A DNA stretch of 64,000 nt from Actinomycetota bacterium. GTDB lineage: Bacteria > Actinomycetota > Actinomycetes > Propionibacteriales > Propionibacteriaceae. Under the pieces are notes generated by a model. That model searched no databases. It saw only the letters and a program-made list of their open reading frames with translations, and was not told the origin of the DNA. Where the stretch lies: positions 1 through 64,000 of the forward strand of contig JAIUOS010000012.1 in assembly GCA_020161755.1 (NCBI GenBank), read 5' to 3'. Position 1 is the stretch's first letter; every line of letters begins with the position of its first letter. The position numbers were made by a program, and so were the translations under genes. Shown one piece after another: positions 1 through 64,000 of this stretch.

Positions 1-132
1 TACCGGGCGCAGGCGAAGGCCGCGGCCGAGGCGGCCGGTGAGGAGTTCAGCCTCAAGGACTTCCACACCCGCGCGCTGAACCTCGGCTCGGTGCCGCTGT
101 CGGTCCTGCCGCTCGCCCTCGGCCTGGAATGA
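1..132 (+). CDS. C-terminal end of a DUF885-family protein (partial)
   Basis: Frame 1 is open from the window edge to TGA at 130-132 and gives the last 43 residues of a protein. They read as an Ala/Glu-rich helix followed by LKDFHTRALNLGSVPLSVLP. A terminal FH..L...GSVPL.VL pattern is typical of the DUF885 family, whose members are predicted zinc-dependent peptidase-like proteins. The catalytic part lies outside the window, so activity cannot be judged. The gene converges on the glycosylase gene at 237-1193, with a perfect palindrome between them. The family call rests on the tail motif only. Confidence 0.6.
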   Translation, partial: YRAQAKAAAEAAGEEFSLKDFHTRALNLGSVPLSVLPLALGLE

Positions 133-168
133 CCCACAAGCTGTGAGCTCGGGGAGGGGGACGGGGAC

Positions 169-235
169 GGACCGAATTGGGGACGGTTCCTAACTCGGTC
201 CGGGACCGAGTTAGGAACCGTCCCCAATTCGGTCC
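169..235. repeat. 67-bp perfect palindrome (REP-like), copy 1
   Basis: Arms at 169-201 and 203-235 (33 bp each) are exact reverse complements around a single G at 202. Each arm contains GGGGACGGTTCC, the core shared by the other REP-like elements of this window. An identical copy is at 30050-30116. Both copies sit between convergent genes, directly after a stop codon. There is no T tract, so it is not a classical intrinsic terminator, but transcribed RNA would form a very strong hairpin. Confidence 0.9.
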
Positions 236-236
236 G

Positions 237-1193
237 TCAGCGGGGGAGGTGGGTGCGGGGCGGCATCCGGGGGCCGTGGCGGGGAGCGCCGAGGCCGGCC
301 ATGCCGATCAGCCGCTGCACCCGGAGGCGATGCGGACGGTAGGGCTCCAGCAGTTCGACCACGCCGTCGTCGTCGAGGAGTTCGCCGGCCAGCACCCAGC
401 CCAGGTCACGGGCCAGGTGGTAGTCGCCCAGGCTCACCGCGTCCGCGTCGCCGAGGGCCCGGGCGCGCACCTCGGCGCTCGTCCAGACCCCGATGCCGGG
501 CAGGCTCCGCAGCTTGGCGTCCGCCCCGGCCGGGTCGGCGGACAGCACGCGTTCCAGCGAGTCGGCCACCCGGGCCACGGTCACCAGCGTCGCCGAACGC
601 GCCGGGTCGATGTGCATCGTCAGCCAGTCCCAGGACGGCACCAGCCGCAGCTTCTCGGCCGTCGGGAACGTCCGCAGTCCCCGGTCGGCCCCCGGCCCCG
701 GCGCCGGCGACCCGTGCCGGGCCAGCAGCGCCCTGATGCCGATGGTCGCCTCCTGCCCGGTCACCTTCTGCTCGATCACCACCGGCACGATCGCGTCCCA
801 CACGGTCGCCGTGCGCGCCAACCGCCAGTGCGGACGCCGCCGGTGCAGCTCGGCGACCAGCGGATGCACGGGCCGGAACCCGGACGGGTCGTCCTCGGCT
901 CCCAGCAGCGCGGGCAGCCCGTCGAGGACGCAGTCGGCGCCCGGCCCCCATGCCTCGGCCCGGATCACGCCCGACGAGTCCAGCGGCGCCACCACCAGCG
1001 TCGCCGGCCCTGCTGCCGTGTTCATCGCCCGCCAGTGGCGTCCGCCCACGACCTTGTAGGTCGGGTCGTCGACGCCCCGCTTGGCCGAGCCCCACACGAG
1101 CGCCACCGGGCACGGCCATTCCGGGCGCCAGGTCCGGCTCACCGCTGCATCCACGCCCGCAAAGGTAGCCCCTCCGGCCCCCGTCGCCACCAC
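237..1193 (-). CDS. AlkA-like DNA-3-methyladenine glycosylase (HhH-GPD superfamily)
   Basis: A 318-residue protein. The helix-hairpin-helix LPGIGVWTSAEV (about 231-242) is followed by SLGDYHLAR, where Asp257 sits at the position of the catalytic aspartate of HhH-GPD base-excision glycosylases. The helix at about 133-160 (IVPVVIEQKVTGQEA) also fits the AlkA fold. The predicted role is removal of alkylated bases in the cytosol during base-excision repair. The N-terminal 100 residues are not recognisably the AlkA N-domain. The GTG at 1193 is the longest start, but further in-frame GTG codons lie within 20 residues, so the start is uncertain. It is transcribed away from the phosphodiesterase fusion gene. 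Confidence 0.8.
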   Translation of the reverse strand: MVATGAGGATFAGVDAAVSRTWRPEWPCPVALVWGSAKRGVDDPTYKVVGGRHWRAMNTAAGPATLVVAPLDSSGVIRAEAWGPGADCVLDGLPALLGAEDDPSGFRPVHPLVAELHRRRPHWRLARTATVWDAIVPVVIEQKVTGQEATIGIRALLARHGSPAPGPGADRGLRTFPTAEKLRLVPSWDWLTMHIDPARSATLVTVARVADSLERVLSADPAGADAKLRSLPGIGVWTSAEVRARALGDADAVSLGDYHLARDLGWVLAGELLDDDGVVELLEPYRPHRLRVQRLIGMAGLGAPRHGPRMPPRTHLPR

Positions 1194-1328
1194 CCTCGCG
1201 CCATCGACGGCCGAGAGCTAGCCTGTGAGCCAGCTAAGTGAAGGTAAGCATTGCCGTCCCCGAAGTGGGCGTACCAAGTTGGGGACGTTCGGCGTCGTAT
1301 CACTCGATCCTCACCCCATGGAGGTCAC

Positions 1329-4300
1329 GTGTCCGCTCATCGTTCCGCCGCTCTCACCGTGTCCCTGCTCACCTTCGCGGTCGTCCTGGTCGGGGCACCG
1401 ACGGACGCGGCGGCGACGGTCCCCGAAGTGGTCCCGGCGGCCAAGCCGTCGCCGACCAACGGCAAGGCGGTCTTCTTCGCCGCGGACGGCATGCGCCAGG
1501 ACCTCGTTGAGAAGTACGCGTCGCAGGGCCGGATGCCGACGATGCGGACGCTGCTGCGCACCGGGGTGAAGGCCTCCGGCAACGGCCTGCTCACCCAGGC
1601 CCCGCCCAACACCGGCGCGGGCTGGTACACGCTGGCCACCGGCGCCTGGCCGGGCGTCGCGGGCTCCACGAACAACACCTTCCACGTCAACGGCTCCGCC
1701 TTCAGCTCCCGCACGGCGGCCTTCGACACCGGCACGCTCCAGGCCGAGACGATCGCCCAGTCGGCCGAGCGCGGCGGGCTGAAGGTGGCCCAGGTCGAGT
1801 GGGCGGGCGGCGCCAACGCCAGCATCAACGGCCCCACCGTCGACTACCGGACGTTCCACTCCGGCCGGGGCGTGGCCACCAACTTCATCGGTGCCTCCGG
1901 CGACCAGCTGTTCGACGACGCCACCCTGATCAGCTCGCTCGGCCTCCAGTTCGACCATCCCGACGGCTACGCGGGCCAGGACCCGTTCGCCGGCGCCGCG
2001 CCGACCGACGCGTCCGGCTGGACCGACGTGCCCGCGTCCTACAGCCCCGCCAAACAGATGCGCCTGCGCGTGCTGGACGGCGGCACCGACAAGTACGGGC
2101 TCAACGCCTACATCTACGACAGCACCAACGACGGCCGCACCAACTACGACAAGGTGCTGTTCGCGAAGGAGACCTCCGGCGCCCACCCGGTCGCGACCCT
2201 GCGCCAGGGCCAGTGGGCGGACGTGAAGGTCAAGATCGACGGCGGCACCCTCGACGGCAAGACCGCCGGCTTCTACCTGAAGGTCGAGACGCTCAGCCGG
2301 GACCTGTCCAAGGTGCGGCTGTTCCACACCTCGGTGACCCGGGCGATCGCCAGCTGGCCGCACTGGGCCGGCGACGCGGGCTACACCGATTTCGCCGAGT
2401 TCGTGGCTTCGACCTTCCCGACCTCCACCGCCGCCGACTTCGCGGTGGCAGAGGCGGGCATCGTCTCGGAGGACACCTACGCCGAGCAGGGCCTGGCCTG
2501 GACGAACGCCCACTGGCCGATCCTGCGCTACATCGCGAAGAAGTACTCCCCCGACCTGCTGCTGGTCGGCTTCCCGACGACCGACGAGTTCTCCCACCAG
2601 TTCCTCGGGCTCGTCACCAAGCGGCTGCCGGGCGGCGACCGCAACCCCGCCTACGACGACGCGAACCTCGACCACAAGGCGGACGGCCGGCTGGCCGCAC
2701 GCGAGCGCTACCTGCGCCAGGCCTACGAGGGCGCGGACGACACCCTGCGGCTGGCCCGCGCGCTGATCGGCCGCGACCCGACCACGTTCGTCGCCTCCGA
2801 CCACGGGTTCGCCCCGCAGTTCCTGGCCGTGGACGCCAGCAAGGTGCTGGTCGACCTGGGCCTGCTGTCGAAGCCGCAGACCTCGAACTGCCGGCCGGCG
2901 GCCGGCGAGACGATCGGCAAGGCGAAGGCCTGCTGGGCGGGCGGCACCGTCCAGATCTACCTCAACCTCGCCGGACGCGACCCGGCCGGCGGCGGGCTGA
3001 CCCAGGTCGCCGCGGCCGACGAGGCGTCCACCGTGGCGAGCATCAAGGCCGCGTTCCTCGCGCTCAGCGACAGCACCGACTGGAGCGGTGACGGCAACCC
3101 CGAGGGCTGGAAGGTGATCGATCGCGCCTACACCAAGGCCGAGGCGCGCCACATCCCCAACGGCGCCGGCTCGACCGCCGACATGGCGCACCCGACCCGC
3201 ACCGGCGACCTGGTGGTGTTCGCCTCGATCCCCTACCAGTTCGACGCGGCCACGCCGGGGACGCTCGTCGCCCCGTCCCACTTCTTCGGGCAGCACGGCT
3301 ACGTGCCCGACGTGCAGGACCTGCGCGGCAACGCCAACATGCGGGCCACCTTCATCGCCGGCGGACGCGGCATCGCCCGCGGCTCCGTCAAGACCCGTTC
3401 GATCGACCTCGCGCCGACCCTGGCGTTCCTGCTCGGCGTGCCCGAGCCGCAGTTCAGCCAGGGCATCGTCAAGCGTCCGATCGTCAAGGGCGGCCAGAGC
3501 TGGACGCCGGTGAACATCGTCGGGCTGAACGACTTCCACGGCCAGCTCGACCCCACCACCAGGGCGTACGACAACGCCATCAACGCCCGGGTGGGCGGCG
3601 GCTCCTACCTGGCGACGATGTTCGACGAGGAGCAGGCGAACATGCCTAGACGCGACCTCATCCTGGCGGCCGGCGACAACGTCGGCGCTTCGCCGGCGAA
3701 CTCCTCGCTGCTGGAGGACATGCCGGCGATCGACGTCGAGAACGCGTGGGGCCTGGACGCCACGTCCTACGGCAACCATGAGTTCGACTACGGCGTGACG
3801 CGGCTGCAGGCGCAGCAGGAGCGGGCGAACTTCCCGTTCCTGGCCACCAACATCGTCGAGACCGCCACCGGGGTCGCGCCGCCGTGGGTGACGCCGTCGA
3901 CGGTGTTCCGGGTCAACGGCGTCCGGGTCGGCGTGATCGGTGCCGAGCTGAAGGAGACCCCCGAGCTGGTCTCGGCCGGCGCGACCGCCGGGCTGACGTT
4001 CCTCGACGAGGCCACCCGCATCAAGGCCGAGTCCGAACGGCTGCGCAAGCTGGGTGTCAAGGTGCAGGTGGTGGTGATCCACCAGGGCACGGCCACCGGC
4101 AGCAACGCGGCCGGCAACACCGCCAGTGTGCCGTGGGACGGCCCGATCCTGACCATCGCCGACCAGCTGCAGAACACCACGGTGGACGCGATGATCGTGG
4201 GCCACACCCACCGCATCTCCAACCTGATGCAGGGCCGGATCCTGATCACCGAGGGCATCAACGCCGGCGCCAGCTACTCCACGCTCCAGCTGATGGTGAA

Positions 4301-5054
4301 GGGCGGGGACGTCGCGTGGGCCGGCGGCGCGACCCGGGTCGCCAAGACCCTCGGCGTGGCGCCGAGGGAGGACGTGAAGGCGATCATCGACGCGGCGAAC
4401 GTGGCCACCGACGAGCTGCGCAAGAAGGTGATCGGCACCCAGGTCGCCGACATCCTCAAGGACCCCACCCGGCTGCACGAGTCGGCGATGGGCAACCTGG
4501 TCGCCGACTCGATGCGGGCGAAGTACCCCGGCGTCGACGCCGCGTACACCAACTCCGGCGGCCTCCGCGCGGACCTGCTGTGCAGCCCGCCGAGCGCGGG
4601 TGAGCAGGCGTGCGAGATCACCTGGGGGGAGATGTTCGCCGTCCTGCCGTTCGGCAACCGGTCGGTGATCCTGACCCTCACGGGCGCCCAGCTGGAACAG
4701 GCGTTCCTGAACGGCTTCTCCCCGGTCTGCGACTCGGCCATTGCCACCGGACGCTTCCCGCAGGTCTCCGGCCTGAGGGCGACGTTCACCTGCAACGGGA
4801 AGACGCCGGAGGTCACCGGGATGTGGAAGACGCCGGACGGGATCGGCGGCACCCAGACACCGATCGGTGACACCGACACCGTCCGGATCGTCACGAACGA
4901 CTTCATGTTCACCGGTGGCGACGGCTACACGATGTTCGCCGGCGGTACCGACGTGCTCCAGCCGGGCGACGACCTGCTCGAGGTGACCGTCGACTACGTG
5001 ACCACCAACTCGCCGGTGAACCCGGTGGTCGAGGGGAGGCTCACCCAGGCGTAG
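1329..5054 (+). CDS. Secreted fusion: alkaline-phosphatase-superfamily phosphodiesterase plus 5'-nucleotidase
   Basis: I start it at GTG 1329, preceded by GGAGG at 1320-1324; the frame is open upstream, but this start puts a signal peptide at the N-terminus, giving 1241 residues. The first half has alkaline phosphatase/NPP motifs: Asp53 in [10 protein letters not shown], a candidate nucleophile Thr95 in [12 protein letters not shown], then TTDEFSH, SDHGF and GQHGY metal ligands. The second half starts near residue 734 with NDFHG, then [11 protein letters not shown] and GHTH of the metallophosphatase domain, and ends with a 5'-nucleotidase C-terminal domain ([18 protein letters not shown]). 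Each half is a known family; one chain could cleave a phosphodiester or nucleotide and then remove the remaining phosphate outside the cell. The substrate is inferred. No anchor is seen at the C-terminus. Confidence 0.85.
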
Positions 5055-5100
5055 GTCGCGGGCGGCCGGGATTGTCGGTGGCGGGCGGGAGACTGGCCGC

Positions 5101-6594
5101 ATGCTGTTCGACGAGGTGGTCCAGACCTCGGCCAGGGTCGCGGCGACGGGCTCGCGCACGGCCAAAGTGGCCGCGCTCGCGCAGACGCTGGCGTCCGCCG
5201 ACGGCGTGGAGCTGGAGATCCTGGCGCACTACCTGTCCGGGTCGTTGCGGCAGCGTCGCACCGGCGTGGGCTGGCGGTCGCTGCTGGCGCGTCCCGAGCC
5301 GGCGGAGGCACCGGGGCTCACGCTGACCGAGGTGGACGCGGTGTTCGCCGAGCTCGCGCTGCTGGCCGGCGCCGGGTCGCAGGGCGTCCGGCAGCAGCTG
5401 CTGGCCGAGTTGATGGCTCGGGCCACCGCTGCCGAGCAGTCGTACCTGTCGGGCCTGCTGACCGGGGAGACCCGGCAGGGTGCGCTGGAGGGGCTGCTGC
5501 TGCCCGCGATCGCCGCGGCGTTCGGGGTGGGGGTGGACGCGGTGCGGCGCGCGGCGATGTTCGCCGGCTCGATTCCGGTGGTTGCGGTGGCAGCCCGGGC
5601 CGGCGGCGAACCGGCGCTGGCCGCGATCACCCTGCAGGTCGGACGCCCGGTGCTGCCGATGCTGGCCGCGAGCGCGCCGAGCGTCGCCGAGGCGCTCGAG
5701 CGGTTCGGCGTCGGCACCCCGGTGGCGGTCGAGGCCAAGCTCGACGGCATCCGCATCCAGGTGCACCGCGACGGCGAGGAGGTGCGGGCGTACAGCCGCA
5801 GCCTCGACGACATCACCGCGCGGCTGCCGCAGGTGGTCGCCGCGGTCGCCGCGCTGCCCGCCCGGCGCCTGGTGCTCGACGGCGAGGCGTTGGCTCTGCG
5901 CCCGGACGGGCGTCCGCTGTTGTTCCAGGACACCGCGTCGGCCGGCGCGGAGCTGCGTCCGTTCTTCTTCGACCTGCTGCACCTGGACGACCTCGACCTG
6001 GTGGACGAGCCGTTCGCGGCCCGGCAGGAACGGCTCGCGGGGCTGGCGCCGCCGGAACTGCTGGTCGACCGGGTGGTCACCGCCGAGCCCGCCACGGCCG
6101 AGGAGTTCTCGCGCACCATGCTCGCCGCCGGGCAGGAGGGCGTGGTGATCAAGGCGCTCGACGGCGGCTACGCGGCCGGGCGGCGCGGCGCCGGCTGGGT
6201 GAAGGTGAAGCCGGTGCACACCCTCGACCTGGTGGTGCTGGCCGTGGAGTGGGGCAGCGGACGGCGCCGCGGGTGGTTGTCGAACATCCACCTCGGCGCG
6301 CGTGACCCCGACACCGGCGGCTTCGTGATGCTGGGCAAGACGTTCAAGGGCATGACCGACCAGATGCTCACCTGGCAGACCGAACGGTTCCTGGCGCTGG
6401 AGACGCACCGGGAGGGCCACGTGGTGGTCGTGCGGCCCGAGCAGGTGGTCCAGATCGCGTTCGACGGCGTCCAGCGCTCCACCCGGTACCCGGCCGGCAT
6501 GGCGCTGCGGTTCGCCCGGGTCGTCCGCTACCGCGAGGACAAGGGCGCCGCCGAGGCCGACACCGTGGCCGCCGTCCGGGCCCTCGCGCGGTGA
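5101..6594 (+). CDS. ligB: ATP-dependent DNA ligase (LigB-like)
   Basis: A 497-residue protein. The adenylation domain carries motif I EAKLDGIRIQ with the adenylated Lys213, then VLDGEAL, FFFDLLHLD, EGVVIKALDG and WVKVKP, the ordered nucleotidyltransferase motifs of ATP-dependent ligases. About 190 N-terminal residues form the DNA-binding domain and the OB-fold domain follows. Length and domain order match mycobacterial LigB. It seals nicks in DNA using ATP and is usually dispensable beside the NAD-dependent LigA; no Ku or LigD polymerase partner is nearby. ATG at 5101 is 46 nt after the preceding stop. A REP hairpin follows the stop codon. Confidence 0.9.
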   Translation: MLFDEVVQTSARVAATGSRTAKVAALAQTLASADGVELEILAHYLSGSLRQRRTGVGWRSLLARPEPAEAPGLTLTEVDAVFAELALLAGAGSQGVRQQLLAELMARATAAEQSYLSGLLTGETRQGALEGLLLPAIAAAFGVGVDAVRRAAMFAGSIPVVAVAARAGGEPALAAITLQVGRPVLPMLAASAPSVAEALERFGVGTPVAVEAKLDGIRIQVHRDGEEVRAYSRSLDDITARLPQVVAAVAALPARRLVLDGEALALRPDGRPLLFQDTASAGAELRPFFFDLLHLDDLDLVDEPFAARQERLAGLAPPELLVDRVVTAEPATAEEFSRTMLAAGQEGVVIKALDGGYAAGRRGAGWVKVKPVHTLDLVVLAVEWGSGRRRGWLSNIHLGARDPDTGGFVMLGKTFKGMTDQMLTWQTERFLALETHREGHVVVVRPEQVVQIAFDGVQRSTRYPAGMALRFARVVRYREDKGAAEADTVAAVRALAR

Positions 6595-6616
6595 CGCGGG
6601 CGACGTCCCGCGCCAG

Positions 6617-6650
6617 CGAAATGAAAGGGGACAAGTCCCCTTTCATTTCG
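6617..6650. repeat. REP-like hairpin (GGGGAC core)
   Basis: Arms CGAAATGAAAGGGGAC (6617-6632) and GTCCCCTTTCATTTCG (6635-6650) are exact reverse complements with a 2-nt loop. It lies 23 nt after the ligase stop and before the lipoprotein gene. The inner AAAGGGGAC is shared with the elements at 8802, 16776, 16822 and 37645, while the outer arm sequence is private to this copy. Confidence 0.85.
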
Positions 6651-6741
6651 GTGACGGGGTTCCCGAGGCCATGCCACGCCTGCCGCGGCGCGGGGTGCTG
6701 GCTACGCTCGGTGCAGACCATGTGAGTGGAGGAGGAAGCCC

Positions 6742-7188
6742 GTGCACACCGTTCCCCGAGTCCTGCCCGACGTCCTCGCCGCCGTCCTGCTGCTGGGCGG
6801 CTGCACGGCGCCCACCGTGACCGTGTCCTTCCCCACACCCAGCAAGACGCCGACGGACAAGGCGGTGGCGGCGGCCTGCACGGCGCTGCGCAACGCGTTC
6901 GACGACGCCGGCACCAGCCTGAACACCGTGTTCGAGCAGCTGACCACCGACCCGCAGAAGGCCCTCTCGACGCTGCAGCCGGTGCTGGCCGACCTGGAGA
7001 AGGCGGCCAAGAAGGTGGACAACCCCACCGTCCGCAAGCAGGCCGACAAGACCGTCGCCGCGTTCCAGGAGCTCGTGACCGCGCTGACCGCGGCCGTGAA
7101 CGACCCGACGAAGATCCCAGGCCTGGCTGCGCCCTTGGCGAAGGTACAGACCGAGCTGGCCGCGTTCGGCGCCCTCTGCGGGAGCTGA
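6742..7188 (+). CDS. Small putative lipoprotein, function unknown
   Basis: A 148-residue protein from GTG 6742, with GGAGGAGGAA at 6728-6737 as ribosome binding site. A hydrophobic leader ends in a lipobox LLGGC, so the mature protein would be lipid-anchored on the outer face of the membrane. After a short Pro/Thr/Ser-rich linker the rest is predicted helical (many Ala, Leu, Lys), with two cysteines besides the lipobox cysteine, at CTALR and at the C-terminal ALCGS, which could pair. I recognise no family. It converges with lysE, leaving a gap of only 3 nt. Confidence 0.7.
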   Translation: MHTVPRVLPDVLAAVLLLGGCTAPTVTVSFPTPSKTPTDKAVAAACTALRNAFDDAGTSLNTVFEQLTTDPQKALSTLQPVLADLEKAAKKVDNPTVRKQADKTVAAFQELVTALTAAVNDPTKIPGLAAPLAKVQTELAAFGALCGS

Positions 7189-7191
7189 GCG

Positions 7192-7803
7192 TCAGGCCGC
7201 GCGAAGACCCAGGAGCAGCCCGATCGCGACCGCCAGCATGACCGCGGCGACCAGCAGGTCGAAGACACGCCAGGCGACCGGCCGGGCGAACAGCGGACGC
7301 AGCGCCTGCGCGCCGAACCCCAGCGCGGCGAACCAGACCGCGCTCGCCACCATCGCCCCGCCGGCGAACACCCACGGCGACGACTGGGCGGACGCGACCG
7401 AGCCGAGCAGCACCACGGTGTCGAGGTAGACGTGCGGGTTGAGCCAGGTCAGGCCGAGGGCGGTCAGCGCGACCGGCCACAGGCGTCCGGGCTCGCCGCC
7501 CCCCTCGGCGACCAGCACGCCGGGACGGATCGCGCGCCGGACGGCGGTGAACGCGTACCAGAGCAGCACGGCGCTGCCCAGCACCGTGACCGCGGTGAGG
7601 ACCGTCCGATGGGCAGTCAGCAACGCGCCCACCCCGCCCGTGCCGAGGCAGATCAGCAGGACGTCGCTGAGGGCGCAGATCGCGACCACGACGCCGATGT
7701 GCTCGCGCCGCAGCCCCTGCCGCATGACGAACGCATTCTGGGCGCCGATCGCGACGATCAGGCTGAAGCCGAAGCCGAGTCCGGCGAGAGCGGTGGGGAG
7801 CAC
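7192..7803 (-). CDS. lysE: LysE/ArgO-family basic amino acid exporter
   Basis: A 203-residue membrane protein with about six hydrophobic segments. The N-terminal AIGAQNAFVMRQGLRREH is the signature of the LysE family, and NPHVYLDT in the middle is also typical. LysE exports lysine and arginine (and toxic analogues) across the cytoplasmic membrane, protecting cells when peptides are degraded. It is divergently paired with a LysG/ArgP-type activator 80 nt away, the classical lysG-lysE arrangement, which supports the substrate assignment. Transcription should depend on that regulator with a basic amino acid as co-inducer. The ATG at 7803 is the natural family start. Confidence 0.9.
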   Translation of the reverse strand: MLPTALAGLGFGFSLIVAIGAQNAFVMRQGLRREHIGVVVAICALSDVLLICLGTGGVGALLTAHRTVLTAVTVLGSAVLLWYAFTAVRRAIRPGVLVAEGGGEPGRLWPVALTALGLTWLNPHVYLDTVVLLGSVASAQSSPWVFAGGAMVASAVWFAALGFGAQALRPLFARPVAWRVFDLLVAAVMLAVAIGLLLGLRAA

Positions 7804-7883
7804 GGGGTCGAGCCTAGGATCGGACGTTCCTGTAGTCCAACGATAGTTTCTCGTGCTTCATTAGCAACGCTTAAGATGGCGCC
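7804..7883. promoter_or_regulatory. Divergent lysE/lysG control region
   Basis: An 80-nt intergenic segment between two divergent start codons. It is clearly more AT-rich than the surroundings around 7835-7870 (with cgatagtttct and cttcattag). By analogy with Corynebacterium it should hold the LysG binding site and both promoters. I see no clean palindrome that would fix the operator. Confidence 0.55.
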
Positions 7884-8768
7884 ATGGACTGGGACCTGCC
7901 GCAGTTGCGCGCACTGGCCGCGGTGGCCGACCACGGCACGCTGGAGGCGGCGGCCGGCGCGCTGCACGTCACACCGTCGGCGGTGAGCCAGCGGCTGAAG
8001 GCACTGGAGCGCTCGGTCGGGGCGGTGCTGCTGCAGCGCAGCCGTCCGGCCGTGCCCACCGAGGCCGGACGGGCGGTCCTGCGGCTCGCCCGCCAGGTCG
8101 AGGTGCTCGCCCAGGACGCGGACGCGACGCTCGCCACGCCCGGCTCGTCGCTGCCGCAGGTGCGGCTCGCGGTGAACGCCGACTCCCTCGCCACCTGGAC
8201 GCTGCGGGCGCTGGCCCCGGTGGCCGACCGGGTGCGGGTGGCGTTCCTGCGCGAGGACGAGAGCCACACCACCGAGCTGCTGCGCGACGGCACCGCGATG
8301 GCCGCGATCACCAGCCAGCGGACCGCCGTCCAGGGCTGCACCGTCGAGGCGCTGGGCGCGATGCGGTACCGGCCCATGGCTGCGCCCGGGTTCGCGGAGC
8401 GCTGGTTCGCCGGCGGGGTGACCCCGTCCGCCCTCGCCGCAGCCCCGGTGGTGGCGTTCGACACCCGCGACAGCCTGCAGGCCGACGGGCTGGCCGCGGC
8501 GGGCGTGCCCTCGACCGCCGCGCCGGTGCACACCGTCCCGGCCAGCACCCAGTTCTCCGAGGCGGTCGGGCTCGGCTACGGCTGGGGCATGCTGCCCGAC
8601 CTGGAGACCCGTTCCTGGGACGGCGTCGACCTGTCCGCCCTCCCGGGGTCGGTGCTCGTCCCGGTCGACGTCCAGCTGTACTGGCAGCAGTGGTCGCTGC
8701 GCACGCCCAGCCTGGACGCGGTCGCCGCCGCCGTCCGCGCGGGCGCGGCCGCGTCCCTCCTCCACTGA
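7884..8768 (+). CDS. lysG: LysR-type activator of the LysG/ArgP group
   Basis: A 294-residue protein with an N-terminal winged helix-turn-helix: LPQLRALAAVADHGTLEAAA, then LHVTPSAVSQRLKALE (about 27-42). The rest is a LysR effector-binding domain. The ALxxTPSAVSQRIKALE pattern and the divergent lysE gene place it with LysG/ArgP, which sense lysine/arginine and activate the exporter gene. ATG 7884 begins the conserved MDWDLPQLRAL. A palindromic REP element follows 33 nt after the stop. Confidence 0.88.
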   Translation: MDWDLPQLRALAAVADHGTLEAAAGALHVTPSAVSQRLKALERSVGAVLLQRSRPAVPTEAGRAVLRLARQVEVLAQDADATLATPGSSLPQVRLAVNADSLATWTLRALAPVADRVRVAFLREDESHTTELLRDGTAMAAITSQRTAVQGCTVEALGAMRYRPMAAPGFAERWFAGGVTPSALAAAPVVAFDTRDSLQADGLAAAGVPSTAAPVHTVPASTQFSEAVGLGYGWGMLPDLETRSWDGVDLSALPGSVLVPVDVQLYWQQWSLRTPSLDAVAAAVRAGAAASLLH

Positions 8769-8801
8769 GCCCCGTCCTCGCCCCCACCCCGCACCCCCAC
8801 C

Positions 8802-8848
8802 CGCGTCCGGAACAGAAAGGGGACAGTCCCCTTTCCGTTCCGGACGCG
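8802..8848. repeat. REP-like hairpin (GGGGAC core), one mismatch
   Basis: A 47-nt palindrome centred on A8825. The outer arms CGCGTCCGGAAC and GTTCCGGACGCG and the inner AAAGGGGAC/GTCCCCTTT pair perfectly; a single A/C mismatch (8814 against 8836) interrupts the stem. It lies between lysG and the GST-type gene. Confidence 0.85.
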
Positions 8849-8878
8849 GCGCGCAAAGCTGGGGGCGAGGAGGCTGCC

Positions 8879-9901
8879 ATGACCAAGGGCTACATCGAGC
8901 CGGAGTACACGCGCGACACGAAGTACATCGACGACCGCATCACCAGGGACGGGCGGGACGGCTGGCCGGTCGAGGCCGGACGGTACCGGCTGGTGGCGGC
9001 ACGGGCGTGCCCGTGGGCGAGCCGGGTGGTCATCGTCCGTCGGCTGCTCGGCCTGGAGGACGCGCTCGGCATGGGCCTGTGCGGCCCCACCCACGACCAG
9101 CGCTCGTGGACGTTCGACCTCGACCCCGGCGGCGTCGACCCGGTGCTGGGCATCGAGCGGCTCGAGCAGGCGTACTTCGCCCGCTTCCCCGACTACCCGA
9201 AAGGCATCACCGTCCCGGCGATCGTGGACATCCCCAGCGGCGGGGTGGTGACCAACGACTTCCCGTCCATGACCATCGACCTCGAACTCGAGTGGACCGA
9301 CCTGCACCGCGAGGGCGCGCCGCAGCTCTACCCCGAGCACCTGCGCGACCAGATCGACGAGGTGAACTCGTGGGTCTACACCGAGGTCAACAACGGTGTG
9401 TACCGGTGCGGCTTCGCCGGCCGGCAGGACGCCTACGACCGCGCGTACGACCGCCTGTTCGCCGCCCTCGACCGGCTGGAGGAGCGGCTGAGCGTACGCC
9501 GCTACCTGGTCGGGGACCAGATCACCGAGGCGGACGTCCGGCTGTTCACCACGCTCGTGCGCTTCGACGCGGTCTACCACGGGCACTTCAAGTGCAACCG
9601 CAACAAGCTCGTCGAGATGCCTGCGCTGTGGGGGTACGCGCGCGACCTGTTCCAGACGCCCGGCTTCGGCGACACCGTCGACTTCGGCCAGATCAAGACC
9701 CACTACTACGTGGTGCACCACGACATCAATCCGACCGGGATCGTCCCCAAGGGCCCCGACCTGGTCGGCTGGCTCGGGCTCCACGGACGCGAGGCGCTCG
9801 GCGGGCGTCCGTTCGGGGACGGGACGCCGCCCGACCCAGTGCGTCCGGACGAGGCGGTGCCGCCGATCCTCGAACTCGACCTGGGCTCGGTGCGGATCTG
9901 A
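8879..9901 (+). CDS. Glutathionyl-hydroquinone reductase-like GST (Xi class)
   Basis: A 340-residue protein from ATG 8879, with GAGGAGG at 8867-8873. The thioredoxin-fold N-domain has the catalytic Cys44 in RACPWASR, and the C-terminal helical domain has LEERLSVRRYLVGDQITEADVRLFTTLVRFD, with the KCN and GYARDLFQTPG motifs of the YqjG/EcmB group. These enzymes reduce thiol-conjugated hydroquinones in the cytosol. Actinobacteria usually use mycothiol, so the thiol partner here may be mycothiol and not glutathione; that is inference. It ends 3 nt before the convergent rhomboid-like gene. Confidence 0.88.
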   Translation: MTKGYIEPEYTRDTKYIDDRITRDGRDGWPVEAGRYRLVAARACPWASRVVIVRRLLGLEDALGMGLCGPTHDQRSWTFDLDPGGVDPVLGIERLEQAYFARFPDYPKGITVPAIVDIPSGGVVTNDFPSMTIDLELEWTDLHREGAPQLYPEHLRDQIDEVNSWVYTEVNNGVYRCGFAGRQDAYDRAYDRLFAALDRLEERLSVRRYLVGDQITEADVRLFTTLVRFDAVYHGHFKCNRNKLVEMPALWGYARDLFQTPGFGDTVDFGQIKTHYYVVHHDINPTGIVPKGPDLVGWLGLHGREALGGRPFGDGTPPDPVRPDEAVPPILELDLGSVRI

Positions 9902-9904
9902 GGA

Positions 9905-10723
9905 TCAGCCGCGGCGCAGCCGGTCGCGCAACTTCATCAGTTCCCGCCGCTGGGCGTCGGTGAGGCTCTGGATGCCCTGGTCGTTGATCTGGTCGAGCAG
10001 GGCGTCGAGCTGCTCCCGGTCGCTGCGACGGCGCTCCTCCTGCCGCGCCTCGTCCCTGGTCATCCGCTGGACGCGGGGAGCCGCGACCCGCGCCACGCTG
10101 GGCTTGCCCGGGATCCAGTCGTACGCGCCGAGCAGTCCGAAGCGGCGGGCCATCACGGCGACGAACATCAGGCTCAGGATCAGGCTGAGCAGCCCGCCGA
10201 AGTCGCGTCCGGCGACCATGCTGAGCGCCTGCAGCGCGACGAACGCCACGCCGAACACCCACGCCGGAATGCCGAAGAAGAACGGACGGTCGGGGTACTC
10301 GGCGATCCACAGCAGCAGCACCGCGAACTGGATCAGGCCGAGCCCGGCGAGCACGGTGCCGCTGAGGCCGGGCAGGATCGAGACCGCCACGGACGCCGCG
10401 GTCAGGCTCGCCCAGGTGCCGACCAGCAGCCACAGCATGCGCACCCGACCGACCAGCCGCTCGAGGTCGGAGCCGAAGTACCACAGCATCAGCGCGCTCA
10501 GGACGACCCAGATCGTGTTGGCCAGCGGCCAGGTGAAGATGCGCCAGACACCGCCGGCGAGGACGGTCCCCCAGTGGAACGCGAGCAGTCCGTAGACGGA
10601 CGGGACGATCACCCAGACCAGCCCCGACAGCACCCCGATCAGCCCGACGAGCGTCGAGGAGTTCACCTCGAGGCGACCGAGGCGGAACCAGGGCTCGGAC
10701 GAATTGGCGAAGTGGCGACTCAC
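9905..10723 (-). CDS. Rhomboid/derlin-like membrane protein, probably not a protease
   Basis: A 272-residue protein from GTG 10723; longer in-frame starts would overlap the tRNA gene upstream, so I chose this one. About six membrane segments follow a rhomboid-like WRIFTWPLAN. The motif GLSG (in LPGLSGTVLAG) resembles the rhomboid GxSG serine motif, but the histidine expected in the sixth segment is absent: the region reads AGRDFGGLLSLI. The usual His after WR(I/L)xTxxF is also replaced. The charged C-terminus (REQLDALLDQINDQGIQSL) is a cytosolic tail seen in several bacterial rhomboid-like proteins. I infer a pseudoprotease with a chaperone or adaptor role. Confidence 0.7.
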   Translation of the reverse strand: MSRHFANSSEPWFRLGRLEVNSSTLVGLIGVLSGLVWVIVPSVYGLLAFHWGTVLAGGVWRIFTWPLANTIWVVLSALMLWYFGSDLERLVGRVRMLWLLVGTWASLTAASVAVSILPGLSGTVLAGLGLIQFAVLLLWIAEYPDRPFFFGIPAWVFGVAFVALQALSMVAGRDFGGLLSLILSLMFVAVMARRFGLLGAYDWIPGKPSVARVAAPRVQRMTRDEARQEERRRSDREQLDALLDQINDQGIQSLTDAQRRELMKLRDRLRRG

Positions 10724-10846
10724 AGGCTCAAGGTTGCCAGACGAAGCCGAACCTGCGCCCCATCGCCGTACCGGCCTGCCTTGTCGACCCGGGAAACGGC
10801 GAAGGCCCCGCAGCCGAAACAGCTGCGGAGCCTCACGTCCGATCTG

Positions 10847-10919
10847 CGCGCCCGGAGGGACTCGAACCCCCAACCTTCTGATCCGTAGTCAGATGCTCTA
10901 TCCGTTGAGCCACGGGCGC
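10847..10919 (-). tRNA. tRNA-Arg (anticodon ACG)
   Basis: Read on the minus strand, a cloverleaf can be drawn. The acceptor stem is GCGCCCG/CGGGCGC; the D arm starts GCTCAACGGATAGAGC; the anticodon stem TCTGA/TCAGA encloses the loop CTACGGA (anticodon ACG); the T arm is GGGGG-TTCGAGT-CCCTC. Length is 73 nt including the discriminator G. CCA is not encoded. The ACG tRNA decodes CGU, CGC and CGA after A34 deamination to inosine. Confidence 0.95.
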
Positions 10920-11198
10920 AGGAAAGCGTCCTCAACCCTACTCGACCCGGGCGCAGGGCGTCCAACCGGCCCGGAAGAGGAGAGCGATCGGCTCCCAGTG
11001 GCGGCCGGACGAACACCCGGGCACGCCAAATCGATACACCCGATCGAGTACGTAGACCGTTGAAGTTTCACATACCCGCGGGGGTTTGCGGAAGAGTTCT
11101 GGGAGTAATTGCACGGATGTCCATCGTCCTGCCACAGACCTTGCACCGGGGGGCAGGATGGACGAACCAGCCCGCCGCTGAAGCCCGGAGGAAACCAC

Positions 11199-13049
11199 AT
11201 GGTTGTGGACAGCATCACCGCCCCGTCGAACGCCCCCGCCAACGCCCCGGAAGACCTGGTGGCGTGGGTGGCCGGAGTCGCCGAGCTCACCCAGCCCGAC
11301 CGCATCCAGTGGTGCGACGGGTCCGAGGCCGAGCGCGACCGGCTCTACGCCGAGATGGTGGACGCCGGCATGCTGGTCGCCCTCAACCCCGAACTCCGCC
11401 CGGGCTCGTACCTGGCGCGCTCGGCCGCGTCCGACGTGGCGCGGGTCGAGGGCCGCACCTACATCTGCTCCGAGCGCGAGGAGGACGCCGGCCCCACCAA
11501 CAACTGGGCCGAGCCGGCCGCGATGAAGCGCACCCTGGCCAGCCTGTTCGCCGGCAGCATGCGTGGCCGCACGATGTACGTCATCCCGTTCTCGATGGGC
11601 CCGCTGGGCAGCGAGCTCAGCCGCATCGGCGTGGAGATCAGCGACAGCCCCTACGTCGTGGTGAACATGCGGATGACCACCCGCATGGGCACGCCCGCGC
11701 TGGACGCGATCGCCGCCGGGGCCGTCTGGGTGCCGGCCGTGCACTCGATGGGCTACCCGCTGGTGGACGCCGACGGCGAGCCCCGTCCGGACGTCGCGTG
11801 GCCGTGCAACGAGGTGAAGTACATCACGCACTTCCCCGAGACCCACGAGATCTGGTCGTTCGGTTCCGGCTACGGCGGCAACGCGCTGCTGGGCAAGAAG
11901 TGCTACGCGCTGCGGATCGCCTCCGTCCTCGCCCGCGAGGAGGGCTGGCTGGCCGAACACATGCTGATCCTGCGGATCACCGGCCCGGACGGCCGGGTCT
12001 TCCACCTGACGGCCGCGTTCCCGTCCGCGTGCGGCAAGACGAACCTGGCGATGCTGCGTCCGACCATCCCGGGGTGGAAGGTCGAGACGATCGGCGACGA
12101 CATCGCCTGGATGCGTCCCGGGGCGGACGGGCGCCTGTACGCGATCAACCCCGAGTACGGGTTCTTCGGCGTCGCCCCCGGCACCTCGGAGCAGACCAAC
12201 CCGACCTGCCTGCACGCGCTGGCGCACGACACGATCTTCACCAACGTCGCGCTCACCGACGACGGCGACGTGTGGTGGGAGGGCCTCACCCCCGAGCCGC
12301 CCGCGCACCTGATCGACTGGGAGGGGCTGGACTGGACGCCGGGCTGCGGGCGTCCGGCGTCGCACCCGAACGGGCGGTTCACCGTCCAGGCCGAGCAGGC
12401 CGAGTCGATCGCGGCCGAGTGGGAGGACCCGACCGGCGTGCCGATCGACGTGATCCTGTTCGGGGGACGGCGGGCGCACAACGTCCCGCTGATCAGCGAG
12501 TCGTACAACTGGAGCCACGGCGTGTTCGTCGGCGCGACCGTGTCGAGCGAGCAGACCGCCGCGGCCGAGGGCCTGGTCGGCGCGCTGCGCCGGGACCCAT
12601 TCGCGATGCTGCCGTTCTGCGGCTACAACATGGCCGACTACTGGGGCCACTGGCTGCACATGGGCGAGGTGCTGGGCGACGCCGCCCCGCGCATCTTCCA
12701 GGTCAACTGGTTCCGCAAGGATGAGTCGGGACGCTGGTTGTGGCCGGGCTTCGGGGAGAACTCCCGGGCGATCGAGTGGGCGCTGCGCCGGGTGGCCGGC
12801 GAACTCGGGGCGGTGGACGCGATCTCCGGACGCATCCCGGCGTCCGGCGACCTGAACACCGAGGGCATCGACATCAGCGAGGCCGACCTGGCTGCGCTCT
12901 TCGCCCTCGACCCGGAGGCGTGGTCGGCCGAGGCCGACCTCACCGAGGAGTACTTCGCCCAGTTCGGCGCGAAGGTCCCCGAGGCGCTGAAGCAGGAGCT
13001 CTGGAACCTCCGCGAGCGCATCGCCGCCGTCCAGGACGCCGCCGAGTAG
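11199..13049 (+). CDS. pckG: Phosphoenolpyruvate carboxykinase (GTP)
   Basis: A 616-residue protein from ATG 11199, with CCCGGAGGAA just upstream. It has the GTP-PEPCK hallmarks: substrate loop [17 protein letters not shown]-loop [13 protein letters not shown] with the conserved Cys278 and Lys280, and the metal-binding kinase-2 motif IGDDIAWM. Length is normal for the GTP-dependent class. It interconverts oxaloacetate and PEP in the cytosol, feeding gluconeogenesis or, in propionic fermenters, anaplerosis. It stands alone, with a 279-nt upstream region back to the tRNA gene, and is followed directly by a REP array. Confidence 0.96.
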
Positions 13050-13300
13050 CCGGGGACGGTTCTTCGATCCGCCAGATTCTGGCGGGAAACGGGGACGGTT
13101 CTCCAAACCCGCCAGATTTTGGCGGACAAAGGGGACGGACCTCCGTCCGTCGGTGCTCCGGGGACGCGAGAGATCTGTCCCCTTTCCGCGCCGGAAAGTG
13201 GCGGATCGAGGAACCGTCCCCGATATCCGCCGGAAAGTGGCGGATCGAGGAACCGTCCCCGATATCCGCCGGAAAGTGGCGGATCGAAGAACCGTCCCCG
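13050..13300. repeat. REP array: two forward units facing three inverted 39-bp units
   Basis: The whole gap between the pckG stop and the next gene's stop is repeat. Units reading GGGGACGGTTC...ccgccag-att-ctggcgg start at 13052 and 13091. In the opposite orientation CCGGAAAGTGGCGGATCGA...GAACCGTCCCC starts at 13191, 13230 and 13269 with an exact 39-bp period; the third copy is cut short by the TAG of the convergent gene (13301-13303). Each unit contains a small hairpin (ccgccag/ctggcgg). The head-to-head layout resembles BIMEs. It may also serve as a bidirectional terminator. Confidence 0.88.
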
Positions 13301-14233
13301 CTAGCCGAAGCGGACGAGGACGACGCCGGCGACGACGAGGGCGGCGCCGAGGAGGCGCAGCGGGCTCGCCGGGCGCTTGGTGATGCCCAGGTAGCCGCCG
13401 TGGTCGAGGACGAGGCCGGCGATCACCTGGCCGAGCAGCGTGATGCTGATCGCGACCGACGTGCCGAGGATCGGCGCGTTGAACGCGTTCGCCAGCACGA
13501 AGCCGGCGCCGAGCAGGCCGCCGGTCAGCGTCCACGCCGGCAGCCGTTCGGGACGGCGGACGCGCTGCCGCGTGACCAGGTTCACCACCAGCAGACCCAC
13601 CGCCCCCACCAGGAACGACACGAACGCGGCCGCCAGCGCCGACCCCATCACCTGGCCGAGCCGGCCGTTGACCGCGATCTGCACCGCGCCGAGCGTCCCG
13701 ACGAGGATGGCGGCCACCCACAGCAGCGCGGCGGCCCGGGACGGGTGGCCCGCGCCCGGGGCGTTCACCCGTCCGACGAGGTTCACCATCGTCGCCCCGA
13801 CCACCACCAGCGTCGCGCCCAGCCCCCGCAGCGGGGTCAGCGGCTGCACGGTCATGCCGAAGGCCCCGGTGAGGTCGATGACCAGCCCGCCCAACACCTG
13901 CCCGACCAGCGGCAGCACGACCGTCGCCGACGCCCCGATCCGGGGCAGCAGCACGATGTTCATGGTCAGGAACACCAGCCCGCAGACGCCACCGACCCAG
14001 ATCCACCACGGCTGCGTGGTGGCCGTCTCGACCCACGGGACGTTCGTGCGCGTGACCAGCGCGGCGAGCCCGAGGCCGAGCGTCCCGACCGTGAACGAGA
14101 CCAGGGACGCGGGCAGGATCGCGCCCAGCGTCCGGGCGAGCCGGGAGTTGATCGAGGTCTGGACGGGGATCATCGCGCCGAACACCAGCCCGAGAGCCAG
14201 CGCCACCCACGTCAGCGCGTCGAACGAGACCAT
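13301..14233 (-). CDS. YdcZ (DUF606)-type DMT transporter, duplicated
   Basis: A 310-residue membrane protein with about ten hydrophobic segments. It contains two copies of the same roughly 145-residue unit. The first begins LALGLVFGAMIPVQTSINSR and includes LPLVGQVLGGLVIDLTGAFG. The second begins ILVGTLGAVQIAVNGRLGQ and includes ITLLGQVIAGLVLDHGG. This internal duplication is characteristic of fused DUF606/YdcZ proteins in the drug/metabolite transporter superfamily. The substrate is unknown. The stop codon abuts the REP array. It is 43 nt upstream of the LacI gene's 3' end on the same strand, so co-transcription with that regulator is possible. Confidence 0.82.
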   Translation of the reverse strand: MVSFDALTWVALALGLVFGAMIPVQTSINSRLARTLGAILPASLVSFTVGTLGLGLAALVTRTNVPWVETATTQPWWIWVGGVCGLVFLTMNIVLLPRIGASATVVLPLVGQVLGGLVIDLTGAFGMTVQPLTPLRGLGATLVVVGATMVNLVGRVNAPGAGHPSRAAALLWVAAILVGTLGAVQIAVNGRLGQVMGSALAAAFVSFLVGAVGLLVVNLVTRQRVRRPERLPAWTLTGGLLGAGFVLANAFNAPILGTSVAISITLLGQVIAGLVLDHGGYLGITKRPASPLRLLGAALVVAGVVLVRFG

Positions 14234-14275
14234 CGATCAGCCCTCTCCGGCCGGCAGCGCACCGGCCCCTGAACC

Positions 14276-15289
14276 CTAGTGCCGCAGGTCCCGGACCGAG
14301 CCGCGCGACTGCAACGGCATCGGCACCAGCGTCTCCGGCGAGGGGTCGCCCGAGAGCACCAACTGCATCGCGGCCCGGCCCATCTCCAGGTAGGGGATCT
14401 GCATCGTGGTGAGCGCCGGACGCAGGTAGGCCGCCAGGTACTCGTCGTCGAAGGACACCACCGACAGGTCCTCGGGGATCCGCAGGCCGCGCTCCTGGGC
14501 AGCCTGGTAGACGCCGAACGCCACCCGGTCGTTCGCCGCGACGATCGCGGTCACGTCCGCGTTGTCGAAGATCTCCTTCGCTCCGCGGTAGCCGAAGTCG
14601 GGCTCCCAGTACCGTCCGTCGACCTGGTGGGTGAAGGCCAGGCCCGCCTCGGCCAGCGCCGCGTCCAGCCCCGCGTACCGCTTGCCGATCGTGACCGACA
14701 GCGCCGGGTCGAGCAGCGCCTCCGAGCGTCCGATGAACGCGATCCGGCGGTGGCCGCGCTCGACCAGGTGGTGCGCGGCGTCGTAGCCGGCCCGGAACTC
14801 GTCGGGCAGGACGCAGGGCAGCCCGCTGGTGGACGTGGCGTTGGTCAGCACGACCGGCACCTCGATGGACGCGGTGGGCACCTCGATCTGCTTGGCGCCC
14901 ATCAGGCCGAACACGATGCCGTCCGCCTGCCGGTCGAGCATCAGCTCCAGGGCACTGGCGACGCGGTCGACATGGCGGCCCGACTCCGAGATCAGCACGG
15001 TGTGGTCCTGCGCCTCGGCCTCCTCCAGCAGGCCCCGGATCATGGCGGACGCGTAGCGGGTGATCGTCACCTCGTCGGAGATGAACCCGACCGTCCGGGT
15101 CTTGCCCAGCCGCAGGCCGCGGGCGGCCGGGTTCGGGCGGTAGTTGAGCTTGGCCGCGGCCGCCCGGACGCGCTCGGCGGCGTCCGCCGACAGCCGTGAG
15201 TTCGGACGGTTGTTCAGCACCATGCTGACCGTTGTCGGGGACAGCCCGGCCAGCTGGGCCACGTCGGCCAGGGTGGCGCGCTTCGCCAT
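14276..15289 (-). CDS. LacI-family repressor of the adjacent sugar operon
   Basis: A 337-residue protein from ATG 15289, with a GGAGGA ribosome binding site. The N-terminal LacI HTH is ATLADVAQLAGLSPTTVSMVLN (about 4-25), followed by the hinge and a periplasmic-binding-protein-like effector domain ending in VSFDDEYLAAYLRPALTT. It is divergent from the binding-protein gene at 15465. Two operator-like palindromes lie between them, so I infer that it represses the 15465-19720 operon and probably itself. The effector is likely the imported sugar or its phosphate. Confidence 0.9.
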   Translation of the reverse strand: MAKRATLADVAQLAGLSPTTVSMVLNNRPNSRLSADAAERVRAAAAKLNYRPNPAARGLRLGKTRTVGFISDEVTITRYASAMIRGLLEEAEAQDHTVLISESGRHVDRVASALELMLDRQADGIVFGLMGAKQIEVPTASIEVPVVLTNATSTSGLPCVLPDEFRAGYDAAHHLVERGHRRIAFIGRSEALLDPALSVTIGKRYAGLDAALAEAGLAFTHQVDGRYWEPDFGYRGAKEIFDNADVTAIVAANDRVAFGVYQAAQERGLRIPEDLSVVSFDDEYLAAYLRPALTTMQIPYLEMGRAAMQLVLSGDPSPETLVPMPLQSRGSVRDLRH

Positions 15290-15340
15290 CGGTCTCCTCC
15301 ACGTCGGGGCGGGTCGGACCACATGCTAGCGGGCCCGGTT

Positions 15341-15356
15341 GCAGAATCCTTTTAGC
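15341..15356. promoter_or_regulatory. Secondary LacI operator (degenerate)
   Basis: The sequence GCAGAATCCTTTTAGC agrees at 13 of 16 positions with the core GCTAAATCCATTTAGC of the perfect site downstream. Centre-to-centre distance is 58 bp, suitable for a DNA loop by a dimer-of-dimers repressor. Inferred from sequence only. Confidence 0.45.
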
Positions 15357-15362
15357 TGTCTC

Positions 15363-15392
15363 TTGCACTCGTGTCAGCAGCAGTGCTACCTT
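15363..15392 (+). promoter_or_regulatory. Candidate promoter of the GH32-like sugar operon
   Basis: TTGCAC at 15363-15368 and TACCTT at 15387-15392 are spaced 18 nt apart, a plausible actinobacterial -35/-10 pair. The strong operator at 15398-15415 lies just downstream, over the expected start site, which fits repression by steric blocking. Confidence 0.4.
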
Positions 15393-15397
15393 CGTCA

Positions 15398-15415
15398 TGC
15401 TAAATCCATTTAGCA
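15398..15415. promoter_or_regulatory. LacI-type operator, perfect 18-bp palindrome
   Basis: TGCTAAATCCATTTAGCA has exact 8-bp arms around CC. It is strikingly AT-rich for this genome and lies 50 nt before the GTG start of the binding-protein gene, opposite a divergent LacI gene. This is the expected position and form of a LacI-family operator. Confidence 0.75.
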
Positions 15416-15464
15416 CGGCAGGCAACAGTGGCCCGGCGGGCCACAGAGATCCAATGGAGGAAAC

Positions 15465-16769
15465 GTGCTCAAGCGCACAGCCAAGCTGGTCGCCGCGACA
15501 GCTCTCGCGGCTTCACTCACCTTCTCGCTCGCAGCATGCGCGAAGGGCGGGGCCACCAGCACCCAAGCAGCCACCCCCGGTGGCACCCAGACCCTCAGCC
15601 TCTGGACGCACAACGCGGGCAACAAGGGCGAACTCGCCGCCATCCAGTCGGTGGTGGACGAGTACAACGCCAGCCAGACGAACTACAAGGTGGAGGTCCA
15701 GGCGTTCCCGCAGGACTCCTACAACCAGTCGGTCGTCGCCGCCGCCGCGGCCAAGAAGCTCCCCTGCATCCTCGACATCGACCAGCCGAACGTGGCCAAC
15801 TGGGCCTGGGCCGGTTACCTCGCCCCGATCGAGGGCATGGACGACATCCTGTCCAAGTACCTCCCGTCCACCGTCGCCAAGTGGAACGGCACCACCTACG
15901 CCTACGGCTACTACGACGTCGCGCTGACCTGGGTGACCACCAAGTCGATCCTGAAGAAGTACGGCGCCCGCGTCCCCACGGTCGACCAGCCGTGGACGGG
16001 CGAGGAGTTCATGGCCCTGCTGAAGAAGATCAAGGACTCCGGCGACTTCAAGTACGCCGCCGACATGGCCACCGGCTGGACCGGTGAGTGGTGGCCCTAC
16101 GGCTACTCCCCGCAGCTCCAGGCCTTCGGTGGCGACCTGATCAACCGCAGCGACTACAAGACCGCGGACGGCGTCCTCAACGGCGACAAGGCGATCGCGT
16201 GGGCGAACTGGTTCGCGTCCATGGCCAAGGACGGCTACATGCCGAAGAAGTCCAGCGCCGACCCGGCCGCCGACTTCTACAACGGCAAGTCGGCCCTGCT
16301 CTGGAACGGTTCCTGGACGGCGCTGCCGGCGCGCGAGAAGTTCGGTGACGACGTGGTGTTCGCCCCGCCGGTCGACTTCGGCAACGGCGGCGCGGTCGGC
16401 GGCGGCTCCTGGACGTGGGGCTACTCCACCGGCTGCGCCAGCAAGGAGGGCGCGCTCGACTACCTGAAGTTCGCCTCCGCCGACAAGTACGTCGCGAAGG
16501 TCGCCAAGGACACCAACAACATCCCGACCACGGACGCGGCCGCCGCCATGGTGCCCGGCTTCGAGCCCGGTGGGACGAGCGACGTGTTCCGCCAGATCTC
16601 CAAGAAGTACACCGTGATGCGGCCGGAGACCCCGGGCTACCCGTTCATCGCGACGACCTTCACCAAGGCTGCCCAGGACATCCTGGCCGGTGCCGATCCG
16701 AAGACCACGCTGGACCAGGCGGTCAAGGACATCGACGACAACCAGAAGGCCAACAACTACTTCCAGTGA
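15465..16769 (+). CDS. ABC sugar transporter, solute-binding lipoprotein (family 1)
   Basis: A 434-residue protein from GTG 15465, with GGAGG upstream. A lipoprotein signal ends in SLAAC (Cys25). The mature part has the family 1 solute-binding fold: LSLWTHNAGNKGELAAIQSV, then VVDEYN, TYAYGYYDVALTW and the C-terminal AQDILAGADPKTTLDQAVKDI. It binds the sugar outside the membrane and delivers it to the two permeases encoded downstream. No ATPase is encoded in the operon, so a shared MsiK-type ATPase elsewhere is likely, as usual for actinobacterial sugar importers. Two REP hairpins separate it from the permease genes. Confidence 0.9.
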   Translation: MLKRTAKLVAATALAASLTFSLAACAKGGATSTQAATPGGTQTLSLWTHNAGNKGELAAIQSVVDEYNASQTNYKVEVQAFPQDSYNQSVVAAAAAKKLPCILDIDQPNVANWAWAGYLAPIEGMDDILSKYLPSTVAKWNGTTYAYGYYDVALTWVTTKSILKKYGARVPTVDQPWTGEEFMALLKKIKDSGDFKYAADMATGWTGEWWPYGYSPQLQAFGGDLINRSDYKTADGVLNGDKAIAWANWFASMAKDGYMPKKSSADPAADFYNGKSALLWNGSWTALPAREKFGDDVVFAPPVDFGNGGAVGGGSWTWGYSTGCASKEGALDYLKFASADKYVAKVAKDTNNIPTTDAAAAMVPGFEPGGTSDVFRQISKKYTVMRPETPGYPFIATTFTKAAQDILAGADPKTTLDQAVKDIDDNQKANNYFQ

Positions 16770-16775
16770 CGGCTG

Positions 16776-16812
16776 GGTGGACCGAAAGGGGACTGTCCCC
16801 TTTCGGTCCACC
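16776..16812. repeat. REP-like hairpin inside an ABC operon, copy 1
   Basis: The arms GGTGGACCGAAAGGGGAC and its exact complement are 18 bp each around T16794. It lies 6 nt after the binding-protein stop. In this position the RNA hairpin could protect the upstream message from 3' exonucleases and raise binding protein over permease, as known for the malE-malF REP of Escherichia coli. Confidence 0.88.
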
Positions 16813-16821
16813 GGCCCCGAG

Positions 16822-16856
16822 CTGAACGGAAAGGGGACTGTCCCCTTTCCGTTCAG
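16822..16856. repeat. REP-like hairpin inside an ABC operon, copy 2
   Basis: The 17-bp arms CTGAACGGAAAGGGGAC and complement surround T16839. It lies only 9 nt after copy 1 but has different outer arms (CTGAACGG instead of GGTGGACCG); the stem is conserved by paired changes. Confidence 0.88.
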
Positions 16857-16890
16857 GGCAGAGCAGAGCAGGCAGGGAGAGGAGAACACG

Positions 16891-17838
16891 ATGAGTAACG
16901 TCCTGGCAGCCGAGACCGCGGCTGCGCCGGCGGCCCAGACCCTGAGCAGGGGTGGCAGTCACAAGCGCAACAAGAGGTCCACCTCGGTGGCCCTGGCGAT
17001 GCTCGCACCCGCCGCGGTGCTGATGGTCGTCTTCCTGATCATCCCGATCTTCCTGACGTTCGGGCTGGCGTTCACCAACGCCCGCCTGATCTCCCCCGTC
17101 CCGGCCCGGTTCATCGGGTTCGACAACTTCGTCCGGCTGTTCGGCAACGACACGTTCTGGCGCTCGCTGCTCAACACGGTGGTGTTCACCATCGTCATCG
17201 TCCCGGTGCAGTCCGGGCTCGCGCTCGGGCTGGCGCTGCTGGTGAACGCCAAGATCCGGGGCACCAACTTCTTCCGGACGGTCTACTTCCTGCCGGTGGT
17301 CACCTCGATCGTGGTGGTCTCGATGCTGTGGCTGTTCATGTACCAGCCGGACGGTCTGATCAACGCGCTCCTGGCCAAGATCGGCATCACCGGCCCGGAC
17401 TGGCTGGGCGACCCCAATACCGCGCTGTTCGCGATCATCGTGCTGTCGATCTGGCAGGCCGTCGGCTTCCACATGGTCATCTGGCTGTCCGGTCTGCAGA
17501 CGATCCCCGGCGAGCTCTACGAGGCCGCGTCCATCGACGGCGCCGGCACCTGGCAGCAGTTCGTCCACGTCACCTGGCCGGGGCTGCGGCAGACGTCCAT
17601 CTTCATCCTGATCACGATCACGATCGCCGCGTTCTCCCTGTTCAGCCAGGTCAACATCATGACCCAGGGCGGCCCCCTCAACTCCACCTCGACGCTGGTC
17701 TACATGGCCGTCCACTCCGGGTTCGAGCAGCAGCAGACCGGCTACGCCGCCGCGATCTCGCTGGTCTTCTTCGCCCTGGTGCTGGCCGTCTCGCTCGTCC
17801 AGCGCTACCTCACCCGTGACAAGGAGTCCTCCCGATGA
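16891..17838 (+). CDS. ABC sugar transporter permease (MalF type)
   Basis: A 315-residue protein from ATG 16891 after a GGGAGAGGAG site. Six membrane segments; the cytoplasmic EAA loop reads LYEAASIDGAGTWQQFVHVTWPGL, which docks the ATPase. A hydrophilic 35-residue N-terminus precedes the first segment. It forms the translocation pore together with the product of the next gene, whose ATG overlaps its stop by 4 nt (ATGA). Confidence 0.92.
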   Translation: MSNVLAAETAAAPAAQTLSRGGSHKRNKRSTSVALAMLAPAAVLMVVFLIIPIFLTFGLAFTNARLISPVPARFIGFDNFVRLFGNDTFWRSLLNTVVFTIVIVPVQSGLALGLALLVNAKIRGTNFFRTVYFLPVVTSIVVVSMLWLFMYQPDGLINALLAKIGITGPDWLGDPNTALFAIIVLSIWQAVGFHMVIWLSGLQTIPGELYEAASIDGAGTWQQFVHVTWPGLRQTSIFILITITIAAFSLFSQVNIMTQGGPLNSTSTLVYMAVHSGFEQQQTGYAAAISLVFFALVLAVSLVQRYLTRDKESSR

Positions 17839-18773
17839 GCACCGTGACGAGCGACCACCTCGGCCACGTCGCCGACACCGTCCGTCCCGAGTCGCACACC
17901 GCCGGCGAGCGGCGCGCGTGGCTGCGTCCGACGCTGGTGATGATCCTGCGGATCGCCCTGTGCTTCGTGTTCGGCCTGCCGCTGATCTTCATGATCGTGT
18001 CCAGCTTCAAGCCGGACACCCAGATCTTCGGCGACCTGGACTCCTGGGCGGCCTTCCTGCCGGTCGGCAGCCTGAGCATGGACAACTACACCGGGGTGTT
18101 CGGACGCGTCCCGTTCGCCACCTTCATGATCAACTCGGTGTTCATCTCGATCAGCACCGTCGTGCTCGGCCTGCTGGTGAACTCGATGGCGGCGTTCGCG
18201 CTGTCGCGGATCGAGTTCCGCGGGCAGAAGGTCGTGATCGGCATCGTGCTGGCCACCCTGATCGTCCCGTTCGAGACCATGGCGCTGCCGCTGCTGTGGT
18301 GGGTCAACACGATCCCCTACTTCGACGGCTCGCAAGGGTGGCTGGACACCTACGCCGTCCAGATCATCCCGTTCCTGGCCAACGCGTTCTCGATCTACCT
18401 CTTCTACCAGTACTTCGACTCGATCCCCAAGGAGCTGGACGAGGCCGCAACGGTCGACGGCGCCGGCTGGTTCCGGATCTACCGCAGCATCGTCATGCCG
18501 CTGTCCGGCCCGGCGATCGCCACGGTCGCGATCCTCACGTTCCTGCCGGCCTGGAACTCCTACCTGTGGCCGCTGATGGTCGTGCAGAGCGAGGAGCTGC
18601 GTCCGGTCATGGTCGGCATCGACTACTTCAAGCAGATGGGCAGCGGCGCGGGTGTCTCGTGGGGCCAGATCATGGCCTATGCCAGCATGATCACCGTGCC
18701 GGTCCTCGCCCTGTTCGTCGCGTTCCAGAAGGCGTTCATCAACTCGGTGGCCTCGAGCGGGGTGAAGGGCTGA
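17835..18773 (+). CDS. ABC sugar transporter permease (MalG type)
   Basis: A 312-residue, six-segment membrane protein. The EAA loop is ELDEAATVDGAGWFRIYRSIVMPLS, and the C-terminal VAFQKAFINSVASSGVKG is the usual end of MalG-type permeases. It is translationally coupled upstream (ATGA) and downstream (TGATG with the hydrolase gene), so the whole importer and the hydrolase are one unit. Confidence 0.92.
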   Translation: MSTVTSDHLGHVADTVRPESHTAGERRAWLRPTLVMILRIALCFVFGLPLIFMIVSSFKPDTQIFGDLDSWAAFLPVGSLSMDNYTGVFGRVPFATFMINSVFISISTVVLGLLVNSMAAFALSRIEFRGQKVVIGIVLATLIVPFETMALPLLWWVNTIPYFDGSQGWLDTYAVQIIPFLANAFSIYLFYQYFDSIPKELDEAATVDGAGWFRIYRSIVMPLSGPAIATVAILTFLPAWNSYLWPLMVVQSEELRPVMVGIDYFKQMGSGAGVSWGQIMAYASMITVPVLALFVAFQKAFINSVASSGVKG

Positions 18774-19720
18774 TGTTCGCTCTGCCGAACTCGTGGGTGT
18801 GGGACTTCTGGCTGGCCGACGACGGCGAGCAGTACCACCTGTTCTTCCTGTTCGCGTCCAAGGCCCTGAAGGACCCGAACGCACGCCATTTCCGCGCCGG
18901 GATCGGCCACGCGGTGTCGTCCGACCTGACGAACTGGACGCAGGTGTCGGACGCGCTGGTGCACGGCGACCGTCCGGCGTTCGACGACCTCGCCACCTGG
19001 ACGGGCTGCGTGGTGCGCCACCCGGACGGCACCTGGTTCATGTTCTACACCGGCGCCACGTTGTCGGAGTCGGGCAGCAACCTCCAGCGGGTCGGCTACG
19101 CCACCTCGCCCGACCTGCACACGTGGACGAAGAACGGCACCCGGGCCGTCGCGGAGGCCGACGACCGCTGGTACGAGCAGCCGGACGGCGGCTGGCACGA
19201 CTGGGCGTTCCGCGACCCGTGGGTGCTGCCCGACCCCGACGGGGACGGCTGGCACATGCTGGTGACCGCGCGCGGCAACACCGGTCCGGTCGACGACCGG
19301 GGTGTCGTCGGGCATGCCTGGAGCCCCGACCTGCGCACGTGGGAGGTGCGTCCGCCCTTGTCGGAGGTCGGTCAGGGCTTCGGCCAGCTCGAGGTCATGA
19401 ACGACGTCGAGATCGACGGCGAGCGGTTCCTGCTGTTCAGCTGCCTGGGGGCGGACACGTCCGACGCGCGCCGCGCCACCGGCACCCCCGGGGGCACCTG
19501 GGCGGCGCGGGCGCAGACGCCGGTGGGACCCTACGACATTGCCGGCGCGACGCTGATCTCGCCTCCGGGGCTGTACGTCGGCCGCCTCATCCAGCTGCGT
19601 GACACCGGGGAGTGGAAGTTCCTCGCGTTCGTCAACGAGGACGCCGACGGCGCCTTCGGCGGCACGATCATCGACCCGCTCCCCGTCCGCCTGGTCGACG
19701 GCCAGATCACCGTCGGCTGA
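18773..19720 (+). CDS. GH32-like five-bladed beta-propeller glycosidase
   Basis: A 315-residue protein with no signal peptide, hence cytosolic. Clan GH-J/GH43-type propeller motifs are present: WDFW near the N-terminus with Asp11 as likely nucleophile, RDP at 147-149, and GQLEV with Glu207 as candidate acid/base. It is shorter than classical invertases because the C-terminal beta-sandwich is missing. Context (LacI plus sugar ABC importer) points to hydrolysis of an imported fructoside or similar glycoside. Specificity is not readable; GH43- or GH130-like activity cannot be excluded. Confidence 0.75.
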   Translation: MFALPNSWVWDFWLADDGEQYHLFFLFASKALKDPNARHFRAGIGHAVSSDLTNWTQVSDALVHGDRPAFDDLATWTGCVVRHPDGTWFMFYTGATLSESGSNLQRVGYATSPDLHTWTKNGTRAVAEADDRWYEQPDGGWHDWAFRDPWVLPDPDGDGWHMLVTARGNTGPVDDRGVVGHAWSPDLRTWEVRPPLSEVGQGFGQLEVMNDVEIDGERFLLFSCLGADTSDARRATGTPGGTWAARAQTPVGPYDIAGATLISPPGLYVGRLIQLRDTGEWKFLAFVNEDADGAFGGTIIDPLPVRLVDGQITVG

Positions 19721-19737
19721 CTCTCCTGGCCGCCTCG

Positions 19738-20016
19738 ACCGGCGATTACCGAGTTACTCGCGCTTTCAGGACCAGTCGCGGCAGCCATCGCGGTGATCAC
19801 CGCGAAACTCGGGTTATGGAGCCCGGATTCGCCTCCATAACCCGAGTAACGCGGCAATCACTTTCGCGCCGGTCGCCGCCGGCCCCGAAAAGCCGAGAAA
19901 CGCGGTAGTCAAGGGCGTTCCGGGCGGGCGCCTTCGTGACGCGCGGCCGGTGGGTCAAGGTCCACGGTCCCTGAGGAGCCGCCCGGCGAGGAACGAGCCG
20001 GGCGGCGTCACGAAGG
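19738..20016. repeat. Mosaic intergenic block: element A plus element B
   Basis: No gene is seen here. Element A (about 19740-19915) contains accgagttactcg, ccgcgaaactcgggttat, ataacccgagtaacgcgg and aaaagccgagaaacgcgg, several being inverted versions of each other. Element B (19967-20016) holds a 9-bp stem hairpin, CCGCCCGGC (19979-19987) and GCCGGGCGG (19997-20005) around gaggaacga, followed by gcgtcacgaagg. Both elements recur in the same order at 37704-38056. Confidence 0.75.
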
Positions 20017-20040
20017 GCTGCCGCCTGCCGCCGTCATCCC

Positions 20041-20152
20041 GTAGCCGCGGTGGGCGGAGAAGAACCGTCCCCGTTTCCCGCCAGAATCCGGCGGAGAAGA
20101 ACCGTCCCCGATTCCCGCCGAGATCTGGCGGATCGAAGAACCGTCCCCCGAT
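20041..20152. repeat. REP array (GAACCGTCCCC units)
   Basis: Three successive units end in GAAGAACCGTCCCC (near 20070, 20108 and 20147), separated by small imperfect hairpins of the form cccgccagaatccggcgg. It is the same family as 13191-13300 and 38101-38223. The array runs up to the TAA of the SorC gene (20152-20154) and lies between convergent genes. Confidence 0.82.
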
Positions 20153-21114
20153 TAGGCGAGGAGGGCGGCGGCGGTGCCGGTGTCGGTGACCAGGACGTTC
20201 ACCCAGCCGCCGAGCAGGGCGGCGCGGATCGCCGAGTGCTTGCGCACCCCGCCGGCCACACCGATGCGGCGCGGCACGTGCAACAACACGTCCGGCGCGA
20301 TCCCCACGACCCGCTTGTCGATGCCCGAATCGACCGCGCGTCCGTCGGCGTCGAAGAACCGCAGGCAGACGTCGCCGACCGCGCCCAGACCGCGCAGCTC
20401 CAGCTGGTCGTCGGCCGGGAGCGCGTTGCCCGACTGCCGCAGCAGGGGCGACGGCTCCAGGCTGCCGATGCCCGCCAGCAGGATGCTCAGCTTCGACCAC
20501 GCCTCGCTCGCCTCCCGCACGTACGGCTCGGCCATGATCGCCGCCCGCAGCTCCGGGGACGACACGAAGCCCGGCGCGGTCAGGAACTGCGGGGTCGCAC
20601 CGGTCAGCAGTGCCAGCTGCTCGGTCAGCCGGGTCGCCTGCACCTGCGCGGACGGCTCGCCCACGCCGCCGATCACCTGCACCACCGTGTCGGCCTGCGC
20701 GCGCAGCGCCTTCGGCATCGCGTTCACCATCGCCAGCAGCGTCGCGCTCCACGACGAGATCCCGATCCGCTCGTGCCCCAGCAGCACCTCACCCAGGTAG
20801 CTGGCCGCCGCCGCGCCGATCGAGGAGATCAGGCTCGACTCCTCGTCCAGGTTCGCGTGCGCGACCACCGCGTCCGACAGCCCGTACCGGGCGACCAGCG
20901 CCTCCTCCAGGTCGGAGTGCCCGCCCAGCGGCTCGTGGATCGTCACCCGGACGATGCCCAGGTCCTCGGCCCTCTTGAGCAGCCGCGACACCTTCGCCTG
21001 CGAGATGTGCAGCTTCTCCGCGATCTGTGGCTGCCGGTCACCGTGCTCGTAGTACATCCGCGCCACCCGCACCATCAAGCGTTGCTGGCTCTCCGAACCA
21101 CCCTGCACGGCCAT
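20152..21114 (-). CDS. SorC-family sugar-responsive transcriptional regulator
   Basis: A 320-residue protein from ATG 21114, preceded by GGGAGGA. The N-terminal HTH is QPQIAEKLHISQAKVSRLLKRAEDLGIVRV, followed by a SorC sugar-binding domain resembling phosphosugar isomerases: VVQVIGGVG (about 140s), LTGATPQFLTAPGFV, VGIAPDVLLHVPRRIGVAGG and the terminal LVTDTGTAAALL. Such regulators bind a phosphorylated sugar and act as repressor or activator. It lies 71 nt after the glycosidase gene, and the palindrome TTGCATAGCTATGCAA is in that gap. It probably controls the glycosidase/ABC operon upstream. Confidence 0.9.
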   Translation of the reverse strand: MAVQGGSESQQRLMVRVARMYYEHGDRQPQIAEKLHISQAKVSRLLKRAEDLGIVRVTIHEPLGGHSDLEEALVARYGLSDAVVAHANLDEESSLISSIGAAAASYLGEVLLGHERIGISSWSATLLAMVNAMPKALRAQADTVVQVIGGVGEPSAQVQATRLTEQLALLTGATPQFLTAPGFVSSPELRAAIMAEPYVREASEAWSKLSILLAGIGSLEPSPLLRQSGNALPADDQLELRGLGAVGDVCLRFFDADGRAVDSGIDKRVVGIAPDVLLHVPRRIGVAGGVRKHSAIRAALLGGWVNVLVTDTGTAAALLA

Positions 21115-21144
21115 CCCTTCCTCCCGAGCTGCGTCGGCCCAGTC

Positions 21145-21160
21145 TTGCATAGCTATGCAA
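21145..21160. promoter_or_regulatory. Candidate SorC operator
   Basis: TTGCATAGCTATGCAA is a perfect 16-bp palindrome 30 nt upstream of the SorC start codon and 25 nt after the glycosidase stop. Its AT content stands out. Possible autoregulatory site; no second perfect copy was found at the binding-protein promoter near 28.85-29.04 kb. Confidence 0.5.
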
Positions 21161-21185
21161 CCGACCGGCGGACACGCCCGGCGCG

Positions 21186-22934
21186 TCAGCCCTCCTCTGC
21201 CACCCTGGTCAGCCGAAGGGCGATGTACGGACGCGCCGGCAGCTCGACGCGGACGCCGTCGGTGAGCTCGCCGTCGATCGGCGTCACCGTCATCGCCCAC
21301 GTGTCGAGCACCTCGCCCCGCCACCGGCTCCCCCGGGGCAGGGCCAGCGTCCGGTACCGCGGCTGCATGAACGAGTAGTAGGTGAGCCGATAGCCGTCGC
21401 CGGCCACCGCGCTCGGCACATCCCAGTCGAGCGGGGACGGCTCCAGGTCGCCGGGAGCGTCCTCCAGCACGCTGCGCAGGAACGCGATCCGGGCCGGGCT
21501 CTCGCCCTTCAGCACCCCGCCCTTGCTCCACCACAGCACCTCGTCGGCCGCCCAGTAGGTCTCGCCGTGGCCGCACCAGCCGCCCCGGACGGCCGCCTCC
21601 CAGAACCGGCGGGTCATCTCCTCGGCGGTGATGTTGCCCCAGCCCTGGTCGATGTCGCCCTCGTAGGCACACTCGTCCACCACCACCGGCTTGCCCCAGC
21701 GGCGGCGCCAGCCGTCCACCTCCTCGGCGGTGCGGTACACGTCCACGCGCTGCATGCTCGCGTGCGTCACCCAGTCGCGGGAGTTGTCGAACAGCTCGAT
21801 GCAGTTGTGGACGCCGATCAGGTGGCCCACCGGGTCGTGCGCGCGGACGACCGAGGCGAACCGGTCCCAGTCGTCCATCGTCTTGTTGCCCAGCAGGTCG
21901 AACTCGTTGGCCAGCGACCACCACACGTTCGGGAACGCCGACAGCCGCGCCACCACGTACCGCAGGTACCGGTCGTCACCGGACGGCCCCAGGTCGGCGT
22001 ACCCCCAGCGGTCGTAGGGGTGGAACAGGATCAGGTCGGCCTCGATGCCCAGCGCGTCGAGGTCGGCGACCCGCTGCTCGAGGTGCCGGAAGAACTCCGG
22101 GACGATCCGCCGGGTGTCGAACGCGCCGTCGGCGTCGGTCTCGAACGCGTGGACGGCCGGCTCGTTGCTGTTGAACAGGTAGCTCTTCGGGAACACGCAC
22201 ATGCGCATCTTCGTGAACGGCGCCTCGGCCAGCGTGGCGAGGGTGGCCGCTTCGAGCTCGGGCGTCTGGTGCGTCCACGCGTAGGCGGTGGTGCCGACCG
22301 AGACGTGCCGGGTGCCGTCGGCGTGGCGGAAGCCGAAGCCGGACGCCCGCACCGGCCCGTGCGCACCGGCCGGCGCGTCCGCCACCTCGACGCTGCCGCG
22401 GACGCCGTCCAGCGACGCCGCGTTGCTGCGGGTCACGAACGCCCACGCCCCGGCCACGTCGGGCAGGAACCGGAACACGTGGCGTCCCTCGCCGTCGTAG
22501 AACCCGGTGACCTCGACCTCGCCGGACGGCCCGGTGAGGCTCGCGGACAGCTCGACGTCGACGAACGGGTTGCCGTGGCCCGGCCCGTCCAGCACCACCT
22601 CGACCGGACGCCACACCGCCGGCGCCACCGTGGTGACCTGCGCCGGGGCGGACGCCCGCACGGCGTCCTCGTAGTCGTCGCGCGTCGCGACCACCGGCTC
22701 GACCGGACGCTGTGGCGCCTCGATCGCGCCCAGCCGTCCCAGGAACTCCTCGGTGCGCGCCGGGTCGGCCACCAGGGTGGGCTCGAACCGCGTCACCATC
22801 CGGATCGGCACCAGACCGGCCTGGAGGAAGCCGCGGTCACGGTCGAGCGCGTCGGCGAGGTACTCGGACGCGAGCGCCCGGCCCTCCTCGCTGGCCAGCA
22901 GGTGGGCGATCGGGGACTGTGCGGTCAGGGTCAT
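21186..22934 (-). CDS. DUF5060/DUF4038/DUF5605-type glycoside hydrolase
   Basis: A 582-residue protein without signal peptide. A beta-sandwich at about 105-180 (VEVVLDGPGHGNPFVDVELS...GFYDGEGRHVFRFLP) matches DUF5060. It is followed by a TIM barrel with WSLANEFDL (Glu344, likely acid/base) and VVVDECAYEG (Glu421, likely nucleophile), the layout of DUF4038 clan-A glycosidases related to apiosidases. A C-terminal beta domain (YYSFMQPRYRTLALP) fits DUF5605. It is the last gene of the oligopeptide-type ABC operon, 6 nt after the OppF gene, so it likely cleaves an imported plant-type oligosaccharide in the cytosol. The sugar specificity is not readable. Confidence 0.82.
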   Translation of the reverse strand: MTLTAQSPIAHLLASEEGRALASEYLADALDRDRGFLQAGLVPIRMVTRFEPTLVADPARTEEFLGRLGAIEAPQRPVEPVVATRDDYEDAVRASAPAQVTTVAPAVWRPVEVVLDGPGHGNPFVDVELSASLTGPSGEVEVTGFYDGEGRHVFRFLPDVAGAWAFVTRSNAASLDGVRGSVEVADAPAGAHGPVRASGFGFRHADGTRHVSVGTTAYAWTHQTPELEAATLATLAEAPFTKMRMCVFPKSYLFNSNEPAVHAFETDADGAFDTRRIVPEFFRHLEQRVADLDALGIEADLILFHPYDRWGYADLGPSGDDRYLRYVVARLSAFPNVWWSLANEFDLLGNKTMDDWDRFASVVRAHDPVGHLIGVHNCIELFDNSRDWVTHASMQRVDVYRTAEEVDGWRRRWGKPVVVDECAYEGDIDQGWGNITAEEMTRRFWEAAVRGGWCGHGETYWAADEVLWWSKGGVLKGESPARIAFLRSVLEDAPGDLEPSPLDWDVPSAVAGDGYRLTYYSFMQPRYRTLALPRGSRWRGEVLDTWAMTVTPIDGELTDGVRVELPARPYIALRLTRVAEEG

Positions 22935-22940
22935 GCCGGT

Positions 22941-23771
22941 TCAGGCTCCTGTCGATGCGAGCGCGGGGGTGCGGTCCCACTTGTGCGTGAGGGTCGGGAT
23001 CGAGCTCAGCAGCAGCTTCGTGTAGTCGTGCCGCGGCGTCGACAGGACGTCGCGCGCCGCGCCGAACTCCACGATGCGGCCCTTGCTCATCACCGCGATG
23101 TAGTCGCTGATGTAGTACGCGGTCGCGAGGTCGTGGGTGATGTACAGGAAGCTGGTGCGGTACTGCTCCTTGAGCGCCTTGAACAGGTTGATCACGATCA
23201 TCCGCCGGGAGGCGTCGATCATGCTCACCGGCTCGTCGGCCACGATCAGCTGCGGGTGCGGGATCAGCGCCCGGGCGATCGAGGCCCGCTGGAGCTCGCC
23301 GCCCGAGAACTGGTTGGGGTACTTGCCGACCACGTCCGCGTAGTCCAGGCCCACCGACGACAGCGCCTCGTCGACGGCGTCACGGCCCTTCGCGCCGTTC
23401 AGGCCGGCGATGCGGGCCGCGGTCTCGTGCAGGTAGGTGTCGACCGTGCGGTAGCGGCTGAACGCGTCGAACGGGTTCTGGAAGATCGGCTGCACCATCC
23501 GCATGAAGTCGAGCCGGCCCATCCCGCCCGACCCGGTCACGACCTGGTCGTGCACCCACGCCTTCCCGGCCGTGGGCTCGACCAGGCGCAGGATCGTCTT
23601 GGCCAGCGTGGTCTTGCCGCTGCCCGACTCCCCGACCAGGCTCACGATCACCGGGTCGTCGCTGACGATGTCAAGGTTGATGTCGTCGAGGGCGTTGATC
23701 GTGACCCGGCTGGTGAAGCTGCCGAGCTTGTACGTCTTGCGCAGGCCCTCGGCCTTCAGGACGGTGGTCAT
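22941..23771 (-). CDS. Oligopeptide/oligosaccharide ABC transporter ATPase (OppF type)
   Basis: A 276-residue protein with Walker A GESGSGKTTL, Q-loop QNPFDAFSRYR, ABC signature FSGGELQRASIARAL, Walker B LIVADEPVSMID and switch ITHD. It pairs with the OppD-type ATPase encoded just upstream; its ATG overlaps that stop by 4 nt. It powers import through the OppB/OppC pore. The cargo is more likely an oligosaccharide than a peptide, judged from the glycosidase gene that follows. Confidence 0.92.
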   Translation of the reverse strand: MTTVLKAEGLRKTYKLGSFTSRVTINALDDINLDIVSDDPVIVSLVGESGSGKTTLAKTILRLVEPTAGKAWVHDQVVTGSGGMGRLDFMRMVQPIFQNPFDAFSRYRTVDTYLHETAARIAGLNGAKGRDAVDEALSSVGLDYADVVGKYPNQFSGGELQRASIARALIPHPQLIVADEPVSMIDASRRMIVINLFKALKEQYRTSFLYITHDLATAYYISDYIAVMSKGRIVEFGAARDVLSTPRHDYTKLLLSSIPTLTHKWDRTPALASTGA

Positions 23772-24919
23772 CGTTCCCCTCCCGCGGGTGCGACGGTGTC
23801 CGCGACCTCGGACGGGATCTCGGGCCGGTCCACCTCGGACGGCGGCGCCGCGTCCGCCGTGGCGTCGATCTCGTGTTCCCGCCGCAGGTTCTCCTGCACC
23901 TGGGCGAGCAGGCGCGCCTCGTCCAGGTCGTCCAGGGACGGGGCCTTGGCCAGGTCGGCCTGGAGCTGCGGGATGCGGTCGATGTGGTGGCAGGCGGACG
24001 AGTGCCCCGGCCGCACCTCGACCAGCGGCGGCTCCTCCGTCCGGCACTTCTCGGTGGCGAGCGGGCAGCGCGGCGCGAACCGGCAGCCCTTCGGCGGGTC
24101 CCACAGGCTGGGCGGGCTGCCCGGCAGGCCCTGCCGTGCCCGGTCGTCGCCGATCGTCGGCAACGCCGAGGTCAGCAGCAGGGTGTAGGGGTGCAGCGGG
24201 GCCCGGAAGATCTCCTCGGTCGGCCCGTGCTCCACGGCCTTGCCCGCGTACATGATCAGCATCTGGTGGGTCAGCTGGTAGTGCACGCCCATGTCGTGGG
24301 AGACGAAGATGATCGTGTTCCGCATCTTCTCCTGCAACTCCAGCAGGAGCAGCAGGATCTCCTTCTGCACCACCACGTCCAGGGCGGTGGTGGGCTCGTC
24401 GGCAAGGATCACCTCCGGCTCCAGGAACGTCGCCAGCGCGACCATGATGCGCTGCCGCATGCCGCCGGACAGCTGGTGGGGGTAGGCGTCGATCGACTCC
24501 GGTGGCAGCCCGATGCGCTGGACGAACTCCCGCACCTTGGCCAGCGTGGCTTTCTTGTCCTTCGAGGTGGCCGGGAAGTCCACGAACTGCTCGCGGATCC
24601 GGATCACCGGGTTGAGGGAGCTCATCGAGCTCTGCGGGATGATCGACACGTGCCGGAACCACTCCCGCTGCACGTTCGCGTCCGTGACCGGCTGGCCTTT
24701 GTCGTTGGTGAACCCGTAGTCCACCGACCCGGACGCCAGGCTGAGCGGGAACCCCAGGTCGCCGTACAGCACCTTCATCAGGGTCGACTTGCCACAGCCC
24801 GACTCCCCCGCGATCCCGACGATGACGCCGTCGGGGATCACCAGGTCGACGCCGTCGACCGCCTTCATCCGTCCGCGCTTGGTGGTGTACTCGGCCACCA
24901 CGTTCTTCAACTGGATCAT
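23768..24919 (-). CDS. Oligopeptide/oligosaccharide ABC transporter ATPase (OppD type)
   Basis: A 383-residue protein. Walker A is GESGCGKSTL, the signature LSGGMRQRIMVALA, Walker B VILADEPTTALD and switch VSHD. The C-terminal cysteine-containing region CRFAPRCPLATEKC is the oligo_HPY extension of OppD-type subunits, which in relatives holds an iron-sulfur cluster. The acidic, low-complexity last 60 residues are unusual. The ATG at 24919 overlaps the stop of the OppC gene by 4 nt. Confidence 0.92.
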   Translation of the reverse strand: MIQLKNVVAEYTTKRGRMKAVDGVDLVIPDGVIVGIAGESGCGKSTLMKVLYGDLGFPLSLASGSVDYGFTNDKGQPVTDANVQREWFRHVSIIPQSSMSSLNPVIRIREQFVDFPATSKDKKATLAKVREFVQRIGLPPESIDAYPHQLSGGMRQRIMVALATFLEPEVILADEPTTALDVVVQKEILLLLLELQEKMRNTIIFVSHDMGVHYQLTHQMLIMYAGKAVEHGPTEEIFRAPLHPYTLLLTSALPTIGDDRARQGLPGSPPSLWDPPKGCRFAPRCPLATEKCRTEEPPLVEVRPGHSSACHHIDRIPQLQADLAKAPSLDDLDEARLLAQVQENLRREHEIDATADAAPPSEVDRPEIPSEVADTVAPAGGER

Positions 24920-25800
24920 GCGACACCCCGGCGCTCGGCGAAGTACTCGTTGTAGCCGGTCGACAACAGGAACAGGCCGAGGAACATCAGCACCGTCGTG
25001 ACGATCGGGGCGATGATCCACAGCTGCTGGCCGATCATCATCGCGTTGTAGTTCAGGGCCCAGAAGATGATCGAGCCCAGCGTCGGCACGGCCACGTTCG
25101 ACAACCCGATCACGGCCAGCGAGGCCTCGGTGTTGATCGCGAACAGGATCGTGTTGATGAAGCCGACGACCATGTAGGCGTACACGTACGGGAAGATCTG
25201 CCTGGTGATGATGTGCCAGGTGCTGGCCCCGGAGAACCGCGCCATGTTGATGAACTCGCGCTCCCGGATGGTGAGCGCCATCGACCGGATCGTGCGGGCG
25301 TTCCACGCCCAGCCGAACGCGATCAGGATCAGCCCGACGGTGAGGAAGGACGTGTTCCCGCGGACGAGGGCACTGAGCACGATCAGGATCGGGAAGACCG
25401 GGATCGTGATGAACGTGTCGGTCAGGATGATCGCGATGCGTTCGTACCAGCCGCCGATGTAGCCGGCGCTGATGCCGACCAGTGTGGAGATCAGCGTGCA
25501 GCCCGCGCTGACCGCGACGCCCAGCAGCAGCGAGTTGCGGATCGCGAAGACCAGGAACCAGAAGATGTCCTGGCCGAGCGCGTTCGTGCCGAGCAGGTGT
25601 TGCCCGCTGACCGGCAGGTTCTTGAGGAACATGCCCTGGGCGGCCGGGTCGCCCTTGTAGAACAGCGGCAGCAGGAACGCGGTCAGCGCGATCACGCCGG
25701 TGATGGTGATACCGAGGTACAGGCGGGTGTTCAGCCGCGGGACGCGCCAGCGCGGTTTCACCGGCGCCGCGGCCACGACAGGAGCTGTGGCGAGTGTCAT
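24916..25800 (-). CDS. Oligopeptide-type ABC transporter permease (OppC type)
   Basis: A 294-residue membrane protein with an N-terminal segment, then NALGQDIFWFLVFAIRNSLLLG, the typical OppC entry to its transmembrane domain, and the EAA loop INMARFSGASTWHIITRQIFP. It forms the channel with OppB. The start ATG at 25800 lies 2 nt after the OppB stop, and the stop overlaps the OppD gene. Confidence 0.92.
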   Translation of the reverse strand: MTLATAPVVAAAPVKPRWRVPRLNTRLYLGITITGVIALTAFLLPLFYKGDPAAQGMFLKNLPVSGQHLLGTNALGQDIFWFLVFAIRNSLLLGVAVSAGCTLISTLVGISAGYIGGWYERIAIILTDTFITIPVFPILIVLSALVRGNTSFLTVGLILIAFGWAWNARTIRSMALTIREREFINMARFSGASTWHIITRQIFPYVYAYMVVGFINTILFAINTEASLAVIGLSNVAVPTLGSIIFWALNYNAMMIGQQLWIIAPIVTTVLMFLGLFLLSTGYNEYFAERRGVA

Positions 25801-25802
25801 GG

Positions 25803-26806
25803 TCAGCCCTTCAGCCTGATCCGGGGATCGAACAGCGGGTAGATGAGGTCGAGGATGAACGCCGCGGTGGCCACGGCGATGATCGCCGTCGTGATGGTGC
25901 CGTACAGCAGGTTGTAGTCGCCGGCGCCCGCCGCCGTCCGCATCAGCAGGCCGATGCCGGGGTAGGCGAAGATCATCTCGGTGAGCAGGGCGCCGTTGAA
26001 GATCGTGCCGAGCGAGAGCACCAGCGCGGTGAGCTGCGGCAGCAGCGCGTTGCGGAACACGTAGCGGTTCATCCGGCGCCAGTCCGGGACGCCCTTGAGC
26101 CGGGCGAACTGGACGTAGCCCTCCTCCTTGGTGGCCACGGCCAGCGACTTCATGCTGAGGATGTTCCAGCCGAAGCCGGCCAGGATCAGCGTGAGCGCGG
26201 GCAGCGCGGAGTTGTACAGGATCCAGATCACCCGTTGCGGGGTGAGCGGACCGGGCAAGAAGGTCGACGTGATCGGGAACCAGCCCAGGTAGTAGGCCAG
26301 GACGAGCACCACGGTGAGCGCGAGGACGTAGTACGGGATCGGGTAGAGCACGATGCCGACCACCTCGAGGGCGGTGGCGAAGCGGCGCTTGTTGTAGTAG
26401 CCGGCGATGATGCCGACCAGGTTGCCCAGCAGCCAGGCGATCACCGTCGAGGTGACCAGCAGGCCGATCGTCCACGGCATCGCGGCGAGGATGATCTCGG
26501 AGACCGGCTTGGGGTAGGACGTGAACGAGGGGCCGAAGTCGAAGTGCAGCAGCACCCGGTTCAGGAAGTTCAGGTACTGCTCCCACAGGGAGCCTGGAGC
26601 CCGTACAGCTTCTCCAGCGAGTCGCGGAGCTCCTGCACCGCCTGCGGCGACAGCGTCTGGCCGGCGCGCGACTGCATCTGGCCGATGTAGTTGTCGATCG
26701 GGTTGCCCGGCATCATGCGCGGGAGGAAGAACGTGATGGTGAGGCCGGTGAACAGGACGATCGCGAAACTCAACAGACGTTTGGCGACATAGCGGACGAA
26801 GCCCAT
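25803..26806 (-). pseudogene. Oligopeptide-type ABC permease (OppB type), frameshifted
   Basis: The N-terminus (MGFVRYVAKRLLSFAIVLFTGL...LRDSLEKLYGLQ) is read from ATG 26806. The remainder (GSLWEQYLNFLNR, then LHFDFGPSF to DPRIRLKG*) continues in another frame. The switch falls at about 26592-26600; restoring one C in the short run at 26593-26594 rejoins the two parts into a normal OppB of about 334 residues with the EAA loop YVQFARLKGVPDWRRMNRYVFRNALLP. Downstream genes are intact, so a sequence error is at least as likely as a real mutation. If real, the importer would lack its pore subunit. Confidence 0.8.
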
Positions 26807-26873
26807 GGGTGCGCTCGTTTCGGGGTCGGGCCCGCTGAGGGACGCACCGGGGTGCGCCCCTCAGCGGGAGCGA

Positions 26874-28834
26874 TCACTTGGTCGGCTTGATGTTGACCAG
26901 GATCTTCTTGAAGGAGCTCCACCACGTGTACGGGACCGCGTAGGCGTTGTCGGCCTTCGGGAAGTTGGTCCAGTAGGCGGTGTTGGTGGGGATCGTCGTC
27001 GAGATGTTCATCATGTTGATGTAGTACATGTTCTCGGTGAGGATCTTCATGCCGTCCTGACCCAGCTGGGCGAACTCCGGGGAGTCCTGCGGCAGGGTCT
27101 GCGCCTTCTTCACCAGCTCGAACATCTTCGGGTCGGTGATCCGGTTGAGGTTGCCGCTCAGCTGCTTGTTGGAGTCGGCCGGCAGGACGTTGTCCGGCGT
27201 GATGCTCCGCCAGCTGTTCAGGTAGTTGTCGTTGAAGATGCAGGACGACGACCAGTTCACCATCGTGTCGAGAGCGGAGTTGGTGTTGCCGACGTTGGTG
27301 AACTCACCGTTGTCGACCTGGCGGGTGTTGACCTTGAAGCCGGCCTTGGTCCAGCTGTCGGCGATCGAGAAGCCCACCCGCTGCATGACCTTGTTCCAGT
27401 CGCTCGGGATCACGAACTCGATGTTCCAGGTCTTGCCGTCGGGCAGCGCGTAGAAGCCGTCCGAACCCTTCTTGATGCCCACCGAACCGAGCAGCTTCTC
27501 GGCCTCGGCCGGGTCGTTCTTCCACCAGCCCTGGCCGAACGCGGACAGCGCCGCGTCCCCGGACGGGAGCGTGCTCGCGTCCGTCCCCATGGCGGTGAGC
27601 TTCTCGACCATGCCGTTGGCGAAGTTCGCGTCGAACGGCTGGTAGCCGTCGCTCAGCTTGAGGTCCTTCATCCACTGGAGCAGCGGTCCGTAGAACGACT
27701 TCTCGGTGATCTGGGTGTCCGGCAGCGCGAGCGCGCCGGCCTTGATCTGGCCGCTCATCGAGTTGATCGCGACGTTCTGCAGGTCGAGCGACAGGGCCAG
27801 CGCCCAGCGGACCTCCGCCTTGTCGTACGGCGCCTTCTGCAGGTTCATGATGATGCCGTAGGAGCAGGCGTCGCCCATGTCGTTGTACGGCAGCGTCTTG
27901 GAGAACGTGGTGATGGCCTGGTTCTGCTTCTGCGCCGCGGCGATGGAGTCGGGGCTCATGAAGGTGTCGACGTCGTACTGGTTCTTGATGAACGACAGGC
28001 ACGGGTCTGCTCGTCACCGAAGTTCTTGTACAGCACGTACTTGGCGGCCGGCTGCCCCAGGTTGCCCCAGGACGACTTGGCCCAGTCGTCGCGCAGCTCC
28101 CACAGGTGCCACTGGCCGTTCGGGTCGAACTGCTTCATCTTGTACGGGCCGATGGTGACCGGGTCGGAGTTCTTGAAGGTCGCCAGGTCGCCGGCCTTCT
28201 CGAACACGTGCTTGGGGACGATGTTGAGCGCCGAGCCCCACGTTTAGACGCCGAGCACGGTCGCGAAGTCGTACGCGGGGGCGTTGGTGTCGATCTCCAG
28301 GGTGTAGTTGTCGATCTTCTTCCACGACTTCACGTACGCGTCGATGGTGGGCACGCCCCAGTAGGTGAGCTTGCCCTTGCCCTTGGCGTAGGTGTCGAGG
28401 GTGTAGACGACGTCGTCGGCGGTGAACTCGGTGCCGTCGCTCCACAGCACGCCCTGGCGCAGGTTCACCTGGAACTTGGTGTAGCTGGAGTCGAGGACCT
28501 TGGGCAGCTCGGCGGCCAACTCGGGGTACGACTCGCCGGTGGCGGTGTCCATCTCCCACAGGTAGCCCCAGCCGAGTTCGCGGAAGCCGCGCCAGAGGGC
28601 GTAGGTGCCGGACAGCGGGTTCATGTTGTCGGGGCTGTCGACCTTGCCGTCGAACGACTGGACGATGAGGGTCTGGTTGCGGGGCGTGCCCACGTCCGTC
28701 ATCTCGCCGGCACCGCTCGACGAACCGGTGGACGGCGCCTGGTCGGGCGACGTCGGTGCCGAACACGCGCCGAGCGTGACGGTCAACAGGGCCGCAGTCA
28801 GGATTGCGGGCACCTTACGAAATTTCACTGCCAT
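26874..28834 (-). pseudogene. Oligopeptide-type ABC solute-binding lipoprotein (SBP_bac_5), disrupted
   Basis: Starts at ATG 28834 with a lipoprotein signal ending in LGAC. Two lesions are visible. An in-frame TAA lies at 28244-28246 after YDFATVLGV, and the same frame resumes with TWGSALNIVPKHVFEKAGDL. A one-base loss then occurs near 28011 between GDEQT and CLSFIKNQYDVDTF. The rest (SPDSIAAAQKQ... to VNIKPTK*) is a normal family 5 binding protein, with LRQGVLWSDGTEFTADDVVYT early on. Repaired, it would be about 653 residues. It heads the OppBCDF-glycosidase operon. Confidence 0.82.
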
Positions 28835-29038
28835 ACCTCCTCGTATGAACGGAGCGCTTCCGGGTTGAGCCTGCATGTCCATTCATGGTTGACTCGTTTT
28901 ACAGCATAGGAGCGGTTGCAGCGGGCCGTCAAGCGATTCCGGTGAGCGGGACGCGGGACTCGACTCCCCTTGCCCGAGTGGCTGGCGTGACCTACCCTGC
29001 ATAAATATCTAGCGCTGCATTGTGATTCAAGGAGCATC

Positions 29039-30043
29039 ATGAGCACACCGTTGTGGTCACTGGGCCAGTTCCCCTGGATCGATCGCGAGCCGCGTCCGCC
29101 GCGCGCCCGGGTGATCATCGACAACGACTTCGCCGGCGATCCCGACGACCTCTACCAGGTCGTGCACCACCTGCTCTCCCCCGGGGTGGAGATCCCGCTG
29201 GTCGTGTGCTCGCACCTGCGCGAGGGCGACCCGTTCTGCCAGTACGACGACAGCGCCGAGGGCGCCGTGTCGGTCGTCCGGACGCTGTTCGACGTGATGC
29301 GGCTGGCCGACGACGGGCAGGTCGTCCGGGGTGCGAGCCGTGCACTGACCAGCCGCACCGAGCCGCAGCCGTCCGCCGCGGCCGAGGCGATCGTGGCCGA
29401 GGCGATGCGGGAGGACACCGACCTGCCGCTGTTCGCCGTGTTCGGCGGCGGGCTCACCGAGCTGGCCAGCGCCTGGCTGATGGAGCCGCGGATCGCGCGG
29501 CGGATGACCGTGATCTGGATCGGCGGGCCTGAATACGAGACGCTCGGCTGGCCCCCGCCCGGCCCGGCCGAGACCGAGTACAACCTGGCGATCGACGTGG
29601 TGGCCGGCCAGGTGGTCTTCAACGACTCCGACCTGGTGCTGTGGCAGGTGCCGCGCAACCTGTACCGCCAGTGCCTGGTCTCCGACGCCGAGCTGCGGCA
29701 CCGCGTCCGGGCGACCGGGGCGCTCGGACGCCACCTGTACGACGCGCTCGACCGCGTCCGCGTCGAGTTCGCCGGCTACGTGGGCGGGTTCGGGGAGACC
29801 TACGCCCTCGGCGACTCGCCGCTGGTGCTGCTGACCGTCCTGCAGAGCTTCTTCCAGCCCGACCCGTCCAGCAGCGACTTCGTGATCCGTCCGTGCCCAC
29901 GGCTCGACGACGCGGGCGCCGCCCGTCCCAGCCTGGACGGGCGCCCCGTCCGCGTGTACACCCGGCTGGACGTCCGCCTGATGTTCGAGGACATGTTCAC
30001 CAAGATCGCCGAGTTCGACGCCTGGCTCTCCGCCCAGGAGTAG
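29039..30043 (+). CDS. Nucleoside hydrolase-like protein (IUNH superfamily)
   Basis: A 334-residue protein from ATG 29039, with AAGGAG upstream. The N-terminal VIIDNDFAGDPDDLYQ is a variant of the DxDxxxDD calcium-binding signature of inosine-uridine nucleoside hydrolases. MTVIWIGGPEY and TEYNLAIDVVAGQVVFND fit the later parts of that fold (the metal-site aspartate and NxxxD). Known members hydrolyse N-ribosides, but several plant-polysaccharide loci carry relatives of unknown substrate. It is divergent from the ABC/glycosidase operon, so a role with that glycan is possible. It ends 6 nt before a 67-bp palindrome. Confidence 0.75.
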   Translation: MSTPLWSLGQFPWIDREPRPPRARVIIDNDFAGDPDDLYQVVHHLLSPGVEIPLVVCSHLREGDPFCQYDDSAEGAVSVVRTLFDVMRLADDGQVVRGASRALTSRTEPQPSAAAEAIVAEAMREDTDLPLFAVFGGGLTELASAWLMEPRIARRMTVIWIGGPEYETLGWPPPGPAETEYNLAIDVVAGQVVFNDSDLVLWQVPRNLYRQCLVSDAELRHRVRATGALGRHLYDALDRVRVEFAGYVGGFGETYALGDSPLVLLTVLQSFFQPDPSSSDFVIRPCPRLDDAGAARPSLDGRPVRVYTRLDVRLMFEDMFTKIAEFDAWLSAQE

Positions 30044-30049
30044 GCCACC

Positions 30050-30116
30050 GGACCGAATTGGGGACGGTTCCTAACTCGGTCCGGGACCGAGTTAGGAACC
30101 GTCCCCAATTCGGTCC
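30050..30116. repeat. 67-bp perfect palindrome (REP-like), copy 2
   Basis: Identical base for base to 169-235: two 33-bp arms around a single G (30083). It lies between convergent genes, 6 nt after a stop codon. Perfect identity of two copies about 30 kb apart implies recent copying or gene conversion. Confidence 0.9.
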
Positions 30117-30139
30117 GGTGCACTCTCAGGCCGCAGACG

Positions 30140-30179
30140 CAGACGTCCCTCCCGAGCCGGAACTCGGGAGGGACGTCTG
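30140..30179. terminator. Strong hairpin between convergent genes
   Basis: A perfect 17-bp stem, CAGACGTCCCTCCCGAG (30140-30156) with CTCGGGAGGGACGTCTG (30163-30179), closes a loop of CCGGAA. It lacks a T tract but sits between the nucleoside-hydrolase-like gene and the convergent antiporter gene, where a bidirectional terminator is expected. It does not contain the GGGGAC core, so I keep it apart from the REP family. Confidence 0.65.
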
Positions 30180-30260
30180 TCCTGGGGATCGACGGAAGGG
30201 GGCCGGTGGGGGCCGGTCCCCTTCCGCTGGGTATCCGGAAGCGGTGGCCGGATCCGTTCC

Positions 30261-31682
30261 TTAGGCCTTCGACGCCGCGCGGTGGGACGCGATCAGGCGC
30301 TTCTCCTCCGGCGCGATCATCGCGAGCAGGACGATGGCGGCGACCACGCAGCCGGTGAGGACACCGAACGTGACGCCCCACCCGTAGGTCTGCACCAGCC
30401 AGCCGACACCGGTGGACGCCAGCGTCGCGCCGATGACGTAGCCGAACAGCCCGGTGAAGCCGGCGGACGTGCCGGCGACCTGGCGGGCCGACATGTCGAG
30501 GGCCTGGAGGCCGATCAGCATGACCGGGCCGTAGATGAAGGCGCCGTTGAAGAACAGGAACACCATCAGGACCCAGAACGGGGTGCCGGCCGGGGCGAGC
30601 CAGTAGGCCAACAGGGAGACGCCGACGCCGATCATGAACGCGATGCCGGTCCAGGTGCGGTTGCCCTTGAACAACCTGTCCGAGATCCAGCCGCAGGCGA
30701 GGGTGCCGAAGATGCCGGCCAGCTCGAACAGGGAGAACCCGGCGATGCCGCCGGCCACGGACGTCTTGTGCACCTCGGCGAGGTACACCGGCGTCCACGA
30801 CAGCACGCCGTAGCGCAGCGCGTACACGAACACGTTGGCCAGGGCCAGCAGCACCATGGTGCGGTTCTTGATCACGTACTTGACCACGATCTGCCAGTAG
30901 CTCAGCCCGGCGCTGTCGCCGAGATCGGCCTCGACCTTGGCCGGATCGTTGCGGTACTCCTCGATCGGGGGCAGGCCGACCGACTCGGGGGTGTCGCGGA
31001 TGGTGAGGAACGCGAACGCGGCGACGAGCAGCGCGATCAGCGCCGGGAACCAGAAGGCGCTCTGCCACTGGCCGCCGGTGAACGACAGGCCCGCGGCGGC
31101 GGCGGCGCCCAGGCCGACCGCGCCCACGTTGTGCGCGGTGTTCCACACGGCGGTCTTCATGCCGCGCTCGTTGGTGGAGAACCAGTGGACGAGGACGCGT
31201 CCGCTGGGCGGCCAGCCCATGCCCTGCGCCCAGCCGTTGATGAACATCATCAGCGCGAAGATGCCGACGGAGGCGGTCAGCGCCGGCACGAAAGCGACGA
31301 ACAGGTTGATGATCGCCGACAGCGCCAGGCCGATCGGCATGAAGTACCGCGCGTTCGAACGGTCGGAGATCGTGGCCATCAGGAACTTCGAGAAGCCGTA
31401 CGAGATCAGGACGGCGTTCGCGATGAGGCCGATCCCGACCTTGTCGATGTGACCGCCGTCGAGGATGATCTTGGCGACCAGCGGGATGTTGTTGCGGATC
31501 AGGTAGAAGCCGGCGTAGCCGACGAAGATCCCCATGAACACCTGGAACCGCAGGCTCGCGTAGCGACGCGGGATCTGGTCCTTGGGGAGCCGCGGGGCGG
31601 CGGGCGGTGCGGAGAGCCAGGAGCGCTTGAGCGGCCGTTCGGCCTGGGCTCCCGTCTCGTTCCGGTCCTCGGTGATGGTCAT
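30261..31682 (-). CDS. Organophosphate:phosphate antiporter (GlpT/UhpT type, MFS)
   Basis: A 473-residue, 12-segment membrane protein from ATG 31682, with GGAGCACG upstream. The RYASLRFQVFMGIFVGYAGFYLIRNNIPL start and FINGWAQGMGWPPSGRVLVHWFSTNERG are hallmarks of the organophosphate:Pi antiporter family. Members exchange glycerol-3-phosphate or hexose-6-phosphate for phosphate. The sequence cannot separate GlpT from UhpT. A binding-protein/two-component operon of sugar-phosphate type follows upstream (32353-37639), suggesting a hexose phosphate or similar organophosphate, but this is inference. Confidence 0.88.
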   Translation of the reverse strand: MTITEDRNETGAQAERPLKRSWLSAPPAAPRLPKDQIPRRYASLRFQVFMGIFVGYAGFYLIRNNIPLVAKIILDGGHIDKVGIGLIANAVLISYGFSKFLMATISDRSNARYFMPIGLALSAIINLFVAFVPALTASVGIFALMMFINGWAQGMGWPPSGRVLVHWFSTNERGMKTAVWNTAHNVGAVGLGAAAAAGLSFTGGQWQSAFWFPALIALLVAAFAFLTIRDTPESVGLPPIEEYRNDPAKVEADLGDSAGLSYWQIVVKYVIKNRTMVLLALANVFVYALRYGVLSWTPVYLAEVHKTSVAGGIAGFSLFELAGIFGTLACGWISDRLFKGNRTWTGIAFMIGVGVSLLAYWLAPAGTPFWVLMVFLFFNGAFIYGPVMLIGLQALDMSARQVAGTSAGFTGLFGYVIGATLASTGVGWLVQTYGWGVTFGVLTGCVVAAIVLLAMIAPEEKRLIASHRAASKA

Positions 31683-31745
31683 CGTGCTCCTTTGCAGTCG
31701 GCCGTCCACGCAGATCGGCCCCACGGCTATTCGAGCATCGGCGCA

Positions 31746-31770
31746 CACCGTCCGGCGTGCCCGGACGGTG
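31746..31770. terminator. Inverted repeat between the small membrane gene and the antiporter
   Basis: CACCGTCCGG and CCGGACGGTG form a perfect 10-bp stem with a 5-nt loop (cgtgc). It lies 64 nt upstream of the antiporter ATG and 100 nt past the stop of the membrane protein gene at 31871. It may terminate that transcript; without a T tract this is weak evidence. Confidence 0.4.
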
Positions 31771-31776
31771 ACACTC

Positions 31777-31794
31777 GGTAACGCCCCGGTTACC
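31777..31794. promoter_or_regulatory. Possible operator upstream of the antiporter
   Basis: GGTAAC-N6-GTTACC is a perfect inverted repeat about 95 nt before the antiporter start. It could be a regulator site, for example for the nearby response regulator, but no second copy upstream of the kinase operon was found. Confidence 0.3.
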
Positions 31795-31801
31795 TACTCA
31801 C

Positions 31802-31855
31802 GATCCCGGAGGAACTCCCGGGCGAGGCACGAGCCCGGACGCGTCACGAAGGGCC
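31802..31855. repeat. Degenerate copy of intergenic element B
   Basis: The stretch gatcccggaggaactcccgg, then gcgaggcacgagcccgga and cgcgtcacgaaggg, follows the same order as element B at 19967-20016: stem, loop resembling gaggaacga, stem, then cgtcacgaagg. The stem is partly decayed. Confidence 0.55.
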
Positions 31856-31870
31856 ACCCGCCGTTGGCAG

Positions 31871-32239
31871 CTAGTCGCAGTTCTGCACCTTCAGGACGTC
31901 GCACCGCACGATGTCCGAACCCAGCGGGACGGCGATCGCGGCGAGGGAGACGACGAGCAGGAGGGCGATCACGACGTTCGCGACCGGAGCCCGACGGACG
32001 CCTTCGCGGCGCCAGGCGCGGTGCCACACGGGAGCAAGGGCGACGGCAGCGCCGACCGGCAGGAGCAGCAGGGCGAGGATCAGCAGCGGGTACTCCAACG
32101 GCCCGGCGTGCACGCCGGGCCGTATCGCGGAGAACAGCGGCTCGATGCGGAACACGACCGTGAGGTTCAGCAGTACAAAGGGCAGCGCGCACGCCGCTCC
32201 GAGCACGCCCATGAGCCGGGCACGAGGCGTTGTGGTCAC
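31871..32239 (-). CDS. Small four-segment membrane protein, unknown function
   Basis: A 122-residue protein from GTG 32239, preceded by GGAGGA at a good distance; an ATG further upstream has no such site. Hydrophobic stretches at about 10-30, 48-70 and 88-108 suggest three or four membrane passes. A C-terminal pair of cysteines (VRCDVLKVQNCD) lies outside the last segment and could form a disulfide. I recognise no family. It is flanked on both sides by element B repeats. Confidence 0.6.
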   Translation of the reverse strand: MTTTPRARLMGVLGAACALPFVLLNLTVVFRIEPLFSAIRPGVHAGPLEYPLLILALLLLPVGAAVALAPVWHRAWRREGVRRAPVANVVIALLLVVSLAAIAVPLGSDIVRCDVLKVQNCD

Positions 32240-32303
32240 CTGCGGTCCTCCTCCCCTCAGCTTCGTCATCATCGGTGAAGCGTCGCGAAATGGCTACCAC
32301 CCG

Positions 32304-32352
32304 GCCTTTTCGTGACGCTTCCTCCGTCCCTCGGGAAGCTCCTCAGGGACCG
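32304..32352. repeat. Partial, inverted copy of element B
   Basis: Read in reverse complement, the segment gives ggtccctgaggagc...gaagcgtcacgaaaagg, the conserved ends of element B, with the central stem degenerate. It abuts the stop codon of the ATPase gene at 32353. Confidence 0.5.
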
Positions 32353-33438
32353 TCAGTGCGCGGGCAGCACCCAGACGTGCTCCTCGCGCAGGGCGAGGCT
32401 GACGAGCTGGTTCACGGCCAGGACGGGCTCGTCGAGGCTGCCGGTGGCCACGGCGCTGCCGTGTTCGGTCTCGACCGCGTACTCGATGCGGTCGCCGCGG
32501 TAGCGCGCCTCCTCCACGACCCCCTGCGCTCCGGTGGGCTCGGCCCAGGCCCCGGCCACCCCGGGCGCCGCCTCCGCGACCAGTGCGTGCGGACGGACGA
32601 GCACCGCGCAGACCTCACCGGCGACGACCTCAGCGTGAGCCGGCAGCCAGCGGTCGGCGCCCAGCAGGCGCACCAGCGCGCGGCCCTGTCGCCCGTCGGT
32701 GCCGACCTGCTGCACCTCGGCCTCCAGGAAGGCCGAACGTCCCAGGAACTGCGCGACGAAGAGCGAGTCCGGACGCTCGAAGACCTCCCGCGGACGACCG
32801 GCCTGCGCCACCCGCCCGTGGTCGAGCACGACGATCCGGTCGGCGACCCCGAGCGCCGCGGCCTGGTCGTGGATCACCAGCAACGTGGTCAACCCGAGCC
32901 GCCGCTGGGTGCTGCGGATCAGTCGCAGGCCGTCCTCGGCGAGCGCCTCGTCCAGCCCGGCCAGCGGCTCGTCCAGCAGCAGCACGGACGGGTGCAGCAC
33001 CAGCGCCCGGGCCAGCGCCACCCGGCGCCGCTGGCCACCGGAGAGCTCGTCGGGGTAGCGGTCCTCCATGCCGCTCAGGCCGAGCCGCAGCAGCGCGACC
33101 GGGACGGCGTCCGCATCTGCTCCGGCGCGTCCGCGGGCCCGCAGGCCGAAGCCGACGTTCTCGGCGACGGTGAGTTCGGGGAACAGCGTGTCCTGCTGGA
33201 AGACCATCGCCGTCCGCCGCGGGCCGCCGGCAGACACCGGCTCGCCGTCCACCTCGATCCGTCCGCTGTCAGCCGGTTCCAGGCCGGCGATGCAGCGCAG
33301 CAGCGTGGTCTTGCCGCTGCCGGACGGGCCGATCACGCACACCAGTTCGCCGGGCGCCGCGGCCAGGTCGATCGCGTCCAGCACCGTGCGTCCGTCGATC
33401 GCCCGGCTGAGGGCGTGGACGTCCAACTGCCCGCTCAC
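32353..33438 (-). CDS. ABC transporter ATPase (FbpC/AfuC/PotA type)
   Basis: A 361-residue protein from GTG 33438, overlapping the permease stop by 4 nt (GTGA). Walker A GPSGSGKTTL, Q-loop VFQQDTLFPEL, signature LSGGQRRRVALARAL, Walker B VLLLDEPLAGLD, and a C-terminal TOBE-like domain (FLGRSAFLEAEVQQV). It energises the two-domain permease and binding protein of the same operon. Confidence 0.9.
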   Translation of the reverse strand: MSGQLDVHALSRAIDGRTVLDAIDLAAAPGELVCVIGPSGSGKTTLLRCIAGLEPADSGRIEVDGEPVSAGGPRRTAMVFQQDTLFPELTVAENVGFGLRARGRAGADADAVPVALLRLGLSGMEDRYPDELSGGQRRRVALARALVLHPSVLLLDEPLAGLDEALAEDGLRLIRSTQRRLGLTTLLVIHDQAAALGVADRIVVLDHGRVAQAGRPREVFERPDSLFVAQFLGRSAFLEAEVQQVGTDGRQGRALVRLLGADRWLPAHAEVVAGEVCAVLVRPHALVAEAAPGVAGAWAEPTGAQGVVEEARYRGDRIEYAVETEHGSAVATGSLDEPVLAVNQLVSLALREEHVWVLPAH

Positions 33439-35060
33439 CGCGCCACCACCGTCGTCAGCCGGCGCCGCACCAGGTCGCTGCGCCACAGGCGATGAACCCC
33501 GGTCACGATGAGCACGGCACCACTCAACACCAGGGTCGCGGCGGACGCGGCCGGCAGGCGTCCGGCGTCGATGTCGGCGAGCATCCGCACGGGCAGCAGC
33601 GGCACCTGCGCGTTCGTCAGCAGGATGACCGACGACACCGCGGTGAGGGTGTCGGCGAAGGTGGCCAGCCCGCCGCCCGCGATCTCGGTGCGGACGCCGG
33701 GCCAGACCAGGCTGCGGGTGAGGTCGCGGGGACGGGCGCCGAGCAGCACCGCCTGGTCGCGCAGGAGCGGCACCAGCGCGTCGGCGCTGCGCAGCGCGGG
33801 CAGGGCGACGCGAGGCGTGAACCGGACCAGATGGACGGCGAGGATCGCCCCGATCGCCAGCCACGGGACGATCCGGGGCTCCAGCCCGGCGTCGCGCAGC
33901 CACGTCCCGGTCGCGGACAGCGCCAGGAACGCCCCCAGGCCGAGCACCGTGGGCGGCAGCGCCGCGAGCGCCTGGAGCGTGCGGCGCGCCCGCCGCAGGC
34001 GTCCCAGCTCGTCGGAGGCCGCCCGGGTGAGGGCGAACGCCAGGGCCATCGCCAGCGGGGCGGCGACCAGGGCGAGCACCAGGCTCATGGCGAACGGACG
34101 GGTGTCCGGCCCGTGCAGCAGCGACCACACCTGCGCGGTCGACAGCCCGCCGTCCGGATCGCTGAGCGCGCCGGCCAGGACGGCCAGCAGCAGGGCCAGC
34201 ACCAACCCGGCGGACGCCCACGCGAGCACCTGGAGGAGGCGGCCGGCGACGGCCGGCGCCCGCGCGGGCCGCGGAGCGGCGGTGCCGATCGGGTTCGACT
34301 GCTCGCGTCCCAGGCGCGAGGCGAGCAGCCACAGCACGACCGCCGGGACGGTCAGCAGCAGCGCGTAGGCGGTGGCCGCGGTCAGGTCGCCCTCGGACGC
34401 GATCGCCTCGTACATCCGGGTGGCCAGGGTCGGGTAGCCGCCGCCGATCACCAGCGGGATCGCCACGTCCGCCATCGCGTCGCCGAAGAGCAGCAGGAAG
34501 CTGGACAGCAGCGGGGGCCCCAGCCGCGGCACGACCAGGCGACGGGTCACCCGGCCCGGCGAGGCGCCCAGCTCGCCGGCGGCCTCGAGCAGGGCGGTGT
34601 CGAGGCGCCGATAGGCCCACGACAGGTTCAGGTAGGCCAGCGGGAACCGGGCCATCGTGCCGGCCACGACCAGCCCGCCGAAGCCGTAGACCTCGAAGCC
34701 GGGCGCCAGCCGTCCGGTGACCAGCCCGCTGTGGCCGAACAGCACGATCAGCGCCATCGCGAAGGTGAAGGACGGCAGCACGAGCGGCGCCAGGCACAGG
34801 GCGTGCAGGACCCGGCGTCCGGGCGTCCGGTACATCGCGAGGACGTGCGCGAGCAGCCAGCCCAGACCGGTGCCGGCGATCGCGGTGGCCAGGCAGTAGG
34901 CAAGGGTGCTGCCGATCAGCCCCGACTGGGTGTTGAGCACCGAGCCGAGCGCCTGGACGCCCGCGGGCGTGGCGAGGGTGCCGAGCAGCCCCAGCACCAG
35001 GACGACCGCCGGGACGGCCAGCAGCGCCCAGATCGACCAACGGATCAGCCGGGGCGTCAT
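33435..35060 (-). CDS. Fused double permease of an FbpB/AfuB-type ABC transporter
   Basis: A 541-residue membrane protein with about 12 segments in two homologous halves. Each half has an EAA loop: LLEAAGELGASPGRVTRRLVVPRLG in the first and LLRDQAVLLGARPRDLTRSLVWPGV in the second. Such fused permeases serve Fe(III), phosphonate and sugar-phosphate (AfuABC) importers. The stop overlaps the ATPase start and its ATG overlaps the binding-protein stop by 4 nt. Confidence 0.9.
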   Translation of the reverse strand: MTPRLIRWSIWALLAVPAVVLVLGLLGTLATPAGVQALGSVLNTQSGLIGSTLAYCLATAIAGTGLGWLLAHVLAMYRTPGRRVLHALCLAPLVLPSFTFAMALIVLFGHSGLVTGRLAPGFEVYGFGGLVVAGTMARFPLAYLNLSWAYRRLDTALLEAAGELGASPGRVTRRLVVPRLGPPLLSSFLLLFGDAMADVAIPLVIGGGYPTLATRMYEAIASEGDLTAATAYALLLTVPAVVLWLLASRLGREQSNPIGTAAPRPARAPAVAGRLLQVLAWASAGLVLALLLAVLAGALSDPDGGLSTAQVWSLLHGPDTRPFAMSLVLALVAAPLAMALAFALTRAASDELGRLRRARRTLQALAALPPTVLGLGAFLALSATGTWLRDAGLEPRIVPWLAIGAILAVHLVRFTPRVALPALRSADALVPLLRDQAVLLGARPRDLTRSLVWPGVRTEIAGGGLATFADTLTAVSSVILLTNAQVPLLPVRMLADIDAGRLPAASAATLVLSGAVLIVTGVHRLWRSDLVRRRLTTVVAR

Positions 35061-36094
35061 CGGAGCTCACTGCTCACGAGGTCGGTGAGTCGCTGTCGCG
35101 CGGCGGCCGCGTCCTGCGGGGTGTAGTCGAGGATGTCGGCCCGCGCCCCGAGCCGGGGGTCGGGGTCGATGCCGCTGCGGGTCGGCAGCTGCGCGGCCCA
35201 GGCCCCCGCGCCGGTGAGTTGGCCCTCGGCCGAGATCGCGTAGTCCACGTAGCGGCGGGCGGCCTCGGGATCGCGCGCGTCGGCCAGCACCGCCACCGAG
35301 CCGATCTCGAAGCCGGTGCCCTCGCGGGGGTAGGTGACGACGAGTTGGCTCGTGCCCTGGTCGATCGCGCGCAGGCAGTGCTGGCTGAACGTCACCGACA
35401 CGGCGGCCTCGCCGCGGGCGACGATGCCGGCCGGCGCCAGGCCCGAGTTGGTGTACTGGAGGACGTTGGCGTCCAGGCGTTTCAGGTAGTCGAGCGCACG
35501 GGCGTCCGTGCCGAGGCGGGCGCGCTGCGTCCACACCATCGTGTAGCCGGTGCCCGAGCTCAGCGGGTTCGGCACCGAGACCTGGTGGCGGAGCTCTGGC
35601 GCCAGCAGGTCGTCCCAGGAGGTCGGCGCGGCCAGGCCGAGGCGGTCCAGGACGAGCTGGTTGGAGCAGAAGCCGAGGACGCCGACGTAGACGCCCGTCC
35701 AGCGACCCTCGGAGTCCTTGTACCGGGGCGCGACCGCGCCGGCCTCGGGCGAGTGGTAGGCCGCGAGCAGGCCCCGCTCGGCCGCGGTCACGTAGGCGTC
35801 CGCCGGCCCGCCGTGCCAGACGTCGAACTCGCGCCGGCCCTCGGGACGGCTGAGCCGGGCGAGCGCCTCGCCGGTGGACAGCCGGACCATCACCACGTCG
35901 ATGCCGGACTGCCGGGTGAACCCGTCCGCCCAACTGCGGCAGAGGTCCTCGATCGAGGAGCACAGCACCGAGATCGAGCGGTGGCCGGACGTGTTGGCCA
36001 GCGCGGTCACGCCCCACGCGAGCATCGCCACGTAGAGCCCGGCGGCGAGCAGCCGGCGCGGCAGGGCTGACCGGCGGGACGCGAGCGCGCTCAT
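35057..36094 (-). CDS. Extracytoplasmic binding protein of the AfuA/FbpA group
   Basis: A 345-residue protein. A basic N-terminus and hydrophobic segment (about 13-33, LLAAGLYVAMLAWGVTALA) form a signal peptide or uncleaved anchor; there is no lipobox. The mature part is a type 2 binding protein: VLCSSIEDLCRSWADGFTRQ, EFDVWHGGPADAYVTAAERG, NPLSSGTGYTMVWTQ and GFEIGSVAVLADARDPEAARR. Relatives bind ferric ion, phosphonates or sugar phosphates; the iron-binding tyrosine pair is not evident, which favours an organic anion. Its start overlaps the response-regulator stop (ATGA). It may both deliver substrate and present it to the kinase. Confidence 0.82.
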   Translation of the reverse strand: MSALASRRSALPRRLLAAGLYVAMLAWGVTALANTSGHRSISVLCSSIEDLCRSWADGFTRQSGIDVVMVRLSTGEALARLSRPEGRREFDVWHGGPADAYVTAAERGLLAAYHSPEAGAVAPRYKDSEGRWTGVYVGVLGFCSNQLVLDRLGLAAPTSWDDLLAPELRHQVSVPNPLSSGTGYTMVWTQRARLGTDARALDYLKRLDANVLQYTNSGLAPAGIVARGEAAVSVTFSQHCLRAIDQGTSQLVVTYPREGTGFEIGSVAVLADARDPEAARRYVDYAISAEGQLTGAGAWAAQLPTRSGIDPDPRLGARADILDYTPQDAAAARQRLTDLVSSELR

Positions 36095-36819
36095 GGCTGG
36101 GGTGGACGGGCGTCCGGATCGCTGCCCGCGCCCAGCCGCGGCATCAGGTAGCCGACGCCACGGACGGTGACGATCAGGTCGTCGGCGGTGGGGCCGATGG
36201 CGTGGCGCAGCCGGTAGGCGGCGGTCTTGACCATGTCGCGGCCGCCGGCGAGCACCGCGGTGTGCCAGACCTCGTTGAGGAGTTGGCGCCACTCGACCGG
36301 CTCGCCGGCGCGGACGGCCAGCGCGACCAGCAGCTCGTACTCCACGCCGCTCAGCCGCAGCGGGACGCCGTCCAGCTGGGCCTGCCGACGTCCCCGGTCG
36401 ATCCGCAGCGGGCCGTTGACGAGGACGTCCTGCTCGGGCGCCCGGCTCCGGGTGCGCCGGATGATCGCGGCCGCGCGGAGGGCGAGCTCGCGCGGCGAGA
36501 ACGGCTTGGTCAGGTAGTCGTCCGCGCCGGCCAGCAGGCCACGGAGGCGGTCCTCCTCCTCGCCGCGCGCGGTCAGCAGGACGACCGGGGTGTCGGACGT
36601 GGCCCGGATGCGTTCGGTGAGCTGGATGCCCGAGGCGCCGGGCAGCATAACGTCCAGGACGACGAGGTCGAACCGCTCGTCGCACAGCATTCGCCACGCC
36701 TGCTCGGCGTTGCGGGCGACGCTGGGGACGAAGCCCTGCGTCTCCAGGGCGAAGCTCACGATGCTGACCATCTGGGTCTCGTCGTCGACGACCAGCACGC
36801 GGGGGGCGGGGTCAGTCAT
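36091..36819 (-). CDS. OmpR-family response regulator
   Basis: A 242-residue protein. The receiver domain has Asp12/Asp13, phosphoacceptor Asp56 in LVVLDVMLPG, and Lys105 in LTKPFSP. A winged-helix domain (about 130-230) ends with DMVKTAAYRLRHAIGPTADDLIVTVRGVGYLM. It is coupled to the kinase gene by an 8-nt overlap. The likely targets are its own operon and perhaps the antiporter gene at 30261. Confidence 0.92.
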   Translation of the reverse strand: MTDPAPRVLVVDDETQMVSIVSFALETQGFVPSVARNAEQAWRMLCDERFDLVVLDVMLPGASGIQLTERIRATSDTPVVLLTARGEEEDRLRGLLAGADDYLTKPFSPRELALRAAAIIRRTRSRAPEQDVLVNGPLRIDRGRRQAQLDGVPLRLSGVEYELLVALAVRAGEPVEWRQLLNEVWHTAVLAGGRDMVKTAAYRLRHAIGPTADDLIVTVRGVGYLMPRLGAGSDPDARPPQP

Positions 36820-37639
36820 GGTCGGGCTCCGTCCGCTCGGCCAGCGGCAGGGTGATGAAGACCGTCGTCCCGCGTCCGGGGATGGTGTCGACCAGCAGGT
36901 GCCCGTCGTGCTGGGCGATGATCCGCTCGGTGATCATCATGCCGAGGCCGGCGCCGCCCATCTCGGCGTTGCCCGCGAAGGGGACGAACAGCCCCTGGCG
37001 CTCCTCGGGGGTCATGCCGGCGCCGTCGTCGCTCACGGCGAGGACGGCCTGGCCCTCGCCGCGGCTCGCGGACACGGTGAGGGTCGCCTCCGTCCCGGCG
37101 TGCCGGCACGCGTTGTTGAGGAGGTTCCACAGCGCCTGGCCGAGCAGCGCGCGGTCGGCCAGCAGGAGCAACGGGGCGCCGGCGTTGTCGAGCCGGATCG
37201 GGTTCGGGTGGACGCGCCGCGCGTCCCGGACGGTCTGGCGGACCAGCCGGCGCAGGTCGAGGCGGTCGAGGTGCAGGTCGAACAGCGGGGAGTCGAGGCG
37301 GGCCTCGGTGAGCAGGTCCTGGGCCAGCGAGATCACCTGGTCGGCGTTGCCGGCGATGGTGTCGACGAACTCGCGCTGCCGGGCGGTGAGCGGCCCGGGG
37401 GTCTCCTCGGCGAGGAGTTCGGCCGCGCCCTTGATCAGGGTGAGCGGCGTCCGGACCTCGTGAGAGAACACGTTGGGACGCTCCACCCGCTTCTTGACCA
37501 GCTCGCGCAGGTGCTCGGTCTCGGTACGGGCGTCGGCCAGTTCGCGGCGGACGGTGACCAGCCACACGGCCAGGAGGACGCAGCCCGCAGCCAGCACCAC
37601 CAGGAGCACCGGCGCCGCGACCTGCATGGGCCACATCAT
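36812..37639 (-). CDS. Sensor histidine kinase with no extracellular sensor domain
   Basis: A 275-residue protein starting at ATG 37639; ATG codons at 37636 and 37627 are also possible and no start has a clear ribosome site, because a REP hairpin ends 5 nt upstream. One membrane segment (about 8-30) is followed by the HisKA helix FSHEVRTPLTLIKGA with phosphoacceptor His60 and a HATPase domain: N-box LLNNACRHAG, G1 DDGAGM, G2 GGAGLGMMI. With a single anchor and no periplasmic loop it must sense through a partner; the co-encoded binding protein or transporter is the natural candidate. Confidence 0.88.
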   Translation of the reverse strand: MMWPMQVAAPVLLVVLAAGCVLLAVWLVTVRRELADARTETEHLRELVKKRVERPNVFSHEVRTPLTLIKGAAELLAEETPGPLTARQREFVDTIAGNADQVISLAQDLLTEARLDSPLFDLHLDRLDLRRLVRQTVRDARRVHPNPIRLDNAGAPLLLLADRALLGQALWNLLNNACRHAGTEATLTVSASRGEGQAVLAVSDDGAGMTPEERQGLFVPFAGNAEMGGAGLGMMITERIIAQHDGHLLVDTIPGRGTTVFITLPLAERTEPDHD

Positions 37640-37644
37640 CCCAC

Positions 37645-37679
37645 GTGGACCGAAAGGGGACAGTCCCCTTTCGGTCCAC
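37645..37679. repeat. REP-like hairpin at the 5' edge of the kinase operon
   Basis: 17-bp arms GTGGACCGAAAGGGGAC and complement around A37662. The arm sequence is the same as in the element at 16776-16812. It lies immediately upstream of the kinase start codon, so its RNA hairpin could mask or define the translation start. Confidence 0.85.
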
Positions 37680-37703
37680 CCCTGACCGGTTCCCTTCCCG
37701 AAC

Positions 37704-38056
37704 GGCCCCTGAGGACCCGCCCGGCGAGGAACGAGCCGGACGGCGTCACGAAGGGGCCGCACCCCACCCCGGCGATTGATTACCGAGTTCCTCGGGTTAT
37801 GAGGACGGCTCCGGACAGCCATCGCGGTGATCACCGAGAAACTCGGGTTGCGGGGCCGGAATTCGACCCGATAAGCCGAGAAACGCGGCAAGCACCGTCG
37901 TGCCGCGCGCCGCTGGCCGCGAAAAGCCGAGAATCCCGGTGAAGAGTGCTGTCCCAGGACCCAAGGCCCCTTCGCGACGCGCTGGCCTGGCGGCGTCACG
38001 AACGGTCCCTGAGGCGCCGGACGGCGAGGAACGAGCCTGGCGGCGTCACGAAGGGC
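37704..38056. repeat. Mosaic intergenic block: B - A - B
   Basis: No gene is seen. Element B copies lie at 37704-37755 and 38004-38055, each with gaggaacgagcc in the loop and gcgtcacgaa at the end; a half copy is near 37970-38000. Element A (37772-37945) repeats the accgagttcctcgggttat, ccgagaaactcgggtt, aagccgagaaacgcgg and gaaaagccgaga phrases seen at 19740-19915. Confidence 0.75.
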
Positions 38057-38100
38057 CGCCGCCGGCCTTCGTCATCCGGGCGAGGGCCGGGATCTCTGGA

Positions 38101-38223
38101 TCCGTCCCCAATCCGGTCCCGGACCGAGACAAGAACCGTCCCCCTTATCCGCCGAAATCTGGCGGATCGAAGAACCGTCCCCGAAACCCGCCGGAATCTG
38201 GCGGATCGAAGAACCGTCCCCGG
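38101..38223. repeat. REP array beside the ROK kinase gene
   Basis: Three units with GAACCGTCCCC (near 38133, 38173 and 38212) in the same orientation, spaced by hairpins such as ccgccgaaatctggcgg. The first part also holds a diverged fragment of the 67-bp palindrome (ccgtccccaatccggtcc then ggaccgag). It ends 1 nt before the ROK gene stop codon. Confidence 0.82.
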
Positions 38224-38224
38224 G

Positions 38225-39115
38225 TCAGGGGGTCCAGGCGAGGGCGGCGGCGCCGATCATCGCCGAGCGGGGGCCGAGGGTGGCCGTCCGGATCGGGGCG
38301 CGGACGCCTGCGGCGGCGTAGGTCGCGTCGAGGGCATCGTGCAGCGGGCCGGCGGCCGAGCCCAGGCCGCCGCCGAGCACGACCGCCTCCGGGTCGAGGA
38401 CGCGCACCAGCGCGGCCATGGCCTGCCCGAGCGCCGCGCCGGCGCTGGTCAGGACCTCCAGCGCGTCGGCGTCCGGGTTGACGGTGAGCTCCCGCGTAAT
38501 GCGCGGGACGCCGGTGCGCGCGAGGTAGCGCTCGGCGATCCCGGCGCCCGAGGCGAACCGCTCGAGGTTACGGACGGGCTCCTCGCCCGGCACGGACGGC
38601 GCCGGCCACTCGCCGAACGCGATGGCCTCGCCGTGGGCGCCCGGCCAGGGCCGCGACCCGATCACCAACGCCGTGGACAGGCCGGTCCCCAGCGACACGT
38701 ACAGGAACGACCCGAGCCCACGGCCGGCGCCCCGCCACGCCTCGCCCCGCGCGCCAAGCCGCACGTCGGAGTCGATCCGGACGGGCACGTCCCCCAGTCC
38801 CCGGTCCCGCAGGACGCGGGCGAGCGCGGCGTCCGGCTGCTCGCCCCAGCTGATCACCTCGTGCGACAGCAGGTGTCCGTCCGGGCTCACGTACTCGGGG
38901 AACCCGGCGCCGACGCCGGCCAGGGTTCCCCGGGTCACGTCGACACCCAGGTCGGCCACCGCGCGCAGCACGCGGCCGAGGTCGTCGGCGTCCGCCTCCT
39001 CAGCCCTGGTCGCCACCTGGTGTTCGGCCAGCACTTCCCCCTCGGCGCCGACGAGGCCGAGCAGGGTCTTGGTGCCGCCGACGTCGATCGCCAGCACGAC
39101 CTCCGCTGGCGTCAC
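38225..39115 (-). CDS. ROK-family protein lacking the zinc motif (sugar kinase-like)
   Basis: A 296-residue protein from GTG 39115, overlapping the GntR stop (GTGA). It has the ROK N-terminal phosphate motif AIDVGGTKTLLGL, the second phosphate motif SLGTGLSTALV and VVLGGGLG near the end. The CxCGxxGC zinc cluster that normally follows the active-site GE(x)GH is absent: the region reads IAFGEWPAPSVPG then RNLERFASGAGI, with no cysteine. Activity is therefore uncertain; it could be a divergent amino-sugar kinase or a non-catalytic relative. It is the last gene of the GntR-controlled run. Confidence 0.78.
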   Translation of the reverse strand: MTPAEVVLAIDVGGTKTLLGLVGAEGEVLAEHQVATRAEEADADDLGRVLRAVADLGVDVTRGTLAGVGAGFPEYVSPDGHLLSHEVISWGEQPDAALARVLRDRGLGDVPVRIDSDVRLGARGEAWRGAGRGLGSFLYVSLGTGLSTALVIGSRPWPGAHGEAIAFGEWPAPSVPGEEPVRNLERFASGAGIAERYLARTGVPRITRELTVNPDADALEVLTSAGAALGQAMAALVRVLDPEAVVLGGGLGSAAGPLHDALDATYAAAGVRAPIRTATLGPRSAMIGAAALAWTP

Positions 39116-39849
39116 TGCGACGCCCGCCGGTAGAGGGTGGCCTGGAAGCGGTAGGCGTCCCCCCGGTAGACCACCTGGCCGAGCACCACCGGCAGGCCGG
39201 CGATGTCGAACGCGACCTCGTCCCCGACCAGGACGGGCGTGCCTGCACCGATGCCCAGCTGGTCGGCGATGGTGGCCGAGGCGGCCTCGGCGTGCATGGT
39301 GTAGTCGCTGCGGATCACCCGGATCCCGCACTGGCTGTCGAGCCGCTCGTACAGCGACGCCGAGCTCCAGTCCTGGTTCTCCAGCCCACCGGCACGCGCC
39401 AGCGCCAGCACCGACCGGTCCACACAGATCGGGGTGCCGTTGAGGCTGCGCAGGCGGACGAGTTCGAGCACCTCGGCGGCCGGCGCGATCTCCAGCTGCG
39501 TCGACTCCTCGATCGTGGCTGGACGCACCGTCTCCCCCAGCAGCCGGGCGCCGGCGACCAGCCCACGGGAGCGGGCCATCTCCGAGAAGCTCAGCAGCTC
39601 GGCCCGATCCCACACGCTGCGCGGTGTCACGAACCAGCCGCGCGCCGGCGAGCTCTCGACCTGGCCCTCCTCCGCCAGCGCCCCCAGCGCCTCGCGGAGC
39701 ACCGTCCGGCTGACCCGCAGCTGCGCGGCGAGTTCACGCTCGCCGGGCAGCTTCTCGTTGGGGGCGAACACCCCGGTCGCGATCAGGTCCAGCAGCCGGG
39801 TGCGCGCCTTGGCGGCACTGCGCCCGACCGGGACTGGCGTGCTCGACAT
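39112..39849 (-). CDS. GntR/HutC-family regulator with UTRA domain
   Basis: A 245-residue protein. The winged helix is at about 15-75 (TGVFAPNEKLPGERELAAQLRVSRTVLREALGALAEEG). The UTRA effector domain follows: VRLRSLNGTPICVDRSVLAL, YERLDSQCGI, and LGIGAGTPVLVGDEVAFD. HutC-type members with NagB-like neighbours often respond to amino-sugar phosphates (NagR/DasR group). It lies inside the operon between the NagB-like and ROK genes, so it is probably autoregulated. Confidence 0.88.
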   Translation of the reverse strand: MSSTPVPVGRSAAKARTRLLDLIATGVFAPNEKLPGERELAAQLRVSRTVLREALGALAEEGQVESSPARGWFVTPRSVWDRAELLSFSEMARSRGLVAGARLLGETVRPATIEESTQLEIAPAAEVLELVRLRSLNGTPICVDRSVLALARAGGLENQDWSSASLYERLDSQCGIRVIRSDYTMHAEAASATIADQLGIGAGTPVLVGDEVAFDIAGLPVVLGQVVYRGDAYRFQATLYRRASQ

Positions 39850-39866
39850 CGTTGCCTCCTGCCTGC

Positions 39867-40691
39867 TCAGGACTCCGCGAGGTCACCCGCCGCAGCCCGG
39901 TCAACATACAGCCCGGCGCCGGGGACGATCCGGTAGACCGTGGCCGGCCAGGACGGGTCGTAGCCCTCGCCGTCCAGCAGCCGGGCGACCGCCGGACGCT
40001 TGTCGTCCCCCACCACGACCATCACGGCCCGGTGGCTCTGCGCGGCGATCGTGCCGACCCCGACGGTGATGCCGTGGGTGGGGACGTCGTCGAGCCCGCC
40101 GAACTCGGGGAACGTGGCCAGGTTGTCGCGGCGGGTCTGCTCGGCGAGCAGGACCACCCGGGTGGTCGAGTCCGGCGCGGTACCCGGCGGGTTGAAGGCC
40201 ACGTGGCCGTCGCCCGCGCCCGAGGCGAGGATGAACATGTCCACCCCGCCCGCCTCGGCGAGCCGCCGGTCGTACGCGGCCGGGTCGGCCGGGTCCGGAC
40301 CCCACACGTTGGCGTCGGGCACCCGGTGCCCGGCCGGCAGGGACGCGTTGAAGACGCCCTGGATGTCCTCGCGGGCGAAGCGCCGGCACGAGTAGTGCAG
40401 GTCGGCGTCCGGCTGCGTCCAGCCGTCCGGGCCGGCGATCGCGTAGTCGTCCATCATGGCGATGACGAGGTGCGACAGGTCGCTGTTGCGGCGGGCGAAC
40501 TCCGCACCCATCGCCTGGTAGGTGCTGACCGGGCTGCGTCCGCCGGGGCAGCCGAGCACGAAGGTGCGGCCGGCGGCGGTGGCCTCCTCGACCAGGTCGA
40601 CGATCTCGACGGCGAGCGCCTCACCGAGTGCCTCCGCGGTCGGGAACACCGTGGGACGGTGCACCGGGGTGGTCTGCGCGGGGTTGTTCAT
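39867..40691 (-). CDS. NagB-like sugar-phosphate isomerase/deaminase, active site altered
   Basis: A 274-residue protein from ATG 40691. NagB/6-phosphogluconolactonase fold motifs: LGCPGGRSPVSTY (phosphate loop), AMMDDYAI (Asp81/Asp82 at the position of the proton-abstracting Asp), and SGAGDGHVAFNPPG (Asp161, His163). In glucosamine-6-phosphate deaminase the last motif is DGHIAFNEPGS; the catalytic glutamate is a proline here (168). So canonical deaminase activity is doubtful, while a related isomerisation or hydrolysis is possible. Its stop lies 17 nt from the GntR start. Confidence 0.75.
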   Translation of the reverse strand: MNNPAQTTPVHRPTVFPTAEALGEALAVEIVDLVEEATAAGRTFVLGCPGGRSPVSTYQAMGAEFARRNSDLSHLVIAMMDDYAIAGPDGWTQPDADLHYSCRRFAREDIQGVFNASLPAGHRVPDANVWGPDPADPAAYDRRLAEAGGVDMFILASGAGDGHVAFNPPGTAPDSTTRVVLLAEQTRRDNLATFPEFGGLDDVPTHGITVGVGTIAAQSHRAVMVVVGDDKRPAVARLLDGEGYDPSWPATVYRIVPGAGLYVDRAAAGDLAES

Positions 40692-40705
40692 AGCTTTGCT
40701 TTCTC

Positions 40706-41536
40706 CTATTCCTTGACGGCTCCCGCGACGATCCCGGTGATCAGGCGTCGTTGCAGGAAGATGTAGAGGACCAGCACGGGCAGCGCCACGAGGACGGCTG
40801 CGGCCGCGATGACCGATGCGTTGAAGTTGCGGGTGTTGCCGGCGAAGAACGACAGCGCGAGCGGCGCGGTCTGGACGTCGGGGTTCTGGGCGACGAGCAC
40901 CAGGGGCATCAGGAACTCGTTCCAGGTGAAGAGGAACAGCAGGGTCGCCAGCGTCGCGATGGCGGGCATCGACAACGGCAGGTAGACCTTGCGGAACGCC
41001 GCCCACCGGGTGGCGCCGTCGACCTGGGCGGCGTCCAGGAGTCCGCGCGGGACGCCCTCGTAGGCGGTGCGCATCCAGAACACGCCGAGCGACACCGAGG
41101 TGGCGATCTGCGGCAGGATCAGCGCCCAGTACGTGTTCAGCAGGCCGAGGTCGCCGAGCATGTAGTACAGCGGGATGATCAGGCCCTCGTACGGCATCAC
41201 CAGGCCGATCAGCAGGAAGCCGGCGAGCAGCGTCTTGCCCGGGAAGGTCATGGTCGCGAACGCGTAGCCGGCGATCGCCGACAGCACGATCGAGCCCAGC
41301 ACCACCCCCAGCGCCACCACGGCGGAGGAGAACAGTGCCCGGCCGAAGCCGCCCTGCGTCCACGCGGCCGCGAAGTTCTCCAGGGTCGGGTGGGTCGGGA
41401 TCTGGAAACCGCTGGGACGCTCCGAGCGCGGCGTGAACGCCAGCGACAGGATCGAGGCGAACGGGTACAGCGCCATCAGCGAGCCGACCACGAGGATGGC
41501 GTGGCCGATGACCGACTCAGACCTGTTCCGGTGCAC
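40706..41536 (-). CDS. ABC sugar transporter permease (MalG type)
   Basis: A 276-residue, six-segment protein. EAA loop GLLDAAQVDGATRWAAFRKVYLPLS and the C-terminal FLQRRLITGIVAGAVKE are standard. It overlaps the preceding MalF-type gene by 20 nt and is followed 14 nt later by the NagB-like gene, so uptake and catabolism are in one transcript. Confidence 0.92.
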   Translation of the reverse strand: MHRNRSESVIGHAILVVGSLMALYPFASILSLAFTPRSERPSGFQIPTHPTLENFAAAWTQGGFGRALFSSAVVALGVVLGSIVLSAIAGYAFATMTFPGKTLLAGFLLIGLVMPYEGLIIPLYYMLGDLGLLNTYWALILPQIATSVSLGVFWMRTAYEGVPRGLLDAAQVDGATRWAAFRKVYLPLSMPAIATLATLLFLFTWNEFLMPLVLVAQNPDVQTAPLALSFFAGNTRNFNASVIAAAAVLVALPVLVLYIFLQRRLITGIVAGAVKE

Positions 41537-42479
41537 GGTTCCTCCTCCTCTGCCTCGGCGCGCCGGAACGGTCGCGCATGACTGCCATCACGATCCCGAC
41601 CATCGCCAGGATGAGGACGGTGATCAGCACCGACTGGGTGCTGGCCCGGCCGACCTCACGGGTGACGAACGCGTCGCGGTACACGTAGTAGGACGGGACG
41701 GTGGTGCTGGTGCCGGGCCGCCGGCGGTGGTGTTCCACACGATGTCGAAGTTGCGCAGGGCGGCGGTGATCATCAGCACCAGCGCCACCCGCAGCTCGCC
41801 CCGCAGGCCGGGCAGGGTGACCGCGAAGAACTCCTGGACCGGGCCGGCGCCGTCCAGTTGGGCGGCCTCGTACAGGTCGGTGGAGATCTTCTGGATGCCG
41901 CTGACGAAAAGGACGAACGCCAGCGAGAACATCACCCAGGTGCCGATCAAGGCCCACCGCGGGCAGGGCGGTGTCGAAGTCGCCGAGCCAGGCGCAGGTG
42001 ATCGAGTCCAGCCCGATGGCGCGGAGAAAGGTGTTCGCCGGGCCGTTCAGGTCGTAGACCCAGCGCCAGGCGATCGCCACGACCACCGAGGAGAGGATGT
42101 AGGGGACGAAGAGCACGGCCCGGAAGAACGCCAGGCCACGCACCGTGATGCGGCTGATCACACCCACCACGACGAGCGCGAGCAGGATCGGCAGGGCCGC
42201 GTAGAACAGGATGAAGACCATGGCGTGCGACACCGCCGTCCAGAACTTCGCGTCGGTGAGCACCTCCACGTAGTTGGCCAGACCGACCGACGTCGCCGGC
42301 GTGATGCCGTCCCACTCGAACAGGGAGATCCAGGCCGACTCCACGACCGGACGGATCATGAACACCACGTAGAAGGCGAGCGCCGGCGCCAGGTAGAGGT
42401 AGGCGGACCACTGGATCCGGTTGCGTCCCCTGACGGGACGCGGGGGCAGGGCCCCCCGCGCCTCGGTCATCCCGGTCAC
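41517..42479 (-). pseudogene. ABC sugar transporter permease (MalF type) with two compensating frameshifts
   Basis: Starts at GTG 42479, overlapping the binding-protein stop. The frame is normal through CAWLGDFDTALPAV, then one extra base near 41951-41954 (within ggccc) shifts reading. The middle part ALIGTWVMFSLAFVLFV... to FDIVWNTTAGGP, including the EAA loop LYEAAQLDGAGPVQEFF, is in the other frame. A missing base near 41710-41716 restores the first frame (GTSTTVPSYYVYRDAFV to the end). Net change is zero. A plus/minus pair in G/C runs is more likely a base-calling error than decay; the repaired protein is a normal permease of about 320 residues. Confidence 0.82.
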
Positions 42480-43861
42480 TTCTTCGATTGGAACTCGGTC
42501 CAGTCCTGCTGGACCGCGGTGAGCAGCTCGGTGGAGCTCTTGCGTCCGTTCATCAGCTCCTGGAGCCCGGAGGTGAAGGTGTCGAACATCGTGTTGGTCG
42601 CCCAGTCGTACCAGTACAGGGAGCCGTTGCTCGACAGCTGGTCGCCGGAGGCCTTCAGCAGGTCGTTGAACATCACGTCGGTGGACGTCACGCCGGCGGT
42701 GGCGATCGGGACCCGGTTCACCTGGGCGAGCAGGTTCGCGTTCTTCGGGTCGTTGATCATGCCGACGAAGGCGATGGCCGCCGGGGTGAGCTTGGTCTTG
42801 GCCGACACGTGTCAGTTGAGGCCGAACGACCCACTGGACGCGGCCTGGTTGGCCGAGCTCTTCGGTGCGGCGATGAAGCCGAACTTGGCGCCGTCGGAGA
42901 CCGTCCCGGCCTGCCAGTTGCCGGCGATCAGGAACACGCCCTGGCCCTTGGCGAAGGCCGCGGCGGCGTCGTCGGGGCTGCGGGCGTCGTAGCCGTCGGC
43001 GATGTAGCCGTCCTTCACCCAGGAGGTCCAGGTGTCGAGCGCCTTCTGGTTGGTGGCGTTGTTGAAGTCCGAGCCGGTCTTGCCGGTGATCCAGCCGACG
43101 GTGTCGGCGGCGGGGGTCATGGCGCCCTGCACCACCGAGAACGCCTGCATCGCGGTCGCCTTGTCGGAGTTGCCCAGCATCAGCGGGACCTCACCGGCGG
43201 ACTTGGCCTTGGCGAGCGCGGCGACCAGGTCGTCGAACGTGGCCGGGGCCTGGAGGCCGAGGTCGGTCAGCTTGGCCTTGTTGTAGAAGATGCCGACCAT
43301 CTGGTTGTCCGGGGACAGGCCGTACACCGTGCCGGAGCCGAAGGTCTTGCCGTCCGGCGACCACTGGAGCTGGCTGATCGCCGAGCCGGCGGCCGCGCGG
43401 TAGCCGTAGGCGTCCGCGACGTCGTCGAGCTGGCGGACGAGGCCCGCCTTCACCAGCGCGCCGTCGGTCGCCCAGCCCTGGTTGCCCTGGGCGACGTCCG
43501 GGGCGTCGGTGGAGTTGAGGGCGTTGACGACGGTCGCGGTCAGGTCGTTGAAGCTCTTGTACTGGATGTCGACCTTGACGTTGGTGAACTCCTGCTCGTA
43601 CTTGGGCACGATCAGCTTCATCAGCGACTCCTCGCCCTGGTCGGCCCACACGTGCAGGGTCACCTCGCCGAGGCTGGAGACCTGCTCGGCGGTGATCGGT
43701 GCGGTGACGGTGTCGGCGGCGGCGGTGGACTCGGCGGGCTTGGACGCGCCCGAGCCGGGCGCCGAACAGCCGGTGAGGGCCAGGGCGAGGCCCAGGCCGG
43801 CGAGGCCGAGGCGGGCCAGGGCGGACCCCGGGTTGGTCCGGCGCGGTCGAGGTGTCTTCAT
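42476..43861 (-). pseudogene. ABC sugar transporter binding lipoprotein with one in-frame TGA
   Basis: Starts at ATG 43861 with a GGAAGGA site; the lipoprotein signal ends in ALTGC. The family 1 binding-protein fold runs through VTLHVWADQGEESLMKLIVP and WQAGTVSDGAKFGFIAAP. After GSFGLN the frame meets TGA at 42812-42814 and continues at once with HVSAKTKLTPAAIAFVGMIN to the normal end. One change (TGG to TGA, giving GLNWHVSAKTK) would explain it. The full length would be 461 residues. All other genes here use TGA as a stop, so recoding is not supported. Confidence 0.82.
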
Positions 43862-43884
43862 TGGATGGTGTCCTTCCGTGTCGC

Positions 43885-43918
43885 GTGGAGCGTTGTCGTT
43901 TCGTGTGGAGCGTTGTCG
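43885..43918. repeat. Short direct repeat upstream of the binding-protein gene
   Basis: GTGGAGCGTTGTCG occurs at 43885-43898 and again at 43905-43918 (20-bp period), in the 97-nt gap between the IolE-like stop and the binding-protein start. On the minus strand it reads CGACAACGCTCCAC twice. It might be a tandem regulator site or a slippage duplication. Confidence 0.4.
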
Positions 43919-43958
43919 GAGCGTGTCGGTGGATGGGGAGCCGTGAGGTGGCCGGCTT

Positions 43959-44885
43959 TCAGAGGCGGCGTGCAATGGGGTGGAGAGCGCCCAGCCGGGC
44001 GGACGCCCAGGCGCGGTTGGCGGCCTGGTCGGCGACGACCCGCTCGACGTCGGCGGCGGTGAGCGGGGCGCGGTCCTGTTCGACGACCGCCCAGCCGCGA
44101 TAGCCGTCCGCGACGAGGGCGGCGACGAAGCCGTCCAGGTCGAGGTCACCGGCACCGAGGGGGGTGCACAGGTCGGCCCACCAGGTGTCGAAGTCGGTGC
44201 GACGCTCGGCGATCGCCCGTCGCAGCACGTCGAGGTGGACGTCCTTCAGGTGGACGTGGTTGACGCGATCGCGCCACGCCCGCCAGCTGCCGAGCGCGTC
44301 GCCGCCGCCCATGACGACGTGGCCGACGTCGTAGGTGAGGCCGACCGGGGTCTCGGCGAGCAGGCGCTCGATCTCGTGCGGCTGTTCGACGAAGGTGGCG
44401 ATGTGGGAGTGGAAGGACGGCTGGAGGCCGACCTCCTCGACCCGGCGGACGGCGTCGCGGACGACGTCCACCAGCCGGGCCCAGCCGTCCTCGTCGAGGC
44501 CGAGGGCGGGCGAGTGGCACGGGTTGGCGAGCAGAGCGTCGCTGCCCTCGTCGGCGAGGATGACCACGGCGTCGGGGTTGACGGCGAGGAGTTCGGTGAG
44601 GGTCTGCTCCATGCGGGACAGGTCGCGCGCCAGCACCGCGTCCGGGCCCTGGGTGTGCAGTGGGACGTAGGCGCCGACCGCGGTCAGGCCGGCGCTGGCG
44701 AACGCGTCCGTGAGCTCGTCGACGGTGCCGAAGAAGCCGGGCGGGCCGATCTCGCTGCCCTCGTAGCCGGCCTCGGCCATGGTCATCAGCAGCTCGGCGG
44801 GGCTGCTGGCGCCCTCGACGGACAGGTCGCCGAACACCCCGTAGGAGACCGGGGCGTTGGCGAGACGGATCGGTGCGGTGGTCAT
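43959..44885 (-). CDS. IolE-like TIM-barrel isomerase/dehydratase
   Basis: A 308-residue AP-endonuclease-2-type barrel. NAPVSYGVFG, GYEGSEIGPPGFFG, NPCHSPALGLDEDGWARLV, SFHSHIATFVE, LTYDVGHVVMGGGD and HVHLKDV follow the order of inosose dehydratase (IolE), with the metal ligands Glu45, Asp186, His189 and His212 plausible. Known relatives dehydrate scyllo-inosose or catalyse beta-elimination of 3-keto-glycosides. Here its ATG overlaps the stop of a Gfo/Idh/MocA oxidoreductase gene (ATGA), so the two enzymes probably act in sequence: oxidation to a ketone, then elimination or isomerisation. Confidence 0.8.
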   Translation of the reverse strand: MTTAPIRLANAPVSYGVFGDLSVEGASSPAELLMTMAEAGYEGSEIGPPGFFGTVDELTDAFASAGLTAVGAYVPLHTQGPDAVLARDLSRMEQTLTELLAVNPDAVVILADEGSDALLANPCHSPALGLDEDGWARLVDVVRDAVRRVEEVGLQPSFHSHIATFVEQPHEIERLLAETPVGLTYDVGHVVMGGGDALGSWRAWRDRVNHVHLKDVHLDVLRRAIAERRTDFDTWWADLCTPLGAGDLDLDGFVAALVADGYRGWAVVEQDRAPLTAADVERVVADQAANRAWASARLGALHPIARRL

Positions 44886-46045
44886 CGCGCGGCCCCGGTG
44901 GTGTTCGCCTCGGCGTCGGCGTCGGCCTCGATCGTGACGGTCTCGCCCAGCCCGGCGCCGATGGCCTTGGCGAGCCGCTGGCACTGGACGAGGTCGAGCC
45001 GGGCGCCGGCCACGGTGGCGACGACCGGGGCGCCGTCACGGACGGAGCGTCCGAACGCGTCGAGCTGGCGCAGGAACGCCGACTCGTGCAGCTCGGTGTA
45101 GGTGGTCTCCCGGCGCTCGGAGCCCTCGCTGCGCTCGACGCGGAGACGGCTGCGCTCCTCGAGCAGGTAGGGCTTGGCGAGGTGGAGGTCGAGGCGTCGG
45201 CTCGCGGCGAGGACCTTCAGCTCCTCGGAGTACTCGGGGTGGTCGGGCAGCCAGTTCCAGCTCAGGACGTACCGCACGCCGGCGTCCGGGGCGGCGGTGG
45301 CCAGCAGGCAGGCGGGCTCGTCGCCGTCGAGGGTCGGGAAGGTGTCGGCCGTCCAGGCGTCCGGGAGCGGCAGGCCGAGCGCGCGCAGCAGGCTGAACTC
45401 GTGGACCACCGAGCCGTTGAGCACGTTGCGGTAGTAGGCGCGGAGCGCGGGGGACGCGCCGGGCAGCGCGCGGGCCACCTCGGCCTCCTCGGCCGCGTTC
45501 GCGGCCGCGATGAACGCGGGGTCGACGTCGGGGGTGGTGGGACGCATCCTCAAGTGGGCGACCTGGGGCTCGTCGGCGGGGTGGGAGACGGTGATCCGGA
45601 CCAGGCGGCGGGTATGGAGCGCGTCCAGTTCGGCGCGGGCGCGCTGCACCAACGGGTCGTACATCTTCATGTAGCCGACCTGGACGACGAGCCCGGAGCG
45701 CGCGGCGGCGTCTGACACGGCGTCGATGGCGGCCAGGGACAGGCCGAGGGGCTTCTCCGCGAGGACGTGCTTGCCGGCGTCGAGGGCGGCGATCGTCAGC
45801 TCGCTGTGGGCGCCCGGGGTGGCGATCAGGACAGCGTCCACGTCGTCCGCGGCCAGCAGTTCGGAGGGGGTGCTGGTCCAGCGGGCGCCGTAGGCGCTGC
45901 CGACCGCCTCTGCCCGGCTCGGCGAGATGTCCGCGACCCAGGCGAGGTCGAACCCGGCCCTGCGCACCAGCGGGAGGTGCACGGACTGGGAGATTGTGCC
46001 GGCGCCGATCACTCCGATCCGGATCGGGCGGGGGGCAGTGTTCAT
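44882..46045 (-). CDS. Gfo/Idh/MocA-family NAD(P)-dependent sugar oxidoreductase
   Basis: A 387-residue protein from ATG 46045. The Rossmann motif is IGVIGAGTISQSVHLPL (about 9-25), followed by the family motif AEKPLGLSL (EKP, Lys near 99) and a C-terminal alpha/beta domain. It first oxidises a sugar or cyclitol hydroxyl using NAD(P). It is the first gene of a minus-strand run that continues with the IolE-like, ABC, NagB-like, GntR and ROK genes. Substrate specificity cannot be read. Confidence 0.85.
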   Translation of the reverse strand: MNTAPRPIRIGVIGAGTISQSVHLPLVRRAGFDLAWVADISPSRAEAVGSAYGARWTSTPSELLAADDVDAVLIATPGAHSELTIAALDAGKHVLAEKPLGLSLAAIDAVSDAAARSGLVVQVGYMKMYDPLVQRARAELDALHTRRLVRITVSHPADEPQVAHLRMRPTTPDVDPAFIAAANAAEEAEVARALPGASPALRAYYRNVLNGSVVHEFSLLRALGLPLPDAWTADTFPTLDGDEPACLLATAAPDAGVRYVLSWNWLPDHPEYSEELKVLAASRRLDLHLAKPYLLEERSRLRVERSEGSERRETTYTELHESAFLRQLDAFGRSVRDGAPVVATVAGARLDLVQCQRLAKAIGAGLGETVTIEADADAEANTTGAAR

Positions 46046-46108
46046 CGAGGACGCCTTCCATGTGCCGCTGCTGCGTTGCGGTGACACCACGATCATCGCA
46101 CGAAATAA

Positions 46109-46135
46109 ACCAGTTAGTCCAGTACCTAGACCAGT
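46109..46135. promoter_or_regulatory. Candidate GntR/DasR-like operator
   Basis: CCAGT occurs three times in 26 bp (46110, 46119, 46131), and CTAGACCAGT (46126-46135) equals one half of the DasR/NagR-type site ACTGGTCTAGACCAGT; the other half is degenerate (CCAGTAC). It lies 64-90 nt upstream of the first gene of the operon that encodes a HutC-type GntR regulator. Confidence 0.45.
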
Positions 46136-46262
46136 TTGCTTCCCCTCGCCCTCACCACGGTGGGACTGTCCCCGTCCGCCCGCTGACGCGATCTCGCCGC
46201 CCTTGCGGTCGCAGACGTCCCAGTCGTCACACCCTGGTCCTCGGGCGGCCGAGTGACGACAG

Positions 46263-46405
46263 CCCCCCCCCCCCCCCCCCCCCCCCGCGGCCGGGGTACC
46301 CCGCCCCCGCCGGGGGGGCGTCTTTCCGCCCCGCGGGGGGGGGGCGCCGCCCCCCCCCCCCCGGCCCCGGGGGGGGGCGGGGCAGAGGCCCCCCCCCCCC
46401 CCCCC
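46263..46405. repeat. Low-complexity poly-C/poly-G tract
   Basis: Homopolymer runs of up to 24 C separated by short GC words (gcggccggggtaccccg, gcgccg). Such a tract could form G-quadruplexes, but its irregular make-up and isolation suggest a misassembled or miscalled stretch. Confidence 0.7.
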
Positions 46406-46574
46406 GGCCGTGCGTCGGGCACCCGCCGGCAGGGGGCGCCACAGCCCGCCCAGAACCCCTGACGCCATCCGTCCACAGAACCCGCCGGCTGAGACCGCCG
46501 GGACAGCTGGGACGCGGATCGCGGCCAGATCACGACACTGGGCACAGCGGCGGCGTCGAAGTGGACGGAGGGGG

Positions 46575-46832
46575 TCAGAGGGCGCGGCGGGGGGTCGAGC
46601 CCAGGTCGACGGCGAGCGAGCGGACGGTGCGTCCGTTCAGGATCAGGACGCCGCCACCCTCGAGGGCGAACCGGATCACCCCGCCCCGCTCGACGGCGGC
46701 GGTCACCTCGCCCACCAGGCGGGCCTCTTCATGCTCGCCGGCCAGGACGAACGACTCCCCGTCCACGGTCAGGATAATCGGCGAGGACGCCGCGTCGGGG
46801 GCAGCGCGTCGCGGCAGGTCGGACTGCGGCAT
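46575..46832 (-). CDS. Small protein of unknown function (85 residues)
   Basis: Starts at ATG 46832 after a GGAGGGG site. The first 18 residues are polar; the rest (SPIILTVDGESFVLAGEHEEA, then EVTAAVERGGVIRFALEGGG and VLILNGRTVRSLAVDLG) alternates beta-strand-like and helical stretches, suggesting a small alpha/beta or barrel domain. No membrane segment or cysteine. I do not recognise a family. It is transcribed away from the APC permease gene and may share its control region. Confidence 0.6.
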   Translation of the reverse strand: MPQSDLPRRAAPDAASSPIILTVDGESFVLAGEHEEARLVGEVTAAVERGGVIRFALEGGGVLILNGRTVRSLAVDLGSTPRRAL

Positions 46833-47023
46833 CAACACCCCCTCCTCGGGCGACGACCGACACCCGGGAGCCGCCACCCCGCCCCAGACGCTACCTGTAC
46901 GGGTCTGTTCCTGGCGAGCCGGACGGACGAGTCGGCACGCCGCCGACGAGCCCGGCGAACCCCGCAACTCGCGACCGGCCGACGACTGCCCGAACCTGAC
47001 TACTTAGGTTCCGATATTGCCCG

Positions 47024-47064
47024 TTGACAGCCCGCAAGTGACCGATTAGCGTACATGCATCGGT
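47024..47064 (+). promoter_or_regulatory. Promoter and possible operator of the APC permease operon
   Basis: TTGACA (47024-47029) and TAGCGT (47047-47052) are spaced 17 nt apart, a good sigma-70-like pair. ACCGAT (47041-47046) and ATCGGT (47059-47064) form an inverted repeat around the -10 box, a plausible operator for the DeoR regulator encoded second in the operon. Confidence 0.5.
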
Positions 47065-47095
47065 CATGGGTGACCGTGCACGGAAGGAGCAGGGA

Positions 47096-48697
47096 GTGAC
47101 CAACCAGTCTGTGGATCGGCCCAGCGTCTTCATCCGCAACGCCACGGGGTTGCGCAAGGAGGCGGGCGCGTTCGACATCTTCGTCTACAACACGAACAAC
47201 CAGAACATCGGCCTGGGTGTGGCCTTCCTCGGCCTGGCCGTGGGCGCCTACGCCGGCGGCATGCTGCCGCTGTCGGCCCTGCTCGCGGTCGTCCTGATGG
47301 TGCCGCTCTACATGGTCTACACCAAGCTCTCGGCCGACATGCCCCGCTCCGGTGGCGACTACGTCTGGACCAGCCGGATCTTCGGGCCCAAGGTCGGCCC
47401 GGCCCTCGGCTTCATGGGTGCCTGGACGTGGATCATCCTCGCGATCACCGCGATCGGTGCCCCGGCGGCGTTCTTCAGCCAGCTCGGCGTGGCCGGCTGG
47501 ATGCGCAGCCTCGGCGCCGTCACCGGCAACGCGAGCTTCACGGCCGTCGGTGACTGGGTGTCCGGGCAGACCGGGACGATCCTCGTCGGCACCGTCCTGC
47601 TGGCCGTTTTCGCCCTGGTCCTGATCCGCGGCGTGAAGACCTACATGCGCGTGCAGAACATCGCGTTCGGGTTCGCCATCGCGGGCATCGTGCTCCAGTT
47701 CGTCGCCGGCCTCTTCAGCTCCCAGGACACCCTCGCCGAGCGCTTCAACGCCTACGTGGTCGCCGCGGGCGGCGTCCCGGGCGCCTACGACATCGTGATG
47801 CAGAACGTCCCCGAGCCGTCGATGAGCCCCGGTGCGGCCACGATGTACGCGATGGTCTGGACGATCTACATGGTGCTGTTCGGCGCGACGTCCTGCTACA
47901 TCGGCGGCGAGGTGCGGCACGCGAAGAGCACCCAGCGGCTCGGCATGGTGGGGTCGCTGGTCCTGACCGGTGGGGCCATCGCCGGCCTCCTGGCCCTGCT
48001 CGGTGCCCGCATCGGCATGCCGTTCCTGAACGCGCTCAGCCAGACCGATCCCGACTCCCTCGGCGTCGCGTTCCTGCCCAACTACAACGAGATCCTCACG
48101 ATCACGGCGGGCGGCGGGCTGTTCTGGGCGCTGGCCCTCGGCTTCCTGTTCCTCTTCTGGACCTACGTCTGGATGCCGATCAACTTCTTCACCGCCACCC
48201 GGCTGATGCTCGCCCTCTCCCTGGACGGCTACCTCCCGGCCAGCCTGTCGAAGGTCCACAAGAAGTACGCCACCCCCTACATCGGCATCATCGTGGCGGC
48301 GATCGTCGGCGAGCTCTCGCTGATTCTGTTCGTCGTCGGCATCCTGTCGGTGATCACGCTGCTCTGGGCGGGCGTCTTCATCTTCGCGATGGTCGGGGTG
48401 GACGCGATCCTGTACCCGAGCCGCATGCGTGACGTCTGGGAGGGCAACGGCGGCCGGACCTTCGCCGGCATCCCGGTCATCCGGATCTGGGGCATCCTGC
48501 TGGTCCCGACGATGCTCTTCGTGCTGTACCTGCTCTGGAACGACCCGGTGGTCGGCATCGGGCACTCGCCGCTCCAGATGTGGCTCAACATCGGCCTGCC
48601 CGTGTCGGGCCTCGTGCTCTACTTTGTGATCTGGGGCATCCGCAAGCGCGGCGGTGTCGACCTTCGCCTCTCCGCGGCCGAGATCCCGCCGGAATGA
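47096..48697 (+). CDS. APC-superfamily amino acid/amine permease
   Basis: A 533-residue, 12-segment membrane protein from GTG 47096, with AAGGAGC upstream. FDIFVYNTNNQNIGLGVAFLG replaces the usual first helix motif, and MPRSGGDYVWTSRIFGPKVGPALGF is a clear APC signature. Helix 6 to 7 and the EVRHAKSTQRLGMVGSLVLTGG loop are also typical. It imports an amino acid, polyamine or related cation by proton or solute coupling. A DeoR regulator and a ureohydrolase gene follow, so a guanidino or amino compound is a reasonable guess for its cargo. Confidence 0.88.
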   Translation: MTNQSVDRPSVFIRNATGLRKEAGAFDIFVYNTNNQNIGLGVAFLGLAVGAYAGGMLPLSALLAVVLMVPLYMVYTKLSADMPRSGGDYVWTSRIFGPKVGPALGFMGAWTWIILAITAIGAPAAFFSQLGVAGWMRSLGAVTGNASFTAVGDWVSGQTGTILVGTVLLAVFALVLIRGVKTYMRVQNIAFGFAIAGIVLQFVAGLFSSQDTLAERFNAYVVAAGGVPGAYDIVMQNVPEPSMSPGAATMYAMVWTIYMVLFGATSCYIGGEVRHAKSTQRLGMVGSLVLTGGAIAGLLALLGARIGMPFLNALSQTDPDSLGVAFLPNYNEILTITAGGGLFWALALGFLFLFWTYVWMPINFFTATRLMLALSLDGYLPASLSKVHKKYATPYIGIIVAAIVGELSLILFVVGILSVITLLWAGVFIFAMVGVDAILYPSRMRDVWEGNGGRTFAGIPVIRIWGILLVPTMLFVLYLLWNDPVVGIGHSPLQMWLNIGLPVSGLVLYFVIWGIRKRGGVDLRLSAAEIPPE

Positions 48698-48749
48698 CGT
48701 CCCGATCCACCCCCATCTGATCGAACCGGAGAGAACGGCAGGTAGCGGC

Positions 48750-49550
48750 ATGCGTGAACTACGTCTGACGGAGTTGTGCGACCTGGTCGCCGAGCGCGGC
48801 GCGGTCCGCGTCGAGGAGGCGTCCGAGGCGCTCGGCGTCTCCCGGGAGACGATCCGGCGCGACCTGGCCACCCTGGCCGAGCGCGGGCTGGTGCAGCGCA
48901 CGCACGGCGGCGCCGCGGTCAGTGGCCGGGTCCTCACCGAGCGCAGCGTGTCCGAGCGCGAGTCGGAGAACGGGCAGGCGAAGGAGGCGATCGCCGCGCT
49001 GGTCGCGTCCGAACTGGTCGAGGACGGCATGGCGATCATGCTGGACGGCGGGACGACCGCCGCGGCCGTCGCCCGCCGCCTCGCCGGCCGCCAGCTGACG
49101 GTCGTGACAAGTTCCCTGGCGATCGCCGCCTCGCTGATGCCGACGACGACGGACGTGGTGCTGCTCGGCGGCCAGCTGCGCGAGCGGTCGGGCATGACGG
49201 TCGGGCCGCTGGCCGAAGCGGTGTGCGCGCTCGTCCACTGCGACGCCGCGTTCCTGTCCGGCCCCGCGCTCAGCGCCCGCGGCGGCCTGATGGACTCCTA
49301 TGCCGAGGGCGTGCAGATCAAGGGCGCGATGCTGGCCCACTCCGACTCGGCCTACATCATCACCGACAGTTCGAAGCTCGGGCGCACGGCGTTCCTCAAG
49401 GTGTGCGACCTCGCCGACGTCACCGCTGTCGTCACCGACGGCGGGGCCGACCCGGCCGCGATCGACGAACTCCGCGTCAGCGGCGCCACCGTCCTCACCG
49501 CGCCCATGGCCGTCACGGCCGGAATCGAAGGGAAACGACATGCCAGCTGA
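48750..49550 (+). CDS. DeoR-family transcriptional regulator
   Basis: A 266-residue protein. The DeoR HTH VRVEEASEALGVSRETIRRDLATLAERGLVQRTHGGA (about 19-55) is followed by a DeoRC sensor domain: MLDGGTTAAAVARRL, VVTSSLAIA, VVLLGGQLRERSGMTVGPLAE and YIITDSSKLGRTAFLKVCDL. DeoRC domains bind phosphorylated sugars or sugar alcohols, which fits the PfkB kinase of the operon as producer of the inducer. The end of the gene overlaps the ureohydrolase start by 11 nt. Confidence 0.92.
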   Translation: MRELRLTELCDLVAERGAVRVEEASEALGVSRETIRRDLATLAERGLVQRTHGGAAVSGRVLTERSVSERESENGQAKEAIAALVASELVEDGMAIMLDGGTTAAAVARRLAGRQLTVVTSSLAIAASLMPTTTDVVLLGGQLRERSGMTVGPLAEAVCALVHCDAAFLSGPALSARGGLMDSYAEGVQIKGAMLAHSDSAYIITDSSKLGRTAFLKVCDLADVTAVVTDGGADPAAIDELRVSGATVLTAPMAVTAGIEGKRHAS

Positions 49551-50499
49551 CGACCAACCGACCCTCCGGGTGATCCAGTCCGGTGTGGCCACGTTCTTCG
49601 GTCGCCCGATGCGCGACGTCACCGACCTCTCGGTCCCGGTGCACGGCGCGGCGGTGAAGGCCGCGATCGCCGGCATCCCCTGGGACGAGGGCAACGCCGG
49701 GCGCAACGGCGCGAACTACGGTCCCCGCAGCTTCCGCGACGCGTCCAGCTGGTTCCTCGGCTACAACTGCCAGGAGGACTACGACCTGTGGGACCTGCTG
49801 CCCACCGTCGACGTCGGGGACGTGCCGATCATGCCGCCGAACGCGGCCCGGACCATGGACCTGATCGCCGACCACGTCGAGGCCGTCCGCCGCCAGGGCG
49901 TCTTTCCCCTGAGCGTCGGGGGCAACCACTCCCTGGCGATCGGCGCGGCCCGCGGTGCCGCCCGCACGGTCGGACGCATGGGCTACCTCAGCATCGACGC
50001 CCACCTCGACACCGCGGTGGACTGGGACGGCGAGACCCTCGGGAGCGGCTGCCCCACGATCCGGGCCGCCGAGATCGACAACGTCGACCCGAAGAACGTG
50101 GTGGTGTTCGGGATCCACGGCTGGCTCAACCCCCGCGACCAGGTGGAGTCGGCACGCGACCTCGGCATCGGCTGGTACGGCCAGCAGCAGATCGACGAAC
50201 GCGGCCTCGACGAGTGCCTCGAGGAGGCGATCGCGCGGGCCACGGACGGGGTCGACGGGCTGTACGTCAGCCTCGACATGGACTCGATCGACGCGTCCGC
50301 CTTCCCCGGCACCGGCACCCCGGAACCGGGGGGATTCACCGCCAAACAGGCCCTGCACATCGCCCGCCGGCTCGGACGGACGGCTCCCGTAGCCGCCGAC
50401 CTGGTGGAGCTGGCGCCGGTGTACGACCTGTCCGGCATCAGCGCCCGGCTGGCCTGCGGCCTGGCCATGGAACTCCTGAGCGGGGTGGCGGGGAAATGA
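49540..50499 (+). CDS. Ureohydrolase (arginase/agmatinase superfamily), substrate unknown
   Basis: A 319-residue protein. All six dimanganese ligands are present: His130 (in VGGNHSLAIG), Asp153, His155 and Asp157 (SIDAHLDT), Asp246 and Asp248 (SLDMDSID), plus the conserved PGTGTPEPGG (257-265). GGNHS replaces the usual GGDHS. The family cleaves C-N bonds of guanidino (giving urea) or formimino compounds. Known agmatinases and arginases are not usually encoded with BtpA-family, PfkB and phosphoesterase genes, so a different guanidino or amidino substrate is likely. It is translationally coupled on both sides (ATGA with the next gene). Confidence 0.88.
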   Translation: MPADDQPTLRVIQSGVATFFGRPMRDVTDLSVPVHGAAVKAAIAGIPWDEGNAGRNGANYGPRSFRDASSWFLGYNCQEDYDLWDLLPTVDVGDVPIMPPNAARTMDLIADHVEAVRRQGVFPLSVGGNHSLAIGAARGAARTVGRMGYLSIDAHLDTAVDWDGETLGSGCPTIRAAEIDNVDPKNVVVFGIHGWLNPRDQVESARDLGIGWYGQQQIDERGLDECLEEAIARATDGVDGLYVSLDMDSIDASAFPGTGTPEPGGFTAKQALHIARRLGRTAPVAADLVELAPVYDLSGISARLACGLAMELLSGVAGK

Positions 50500-51347
50500 G
50501 CGAACTCCTGACTGACGGCCTGCCGAAGACCAACGACCTCCAGCGCATCTTCGGCCGCCGGTTCGCCCTGATCGGCATGCTCCACCTCCTGCCCCTGCCG
50601 GGCACTCCGCACTACGACCCCCGGGTCGGCGTCACCGGCCTCATCGACCGGGCCAAGAACGAAGCCGCCGCCCTGCTCGACGCCGGGTTCGACGGGCTGA
50701 TCCTCGAGAACGGCTGGGACATCCCCTTCGTCAAGCCGTCCGACCTCGGTCCCGAGACCCCCGCGGTGATGGCGGTGGTGCTGGCCGAGCTGCGTCGCGA
50801 GTTCGACGTGCCGTTCGGCGTGAACGTGCTGGCCAACGCCGCCGCGGTGTCCCTCGCCGTGGCCCAGGCCGCCGGCGGGTCGTTCGTGCGGGCCAACCAG
50901 TGGGCGAACGCCTACGTGGCAAACGAGGGGTTCCTGGAGGGCAAGGCCGGGCAGGTGCTGCGCTACCGCCACAACCTCGGCGCGGACGCGATCTCGGTCT
51001 GGGCGGACGTGCACGTCAAGCTCGGCGCCCACGCGATCACCGCCGACCGGTCGATCGCGGACCAGACCAGGGACGCCGCCTGGTTCGACGCGGACGCGGT
51101 GATCGTCACCGGCACCCGGCTGGGCAGCGAGCCCACCCAGGACGAGCTGGTCGAGATCCGCGAGGCCACGTCGCTGGCGCTGGTCCTCGGCTCCGGCGTC
51201 CGCAGCGACAACCTGGCCGCGCTCGCCGCGCACACCGACGGCGCGATCATCGGCAGTTCGATCAAGGCGGGCGGGGTCTGGCACGGCCCGATCGACACCG
51301 ACGCGTGCCGGGCCATCGCCGCCGCCCGCGACGCGGTGGAGGGGTGA
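50496..51347 (+). CDS. BtpA/SgcQ-family TIM-barrel protein
   Basis: A 283-residue protein. The N-terminal IGMLHLLPLPGTPHYD (26-41), GFDGLILENGWDIPF (64-78) and VPFGVNVLANAA are the family signature. The C-terminal AVIVTGTRLGSEPTQDELVEIR and VLGSGVRSDNLAALA resemble phosphate-binding barrel ends. BtpA of cyanobacteria affects photosystem I; SgcQ of Escherichia coli is a presumed nucleosidase. No reaction is established for the family. In this operon a role on a phosphorylated sugar or ribosyl intermediate is inferred. Confidence 0.88.
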   Translation: MSELLTDGLPKTNDLQRIFGRRFALIGMLHLLPLPGTPHYDPRVGVTGLIDRAKNEAAALLDAGFDGLILENGWDIPFVKPSDLGPETPAVMAVVLAELRREFDVPFGVNVLANAAAVSLAVAQAAGGSFVRANQWANAYVANEGFLEGKAGQVLRYRHNLGADAISVWADVHVKLGAHAITADRSIADQTRDAAWFDADAVIVTGTRLGSEPTQDELVEIREATSLALVLGSGVRSDNLAALAAHTDGAIIGSSIKAGGVWHGPIDTDACRAIAAARDAVEG

Positions 51348-51351
51348 GGTC

Positions 51352-52317
51352 ATGATCCTGGGAGTGGGCAAGCCGAAACTCAAGGTGTTCTACGCCTCCG
51401 ACATCCACGGCTCGGAGCTGGTGTTCCGCAAGTTCCTGAACGCCGCCAGGTTCTACGGGGTGGACGCCCTGATCTTCGGCGGCGACCTGACCGGCAAGGC
51501 CATCGTCCCGTTCGTCGAGGTCACGCCCGGCCACTTCACCGCGGACGTGTTCGGCAACCCGCGGGAGGTCGAGGCCGGCACCCAGCTCACCGAGCTGGAA
51601 CAGTTCGTCCGCGATCGCGGCTCGTACCCGTACCGCACCACGCCGGAGGAACTGGCCGCGATGCAGTCCGACCCGGAGCTGGTGAAGTCCATCTTCAGCG
51701 AGGTCATGCGCGCCACCGCCGAGAAGTGGGTGACGATGGCGGACGACCGGCTCCGCGGGGCCATGCCGTGCCTGATGATGCCCGGCAACGACGACGAGCC
51801 CGAGGTCAAGACCGTCCTGGCCCAGGGCGACTGGGTGCAGGACGGCGAGGACCGGGTCGTGCGCCTCGAGGGCTACCAGGTCGCGAGCTTCGGCTGGGCG
51901 ACGACCACGCCCTGGCACAGCCCGCGCGAAGTGACCGAGGAGGTCATGCTGGAGCGGCTGACCGAGCTCACCGGCAAGCTGGAGCCCGGCGTGCCGACGA
52001 TCCTGAACCTGCACAACCCGCCGGCGGCCTCCGGGCTGGACCTGGCCTACAAGATGTCGAAGGACCTCAAGGTCGACATGGCCGGTGGCCAGGCGCTGGT
52101 GGAGCCGGTCGGCAGTACGGCCGTGCGCACGATCATCGAACGGGTGAGCCCCACGCTGTCGCTGCACGGCCACATCCACGAGTCGCGCGCCACCGCCCGC
52201 ATCGGACGCACCGTCGCGCTCAACCCGGGCTCCTCCTACACCGAGGGCGTCCTCCAGGGGGCGATCATCTCCCTGAAGGGTGACAAGGTGGTCGGTCAGC
52301 AGCTCGTGAACGGCTGA
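51352..52317 (+). CDS. Calcineurin-like metallophosphoesterase
   Basis: A 321-residue cytosolic protein. The motifs are in order: Asp17/His19 in YASDIHG, GGDLTGK (Asp45), PGNDDE (Asn146, Asp147), LNLHNPP (His221) and LHGHIHESRATARIG (His272, 274, 276), so the dimetal site is complete. GNDD in place of GNHE is common in phosphodiesterase-like branches. It starts 4 nt after the BtpA gene. The substrate is presumably a phosphorylated intermediate of the operon's pathway; it could alternatively remove phosphate from an inducer. Confidence 0.88.
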   Translation: MILGVGKPKLKVFYASDIHGSELVFRKFLNAARFYGVDALIFGGDLTGKAIVPFVEVTPGHFTADVFGNPREVEAGTQLTELEQFVRDRGSYPYRTTPEELAAMQSDPELVKSIFSEVMRATAEKWVTMADDRLRGAMPCLMMPGNDDEPEVKTVLAQGDWVQDGEDRVVRLEGYQVASFGWATTTPWHSPREVTEEVMLERLTELTGKLEPGVPTILNLHNPPAASGLDLAYKMSKDLKVDMAGGQALVEPVGSTAVRTIIERVSPTLSLHGHIHESRATARIGRTVALNPGSSYTEGVLQGAIISLKGDKVVGQQLVNG

Positions 52318-52321
52318 CCCG

Positions 52322-53176
52322 ATGGCACACAGAGACGCCGTCCTGGTCGTCGGGGACGTGATGTTCGACTACACGGTCGAGCTCGCACCCGGCGCGCACG
52401 ACGAGAAGCGTGAGGTCAGCTCTTCGCTGACCTGGGTCGGCGGGACGGCGGCGAACGCCGCGGCCGGCCTGGCGACCCTCGGCGTCCCGGTGGCGGTGGC
52501 GGCGACACTCGGCGAGGACTGCGCGGGCGCCTTCTGCCTGGACGAGCTGGTGGCGCGCGGGGTGGACGTCGGGCTGGTCCGACGGCGGGTCGGAGCGACC
52601 GGACGCGCCACGATCGTCATCGACGGCGGGCACCGCAGCGTCCTCGTCGATCGTGGGGTCTCCGAGACCGTGCTCGACGACCTGCCCGGGTTCGAGGTCC
52701 TCTACGCCAGCGGGCCGGCGGTGCTCGGCGGCCGCGTCCCCTCGTGTGGCCGGCTGGTCCTGGGGCTCGAACAGCAGATGGTCGGCCCCGCGATCGAGCC
52801 GCTGCTCGCGCGCGCCGACCTCGTGGTCACCAACGACCTCGGCTGGACGGCGCTGCGCGACCTCGACCCGGCCGCACCCGTCGTCGAGACCCGGGGAGCC
52901 GAGGGCACGGTCATCCATCGTCGCGGCCGGCCGTCGACGCCGGTGGCGCCGGTGCCCGCCGGGGTGGTGGACGCCACCGGCGCCGGGGACGCGTTCGCCG
53001 CCGGACTGGTCGCCGCCCTCGCCGCCGGGGCGCCGCTGGACGCGGCCGTCGCCTTCGCGAACCGGCTCGGGGCGGTCGCCGTCCAGCAGCGCGGCGCGAT
53101 GCTCACCGGCGTCCCCGAAAACCTCCGGGCGGCGTTCTCCCGACTCCGGAGCGAACCAGGAAGGGACTGGCAGTGA
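52322..53176 (+). CDS. PfkB-family carbohydrate/nucleoside kinase
   Basis: A 284-residue protein. N-terminal VVGDVMFDYTVEL, substrate motif WVGGTAANAAAGLATLG (38-54) and the ATP/anion-hole motif VVDATGAGDAFAAG with catalytic base Asp223. It lacks a long lid, as in ribokinase and pseudouridine kinase relatives. It phosphorylates a sugar or nucleoside-like compound with ATP. Its TGA overlaps the GTG of the next gene (GTGA), and it follows the phosphoesterase gene by 4 nt. A kinase and a phosphoesterase in one operon imply a phosphorylated intermediate or signal that is made and removed. Confidence 0.9.
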   Translation: MAHRDAVLVVGDVMFDYTVELAPGAHDEKREVSSSLTWVGGTAANAAAGLATLGVPVAVAATLGEDCAGAFCLDELVARGVDVGLVRRRVGATGRATIVIDGGHRSVLVDRGVSETVLDDLPGFEVLYASGPAVLGGRVPSCGRLVLGLEQQMVGPAIEPLLARADLVVTNDLGWTALRDLDPAAPVVETRGAEGTVIHRRGRPSTPVAPVPAGVVDATGAGDAFAAGLVAALAAGAPLDAAVAFANRLGAVAVQQRGAMLTGVPENLRAAFSRLRSEPGRDWQ

Positions 53177-53934
53177 GCGCACAACCCTCCGCCGCGCCGA
53201 TGGAAGAGGCCCGGCGTCTCCACGAACTCGCCCGGGCGCAGGGCGTCACGGTGCGCCTCCTCGGCGGGGTCGCGGTCGCGCTCGCCGCCGACGGGCCCCT
53301 GCCCGAATCCCTCCAGCGCACCTACAAGGACCTCGACTACGTGGTGAAGCGCAAGGACTCCCCGAAGTGGGCCGCCCTCCTGGAGTCGTCCGGCTACGTC
53401 GCGGACGCCTCGTTCAACAGCCTCCACGGCTCCCAGCGGCTGCTGCACTACGACGTGGCCAACGACAAGCAGCTCGACACGTTCGTCGGCGAGTTCGCCA
53501 TGTGCCACGTCCTCGACCTCGAGCGCCGGCTCCCGGCCGAGGGCATCACGCTCGCGCCGGCCGACCTGCTGCTCACCAAGCTCCAGATCGTCGAGGTCAA
53601 CGACAAGGACCTGGTCGACACGATCGCCCTGCTCCTCACCCACCCGGTCGACGAGAGCGCCCGGGGGCTGTCCCCGTCCGCGTTCGCCGCGATCCTGGGG
53701 ACCGACTGGGGCTGGCACACCACGATCACCGACAACCTCGCCAAGGTGGCTGCCCGGGTGGGTCCGGCCGGGCTCACCCCCGACGAGACCGCCCAGGTGC
53801 AGGGACGGGTCACCGAACTGCTCGGCCTCGCCGAGAGCTGCCCGAAGTCGTTGAAGTGGAAGGCCCGGTCGGTCGTGGGCCGACGGATGCCCTGGTACGA
53901 CCTGCCGGAGGAGGTCGACCACGATGGCAACTGA
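53173..53934 (+). CDS. Nucleotidyltransferase-fold-like protein, function unknown
   Basis: A 253-residue protein from GTG 53173. TVRLLGGVAVAL (26-38) followed by RTYKDLDYVVKR (49-60) resembles the GG...DxD core of minimal nucleotidyltransferases of the AbiEii type (LLGG...R.T.DLD). PADLLLTKLQIVEVNDKDLVDTIALLL further on is also found in that group. Whether it adenylates a small molecule, RNA or a protein is not readable. It is fully coupled to the catabolic operon, unlike toxin genes, and no antitoxin-like partner is present, so I favour a metabolic or regulatory role. Confidence 0.7.
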   Translation: MSAQPSAAPMEEARRLHELARAQGVTVRLLGGVAVALAADGPLPESLQRTYKDLDYVVKRKDSPKWAALLESSGYVADASFNSLHGSQRLLHYDVANDKQLDTFVGEFAMCHVLDLERRLPAEGITLAPADLLLTKLQIVEVNDKDLVDTIALLLTHPVDESARGLSPSAFAAILGTDWGWHTTITDNLAKVAARVGPAGLTPDETAQVQGRVTELLGLAESCPKSLKWKARSVVGRRMPWYDLPEEVDHDGN

Positions 53935-53939
53935 GGCGT

Positions 53940-53953
53940 CTACTACGTTGTAG
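53940..53953. promoter_or_regulatory. Candidate operator of the LacI regulator at 53984
   Basis: CTACTACGTTGTAG is a near-perfect palindrome matching the CTACAACGTTGTAG-type half sites found at 61070-61101 upstream of the cognate ABC operon. It lies 30 nt before the regulator's ATG, suggesting autoregulation. Confidence 0.55.
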
Positions 53954-53983
53954 AGTTACGTTCCAACAACTTGAGGAGCACCC

Positions 53984-55051
53984 ATGGCCGCGACCTTGCA
54001 CGACGTGAGCAAGCTCGCCGGCGTGTCCATCAAGACCGTGTCGAACGTCATCAACGACTACCCCTACATCCGCGAGTCCACCCGCGCGAAGGTGCTGGCC
54101 GCGATCGCCGAGCTCGGCTACACCCCGAACCTGTCGGCACGGAACCTCCGCATCGGCCGCAGCAACGTGATCAGCCTGGTCATCCCCGAACTGCGCAACG
54201 CCTACTTCGCCGAGCTCGCCGACTCCGTCATGAGGGCAGCGAGCGGACGCGGCTACGCCGTCCTCATCGAGCAGTTCGGCAACACCCGCGAGGAGGAACT
54301 CGCGGTCGTGCGCAAGGCGCGCGGCCAGATGGTCGACGGCATCCTGTACAGCGTGCTCACCCTCGGCGAGGACGACCGGGAGCTCCTGAACGAGGTGAAG
54401 ATGCCCACCGTGCTCCTGGGCGAACGGATCTTCGACGGGCCCAAGGACCACGTCACCATGCAGAACGTCGAGGGGGCACGCGCGGCCACCGAAGCCCTGC
54501 TGCGCGACGGACGCCGCCGCATCGTCGCCCTCGGCGCACACCCCGGCGAGGTGATCGGCTCGGCCGGGCTGCGGCTCACCGGCTACCGCGAGGCGCTGGA
54601 CGCGGCCGGGCTCCCGCTCGACGACGAACTCGTCATCCCCGTCGACACCTGGCACCGTGCGGACGGCGCCCGCGCCATGCGCGCCTTCCTCGACCAGGAC
54701 GTGCCCTTCGACGGGGTGGTCGCGTTCAACGACACGCTCGCGTTCGGCGCCCTGCGTGTCCTCCAGGAAGCCGGACGCCGGGTCCCCGAGGACGTCGCGC
54801 TCATCGGCTTCGACGACATCGACGAGACCCGCTACTCGATGCCGACCCTGTCGACCATCGATCCGGGCCGCGACGAGATCGCCCGCCGCGCGGTCGACCT
54901 GCTCCTGCGCCGGATCGAGGAGGGCGCCGACACCGTCCAGCCCGTCGAGGTCGCCGTGCCCTTCCGGCTGATCGAGCGCGAATCGACCGGCGGCCCCCCG
55001 GACGCAGCCACCGGCCGTTCGCTCCCTCTCGAACCCGCCGTCACCCACTGA
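53984..55051 (+). CDS. LacI-family regulator of the arabinoside/glycoside locus
   Basis: A 355-residue protein after a TTGAGGAGC site. The HTH is TLHDVSKLAGVSIKTVSNVIN (about 4-24), with the hinge YTPNLSARNLRIGRSN and a sugar-binding domain ending in ALIGFDDIDETRYSMPTLSTIDP. It converges with the GH51 gene (22-nt gap). Operator-like palindromes occur before its own gene and before the binding-protein gene at 61028, so it should control the whole 55074-61028 operon. The effector is probably an arabinose- or glucose-containing oligosaccharide or its product. Confidence 0.9.
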   Translation: MAATLHDVSKLAGVSIKTVSNVINDYPYIRESTRAKVLAAIAELGYTPNLSARNLRIGRSNVISLVIPELRNAYFAELADSVMRAASGRGYAVLIEQFGNTREEELAVVRKARGQMVDGILYSVLTLGEDDRELLNEVKMPTVLLGERIFDGPKDHVTMQNVEGARAATEALLRDGRRRIVALGAHPGEVIGSAGLRLTGYREALDAAGLPLDDELVIPVDTWHRADGARAMRAFLDQDVPFDGVVAFNDTLAFGALRVLQEAGRRVPEDVALIGFDDIDETRYSMPTLSTIDPGRDEIARRAVDLLLRRIEEGADTVQPVEVAVPFRLIERESTGGPPDAATGRSLPLEPAVTH

Positions 55052-55073
55052 CCGAGCGCGCCCCCCGACGCGC

Positions 55074-56597
55074 TCAGTCCGGCAGCTCGACCAGGATCTC
55101 GACCCAGGAGACCGGCGGCAGCTCGACCCGCACCGCGTCCCCCTCACGCCGGTACGGCAGGTCGGCCAGCACCACCCGGTCGGGGTGGTCGAGAGTGTTC
55201 GCCGCGTCCAGGTCGTCGTCGGCGAGGACGCGGACGCCGAGCCGGGCGCCCGCCGCGACCGTCCCGAGGGCGGCCAGGTCGAGGACGAACTCCGTCGGCC
55301 CGTCGGTCGCCCGGTTGACCGCGAACACCGCGTACCGGCCGGCGGCCTCGTCGTGGGTCACGACCGCGTCGACCAGCGGCACCTCCCCGAACCGCTCGGT
55401 GCGGTAGGTCTCGCAGGCGACGTCGGCCGCCAGCGCCACCCCGCGGCCGTGGGCCGAGGTCGCGGCGAACGGGAAGAAGGTCGCCTGCTTCCAGGCCGGG
55501 CCGCCCGGCTCGGTCATGATCGGCGCGATCACGTTCACCAGCTGCGCCAGCGACGCGCTGGTCACCCGGTCGGCGTGCTTGAGCAGCGAGATCAGCAGGC
55601 TGCCGAACACCACCGCGTCCGCCACCGTGTAGGTGTCCTCCAGCAGCCGCGGCGCAACCGGCCAGTTGTCGACGCCGGTGATCTTGTCGACGTTCTCGAA
55701 CCGGGTGGCGTACCAGACGTTCCACTCGTCGAAGGAGATGTTGATCGTCCGGTCGCTGCTGCGCACCGCCTTCACGTGGTCGGCCGTGCTGACCACACTC
55801 TCGATGAACCGGTCCATGTCGACGCCGGACGCCAGGAACGCGCCGAGGTCGCCGGTGTTCTCGTAGTAGGCGTGGCAGGAGATGAACTCGACGTCCTCGT
55901 AGGTGTGGCTCAGCACCACCCGCTCCCACTCGCCGAACGTGGGCATGGACGAGCTGGACGATCCGCACACGACCAGTTCGAGGTCGGGGTCGACCATCTT
56001 CATCGCCTGGGCGGTGCGGGCGGCGAGCGTGCCGTAGTCCTCGGCGGTGCGGTGGCCGACCTGCCACGGCCCGTCCATCTCGTTGCCGAGGCACCACATC
56101 CGGATCCCGAACGGCTCGGTGCGCCCGTTGGCGATCCGCTGCTCGGCCCGGGCGGTGCCGGCGCGGTGGTTGGCGTACTCCAGCAGCGCCAGCGCCTCGG
56201 CCACACCCCTCGTGCCGAGGTTGACCGCCAGCACCAGCTCGCTGCCGACCGCGTCCAGCCACGCCTGGAACTCGTGCAGGCCCACCTGGTTCGTCTCGGT
56301 GGAGTGCCACGCCAGGTCGAGCCGACGCGGACGGTCCTCGCGCGGCCCGACCGAGTCCTCCCACTGGAAACCGGAGACGAAGTTGCCCCCGGGGTAGCGG
56401 ACGCCGGTGACGCCCAGCTCCTTGACCAGCTCGATCACGTCGGTGCGGAACCCGTCCGCGTCCGCGGTGGGGTGCTGCGGCTCGTGGATGCCGTCGTACA
56501 CGGCACGGCCGAGGTGCTCGAGGAACGACCCGTAGAGCCGCGGGTTGATCGGCCCGATGACCGCGGACGGGGTCAGGGCGAGGTGTGCAGTGTGCAT
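55074..56597 (-). CDS. abfA: GH51 alpha-L-arabinofuranosidase
   Basis: A 507-residue protein from ATG 56597, with AAGAAG upstream; an ATG at 56609 would add four residues. GH51 motifs: NPRLYGSFLEHLGRAVYDGIHEP near the start, acid/base Glu173 in CLGNEMDGPWQ and nucleophile Glu291 in SFDEWNVWY. A C-terminal beta-sandwich ends in VSWVEILVEL. There is no signal peptide, so it removes terminal arabinofuranose from imported oligosaccharides in the cytosol. It is the last gene of the operon with GH1 and the ABC importer. Confidence 0.93.
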   Translation of the reverse strand: MHTAHLALTPSAVIGPINPRLYGSFLEHLGRAVYDGIHEPQHPTADADGFRTDVIELVKELGVTGVRYPGGNFVSGFQWEDSVGPREDRPRRLDLAWHSTETNQVGLHEFQAWLDAVGSELVLAVNLGTRGVAEALALLEYANHRAGTARAEQRIANGRTEPFGIRMWCLGNEMDGPWQVGHRTAEDYGTLAARTAQAMKMVDPDLELVVCGSSSSSMPTFGEWERVVLSHTYEDVEFISCHAYYENTGDLGAFLASGVDMDRFIESVVSTADHVKAVRSSDRTINISFDEWNVWYATRFENVDKITGVDNWPVAPRLLEDTYTVADAVVFGSLLISLLKHADRVTSASLAQLVNVIAPIMTEPGGPAWKQATFFPFAATSAHGRGVALAADVACETYRTERFGEVPLVDAVVTHDEAAGRYAVFAVNRATDGPTEFVLDLAALGTVAAGARLGVRVLADDDLDAANTLDHPDRVVLADLPYRREGDAVRVELPPVSWVEILVELPD

Positions 56598-56613
56598 GGC
56601 TTCTTTCATCGGT

Positions 56614-57909
56614 TCAGGCGTGGGTCAGGCGTGGGGTCAGGCAGGAGTCGAGGCGTTCGGCGTGGGCGCGGAAACGGTCGGCGAGCGGGTTGGCGACCCG
56701 CCGCAGGCCGTCCGGGGACTCCACCAGGTCGAACAGTCCCATGGTGAGCAGGTGGTCGGCGCGCGGACGGTCGGTGTGGCGCCACGTCCATTCGTACATG
56801 TCGAACAGCGGCCACCACGTGTAGCCGACGACGGCGATCCCCGCGGAGCGCAGCCGTTCGACCGCGGCCAGCGACTCGTCCAGCCAGGCGATCCGCTCGG
56901 CGACGGTGCCGGTCACGCAGGTCTCGCTCACCATCACCGGTGCGCCGTAGCGGGTCGCGAACGACTCCAGCGCCTCGGTGAGGCCGCACGTGCCCCGGTC
57001 GACGGACGGACGCGGGTCCGCGAACCCGCCACCGTGGCGCACCCCGGCCTCGAACAGCTCGGTGGAGTGGCGGGGGTAGTAGTTGACGCCCATCACGTCC
57101 GGCTGGGTCGCGTGCTCGACGAACCACTGCAGCTCCCACTCCGGGACGGCCCGCGCGAGCAGCGGCCGCAGTGGGTGATCGGCGTCAACCCGACCGGTAA
57201 CGAGGTCCTCGACCAGCAGCACCTGGTGGCGCAGCCGTTCGGCCTCGGCGTGGTGCTCGGGCGCCTCGGCGTCCCCGACGAAGGCCATCGCGGCCTCGAC
57301 GTGGACGAAGGTCGCGCCGGCCTCGACCACGTCGGCGAGCACCTCCTGGGTGCGCACGAAGCCGCGGGCGAGGTTGGCCGCGATCCACGCGAACCCGTCC
57401 GGTCCGGTGAGGTACGGCGGCCAGTACCCGTACTCGCCGGCGAACAAGGCGTGGATGACCGGCTCGTTGACCGGTGTGAAGTCGCGGACGCGGTCGCCGT
57501 AGCGCGCGCCGAAACGGCCCGCGTACTCCTCCACGTGCTGCGGGTAGTCACGGTTGGCGAACTGCCCCTCCAGCCAGGTCGGGGTGCCGTAGTGCACGAG
57601 GTCGACCACCGGGCGCAGCCCGGCGGCGAGCAGCGCGTCGACCGCGCGGTCGGTCCAGTCCCAGTCCCAGTGGCCGGGTTCGGGCGCCACCTTGTACCAG
57701 GGGACGCCCCAGCGCAGCAGTTCGGCGCCGACGCCGGCGGCGAGCGCGAAGTCGTCGGCGAAGCACCGGTAGTGCTCGGTCAGTGCGTACTCGTCGATCG
57801 CCCGCTCGCCGGCCACCGACTGCGGCACGAAGGTGTCCTCGATGCCCAGGCCGAGGTGGAGCCGTCCGTCCTCGAACCAGCGGGGCGTGCCCGCGTCCGC
57901 GGTGGTCAC
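56614..57909 (-). CDS. GH1-type beta-glycosidase (divergent)
   Basis: A 431-residue protein from GTG 57909, overlapping the MalG-type stop (GTGA). TPVNEPVIHALFAGEYGYWPP holds the acid/base Glu149, and VMVSETCVTG holds the candidate nucleophile Glu329; GH1 usually has (I/V)TENG here, so the second motif is diverged. LRWGVPWYKVAPEPGHWDWDW is the usual substrate-binding start of the barrel. It probably cleaves a beta-linked sugar of the same oligosaccharide that AbfA debranches. Confidence 0.82.
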   Translation of the reverse strand: MTTADAGTPRWFEDGRLHLGLGIEDTFVPQSVAGERAIDEYALTEHYRCFADDFALAAGVGAELLRWGVPWYKVAPEPGHWDWDWTDRAVDALLAAGLRPVVDLVHYGTPTWLEGQFANRDYPQHVEEYAGRFGARYGDRVRDFTPVNEPVIHALFAGEYGYWPPYLTGPDGFAWIAANLARGFVRTQEVLADVVEAGATFVHVEAAMAFVGDAEAPEHHAEAERLRHQVLLVEDLVTGRVDADHPLRPLLARAVPEWELQWFVEHATQPDVMGVNYYPRHSTELFEAGVRHGGGFADPRPSVDRGTCGLTEALESFATRYGAPVMVSETCVTGTVAERIAWLDESLAAVERLRSAGIAVVGYTWWPLFDMYEWTWRHTDRPRADHLLTMGLFDLVESPDGLRRVANPLADRFRAHAERLDSCLTPRLTHA

Positions 57910-58790
57910 TTCAGCCCCGTGCTGGCGACCGACTCGATGAACCGGCGTTGCATGATCAGGAACATCACGGCCAGGGGCAGAACGGCGATCAGCGAGCCGG
58001 CCATCATCGTGCCGTAGGGGATGATCCCGCTCGGCCCGGTGAGCAGAGTCAGGCCGGAGGTGATGGTGCCCATTTCGGGCGTGGTCGTGAACACCAGCGG
58101 CCACAGCAGGTCGTTCCAGTTGTTCACGAACGTGAAGATCGCCAGCGTCAGCAGCGACGGGACGGCGTTGGGCAGCACGATGCTGCGGAAGATCCGGAAC
58201 TCGCCGGCGCCGTCGATCCGGGCGGCGTTGTCGAGGTCGCGAGGCAGCGAGACGAAGAACTGTCGCAGGAAGAAGATGCCGAAGGCGTCCGCGGCGCGGG
58301 GCACGATCAGGCCGGCGTAGGTGTTCACCCAGCCGAACTGGGCGACCAGTTGGTACACCGGGATCAGGGTGGCCTGGAACGGGATCATCAGGCTGGCGAC
58401 GATCACGACGAGCAGGACGCGGTTGCCGCGGAAGTCGAGCCGCGCCAGCGCGTAGGCGGCCAGCGAGTCGAAGACCAGCGCGAACAGCGTGACGCCGCCG
58501 GCGAACAGCACGCTGTTGAGGAACAGCCGGGCGAACGGCAGGTCGCTGAAGATCCGGGTGAAGTTGTCCAGCGTCCAGTCCGAGGGGAACAGGGTCGGCG
58601 GGTACTGGTTGATCTCGGCCGCAGGCTTGAACGCGGTCAACACGATGATGATCACCGGGAGCAGCACGAGCAGGGTGAGCACCAGCACGGCGGCGAACAG
58701 CAGCCACCGTTCGGCGGTCCGGCCGATCCGGCGGCGGCGCAGGGCCGCGGACGGAGTTGGAGCGCGGCCATCAGGAGTTGTCCTCCTCAC
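57906..58790 (-). CDS. ABC sugar transporter permease (MalG type), start uncertain
   Basis: A 294-residue protein if begun at GTG 58790, which overlaps the MalF gene by 20 nt and has no ribosome site. The expected coupled ATG at 58771 (TGATG with the MalF stop) is in another frame and would give MAALQLRPRPC; one inserted base shortly after it would join the two frames. The body is normal: six segments, the EAA loop DLDNAARIDGAGEFRIFRSIVLPNA and the end FLIMQRRFIESVASTGLK. Either a true GTG start or a one-base error near 58755-58768. Confidence 0.85.
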   Translation of the reverse strand: MRRTTPDGRAPTPSAALRRRRIGRTAERWLLFAAVLVLTLLVLLPVIIIVLTAFKPAAEINQYPPTLFPSDWTLDNFTRIFSDLPFARLFLNSVLFAGGVTLFALVFDSLAAYALARLDFRGNRVLLVVIVASLMIPFQATLIPVYQLVAQFGWVNTYAGLIVPRAADAFGIFFLRQFFVSLPRDLDNAARIDGAGEFRIFRSIVLPNAVPSLLTLAIFTFVNNWNDLLWPLVFTTTPEMGTITSGLTLLTGPSGIIPYGTMMAGSLIAVLPLAVMFLIMQRRFIESVASTGLK

Positions 58791-59709
58791 GGCGTCCGAA
58801 GAACCGGAACTGGATGAGGCTCAACACCAGGGTGGCCGCGAGCAGCACGTACGACAGTGCGGTCGCCAGCCCGAGGTTGAGCTTCTTGAAGCCCTCCTGG
58901 TAGACCTCCATGACCACCGTCTGGGTCGTGCGGTACGGACCGCCGCCGGTCATCACGTAGATCTGGTCGAAGGCCTGGAGCGCCGAGATCATCGCGAACA
59001 CGACGACGAAGGCGAGGGTGTTGCTGAGCTGGGGCAGCGTGATGTGGAAGAACCGCCGCACCGGGCCGGCCCCGTCGACCTTGGCCGCCTCGTACAGCGA
59101 TCCCGGGATCTCCTGGAGGCCGGCGATGAAGATCACCATGTAGAAACCGAAGCTCTTCCAGATCGCCACCAGCACCACGGTCGGCATCGCCAGGTTGGGG
59201 TCCTGGAGCACGTTGCCGAGCTGGATGCCGAGGCCGCGGAGCCAATAGTTCAGCAGCCCGACCTGCGGGTCGAGCAGGTACGTCCAGGCGAACGCCGCGA
59301 CCGCGAGCGAGACGATGAACGGCAGGAACAGCGCGGTGCGGAAGAAGCCGCGTCCGAGCAGCCGGGGGTGGCCCAGCAGCAGTGCGAGGGCGAGGGCCAC
59401 GACGATCGCCGTCGGGGTGAACATCACGGTGTAGACCGCGGTCGTGCCGAGCGTGGACAGGATCCGCGGGTCGGTGAAGACGCGGACGTAGTTGTCGAGG
59501 CCGACCCACTCCTCCACCCCGAAGCCGCTGGAGTTCGTGAACGAGAGCCGCAGCGCCGAGAGCATCGGCCAGGCCACGAACGCGAGCAGGATCACCAGCG
59601 CGGGCAGCAGGAACAGGATCGCGATGGACGTCTGCCGGCCGGATCGCGGCCGGCCGCCGAGCGGCGCGGGCGGCCGGTAGCCCCGACCGGGCCGGGTGAG
59701 CGTGGTCAT
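58771..59709 (-). CDS. ABC sugar transporter permease (MalF type)
   Basis: A 312-residue protein from ATG 59709. Six membrane segments and the EAA loop LYEAAKVDGAGPVRRFFHITLPQL. A polar Pro/Arg-rich N-terminus of about 27 residues precedes the first segment. It forms the pore with the following gene product. Its start is 53 nt after the binding-protein stop. Confidence 0.92.
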   Translation of the reverse strand: MTTLTRPGRGYRPPAPLGGRPRSGRQTSIAILFLLPALVILLAFVAWPMLSALRLSFTNSSGFGVEEWVGLDNYVRVFTDPRILSTLGTTAVYTVMFTPTAIVVALALALLLGHPRLLGRGFFRTALFLPFIVSLAVAAFAWTYLLDPQVGLLNYWLRGLGIQLGNVLQDPNLAMPTVVLVAIWKSFGFYMVIFIAGLQEIPGSLYEAAKVDGAGPVRRFFHITLPQLSNTLAFVVVFAMISALQAFDQIYVMTGGGPYRTTQTVVMEVYQEGFKKLNLGLATALSYVLLAATLVLSLIQFRFFGRREEDNS

Positions 59710-59762
59710 GGTTGCCTCCAGGGCCCGTGGCGGCCGGCGGTGCGGCCGCCACGGGAAACCGG

Positions 59763-61028
59763 CTAGTTGTCGAGGGCCTGTTGCACCTGCGTGGACGCCG
59801 TGGCCAGCAGGTCTGCCGGGACGCCGCCGGCCAGCGCCTTCTGGGTCGCCTCGTCCATGGCGGCGAGCACGTCGGTGCTGTTCGCCACCCCCGGCAGGAG
59901 CGGACGGGCGTCCGGCACCAGCTCGGTGAGGGTCGCGACGAGCGGGTTCGACGAGAGCGCCGACGCATCGATGTCGGTGCGCAGCGGAGGCCACCCCGAC
60001 CCGAGCGACCACTCGGTGGCCACTTCACGAGTGAAGAAGTAGTCGAAGAACTTCTTCGCCGCCGCCTGCTTGGCCGGGTCGGCCTGCGAGGTCACCGCCG
60101 CCGAGATCCCGATCGCCGAGGCCGCCGACCCCTTCGGGCCGGCCGGGATGGCCGCGACGCCGTAGTCGATCTTGTTCTCGGTCGCGACGGACGCCATCCA
60201 GGGACCGCCGACCTCCATGGCCGCCTTGCCCGAGGAGAACAGCTTGTCCGACGCCACGCCGTCCAGGCCGGTCGGGGAGATCTTGTCGTTCTTGACCGCG
60301 TTCGCCCAGTAGGTGAGCGTCTCCACGTTCTCCGCCGAGTTCAGCACCGACGTCGAGCCGTCGACGAGGCCGCCGCCGTTGCCGTAGAACAGGCTCGGCC
60401 AGACGCCGTTGCCCACGGTGCCGTGGTCTGGCAGGGCCAACCCGTACTGCTCGGGGGTGCCGTCGCCGTTCTTGTCGACGGTGAGCTTCTTCGACGCGGC
60501 CACCCACTCGTCCCAGGTGGTCGGGAAGGAGGCGACGCCGGCCTTCTCGAACAGGGTCTTGTTGTAGATCACCGACAGCGGCACGAAGCCGGTCGGGACG
60601 CCGTAGTAGGAGCCGTTGACCTTCTCCATCTCGACCGCCGCCGGACGCAGTGCCGCACTCCTGGTCGCATCGGAGGCGTAGAAGTCGTCCAGCTTCGCGA
60701 ACGCACCCTTGGCCGCGTAGACCGGCAGGTTCTCCGCCGGCATCGCCACGATGTCGGGGCCCTGCTTGGCGGTGAGGGCCGGGAGGAGGGTGTCCCCGAT
60801 CACCGCCCAGGTCTTGGTGGTGGTGTTGATCGTGATCCCGGTCTGGGACTTGTTGAAGTCCTCGACGATCTTGTCCAGGACCTTGCCGTCCGCCTCGGTG
60901 TACCCGTGCCAGAAGGTCAGCGTGACCGGGCCGGATGAGGTGGGCGTCGTCCCCGTCGACGCCGAGCAGCCGGCCAGCGCGAGCGAGGCGCTGAGACCGA
61001 CGGCCAGCGTCGCCAGCAGTTTCTTCAT
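59763..61028 (-). CDS. ABC sugar transporter binding lipoprotein (family 1)
   Basis: A 421-residue protein from ATG 61028. The lipoprotein signal ends in LALAGC. VTLTFWHGYTEADGKVLDKIVEDFNKSQ is a classic UgpB-like family 1 start, and GGPWMASVATENKIDYGVAAIPAGPKG is the conserved central part. It is the first gene of the GH51/GH1 operon, behind a strong operator-like palindrome. No ATPase gene is present; a shared MsiK-type ATPase is assumed. Confidence 0.92.
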   Translation of the reverse strand: MKKLLATLAVGLSASLALAGCSASTGTTPTSSGPVTLTFWHGYTEADGKVLDKIVEDFNKSQTGITINTTTKTWAVIGDTLLPALTAKQGPDIVAMPAENLPVYAAKGAFAKLDDFYASDATRSAALRPAAVEMEKVNGSYYGVPTGFVPLSVIYNKTLFEKAGVASFPTTWDEWVAASKKLTVDKNGDGTPEQYGLALPDHGTVGNGVWPSLFYGNGGGLVDGSTSVLNSAENVETLTYWANAVKNDKISPTGLDGVASDKLFSSGKAAMEVGGPWMASVATENKIDYGVAAIPAGPKGSAASAIGISAAVTSQADPAKQAAAKKFFDYFFTREVATEWSLGSGWPPLRTDIDASALSSNPLVATLTELVPDARPLLPGVANSTDVLAAMDEATQKALAGGVPADLLATASTQVQQALDN

Positions 61029-61069
61029 TGAAGCCTCCCGTGGCCCGGAGGAACCGAGCCGAATTCTGG

Positions 61070-61101
61070 TTCTACAACGATGCATTTGCAACGTTGTAGA
61101 A
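61070..61101. promoter_or_regulatory. Double LacI operator upstream of the GH51/GH1 operon
   Basis: TTCTACAACG (61070-61079) and CGTTGTAGAA (61092-61101) are perfect inverted arms 12 bp apart. The inner half sites CTACAACGATGCA (61072-61084) and TGCAACGTTGTAG (61087-61099) each look like one LacI site. The same CTAC-ACGTTGTAG motif precedes the LacI gene at 53984. It is located 42-73 nt before the binding-protein start. Confidence 0.7.
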
Positions 61102-61224
61102 GGAGTCTACGCACGTCTCCTGGGGCCCGTCAACGGGTCGGAACCAGGCCGTCGACACCCAGCCGCGCCGAGGCGTTCCGCAGGGGCTAGAGTGCCGATC
61201 GACGCATCACGACAAGGAGGCCCG

Positions 61225-61938
61225 ATGCCGACTCCCCACATCTCCGCAGCCGAGGGCGAGATCGCCCCGCTGGTGCTGATGCCCGGCGACCCGAAGCGCG
61301 CCGCGCGCATCGCCACCGACTTCCTGACCGACGCCACGCTGGTCTCCGACGTGCGCGGGATCGGCTGCTACACCGGTACCTACCAGGGCCATCCGATGTC
61401 GGTGATGGCCTCGGGCATGGGCCTGCCGTCGATCAGCATCTACGCCACCGAGCTGTACCGCTTCTACGGGGTCCGCCGGATCATCCGCGTCGGCACCTGC
61501 GGCGCGCTGCCCCCGGCCGTCAAAGTGCGGGACGTGATCATCGCCACCGCCGCGCACACCAACTCCTCGGTGTCGCAGATGCTGGTGCCCGGGCTCACCC
61601 TGTCGCTCGCGCCGAGCTACCCGCTGCTGCGGGCCGCCGCGGACGCCGCGCAGTCGGTGACCGAGGTCGGCGTCCACATCGGCCCGATCCTCGCCAGCGA
61701 CCACTTCTACGAATGGGGCCCGAACGCGATTCCCGAGCTGACCAGGCTCGGCACCCTCGCGGTCGAGATGGAGTCCGCCGGCCTCTACGCCGTCGCGATG
61801 GCACAGGGCGGCGAGGCGCTGACCGTGCTCACCGCGTCCGACCACCTCATGGACCCGTCGCAGGACATGACGCCGGAGGAGCGTGAGACCTCCTACCGCG
61901 CGATGGTCACGATTGCCGCCGAGGCCCTCATCTCCTGA
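61225..61938 (+). CDS. deoD: Purine-nucleoside phosphorylase, DeoD type
   Basis: A 237-residue protein from ATG 61225 after AAGGAGG. MPTPHISAAEGEIAPLVLMPGDPKRA is the standard DeoD start with the phosphate-binding loop; RVGTCGALP and AVEMESAGLYAVA (ribose-binding Glu) complete the hexameric PNP signature, and ASDHL near the end carries the catalytic Asp. It cleaves purine (deoxy)ribonucleosides with phosphate to base and pentose-1-phosphate. It is monocistronic and converges with the amidohydrolase gene, 6 nt apart. Confidence 0.95.
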   Translation: MPTPHISAAEGEIAPLVLMPGDPKRAARIATDFLTDATLVSDVRGIGCYTGTYQGHPMSVMASGMGLPSISIYATELYRFYGVRRIIRVGTCGALPPAVKVRDVIIATAAHTNSSVSQMLVPGLTLSLAPSYPLLRAAADAAQSVTEVGVHIGPILASDHFYEWGPNAIPELTRLGTLAVEMESAGLYAVAMAQGGEALTVLTASDHLMDPSQDMTPEERETSYRAMVTIAAEALIS

Positions 61939-61944
61939 GCGGGC

Positions 61945-63126
61945 TCAGCAGAACGCGCCGCGGGACACGACCTCCAGGTCGCCGTCGAGCACCCGGAGGT
62001 CCTCCCACGGCGCGGCGTCGGTGACCACGAAGTCGGCCGCCAGGCCGACCGCCACCCGGCCGACCCGCTCGCCCAGCCCGATCGCCGCGGCCGCGCGCGA
62101 CGTGGCCGCGGCGAGGGTGCGGACGGCGTCCCAGCCGAACACGCGGCTCATCGCCTGGAGTTCGAGCGACTGCTCGCCGTGGCGGACGAAGTAGCCGCTG
62201 GCGTCGGTGCCCAGCACGAAGTCGACACCGCGCCGGGCGGCGTCCGCGAACCGCTCGTCCCGGGACGTGACCAGCTCGGCGGCGATCGCCGTGGCCTCCG
62301 GCGACGAGCCGAACCGGCCGGCCGCGATCAGGTCGTTGATCAGCAGGGTCGGGGCCACCGGGATGCCCCGCGCCGCGAGTTCGTCGGCCTGCGCGGGCGT
62401 CAGCTGCGAGGCGTGCTCGAGCGAGTCGACCCCCAGCTCGAGCGCGATCGCGATGCCCTCGGCGGAGTGCGCGTGGCAGGCCACCGGCATGCCCAGCGCG
62501 TGCGCCTCGTCGACGGTCGCGGCCAACTCGGCCCGGGTCTGGTTGCGCCAGCCCACCTGGTCGCCGATCGAGAGGACACCGCCGGAGGTGTAGATCTTGA
62601 TCGCGTGCAGGCCGTCGCGGGCCCACGTGCGGACGAGCTTGCGGCACTCATCGGGGCTGTCGGCCACCGGCGGACGGTCGGCGACCGCGGGCGGGGTGAA
62701 CAGGTCGCCGTGGCCGGCGGTCATCCCGACCGGACCGCCGACGAGCACCCGGGGGCCGGGCAGCAGGCCCGCGTCGAACGCCCGCGCCACCGCCACCTGG
62801 ACGCGGTCGCCGGACAACTCGCGCAGCGTGGTGACCCCGCGGCGCAGCGCCTGCCGGCAGTTGGCCGCGACGTGCAGCGTCTGCTCCTCACGGGTGGTGA
62901 CCAGCGGCCAGGTGAACCCGTCCACCCGCGTCTTGTCAGCACCGGCGAAGCCGAGCAGGTGCACGTGGGTGTCCACCAGGCCCGGCACCAGGTAGCGGCG
63001 CGGCCCGTCCGGGGCCTGATCCGGCGCCAGCTCGGCGACCTCCTCGATCACGCCGTCGCGCCAGCGCACCCGGCACAGCCCGCGCACCCGCTCCCCGTCG
63101 AAGACCTCGGCGACCAGTTCACCCAT
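61945..63126 (-). CDS. Metal-dependent amidohydrolase (prolidase/imidazolonepropionase-like)
   Basis: A 393-residue protein. The N-terminal beta part is followed by PGLVDTHVHLLGF with the metal pair His54/His56, then LHAIKIYTSGGV with the likely carboxylated Lys, CHAHS and LEHAS histidines, and LGTDASG with the catalytic Asp. The C-terminus (GRVAVGLAADFVVTDAAPWEDL) is the usual beta-sandwich closure. Relatives hydrolyse Xaa-Pro dipeptides, or other amides and lactams. Its start overlaps the LacI stop by 8 nt, so expression depends on that regulator; the substrate is therefore something the LacI protein senses. Confidence 0.85.
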   Translation of the reverse strand: MGELVAEVFDGERVRGLCRVRWRDGVIEEVAELAPDQAPDGPRRYLVPGLVDTHVHLLGFAGADKTRVDGFTWPLVTTREEQTLHVAANCRQALRRGVTTLRELSGDRVQVAVARAFDAGLLPGPRVLVGGPVGMTAGHGDLFTPPAVADRPPVADSPDECRKLVRTWARDGLHAIKIYTSGGVLSIGDQVGWRNQTRAELAATVDEAHALGMPVACHAHSAEGIAIALELGVDSLEHASQLTPAQADELAARGIPVAPTLLINDLIAAGRFGSSPEATAIAAELVTSRDERFADAARRGVDFVLGTDASGYFVRHGEQSLELQAMSRVFGWDAVRTLAAATSRAAAAIGLGERVGRVAVGLAADFVVTDAAPWEDLRVLDGDLEVVSRGAFC

Positions 63127-64000
63127 GCCGCGGCGCCTTCGGGCTCGACTCCCGCACCACCAGGGACGGCGCGAGCACGCTGCGACTGGACGGGCGCGAG
63201 GGGTCCTCGGCGCGCGCGTCCAGCAACCGCAGGGCCTCCTGCGCCTGCTCGGCCATGGCCTGCCGCACCGAGGTCAGCGGCGGGTAGGTGATCTGGTCGA
63301 GCGGCAGGTCGTCGAAGCCGACCACCCGCACCCGCTCGGGCACCGCCACGTTCGCCTGGTGCAGCTGGTTCAGCACGCCGCAGGCGACGATGTCGGCGCT
63401 GCAGACCACGGCGTCCGGCAGTTCGGCGTCGAGCAGCCGCCGGGCGGCCGTCTCGCCCCAGGTGAACGAGTACTCGCCGAGTTCCTCCGCGACCACGCGC
63501 AGCCGGTGCCGGGCGGCCTGCGCCCGGAACGCCTGGAGCCGGCCGGTGGCCGTGCTGGTCGCGGTGCGCGCCCCGACGAAGGCCATCGACCGCACTCCGG
63601 CGGCCTGGAGGTGGTCGACGACCAGGCGCATGCCCTCGGCGTTGTCGGTGCCCACGTAGTCGAGCCCGGCGCCCTCGACCCAGCGGTCGATCAGCACGGT
63701 CGGCACCCGGTCTGCCGCGCGCTGGATCGCCGGGAGCGAATCGGCGCCGCCCGCGGGCACGACCACCAGGCCGTCCACCATCCGCGACACCAGCAGGTCG
63801 ACCCGGTGGGCCTCGATCTCGACCGAGTCCCGCGAGTCGCACACCATCAACGACCGGTCGGACGCGGCGAGCACGGCCTCCATCACGTCGACCACCGCCA
63901 TGAAGTACGGGTTGTTCACGGCCGGCACCACGATGCCCACCGTGTCGGTGCGCTGCGTCCGCAGGGCGCGAGCCAGCGCGTTCGCCGACCAGCCGAGTTC
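63119..64000 (-). CDS. LacI-family regulator (N-terminus outside the window)
   Basis: The frame is open to the window end and gives 293 residues beginning ELGWSANALARALRTQRTDTVGIVV, which is the end of the LacI DNA-binding domain and hinge. The HTH itself lies beyond 64000. The rest is a normal effector-binding domain (NNPYFMAVVDVMEAVL, ... VRVVGFDDLPLDQITYPPLTSVRQ). It is coupled to the amidohydrolase gene and so probably regulates it; the rest of the operon may lie upstream outside this window. Confidence 0.9.
   Translation of the reverse strand, partial: ELGWSANALARALRTQRTDTVGIVVPAVNNPYFMAVVDVMEAVLAASDRSLMVCDSRDSVEIEAHRVDLLVSRMVDGLVVVPAGGADSLPAIQRAADRVPTVLIDRWVEGAGLDYVGTDNAEGMRLVVDHLQAAGVRSMAFVGARTATSTATGRLQAFRAQAARHRLRVVAEELGEYSFTWGETAARRLLDAELPDAVVCSADIVACGVLNQLHQANVAVPERVRVVGFDDLPLDQITYPPLTSVRQAMAEQAQEALRLLDARAEDPSRPSSRSVLAPSLVVRESSPKAPRHG

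What the first reader, a model, noticed from the sequence alone, without database searches (positions are those of the whole stretch)
47024..53934. Undescribed coupled operon: APC permease, DeoR, ureohydrolase, BtpA, metallophosphoesterase, PfkB kinase, nucleotidyltransferase-like protein
Six genes from 48750 to 53934 overlap or lie within 5 nt of each other, all on the plus strand, behind an APC permease with a good promoter. Each family is recognisable and the ureohydrolase, phosphoesterase and kinase keep their active-site residues, but I know of no described pathway that joins a guanidino hydrolase, a BtpA barrel, a phosphoesterase, a PfkB kinase and a nucleotidyltransferase fold. A working hypothesis: uptake of an amino or guanidino compound carrying a sugar or ribose part, removal of urea or an amidine, phosphorylation by PfkB, processing by BtpA, with DeoR sensing the phosphorylated product. 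BtpA has no established reaction, so the operon could reveal one.
Basis: partly seen in the sequence, partly recalled or inferred. Interest (0 to 1): 0.75.

Follow-up and report, generated by a model that had tools for sequence, protein, structure and literature searches.

The report
Permease-phosphoesterase-nucleotidyltransferase module in guanidino operon
The seven-gene operon is real; three of its genes (an uptake permease, a phosphoesterase and a nucleotide-transferring enzyme) form an apparently undescribed unit found across bacteria and archaea next to many different nitrogen-compound pathways, and here it sits beside genes that probably break down a guanidino compound linked to a sugar.

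Summary
The operon is confirmed at 47066-53934. Its gene order also occurs in two MAGs of other lineages (38-74% identity); its phosphoesterase is in none of 59 relatives of the window's genome.

The permease, the metallophosphoesterase (MPE) and the nucleotidyltransferase (NTase) are not specific to it; they form a three-gene core:
- Of 81 non-redundant MPE genes with 3 kb on each side, 81 have the same divergent permease subfamily on the stretch and 73 the NTase.
- Of 396 genomes of the phylum, MPE occurs in 47 and NTase in 45, both in 44.
- Of 131 genomes of a second phylum, MPE occurs in 28 and NTase in 29, both in 28.
- The genes around the core change: ureohydrolase, nitrilase-type, creatinase-like, DAO+GCV_T dehydrogenase, allantoicase and others.

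My best reading: NTase and MPE are opposing enzymes acting at the uptake step. The window-specific layer (DeoR, ureohydrolase, BtpA, PfkB) probably degrades a guanidino compound with a sugar part. The core's existence is shown; its action is inferred. The ureohydrolase scores best against guanidine/metformin hydrolases but below all five NCBIfam ureohydrolase cut-offs it was scored against. No description was found in the papers searched.

The parts
47066..48697 (+). APC-superfamily permease of a divergent subfamily (core gene); a GTG at 47096 behind AGGAG is an alternative start (read by eye)
   Evidence: PF13520; 113 core APCs form a clade apart from 30 other APCs (support 0.967)
48750..49550 (+). 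DeoR-family repressor (pathway layer)
   Evidence: HTH_DeoR and DeoRC
49540..50499 (+). Ureohydrolase (arginase fold) with GGNHS, DAHLD and DMDSID motifs (pathway layer)
   Evidence: PF00491; best solved relatives are 7esr/7oi1 and metformin hydrolase subunit A; 9fek follows
50496..51347 (+). BtpA/SgcQ-family protein with a C-terminal region that resembles the phosphate-binding end of TrpA (pathway layer)
   Evidence: TIGR00259 205.2 bits over cut-off 153.4; weak match to TrpA over residues 183-256 (E 0.028); alignment
51352..52317 (+). Metallophosphoesterase (core gene); D17, H19, D45, N146, H221, H274 and H276 invariant in 67 aligned sequences
52322..53176 (+). PfkB/ribokinase-family sugar kinase with a DATGAGD motif (pathway layer)
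   Evidence: PF00294; sequence
53173..53934 (+). Nucleotidyltransferase-fold protein (core gene); G31, D53, D55 and D102 invariant in 57 aligned sequences
53984..55051 (+). LacI-family regulator 49 nt downstream; uncertain member
   Evidence: a LacI-family gene also stands beside the core in L055 and L058 (L055 checked)
47024..47029 (+). TTGACA upstream of the permease; no adequate -10 box found

Best explanation
The operon has two layers. (1) A widespread core: a divergent APC permease, a metallophosphoesterase and an NTase-fold enzyme. That the three belong together is shown. That the NTase transfers a nucleotide and the MPE hydrolyses a phosphoester is inferred from fold and conserved catalytic residues. 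Most likely the two act in opposition at the uptake step: the NTase puts a nucleotide on a target and the MPE takes it off, so that uptake is adjusted to supply. My first choice of target is the permease itself, whose two ends carry motifs that the 30 other APCs compared lack (an N-terminal FxRx[AST][TS]GL, with Thr or Ser before the Gly in all 107 that carry it, and a C-terminal tail that mostly ends E-[IL]-P-x-[ED]). (2) A pathway layer, here DeoR, ureohydrolase, BtpA and PfkB: the imported compound probably carries a guanidino group, which the ureohydrolase removes, and a sugar or polyol part, which PfkB phosphorylates and BtpA then cleaves or rearranges; DeoR probably senses the phosphorylated intermediate. 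Layer 2 is inferred throughout.
For: Adjacency: 121 non-redundant MPE genes, 81 (on 77 stretches, the window included) with at least 3 kb on both sides; core APC within 3 kb in 79 of 81 (78 on the same strand) and on the stretch in 81 of 81; NTase within 3 kb in 58 of 81 and on the stretch in 73 of 81; all six gene orders occur. Phyletic match: MPE 47, NTase 45, both 44 of 396 genomes; core APC subfamily 46, all three in 42 of the 50 genomes that have any; second phylum MPE 28, NTase 29, both 28 of 131, equal copy number in 24 of 28. Of 22 loci without an NTase within 3 kb I searched the whole genomes behind 9 (7 genomes): 5 of 7 carry an NTase. Co-divergence over 68 trios: Mantel r 0.83, 0.77 and 0.71, 999 permutations (not corrected for species relatedness). 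Catalytic residues conserved. Dedicated APC subfamily: clade support 0.967; N-terminal motif 107 of 113 against 0 of 30, C-terminal motif 95 of 113 against 0 of 30 (residues). Changing partners. Layer 2: ureohydrolase relatives; the same seven genes in L075 and L076; a carbohydrate kinase in the neighbourhood of BtpA in 9 of 10 distinct BtpA loci (L114, the same contig as L047, has none).
Against: No reaction or target is shown. The nearest NTase folds act on small molecules or are toxins: MenT1, LnuA, ANT(2'')-Ia, and weak profile matches point to AadB and a lincosamide resistance protein. Some operons have two MPEs with one NTase, and L080 and L082 have two APCs, which a simple writer/eraser pair per permease does not predict; 4 of 28 genomes of the second phylum have more MPEs than NTases. 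NTase is off the stretch in 8 of 81 cases, and 2 of 7 genomes searched whole (0.7 and 1.5 Mb) had none. G200 and G318 have the permease without MPE or NTase. No fused proteins were found among the ORFs. Ureohydrolase is within 3 kb of the MPE in only 10 of 81 cases and BtpA in 5 of 81, so layer 2 is a minority case. The loci are the best-scoring relatives of the bait, so remote MPE relatives were not examined.
Confidence: 0.38

Rival explanations
1. Metabolic rival: the NTase adenylylates or otherwise nucleotidylates the imported compound (as aminoglycoside and lincosamide NTases do), trapping or activating it, and the MPE later cleaves the phosphodiester so that the pathway enzymes can act.
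For: Fold neighbours LnuA (TM 0.67 by target length) and ANT(2'')-Ia; weak profile matches to AadB and a lincosamide NTase; invariant tryptophans in the NTase; extra MPEs in some operons.
Against: Partner genes suggest substrates of very different kinds (guanidino compounds, N-methyl glycines, ureides, amides), some without a hydroxyl group to modify (substrates inferred). In loci such as L106, L037 and L039 the operon string is NTase-MPE-APC with no catabolic gene.
Confidence: 0.3
2. Signalling rival: the NTase makes a small nucleotide signal and the MPE degrades it; the permease or a regulator responds.
For: Near-constant pairing of a nucleotide-transfer fold with a phosphoesterase; MPE profile weakly resembles Rv0805, recalled as a cyclic-nucleotide phosphodiesterase.
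Against: Copy numbers of MPE and NTase match in 24 of 28 genomes, which a shared diffusible signal does not need; nearest NTase folds are not cyclases or dinucleotide synthases.
Confidence: 0.12
3. One reading: all seven genes are successive steps of one guanidino-sugar pathway, with MPE and NTase as pathway enzymes.
For: Translational coupling and the same seven genes in L075 and L076.
Against: MPE and NTase occur beside many other pathways or none; ureohydrolase in 10 and BtpA in 5 of 81 cases.
Confidence: 0.1
4. Toxin-antitoxin rival: the NTase is a MenT/MNT-type toxin and a neighbour restrains it.
For: MenT1 is the top Foldseek hit, E 4.6e-05.
Against: No HEPN or antitoxin family among the nine annotated genes of the window as the NTase's partner; the constant partners are a permease and an intact phosphoesterase.
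Confidence: 0.03

Closest known systems
Guanidine hydrolase GdmH and metformin hydrolase MefH (ureohydrolases)
   Same: Best-scoring solved relatives of the window ureohydrolase (7esr/7oi1 176.7 bits, metformin hydrolase subunit A 173.1; that 7esr/7oi1 is GdmH is recalled, the molecule name reads 'Probable agmatinase 2'); matching H, DxHxD and DxD motifs.
   Different: Only about 175 bits. Nickel chaperone genes hypA/hypB, described beside the metformin hydrolase genes (passages of PMC11399263), are not among the nine annotated genes here.
BtpA/SgcQ family (E. coli sgc operon; cyanobacterial BtpA)
   Same: Passes TIGR00259; E. coli sgcQ also sits with PTS, epimerase and regulator genes.
   Different: Far below the photosystem I BtpA equivalog (172.5, cut-off 400); here with ureohydrolase, kinase and the core.
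Small-molecule nucleotidyltransferases (LnuA, ANT(2'')-Ia) and MenT1
   Same: NTase fold with DxD plus a third Asp.
   Different: No significant sequence match (best E 0.048); helical C-terminal part with invariant Trp residues; near-constant association with MPE and APC.
Metallophosphoesterases aq_1956, TT1561, MPPED2, SbcD
   Same: Calcineurin-like fold and metal ligands.
   Different: 14-15% identity to the nearest; a segment after the GGD motif (about residues 50-134: strands and three helices) that I judge from the secondary structure to be an insertion.
Frl-type fructosamine operons (make-up recalled: APC permease, PfkB kinase, SIS deglycase, GntR-UTRA)
   Same: APC plus PfkB; core loci L099, L103, L146, L148 and L152 carry genes of a PfkB-SIS cluster (L103 checked), and UTRA-cluster regulators stand in L103, L148 and L152 (cluster checked).
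   Different: The window has no SIS gene among those annotated, and a DeoR instead of a GntR.

Membership tests
Agmatinase (TIGR01230 / PRK02190) | score above the curated cut-off | tested here: not met
   152.9 against 174.3 and 160.5 against 302
Arginase / formimidoylglutamase (TIGR01229, TIGR01227) | score above the curated cut-off | tested here: not met
   103.5 against 227.6 and 114.9 against 229.15
GdmH/MefH-type Ni2+ ureohydrolases | arginase-fold metal-ligand motifs | tested here: met
   GGNHS, DAHLD, DMDSID by sequence
GdmH/MefH-type Ni2+ ureohydrolases | hypA/hypB chaperone genes beside it (as described for metformin hydrolase) | tested here: not met
   none among the nine genes annotated at 44882-55051; rest of the window and genome not searched
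GdmH/MefH-type Ni2+ ureohydrolases | nickel dependence and guanidine or biguanide hydrolysis | not testable with these tools
   needs enzyme assay
GdmH/MefH-type Ni2+ ureohydrolases | place in a ureohydrolase tree with characterised clades | not tested
   only pairwise scores to solved structures
BtpA/SgcQ (TIGR00259) | score above the curated cut-off | tested here: met
   205.2 against 153.4
Photosystem I biogenesis BtpA (NF045918) | score above the curated cut-off | tested here: not met
   172.5 against 400
PF14907 NTP_transf_5 | score above the gathering cut-off | tested here: met
   36.3 against 31.2 for the window; of three relatives of the same core scanned, L097 31.3, L139 and L121 no match
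NTase superfamily | G-[GSA] and D-x-D plus a third Asp | tested here: met
   G31, D53, D55, D102 invariant in 57 sequences and in 97 letters per column
Metallophosphoesterase superfamily | metal-ligand motifs DxH, GGD, GND, H, GHxH | tested here: met
   D17, H19, D45, N146, H221, H274, H276 invariant in 67 sequences
MenT/MNT toxin-antitoxin | antitoxin or HEPN partner gene | tested here: not met
   no such partner among the nine annotated genes
Frl fructosamine operon | SIS-domain deglycase gene | tested here: not met
   none among the nine annotated genes
Ribokinase (TIGR02152) | score above the curated cut-off | tested here: not met
   84.3 against 299.65; PF00294 met

The most novel reading that the evidence does not exclude
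A new kind of transport control found in bacteria and archaea: a dedicated NTase and a dedicated phosphoesterase reversibly nucleotidylate a dedicated subfamily of APC permeases (perhaps at the conserved N-terminal Thr/Ser, docking on the E-I-P-x-E tail), and this cassette has been combined repeatedly with different nitrogen-compound pathways.
Probability: 0.28. Interest if true: 0.9.

Novelty: new variant of a known kind. Interest (0 to 1): 0.7.

Why it matters
A permease subfamily with two near-constant enzyme partners, one of the nucleotide-transfer fold and one a phosphoesterase, suggests an unrecognised step in how prokaryotes take up nitrogen compounds, or an unrecognised nucleotidylated intermediate. 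Either is directly testable with three small genes. The window's layer also gives BtpA, a family without a firmly assigned reaction that I know of, a concrete context: a kinase with it and a guanidino hydrolase.

Tried and rejected
Chance neighbourhood: rejected; the window's genome has 5 AA_permease_2 matches in 4.08 Mb, yet 79 of 81 MPE genes have a core APC within 3 kb. Contaminating contig: unlikely; the neighbouring gene at 55074-56609 has its three best relatives in the same genus (65, 63 and 64% identity), while the MPE is in 1 of 60 genomes, the window's own, which points to acquisition by this strain. Fusion proteins of the core: none among the ORFs. Papers: nothing on the module seen in ten searches. 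Searches returned no paper; others (30 of 250 papers listed; 20 of 42 listed; 9 of 9) returned listings, of which I saw titles and abstract beginnings only. The library is openly licensed PMC text. Of one paper, PMC11399263, I read passages.

Rows dropped before counts: the MPE rows below 79 bits were left out (11 rows, 8 genomes, so 47 of 55 remain). One search used E up to 1e-60 and scored at most 3 candidates a genome; at most 5 and 6. One search kept the best 80 of 556 relatives; the 40 neighbourhoods were picked from the higher-scoring rows. For the structure alignments I used 56 of the 65 NTase and 66 of the 75 MPE references listed, plus the window's own. In one search some background permeases were read in a wrong frame; one search replaces it. 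Partner labels come from one representative per cluster; the labels ALDH, IclR, GntR-FCD, one of three SDR clusters and 'DAO?' were not checked by a family search. The operon strings break where my simple ORF caller chose a wrong frame or start (the window itself appears there as MPE alone), so those counts are lower bounds. Mantel values do not separate co-evolution of the core from species relatedness; in at least one case there two MPEs share one APC and NTase. The pattern counted for the C-terminal tail is G-[IVM]...[IVL]-P near the end; the E-I-P-x-[ED] form is its commonest shape.
Full report
What is there. The seven genes lie as described and their families are right. Six are translationally coupled or nearly so: junctions of -11, -4, +4, +4 and -4 nt. 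The promoter claim is not borne out: TTGACA is present at 47024-47029, but no promoter-like site reaches the scan threshold in 46500-54200. A LacI-family gene follows after 49 nt.

Is the whole operon conserved? Yes, but rarely seen. Two MAGs titled Bacillota (L075, L076) carry APC-DeoR-ureohydrolase-BtpA-MPE-PfkB-NTase in the same order. Identities to the window in L075/L076 are APC 71/69%, DeoR 48/45%, ureohydrolase 73/74%, BtpA 65/65%, MPE 71/70%, PfkB 39/38%, NTase 60/60%. In a search of 60 genomes (the window's own and 59 relatives, 29 of them of the same genus) only the window's own has the MPE. The neighbouring gene at 55074-56609 has its closest relatives in the same genus, so the operon looks acquired.

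The unexpected result: a three-gene core. I used the MPE as bait, fetched 40 neighbourhoods of higher-scoring matches and, with an alignment, 79 more loci with record titles, the best of 556 relatives found. Titles include Actinomycetota, Chloroflexota, Dormiibacterota, Armatimonadetes, Alphaproteobacteria, Desulfobacterales, Bathyarchaeota, Baldrarchaeota and Nitrososphaeria; plasmid records add Halobellus limi and Thermomicrobium roseum. ORFs of these 119 loci plus the window were called and clustered. Of 132 MPE ORFs, 121 remained after removing those over 95% identical; 81 of them, on 77 stretches including the window, have at least 3 kb on both sides. A permease of the core subfamily lies within 3 kb in 79 of 81 (78 on the same strand) and on the stretch in 81 of 81. 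The NTase lies within 3 kb in 58 of 81 and on the stretch in 73 of 81. Median gaps are 30 bp (MPE-APC, all 121) and 4 bp (MPE-NTase, those under 3 kb). All six gene orders occur. In H. limi the gene annotated 'hypothetical protein' between MPE and APC is the NTase (E 2.1e-90).

The reverse tests agree. In 396 genomes of the phylum the NTase occurs in 45, the MPE (79 bits or more) in 47 and both in 44; 52 of 61 NTase matches lie within 3 kb of an MPE. The permease subfamily (E up to 1e-60) occurs in 46; all three occur in 42 of the 50 genomes with any; 56 of 62 permease matches lie within 3 kb of an MPE; two genomes (G200, G318) have the permease alone. In 131 genomes of the phylum of a Thermomicrobium, MPE is in 28, NTase in 29 and both in 28, with equal copy numbers in 24 of 28. 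Of 22 loci without an NTase within 3 kb, the genomes behind 9 (7 genomes) were searched whole: five carry an NTase; two (0.7 and 1.5 Mb) do not. Distances among 68 trios correlate (Mantel r 0.83, 0.77, 0.71), without correction for species relatedness.

The parts. NTase: G31, D53, D55, D102, K136, Q138, D146, D149, W179, W229 and W241 are invariant in 57 aligned sequences. The AlphaFold model is confident (pLDDT 95.3, pTM 0.92). Foldseek's best matches are MenT1 (E 4.6e-05), JHP933 and a Paracoccidioides NTase-like protein; LnuA (E 1.2e-03, TM 0.67 by target) and ANT(2'')-Ia follow; no clear sequence relative has been solved. MPE: metal-ligand motifs are invariant in 67 sequences, the model is confident, and the nearest folds are aq_1956, TT1561 and MPPED2. 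Permease: 113 core permeases form a clade apart from 30 other APCs of the phylum (support 0.967). They share an N-terminal FxRx[AST][TS]GL (107 of 113 against 0 of 30) and a C-terminal G-[IVM]...[IVL]-P tail (95 of 113 against 0 of 30), most often ending E-I-P-x-[ED]. The 30 controls are best PF13520 matches, one per genome, and so are biased to canonical members.

What the core travels with: ureohydrolases of several groups (the window's is 28-40% identical to all but L075/L076), carbon-nitrogen hydrolase, M24 creatinase-like proteins, histone-deacetylase-like proteins, DAO+GCV_T dehydrogenases with ETF and choline-kinase-like genes, Fe-ADH, OpuAC binding proteins, amidohydrolase and allantoicase with PfkB-SIS and a LOG-like protein, FmdA with AllG and glutamine-synthetase-like genes, PF04199 cyclase, serine dehydratase, FGGY kinase with BtpA and SDR; and in loci such as L106, L037 and L039 nothing else on the operon. 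The common theme I infer is uptake of nitrogen compounds that are not ordinary alpha-amino acids.

Mechanism. Shown: the three core families belong together and two keep catalytic residues. Inferred: the NTase writes and the MPE erases a nucleotide at the uptake step, most likely on the permease. For: constancy of the core against changing pathways, matching copy numbers, and subfamily-specific ends of the permease with a conserved Thr/Ser. Against: the nearest NTases act on small molecules or are toxins, some operons have two MPEs per NTase, and no modification has been seen. The small-molecule reading remains close behind.

The window's own layer. The ureohydrolase scores best against 7esr/7oi1, metformin hydrolase subunit A and its variants, and 9fek. 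I take the first to be the guanidine hydrolase GdmH and 9fek a guanidinase from recall; their PDB molecule names read 'agmatinase 2'. It scores below all five NCBIfam ureohydrolase models that matched. BtpA has a C-terminal stretch with a weak TrpA match that I read as a phosphate-binding site. A carbohydrate kinase stands with it in 9 of 10 distinct BtpA loci: PfkB in the window, L075 and L076, PfkB-SIS in L099, FGGY in L071, L125, L136, L137 and L140; L114 (the contig of L047) has none. E. coli sgcQ stands among PTS and epimerase genes.

Novelty. No paper on the module was seen in ten searches of openly licensed PMC text (the listings were cut); subscription literature was not searched. I file it as a new variant of a known kind (a nitrogen-compound uptake and degradation operon) and keep the stronger claim, a new kind of transport control, as the novel case.

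Noticed in passing
G000:C1:165972-166604 (L002): A second BtpA-family gene in the same genome, away from this operon (67.2 bits, over the cut-off).
   Followed up: no
53943-53953: Palindrome CTAC-GTT-GTAG just upstream of the LacI gene, a possible operator (read by eye).
   Followed up: no
L099, L103, L146, L148, L152: Genes of a PfkB-SIS cluster beside the core, with UTRA-GntR, LOG-like, amidohydrolase and allantoicase genes in several of these loci, and a distant BtpA relative in L099; resembles fructosamine (Frl) operons with a ureide twist.
   Followed up: partly
52322-53176: PfkB is far less conserved (38-39%) than the other operon genes relative to L075/L076.
   Followed up: no
L046, L048, L053, L054, L064: Two different MPE paralogues in one operon or contig, in several cases beside DAO+GCV_T dehydrogenase or aldehyde dehydrogenase genes.
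   Followed up: partly
L187:11329-12064 (Thermomicrobium roseum plasmid): A separate small nucleotidyltransferase-domain/HEPN pair lies near the APC-MPE genes; the former does not match the core NTase profile.
   Followed up: partly
44882-46063: Gfo/Idh/MocA oxidoreductase on the minus strand left of the operon, with sugar-related genes nearby by eye.
   Followed up: no
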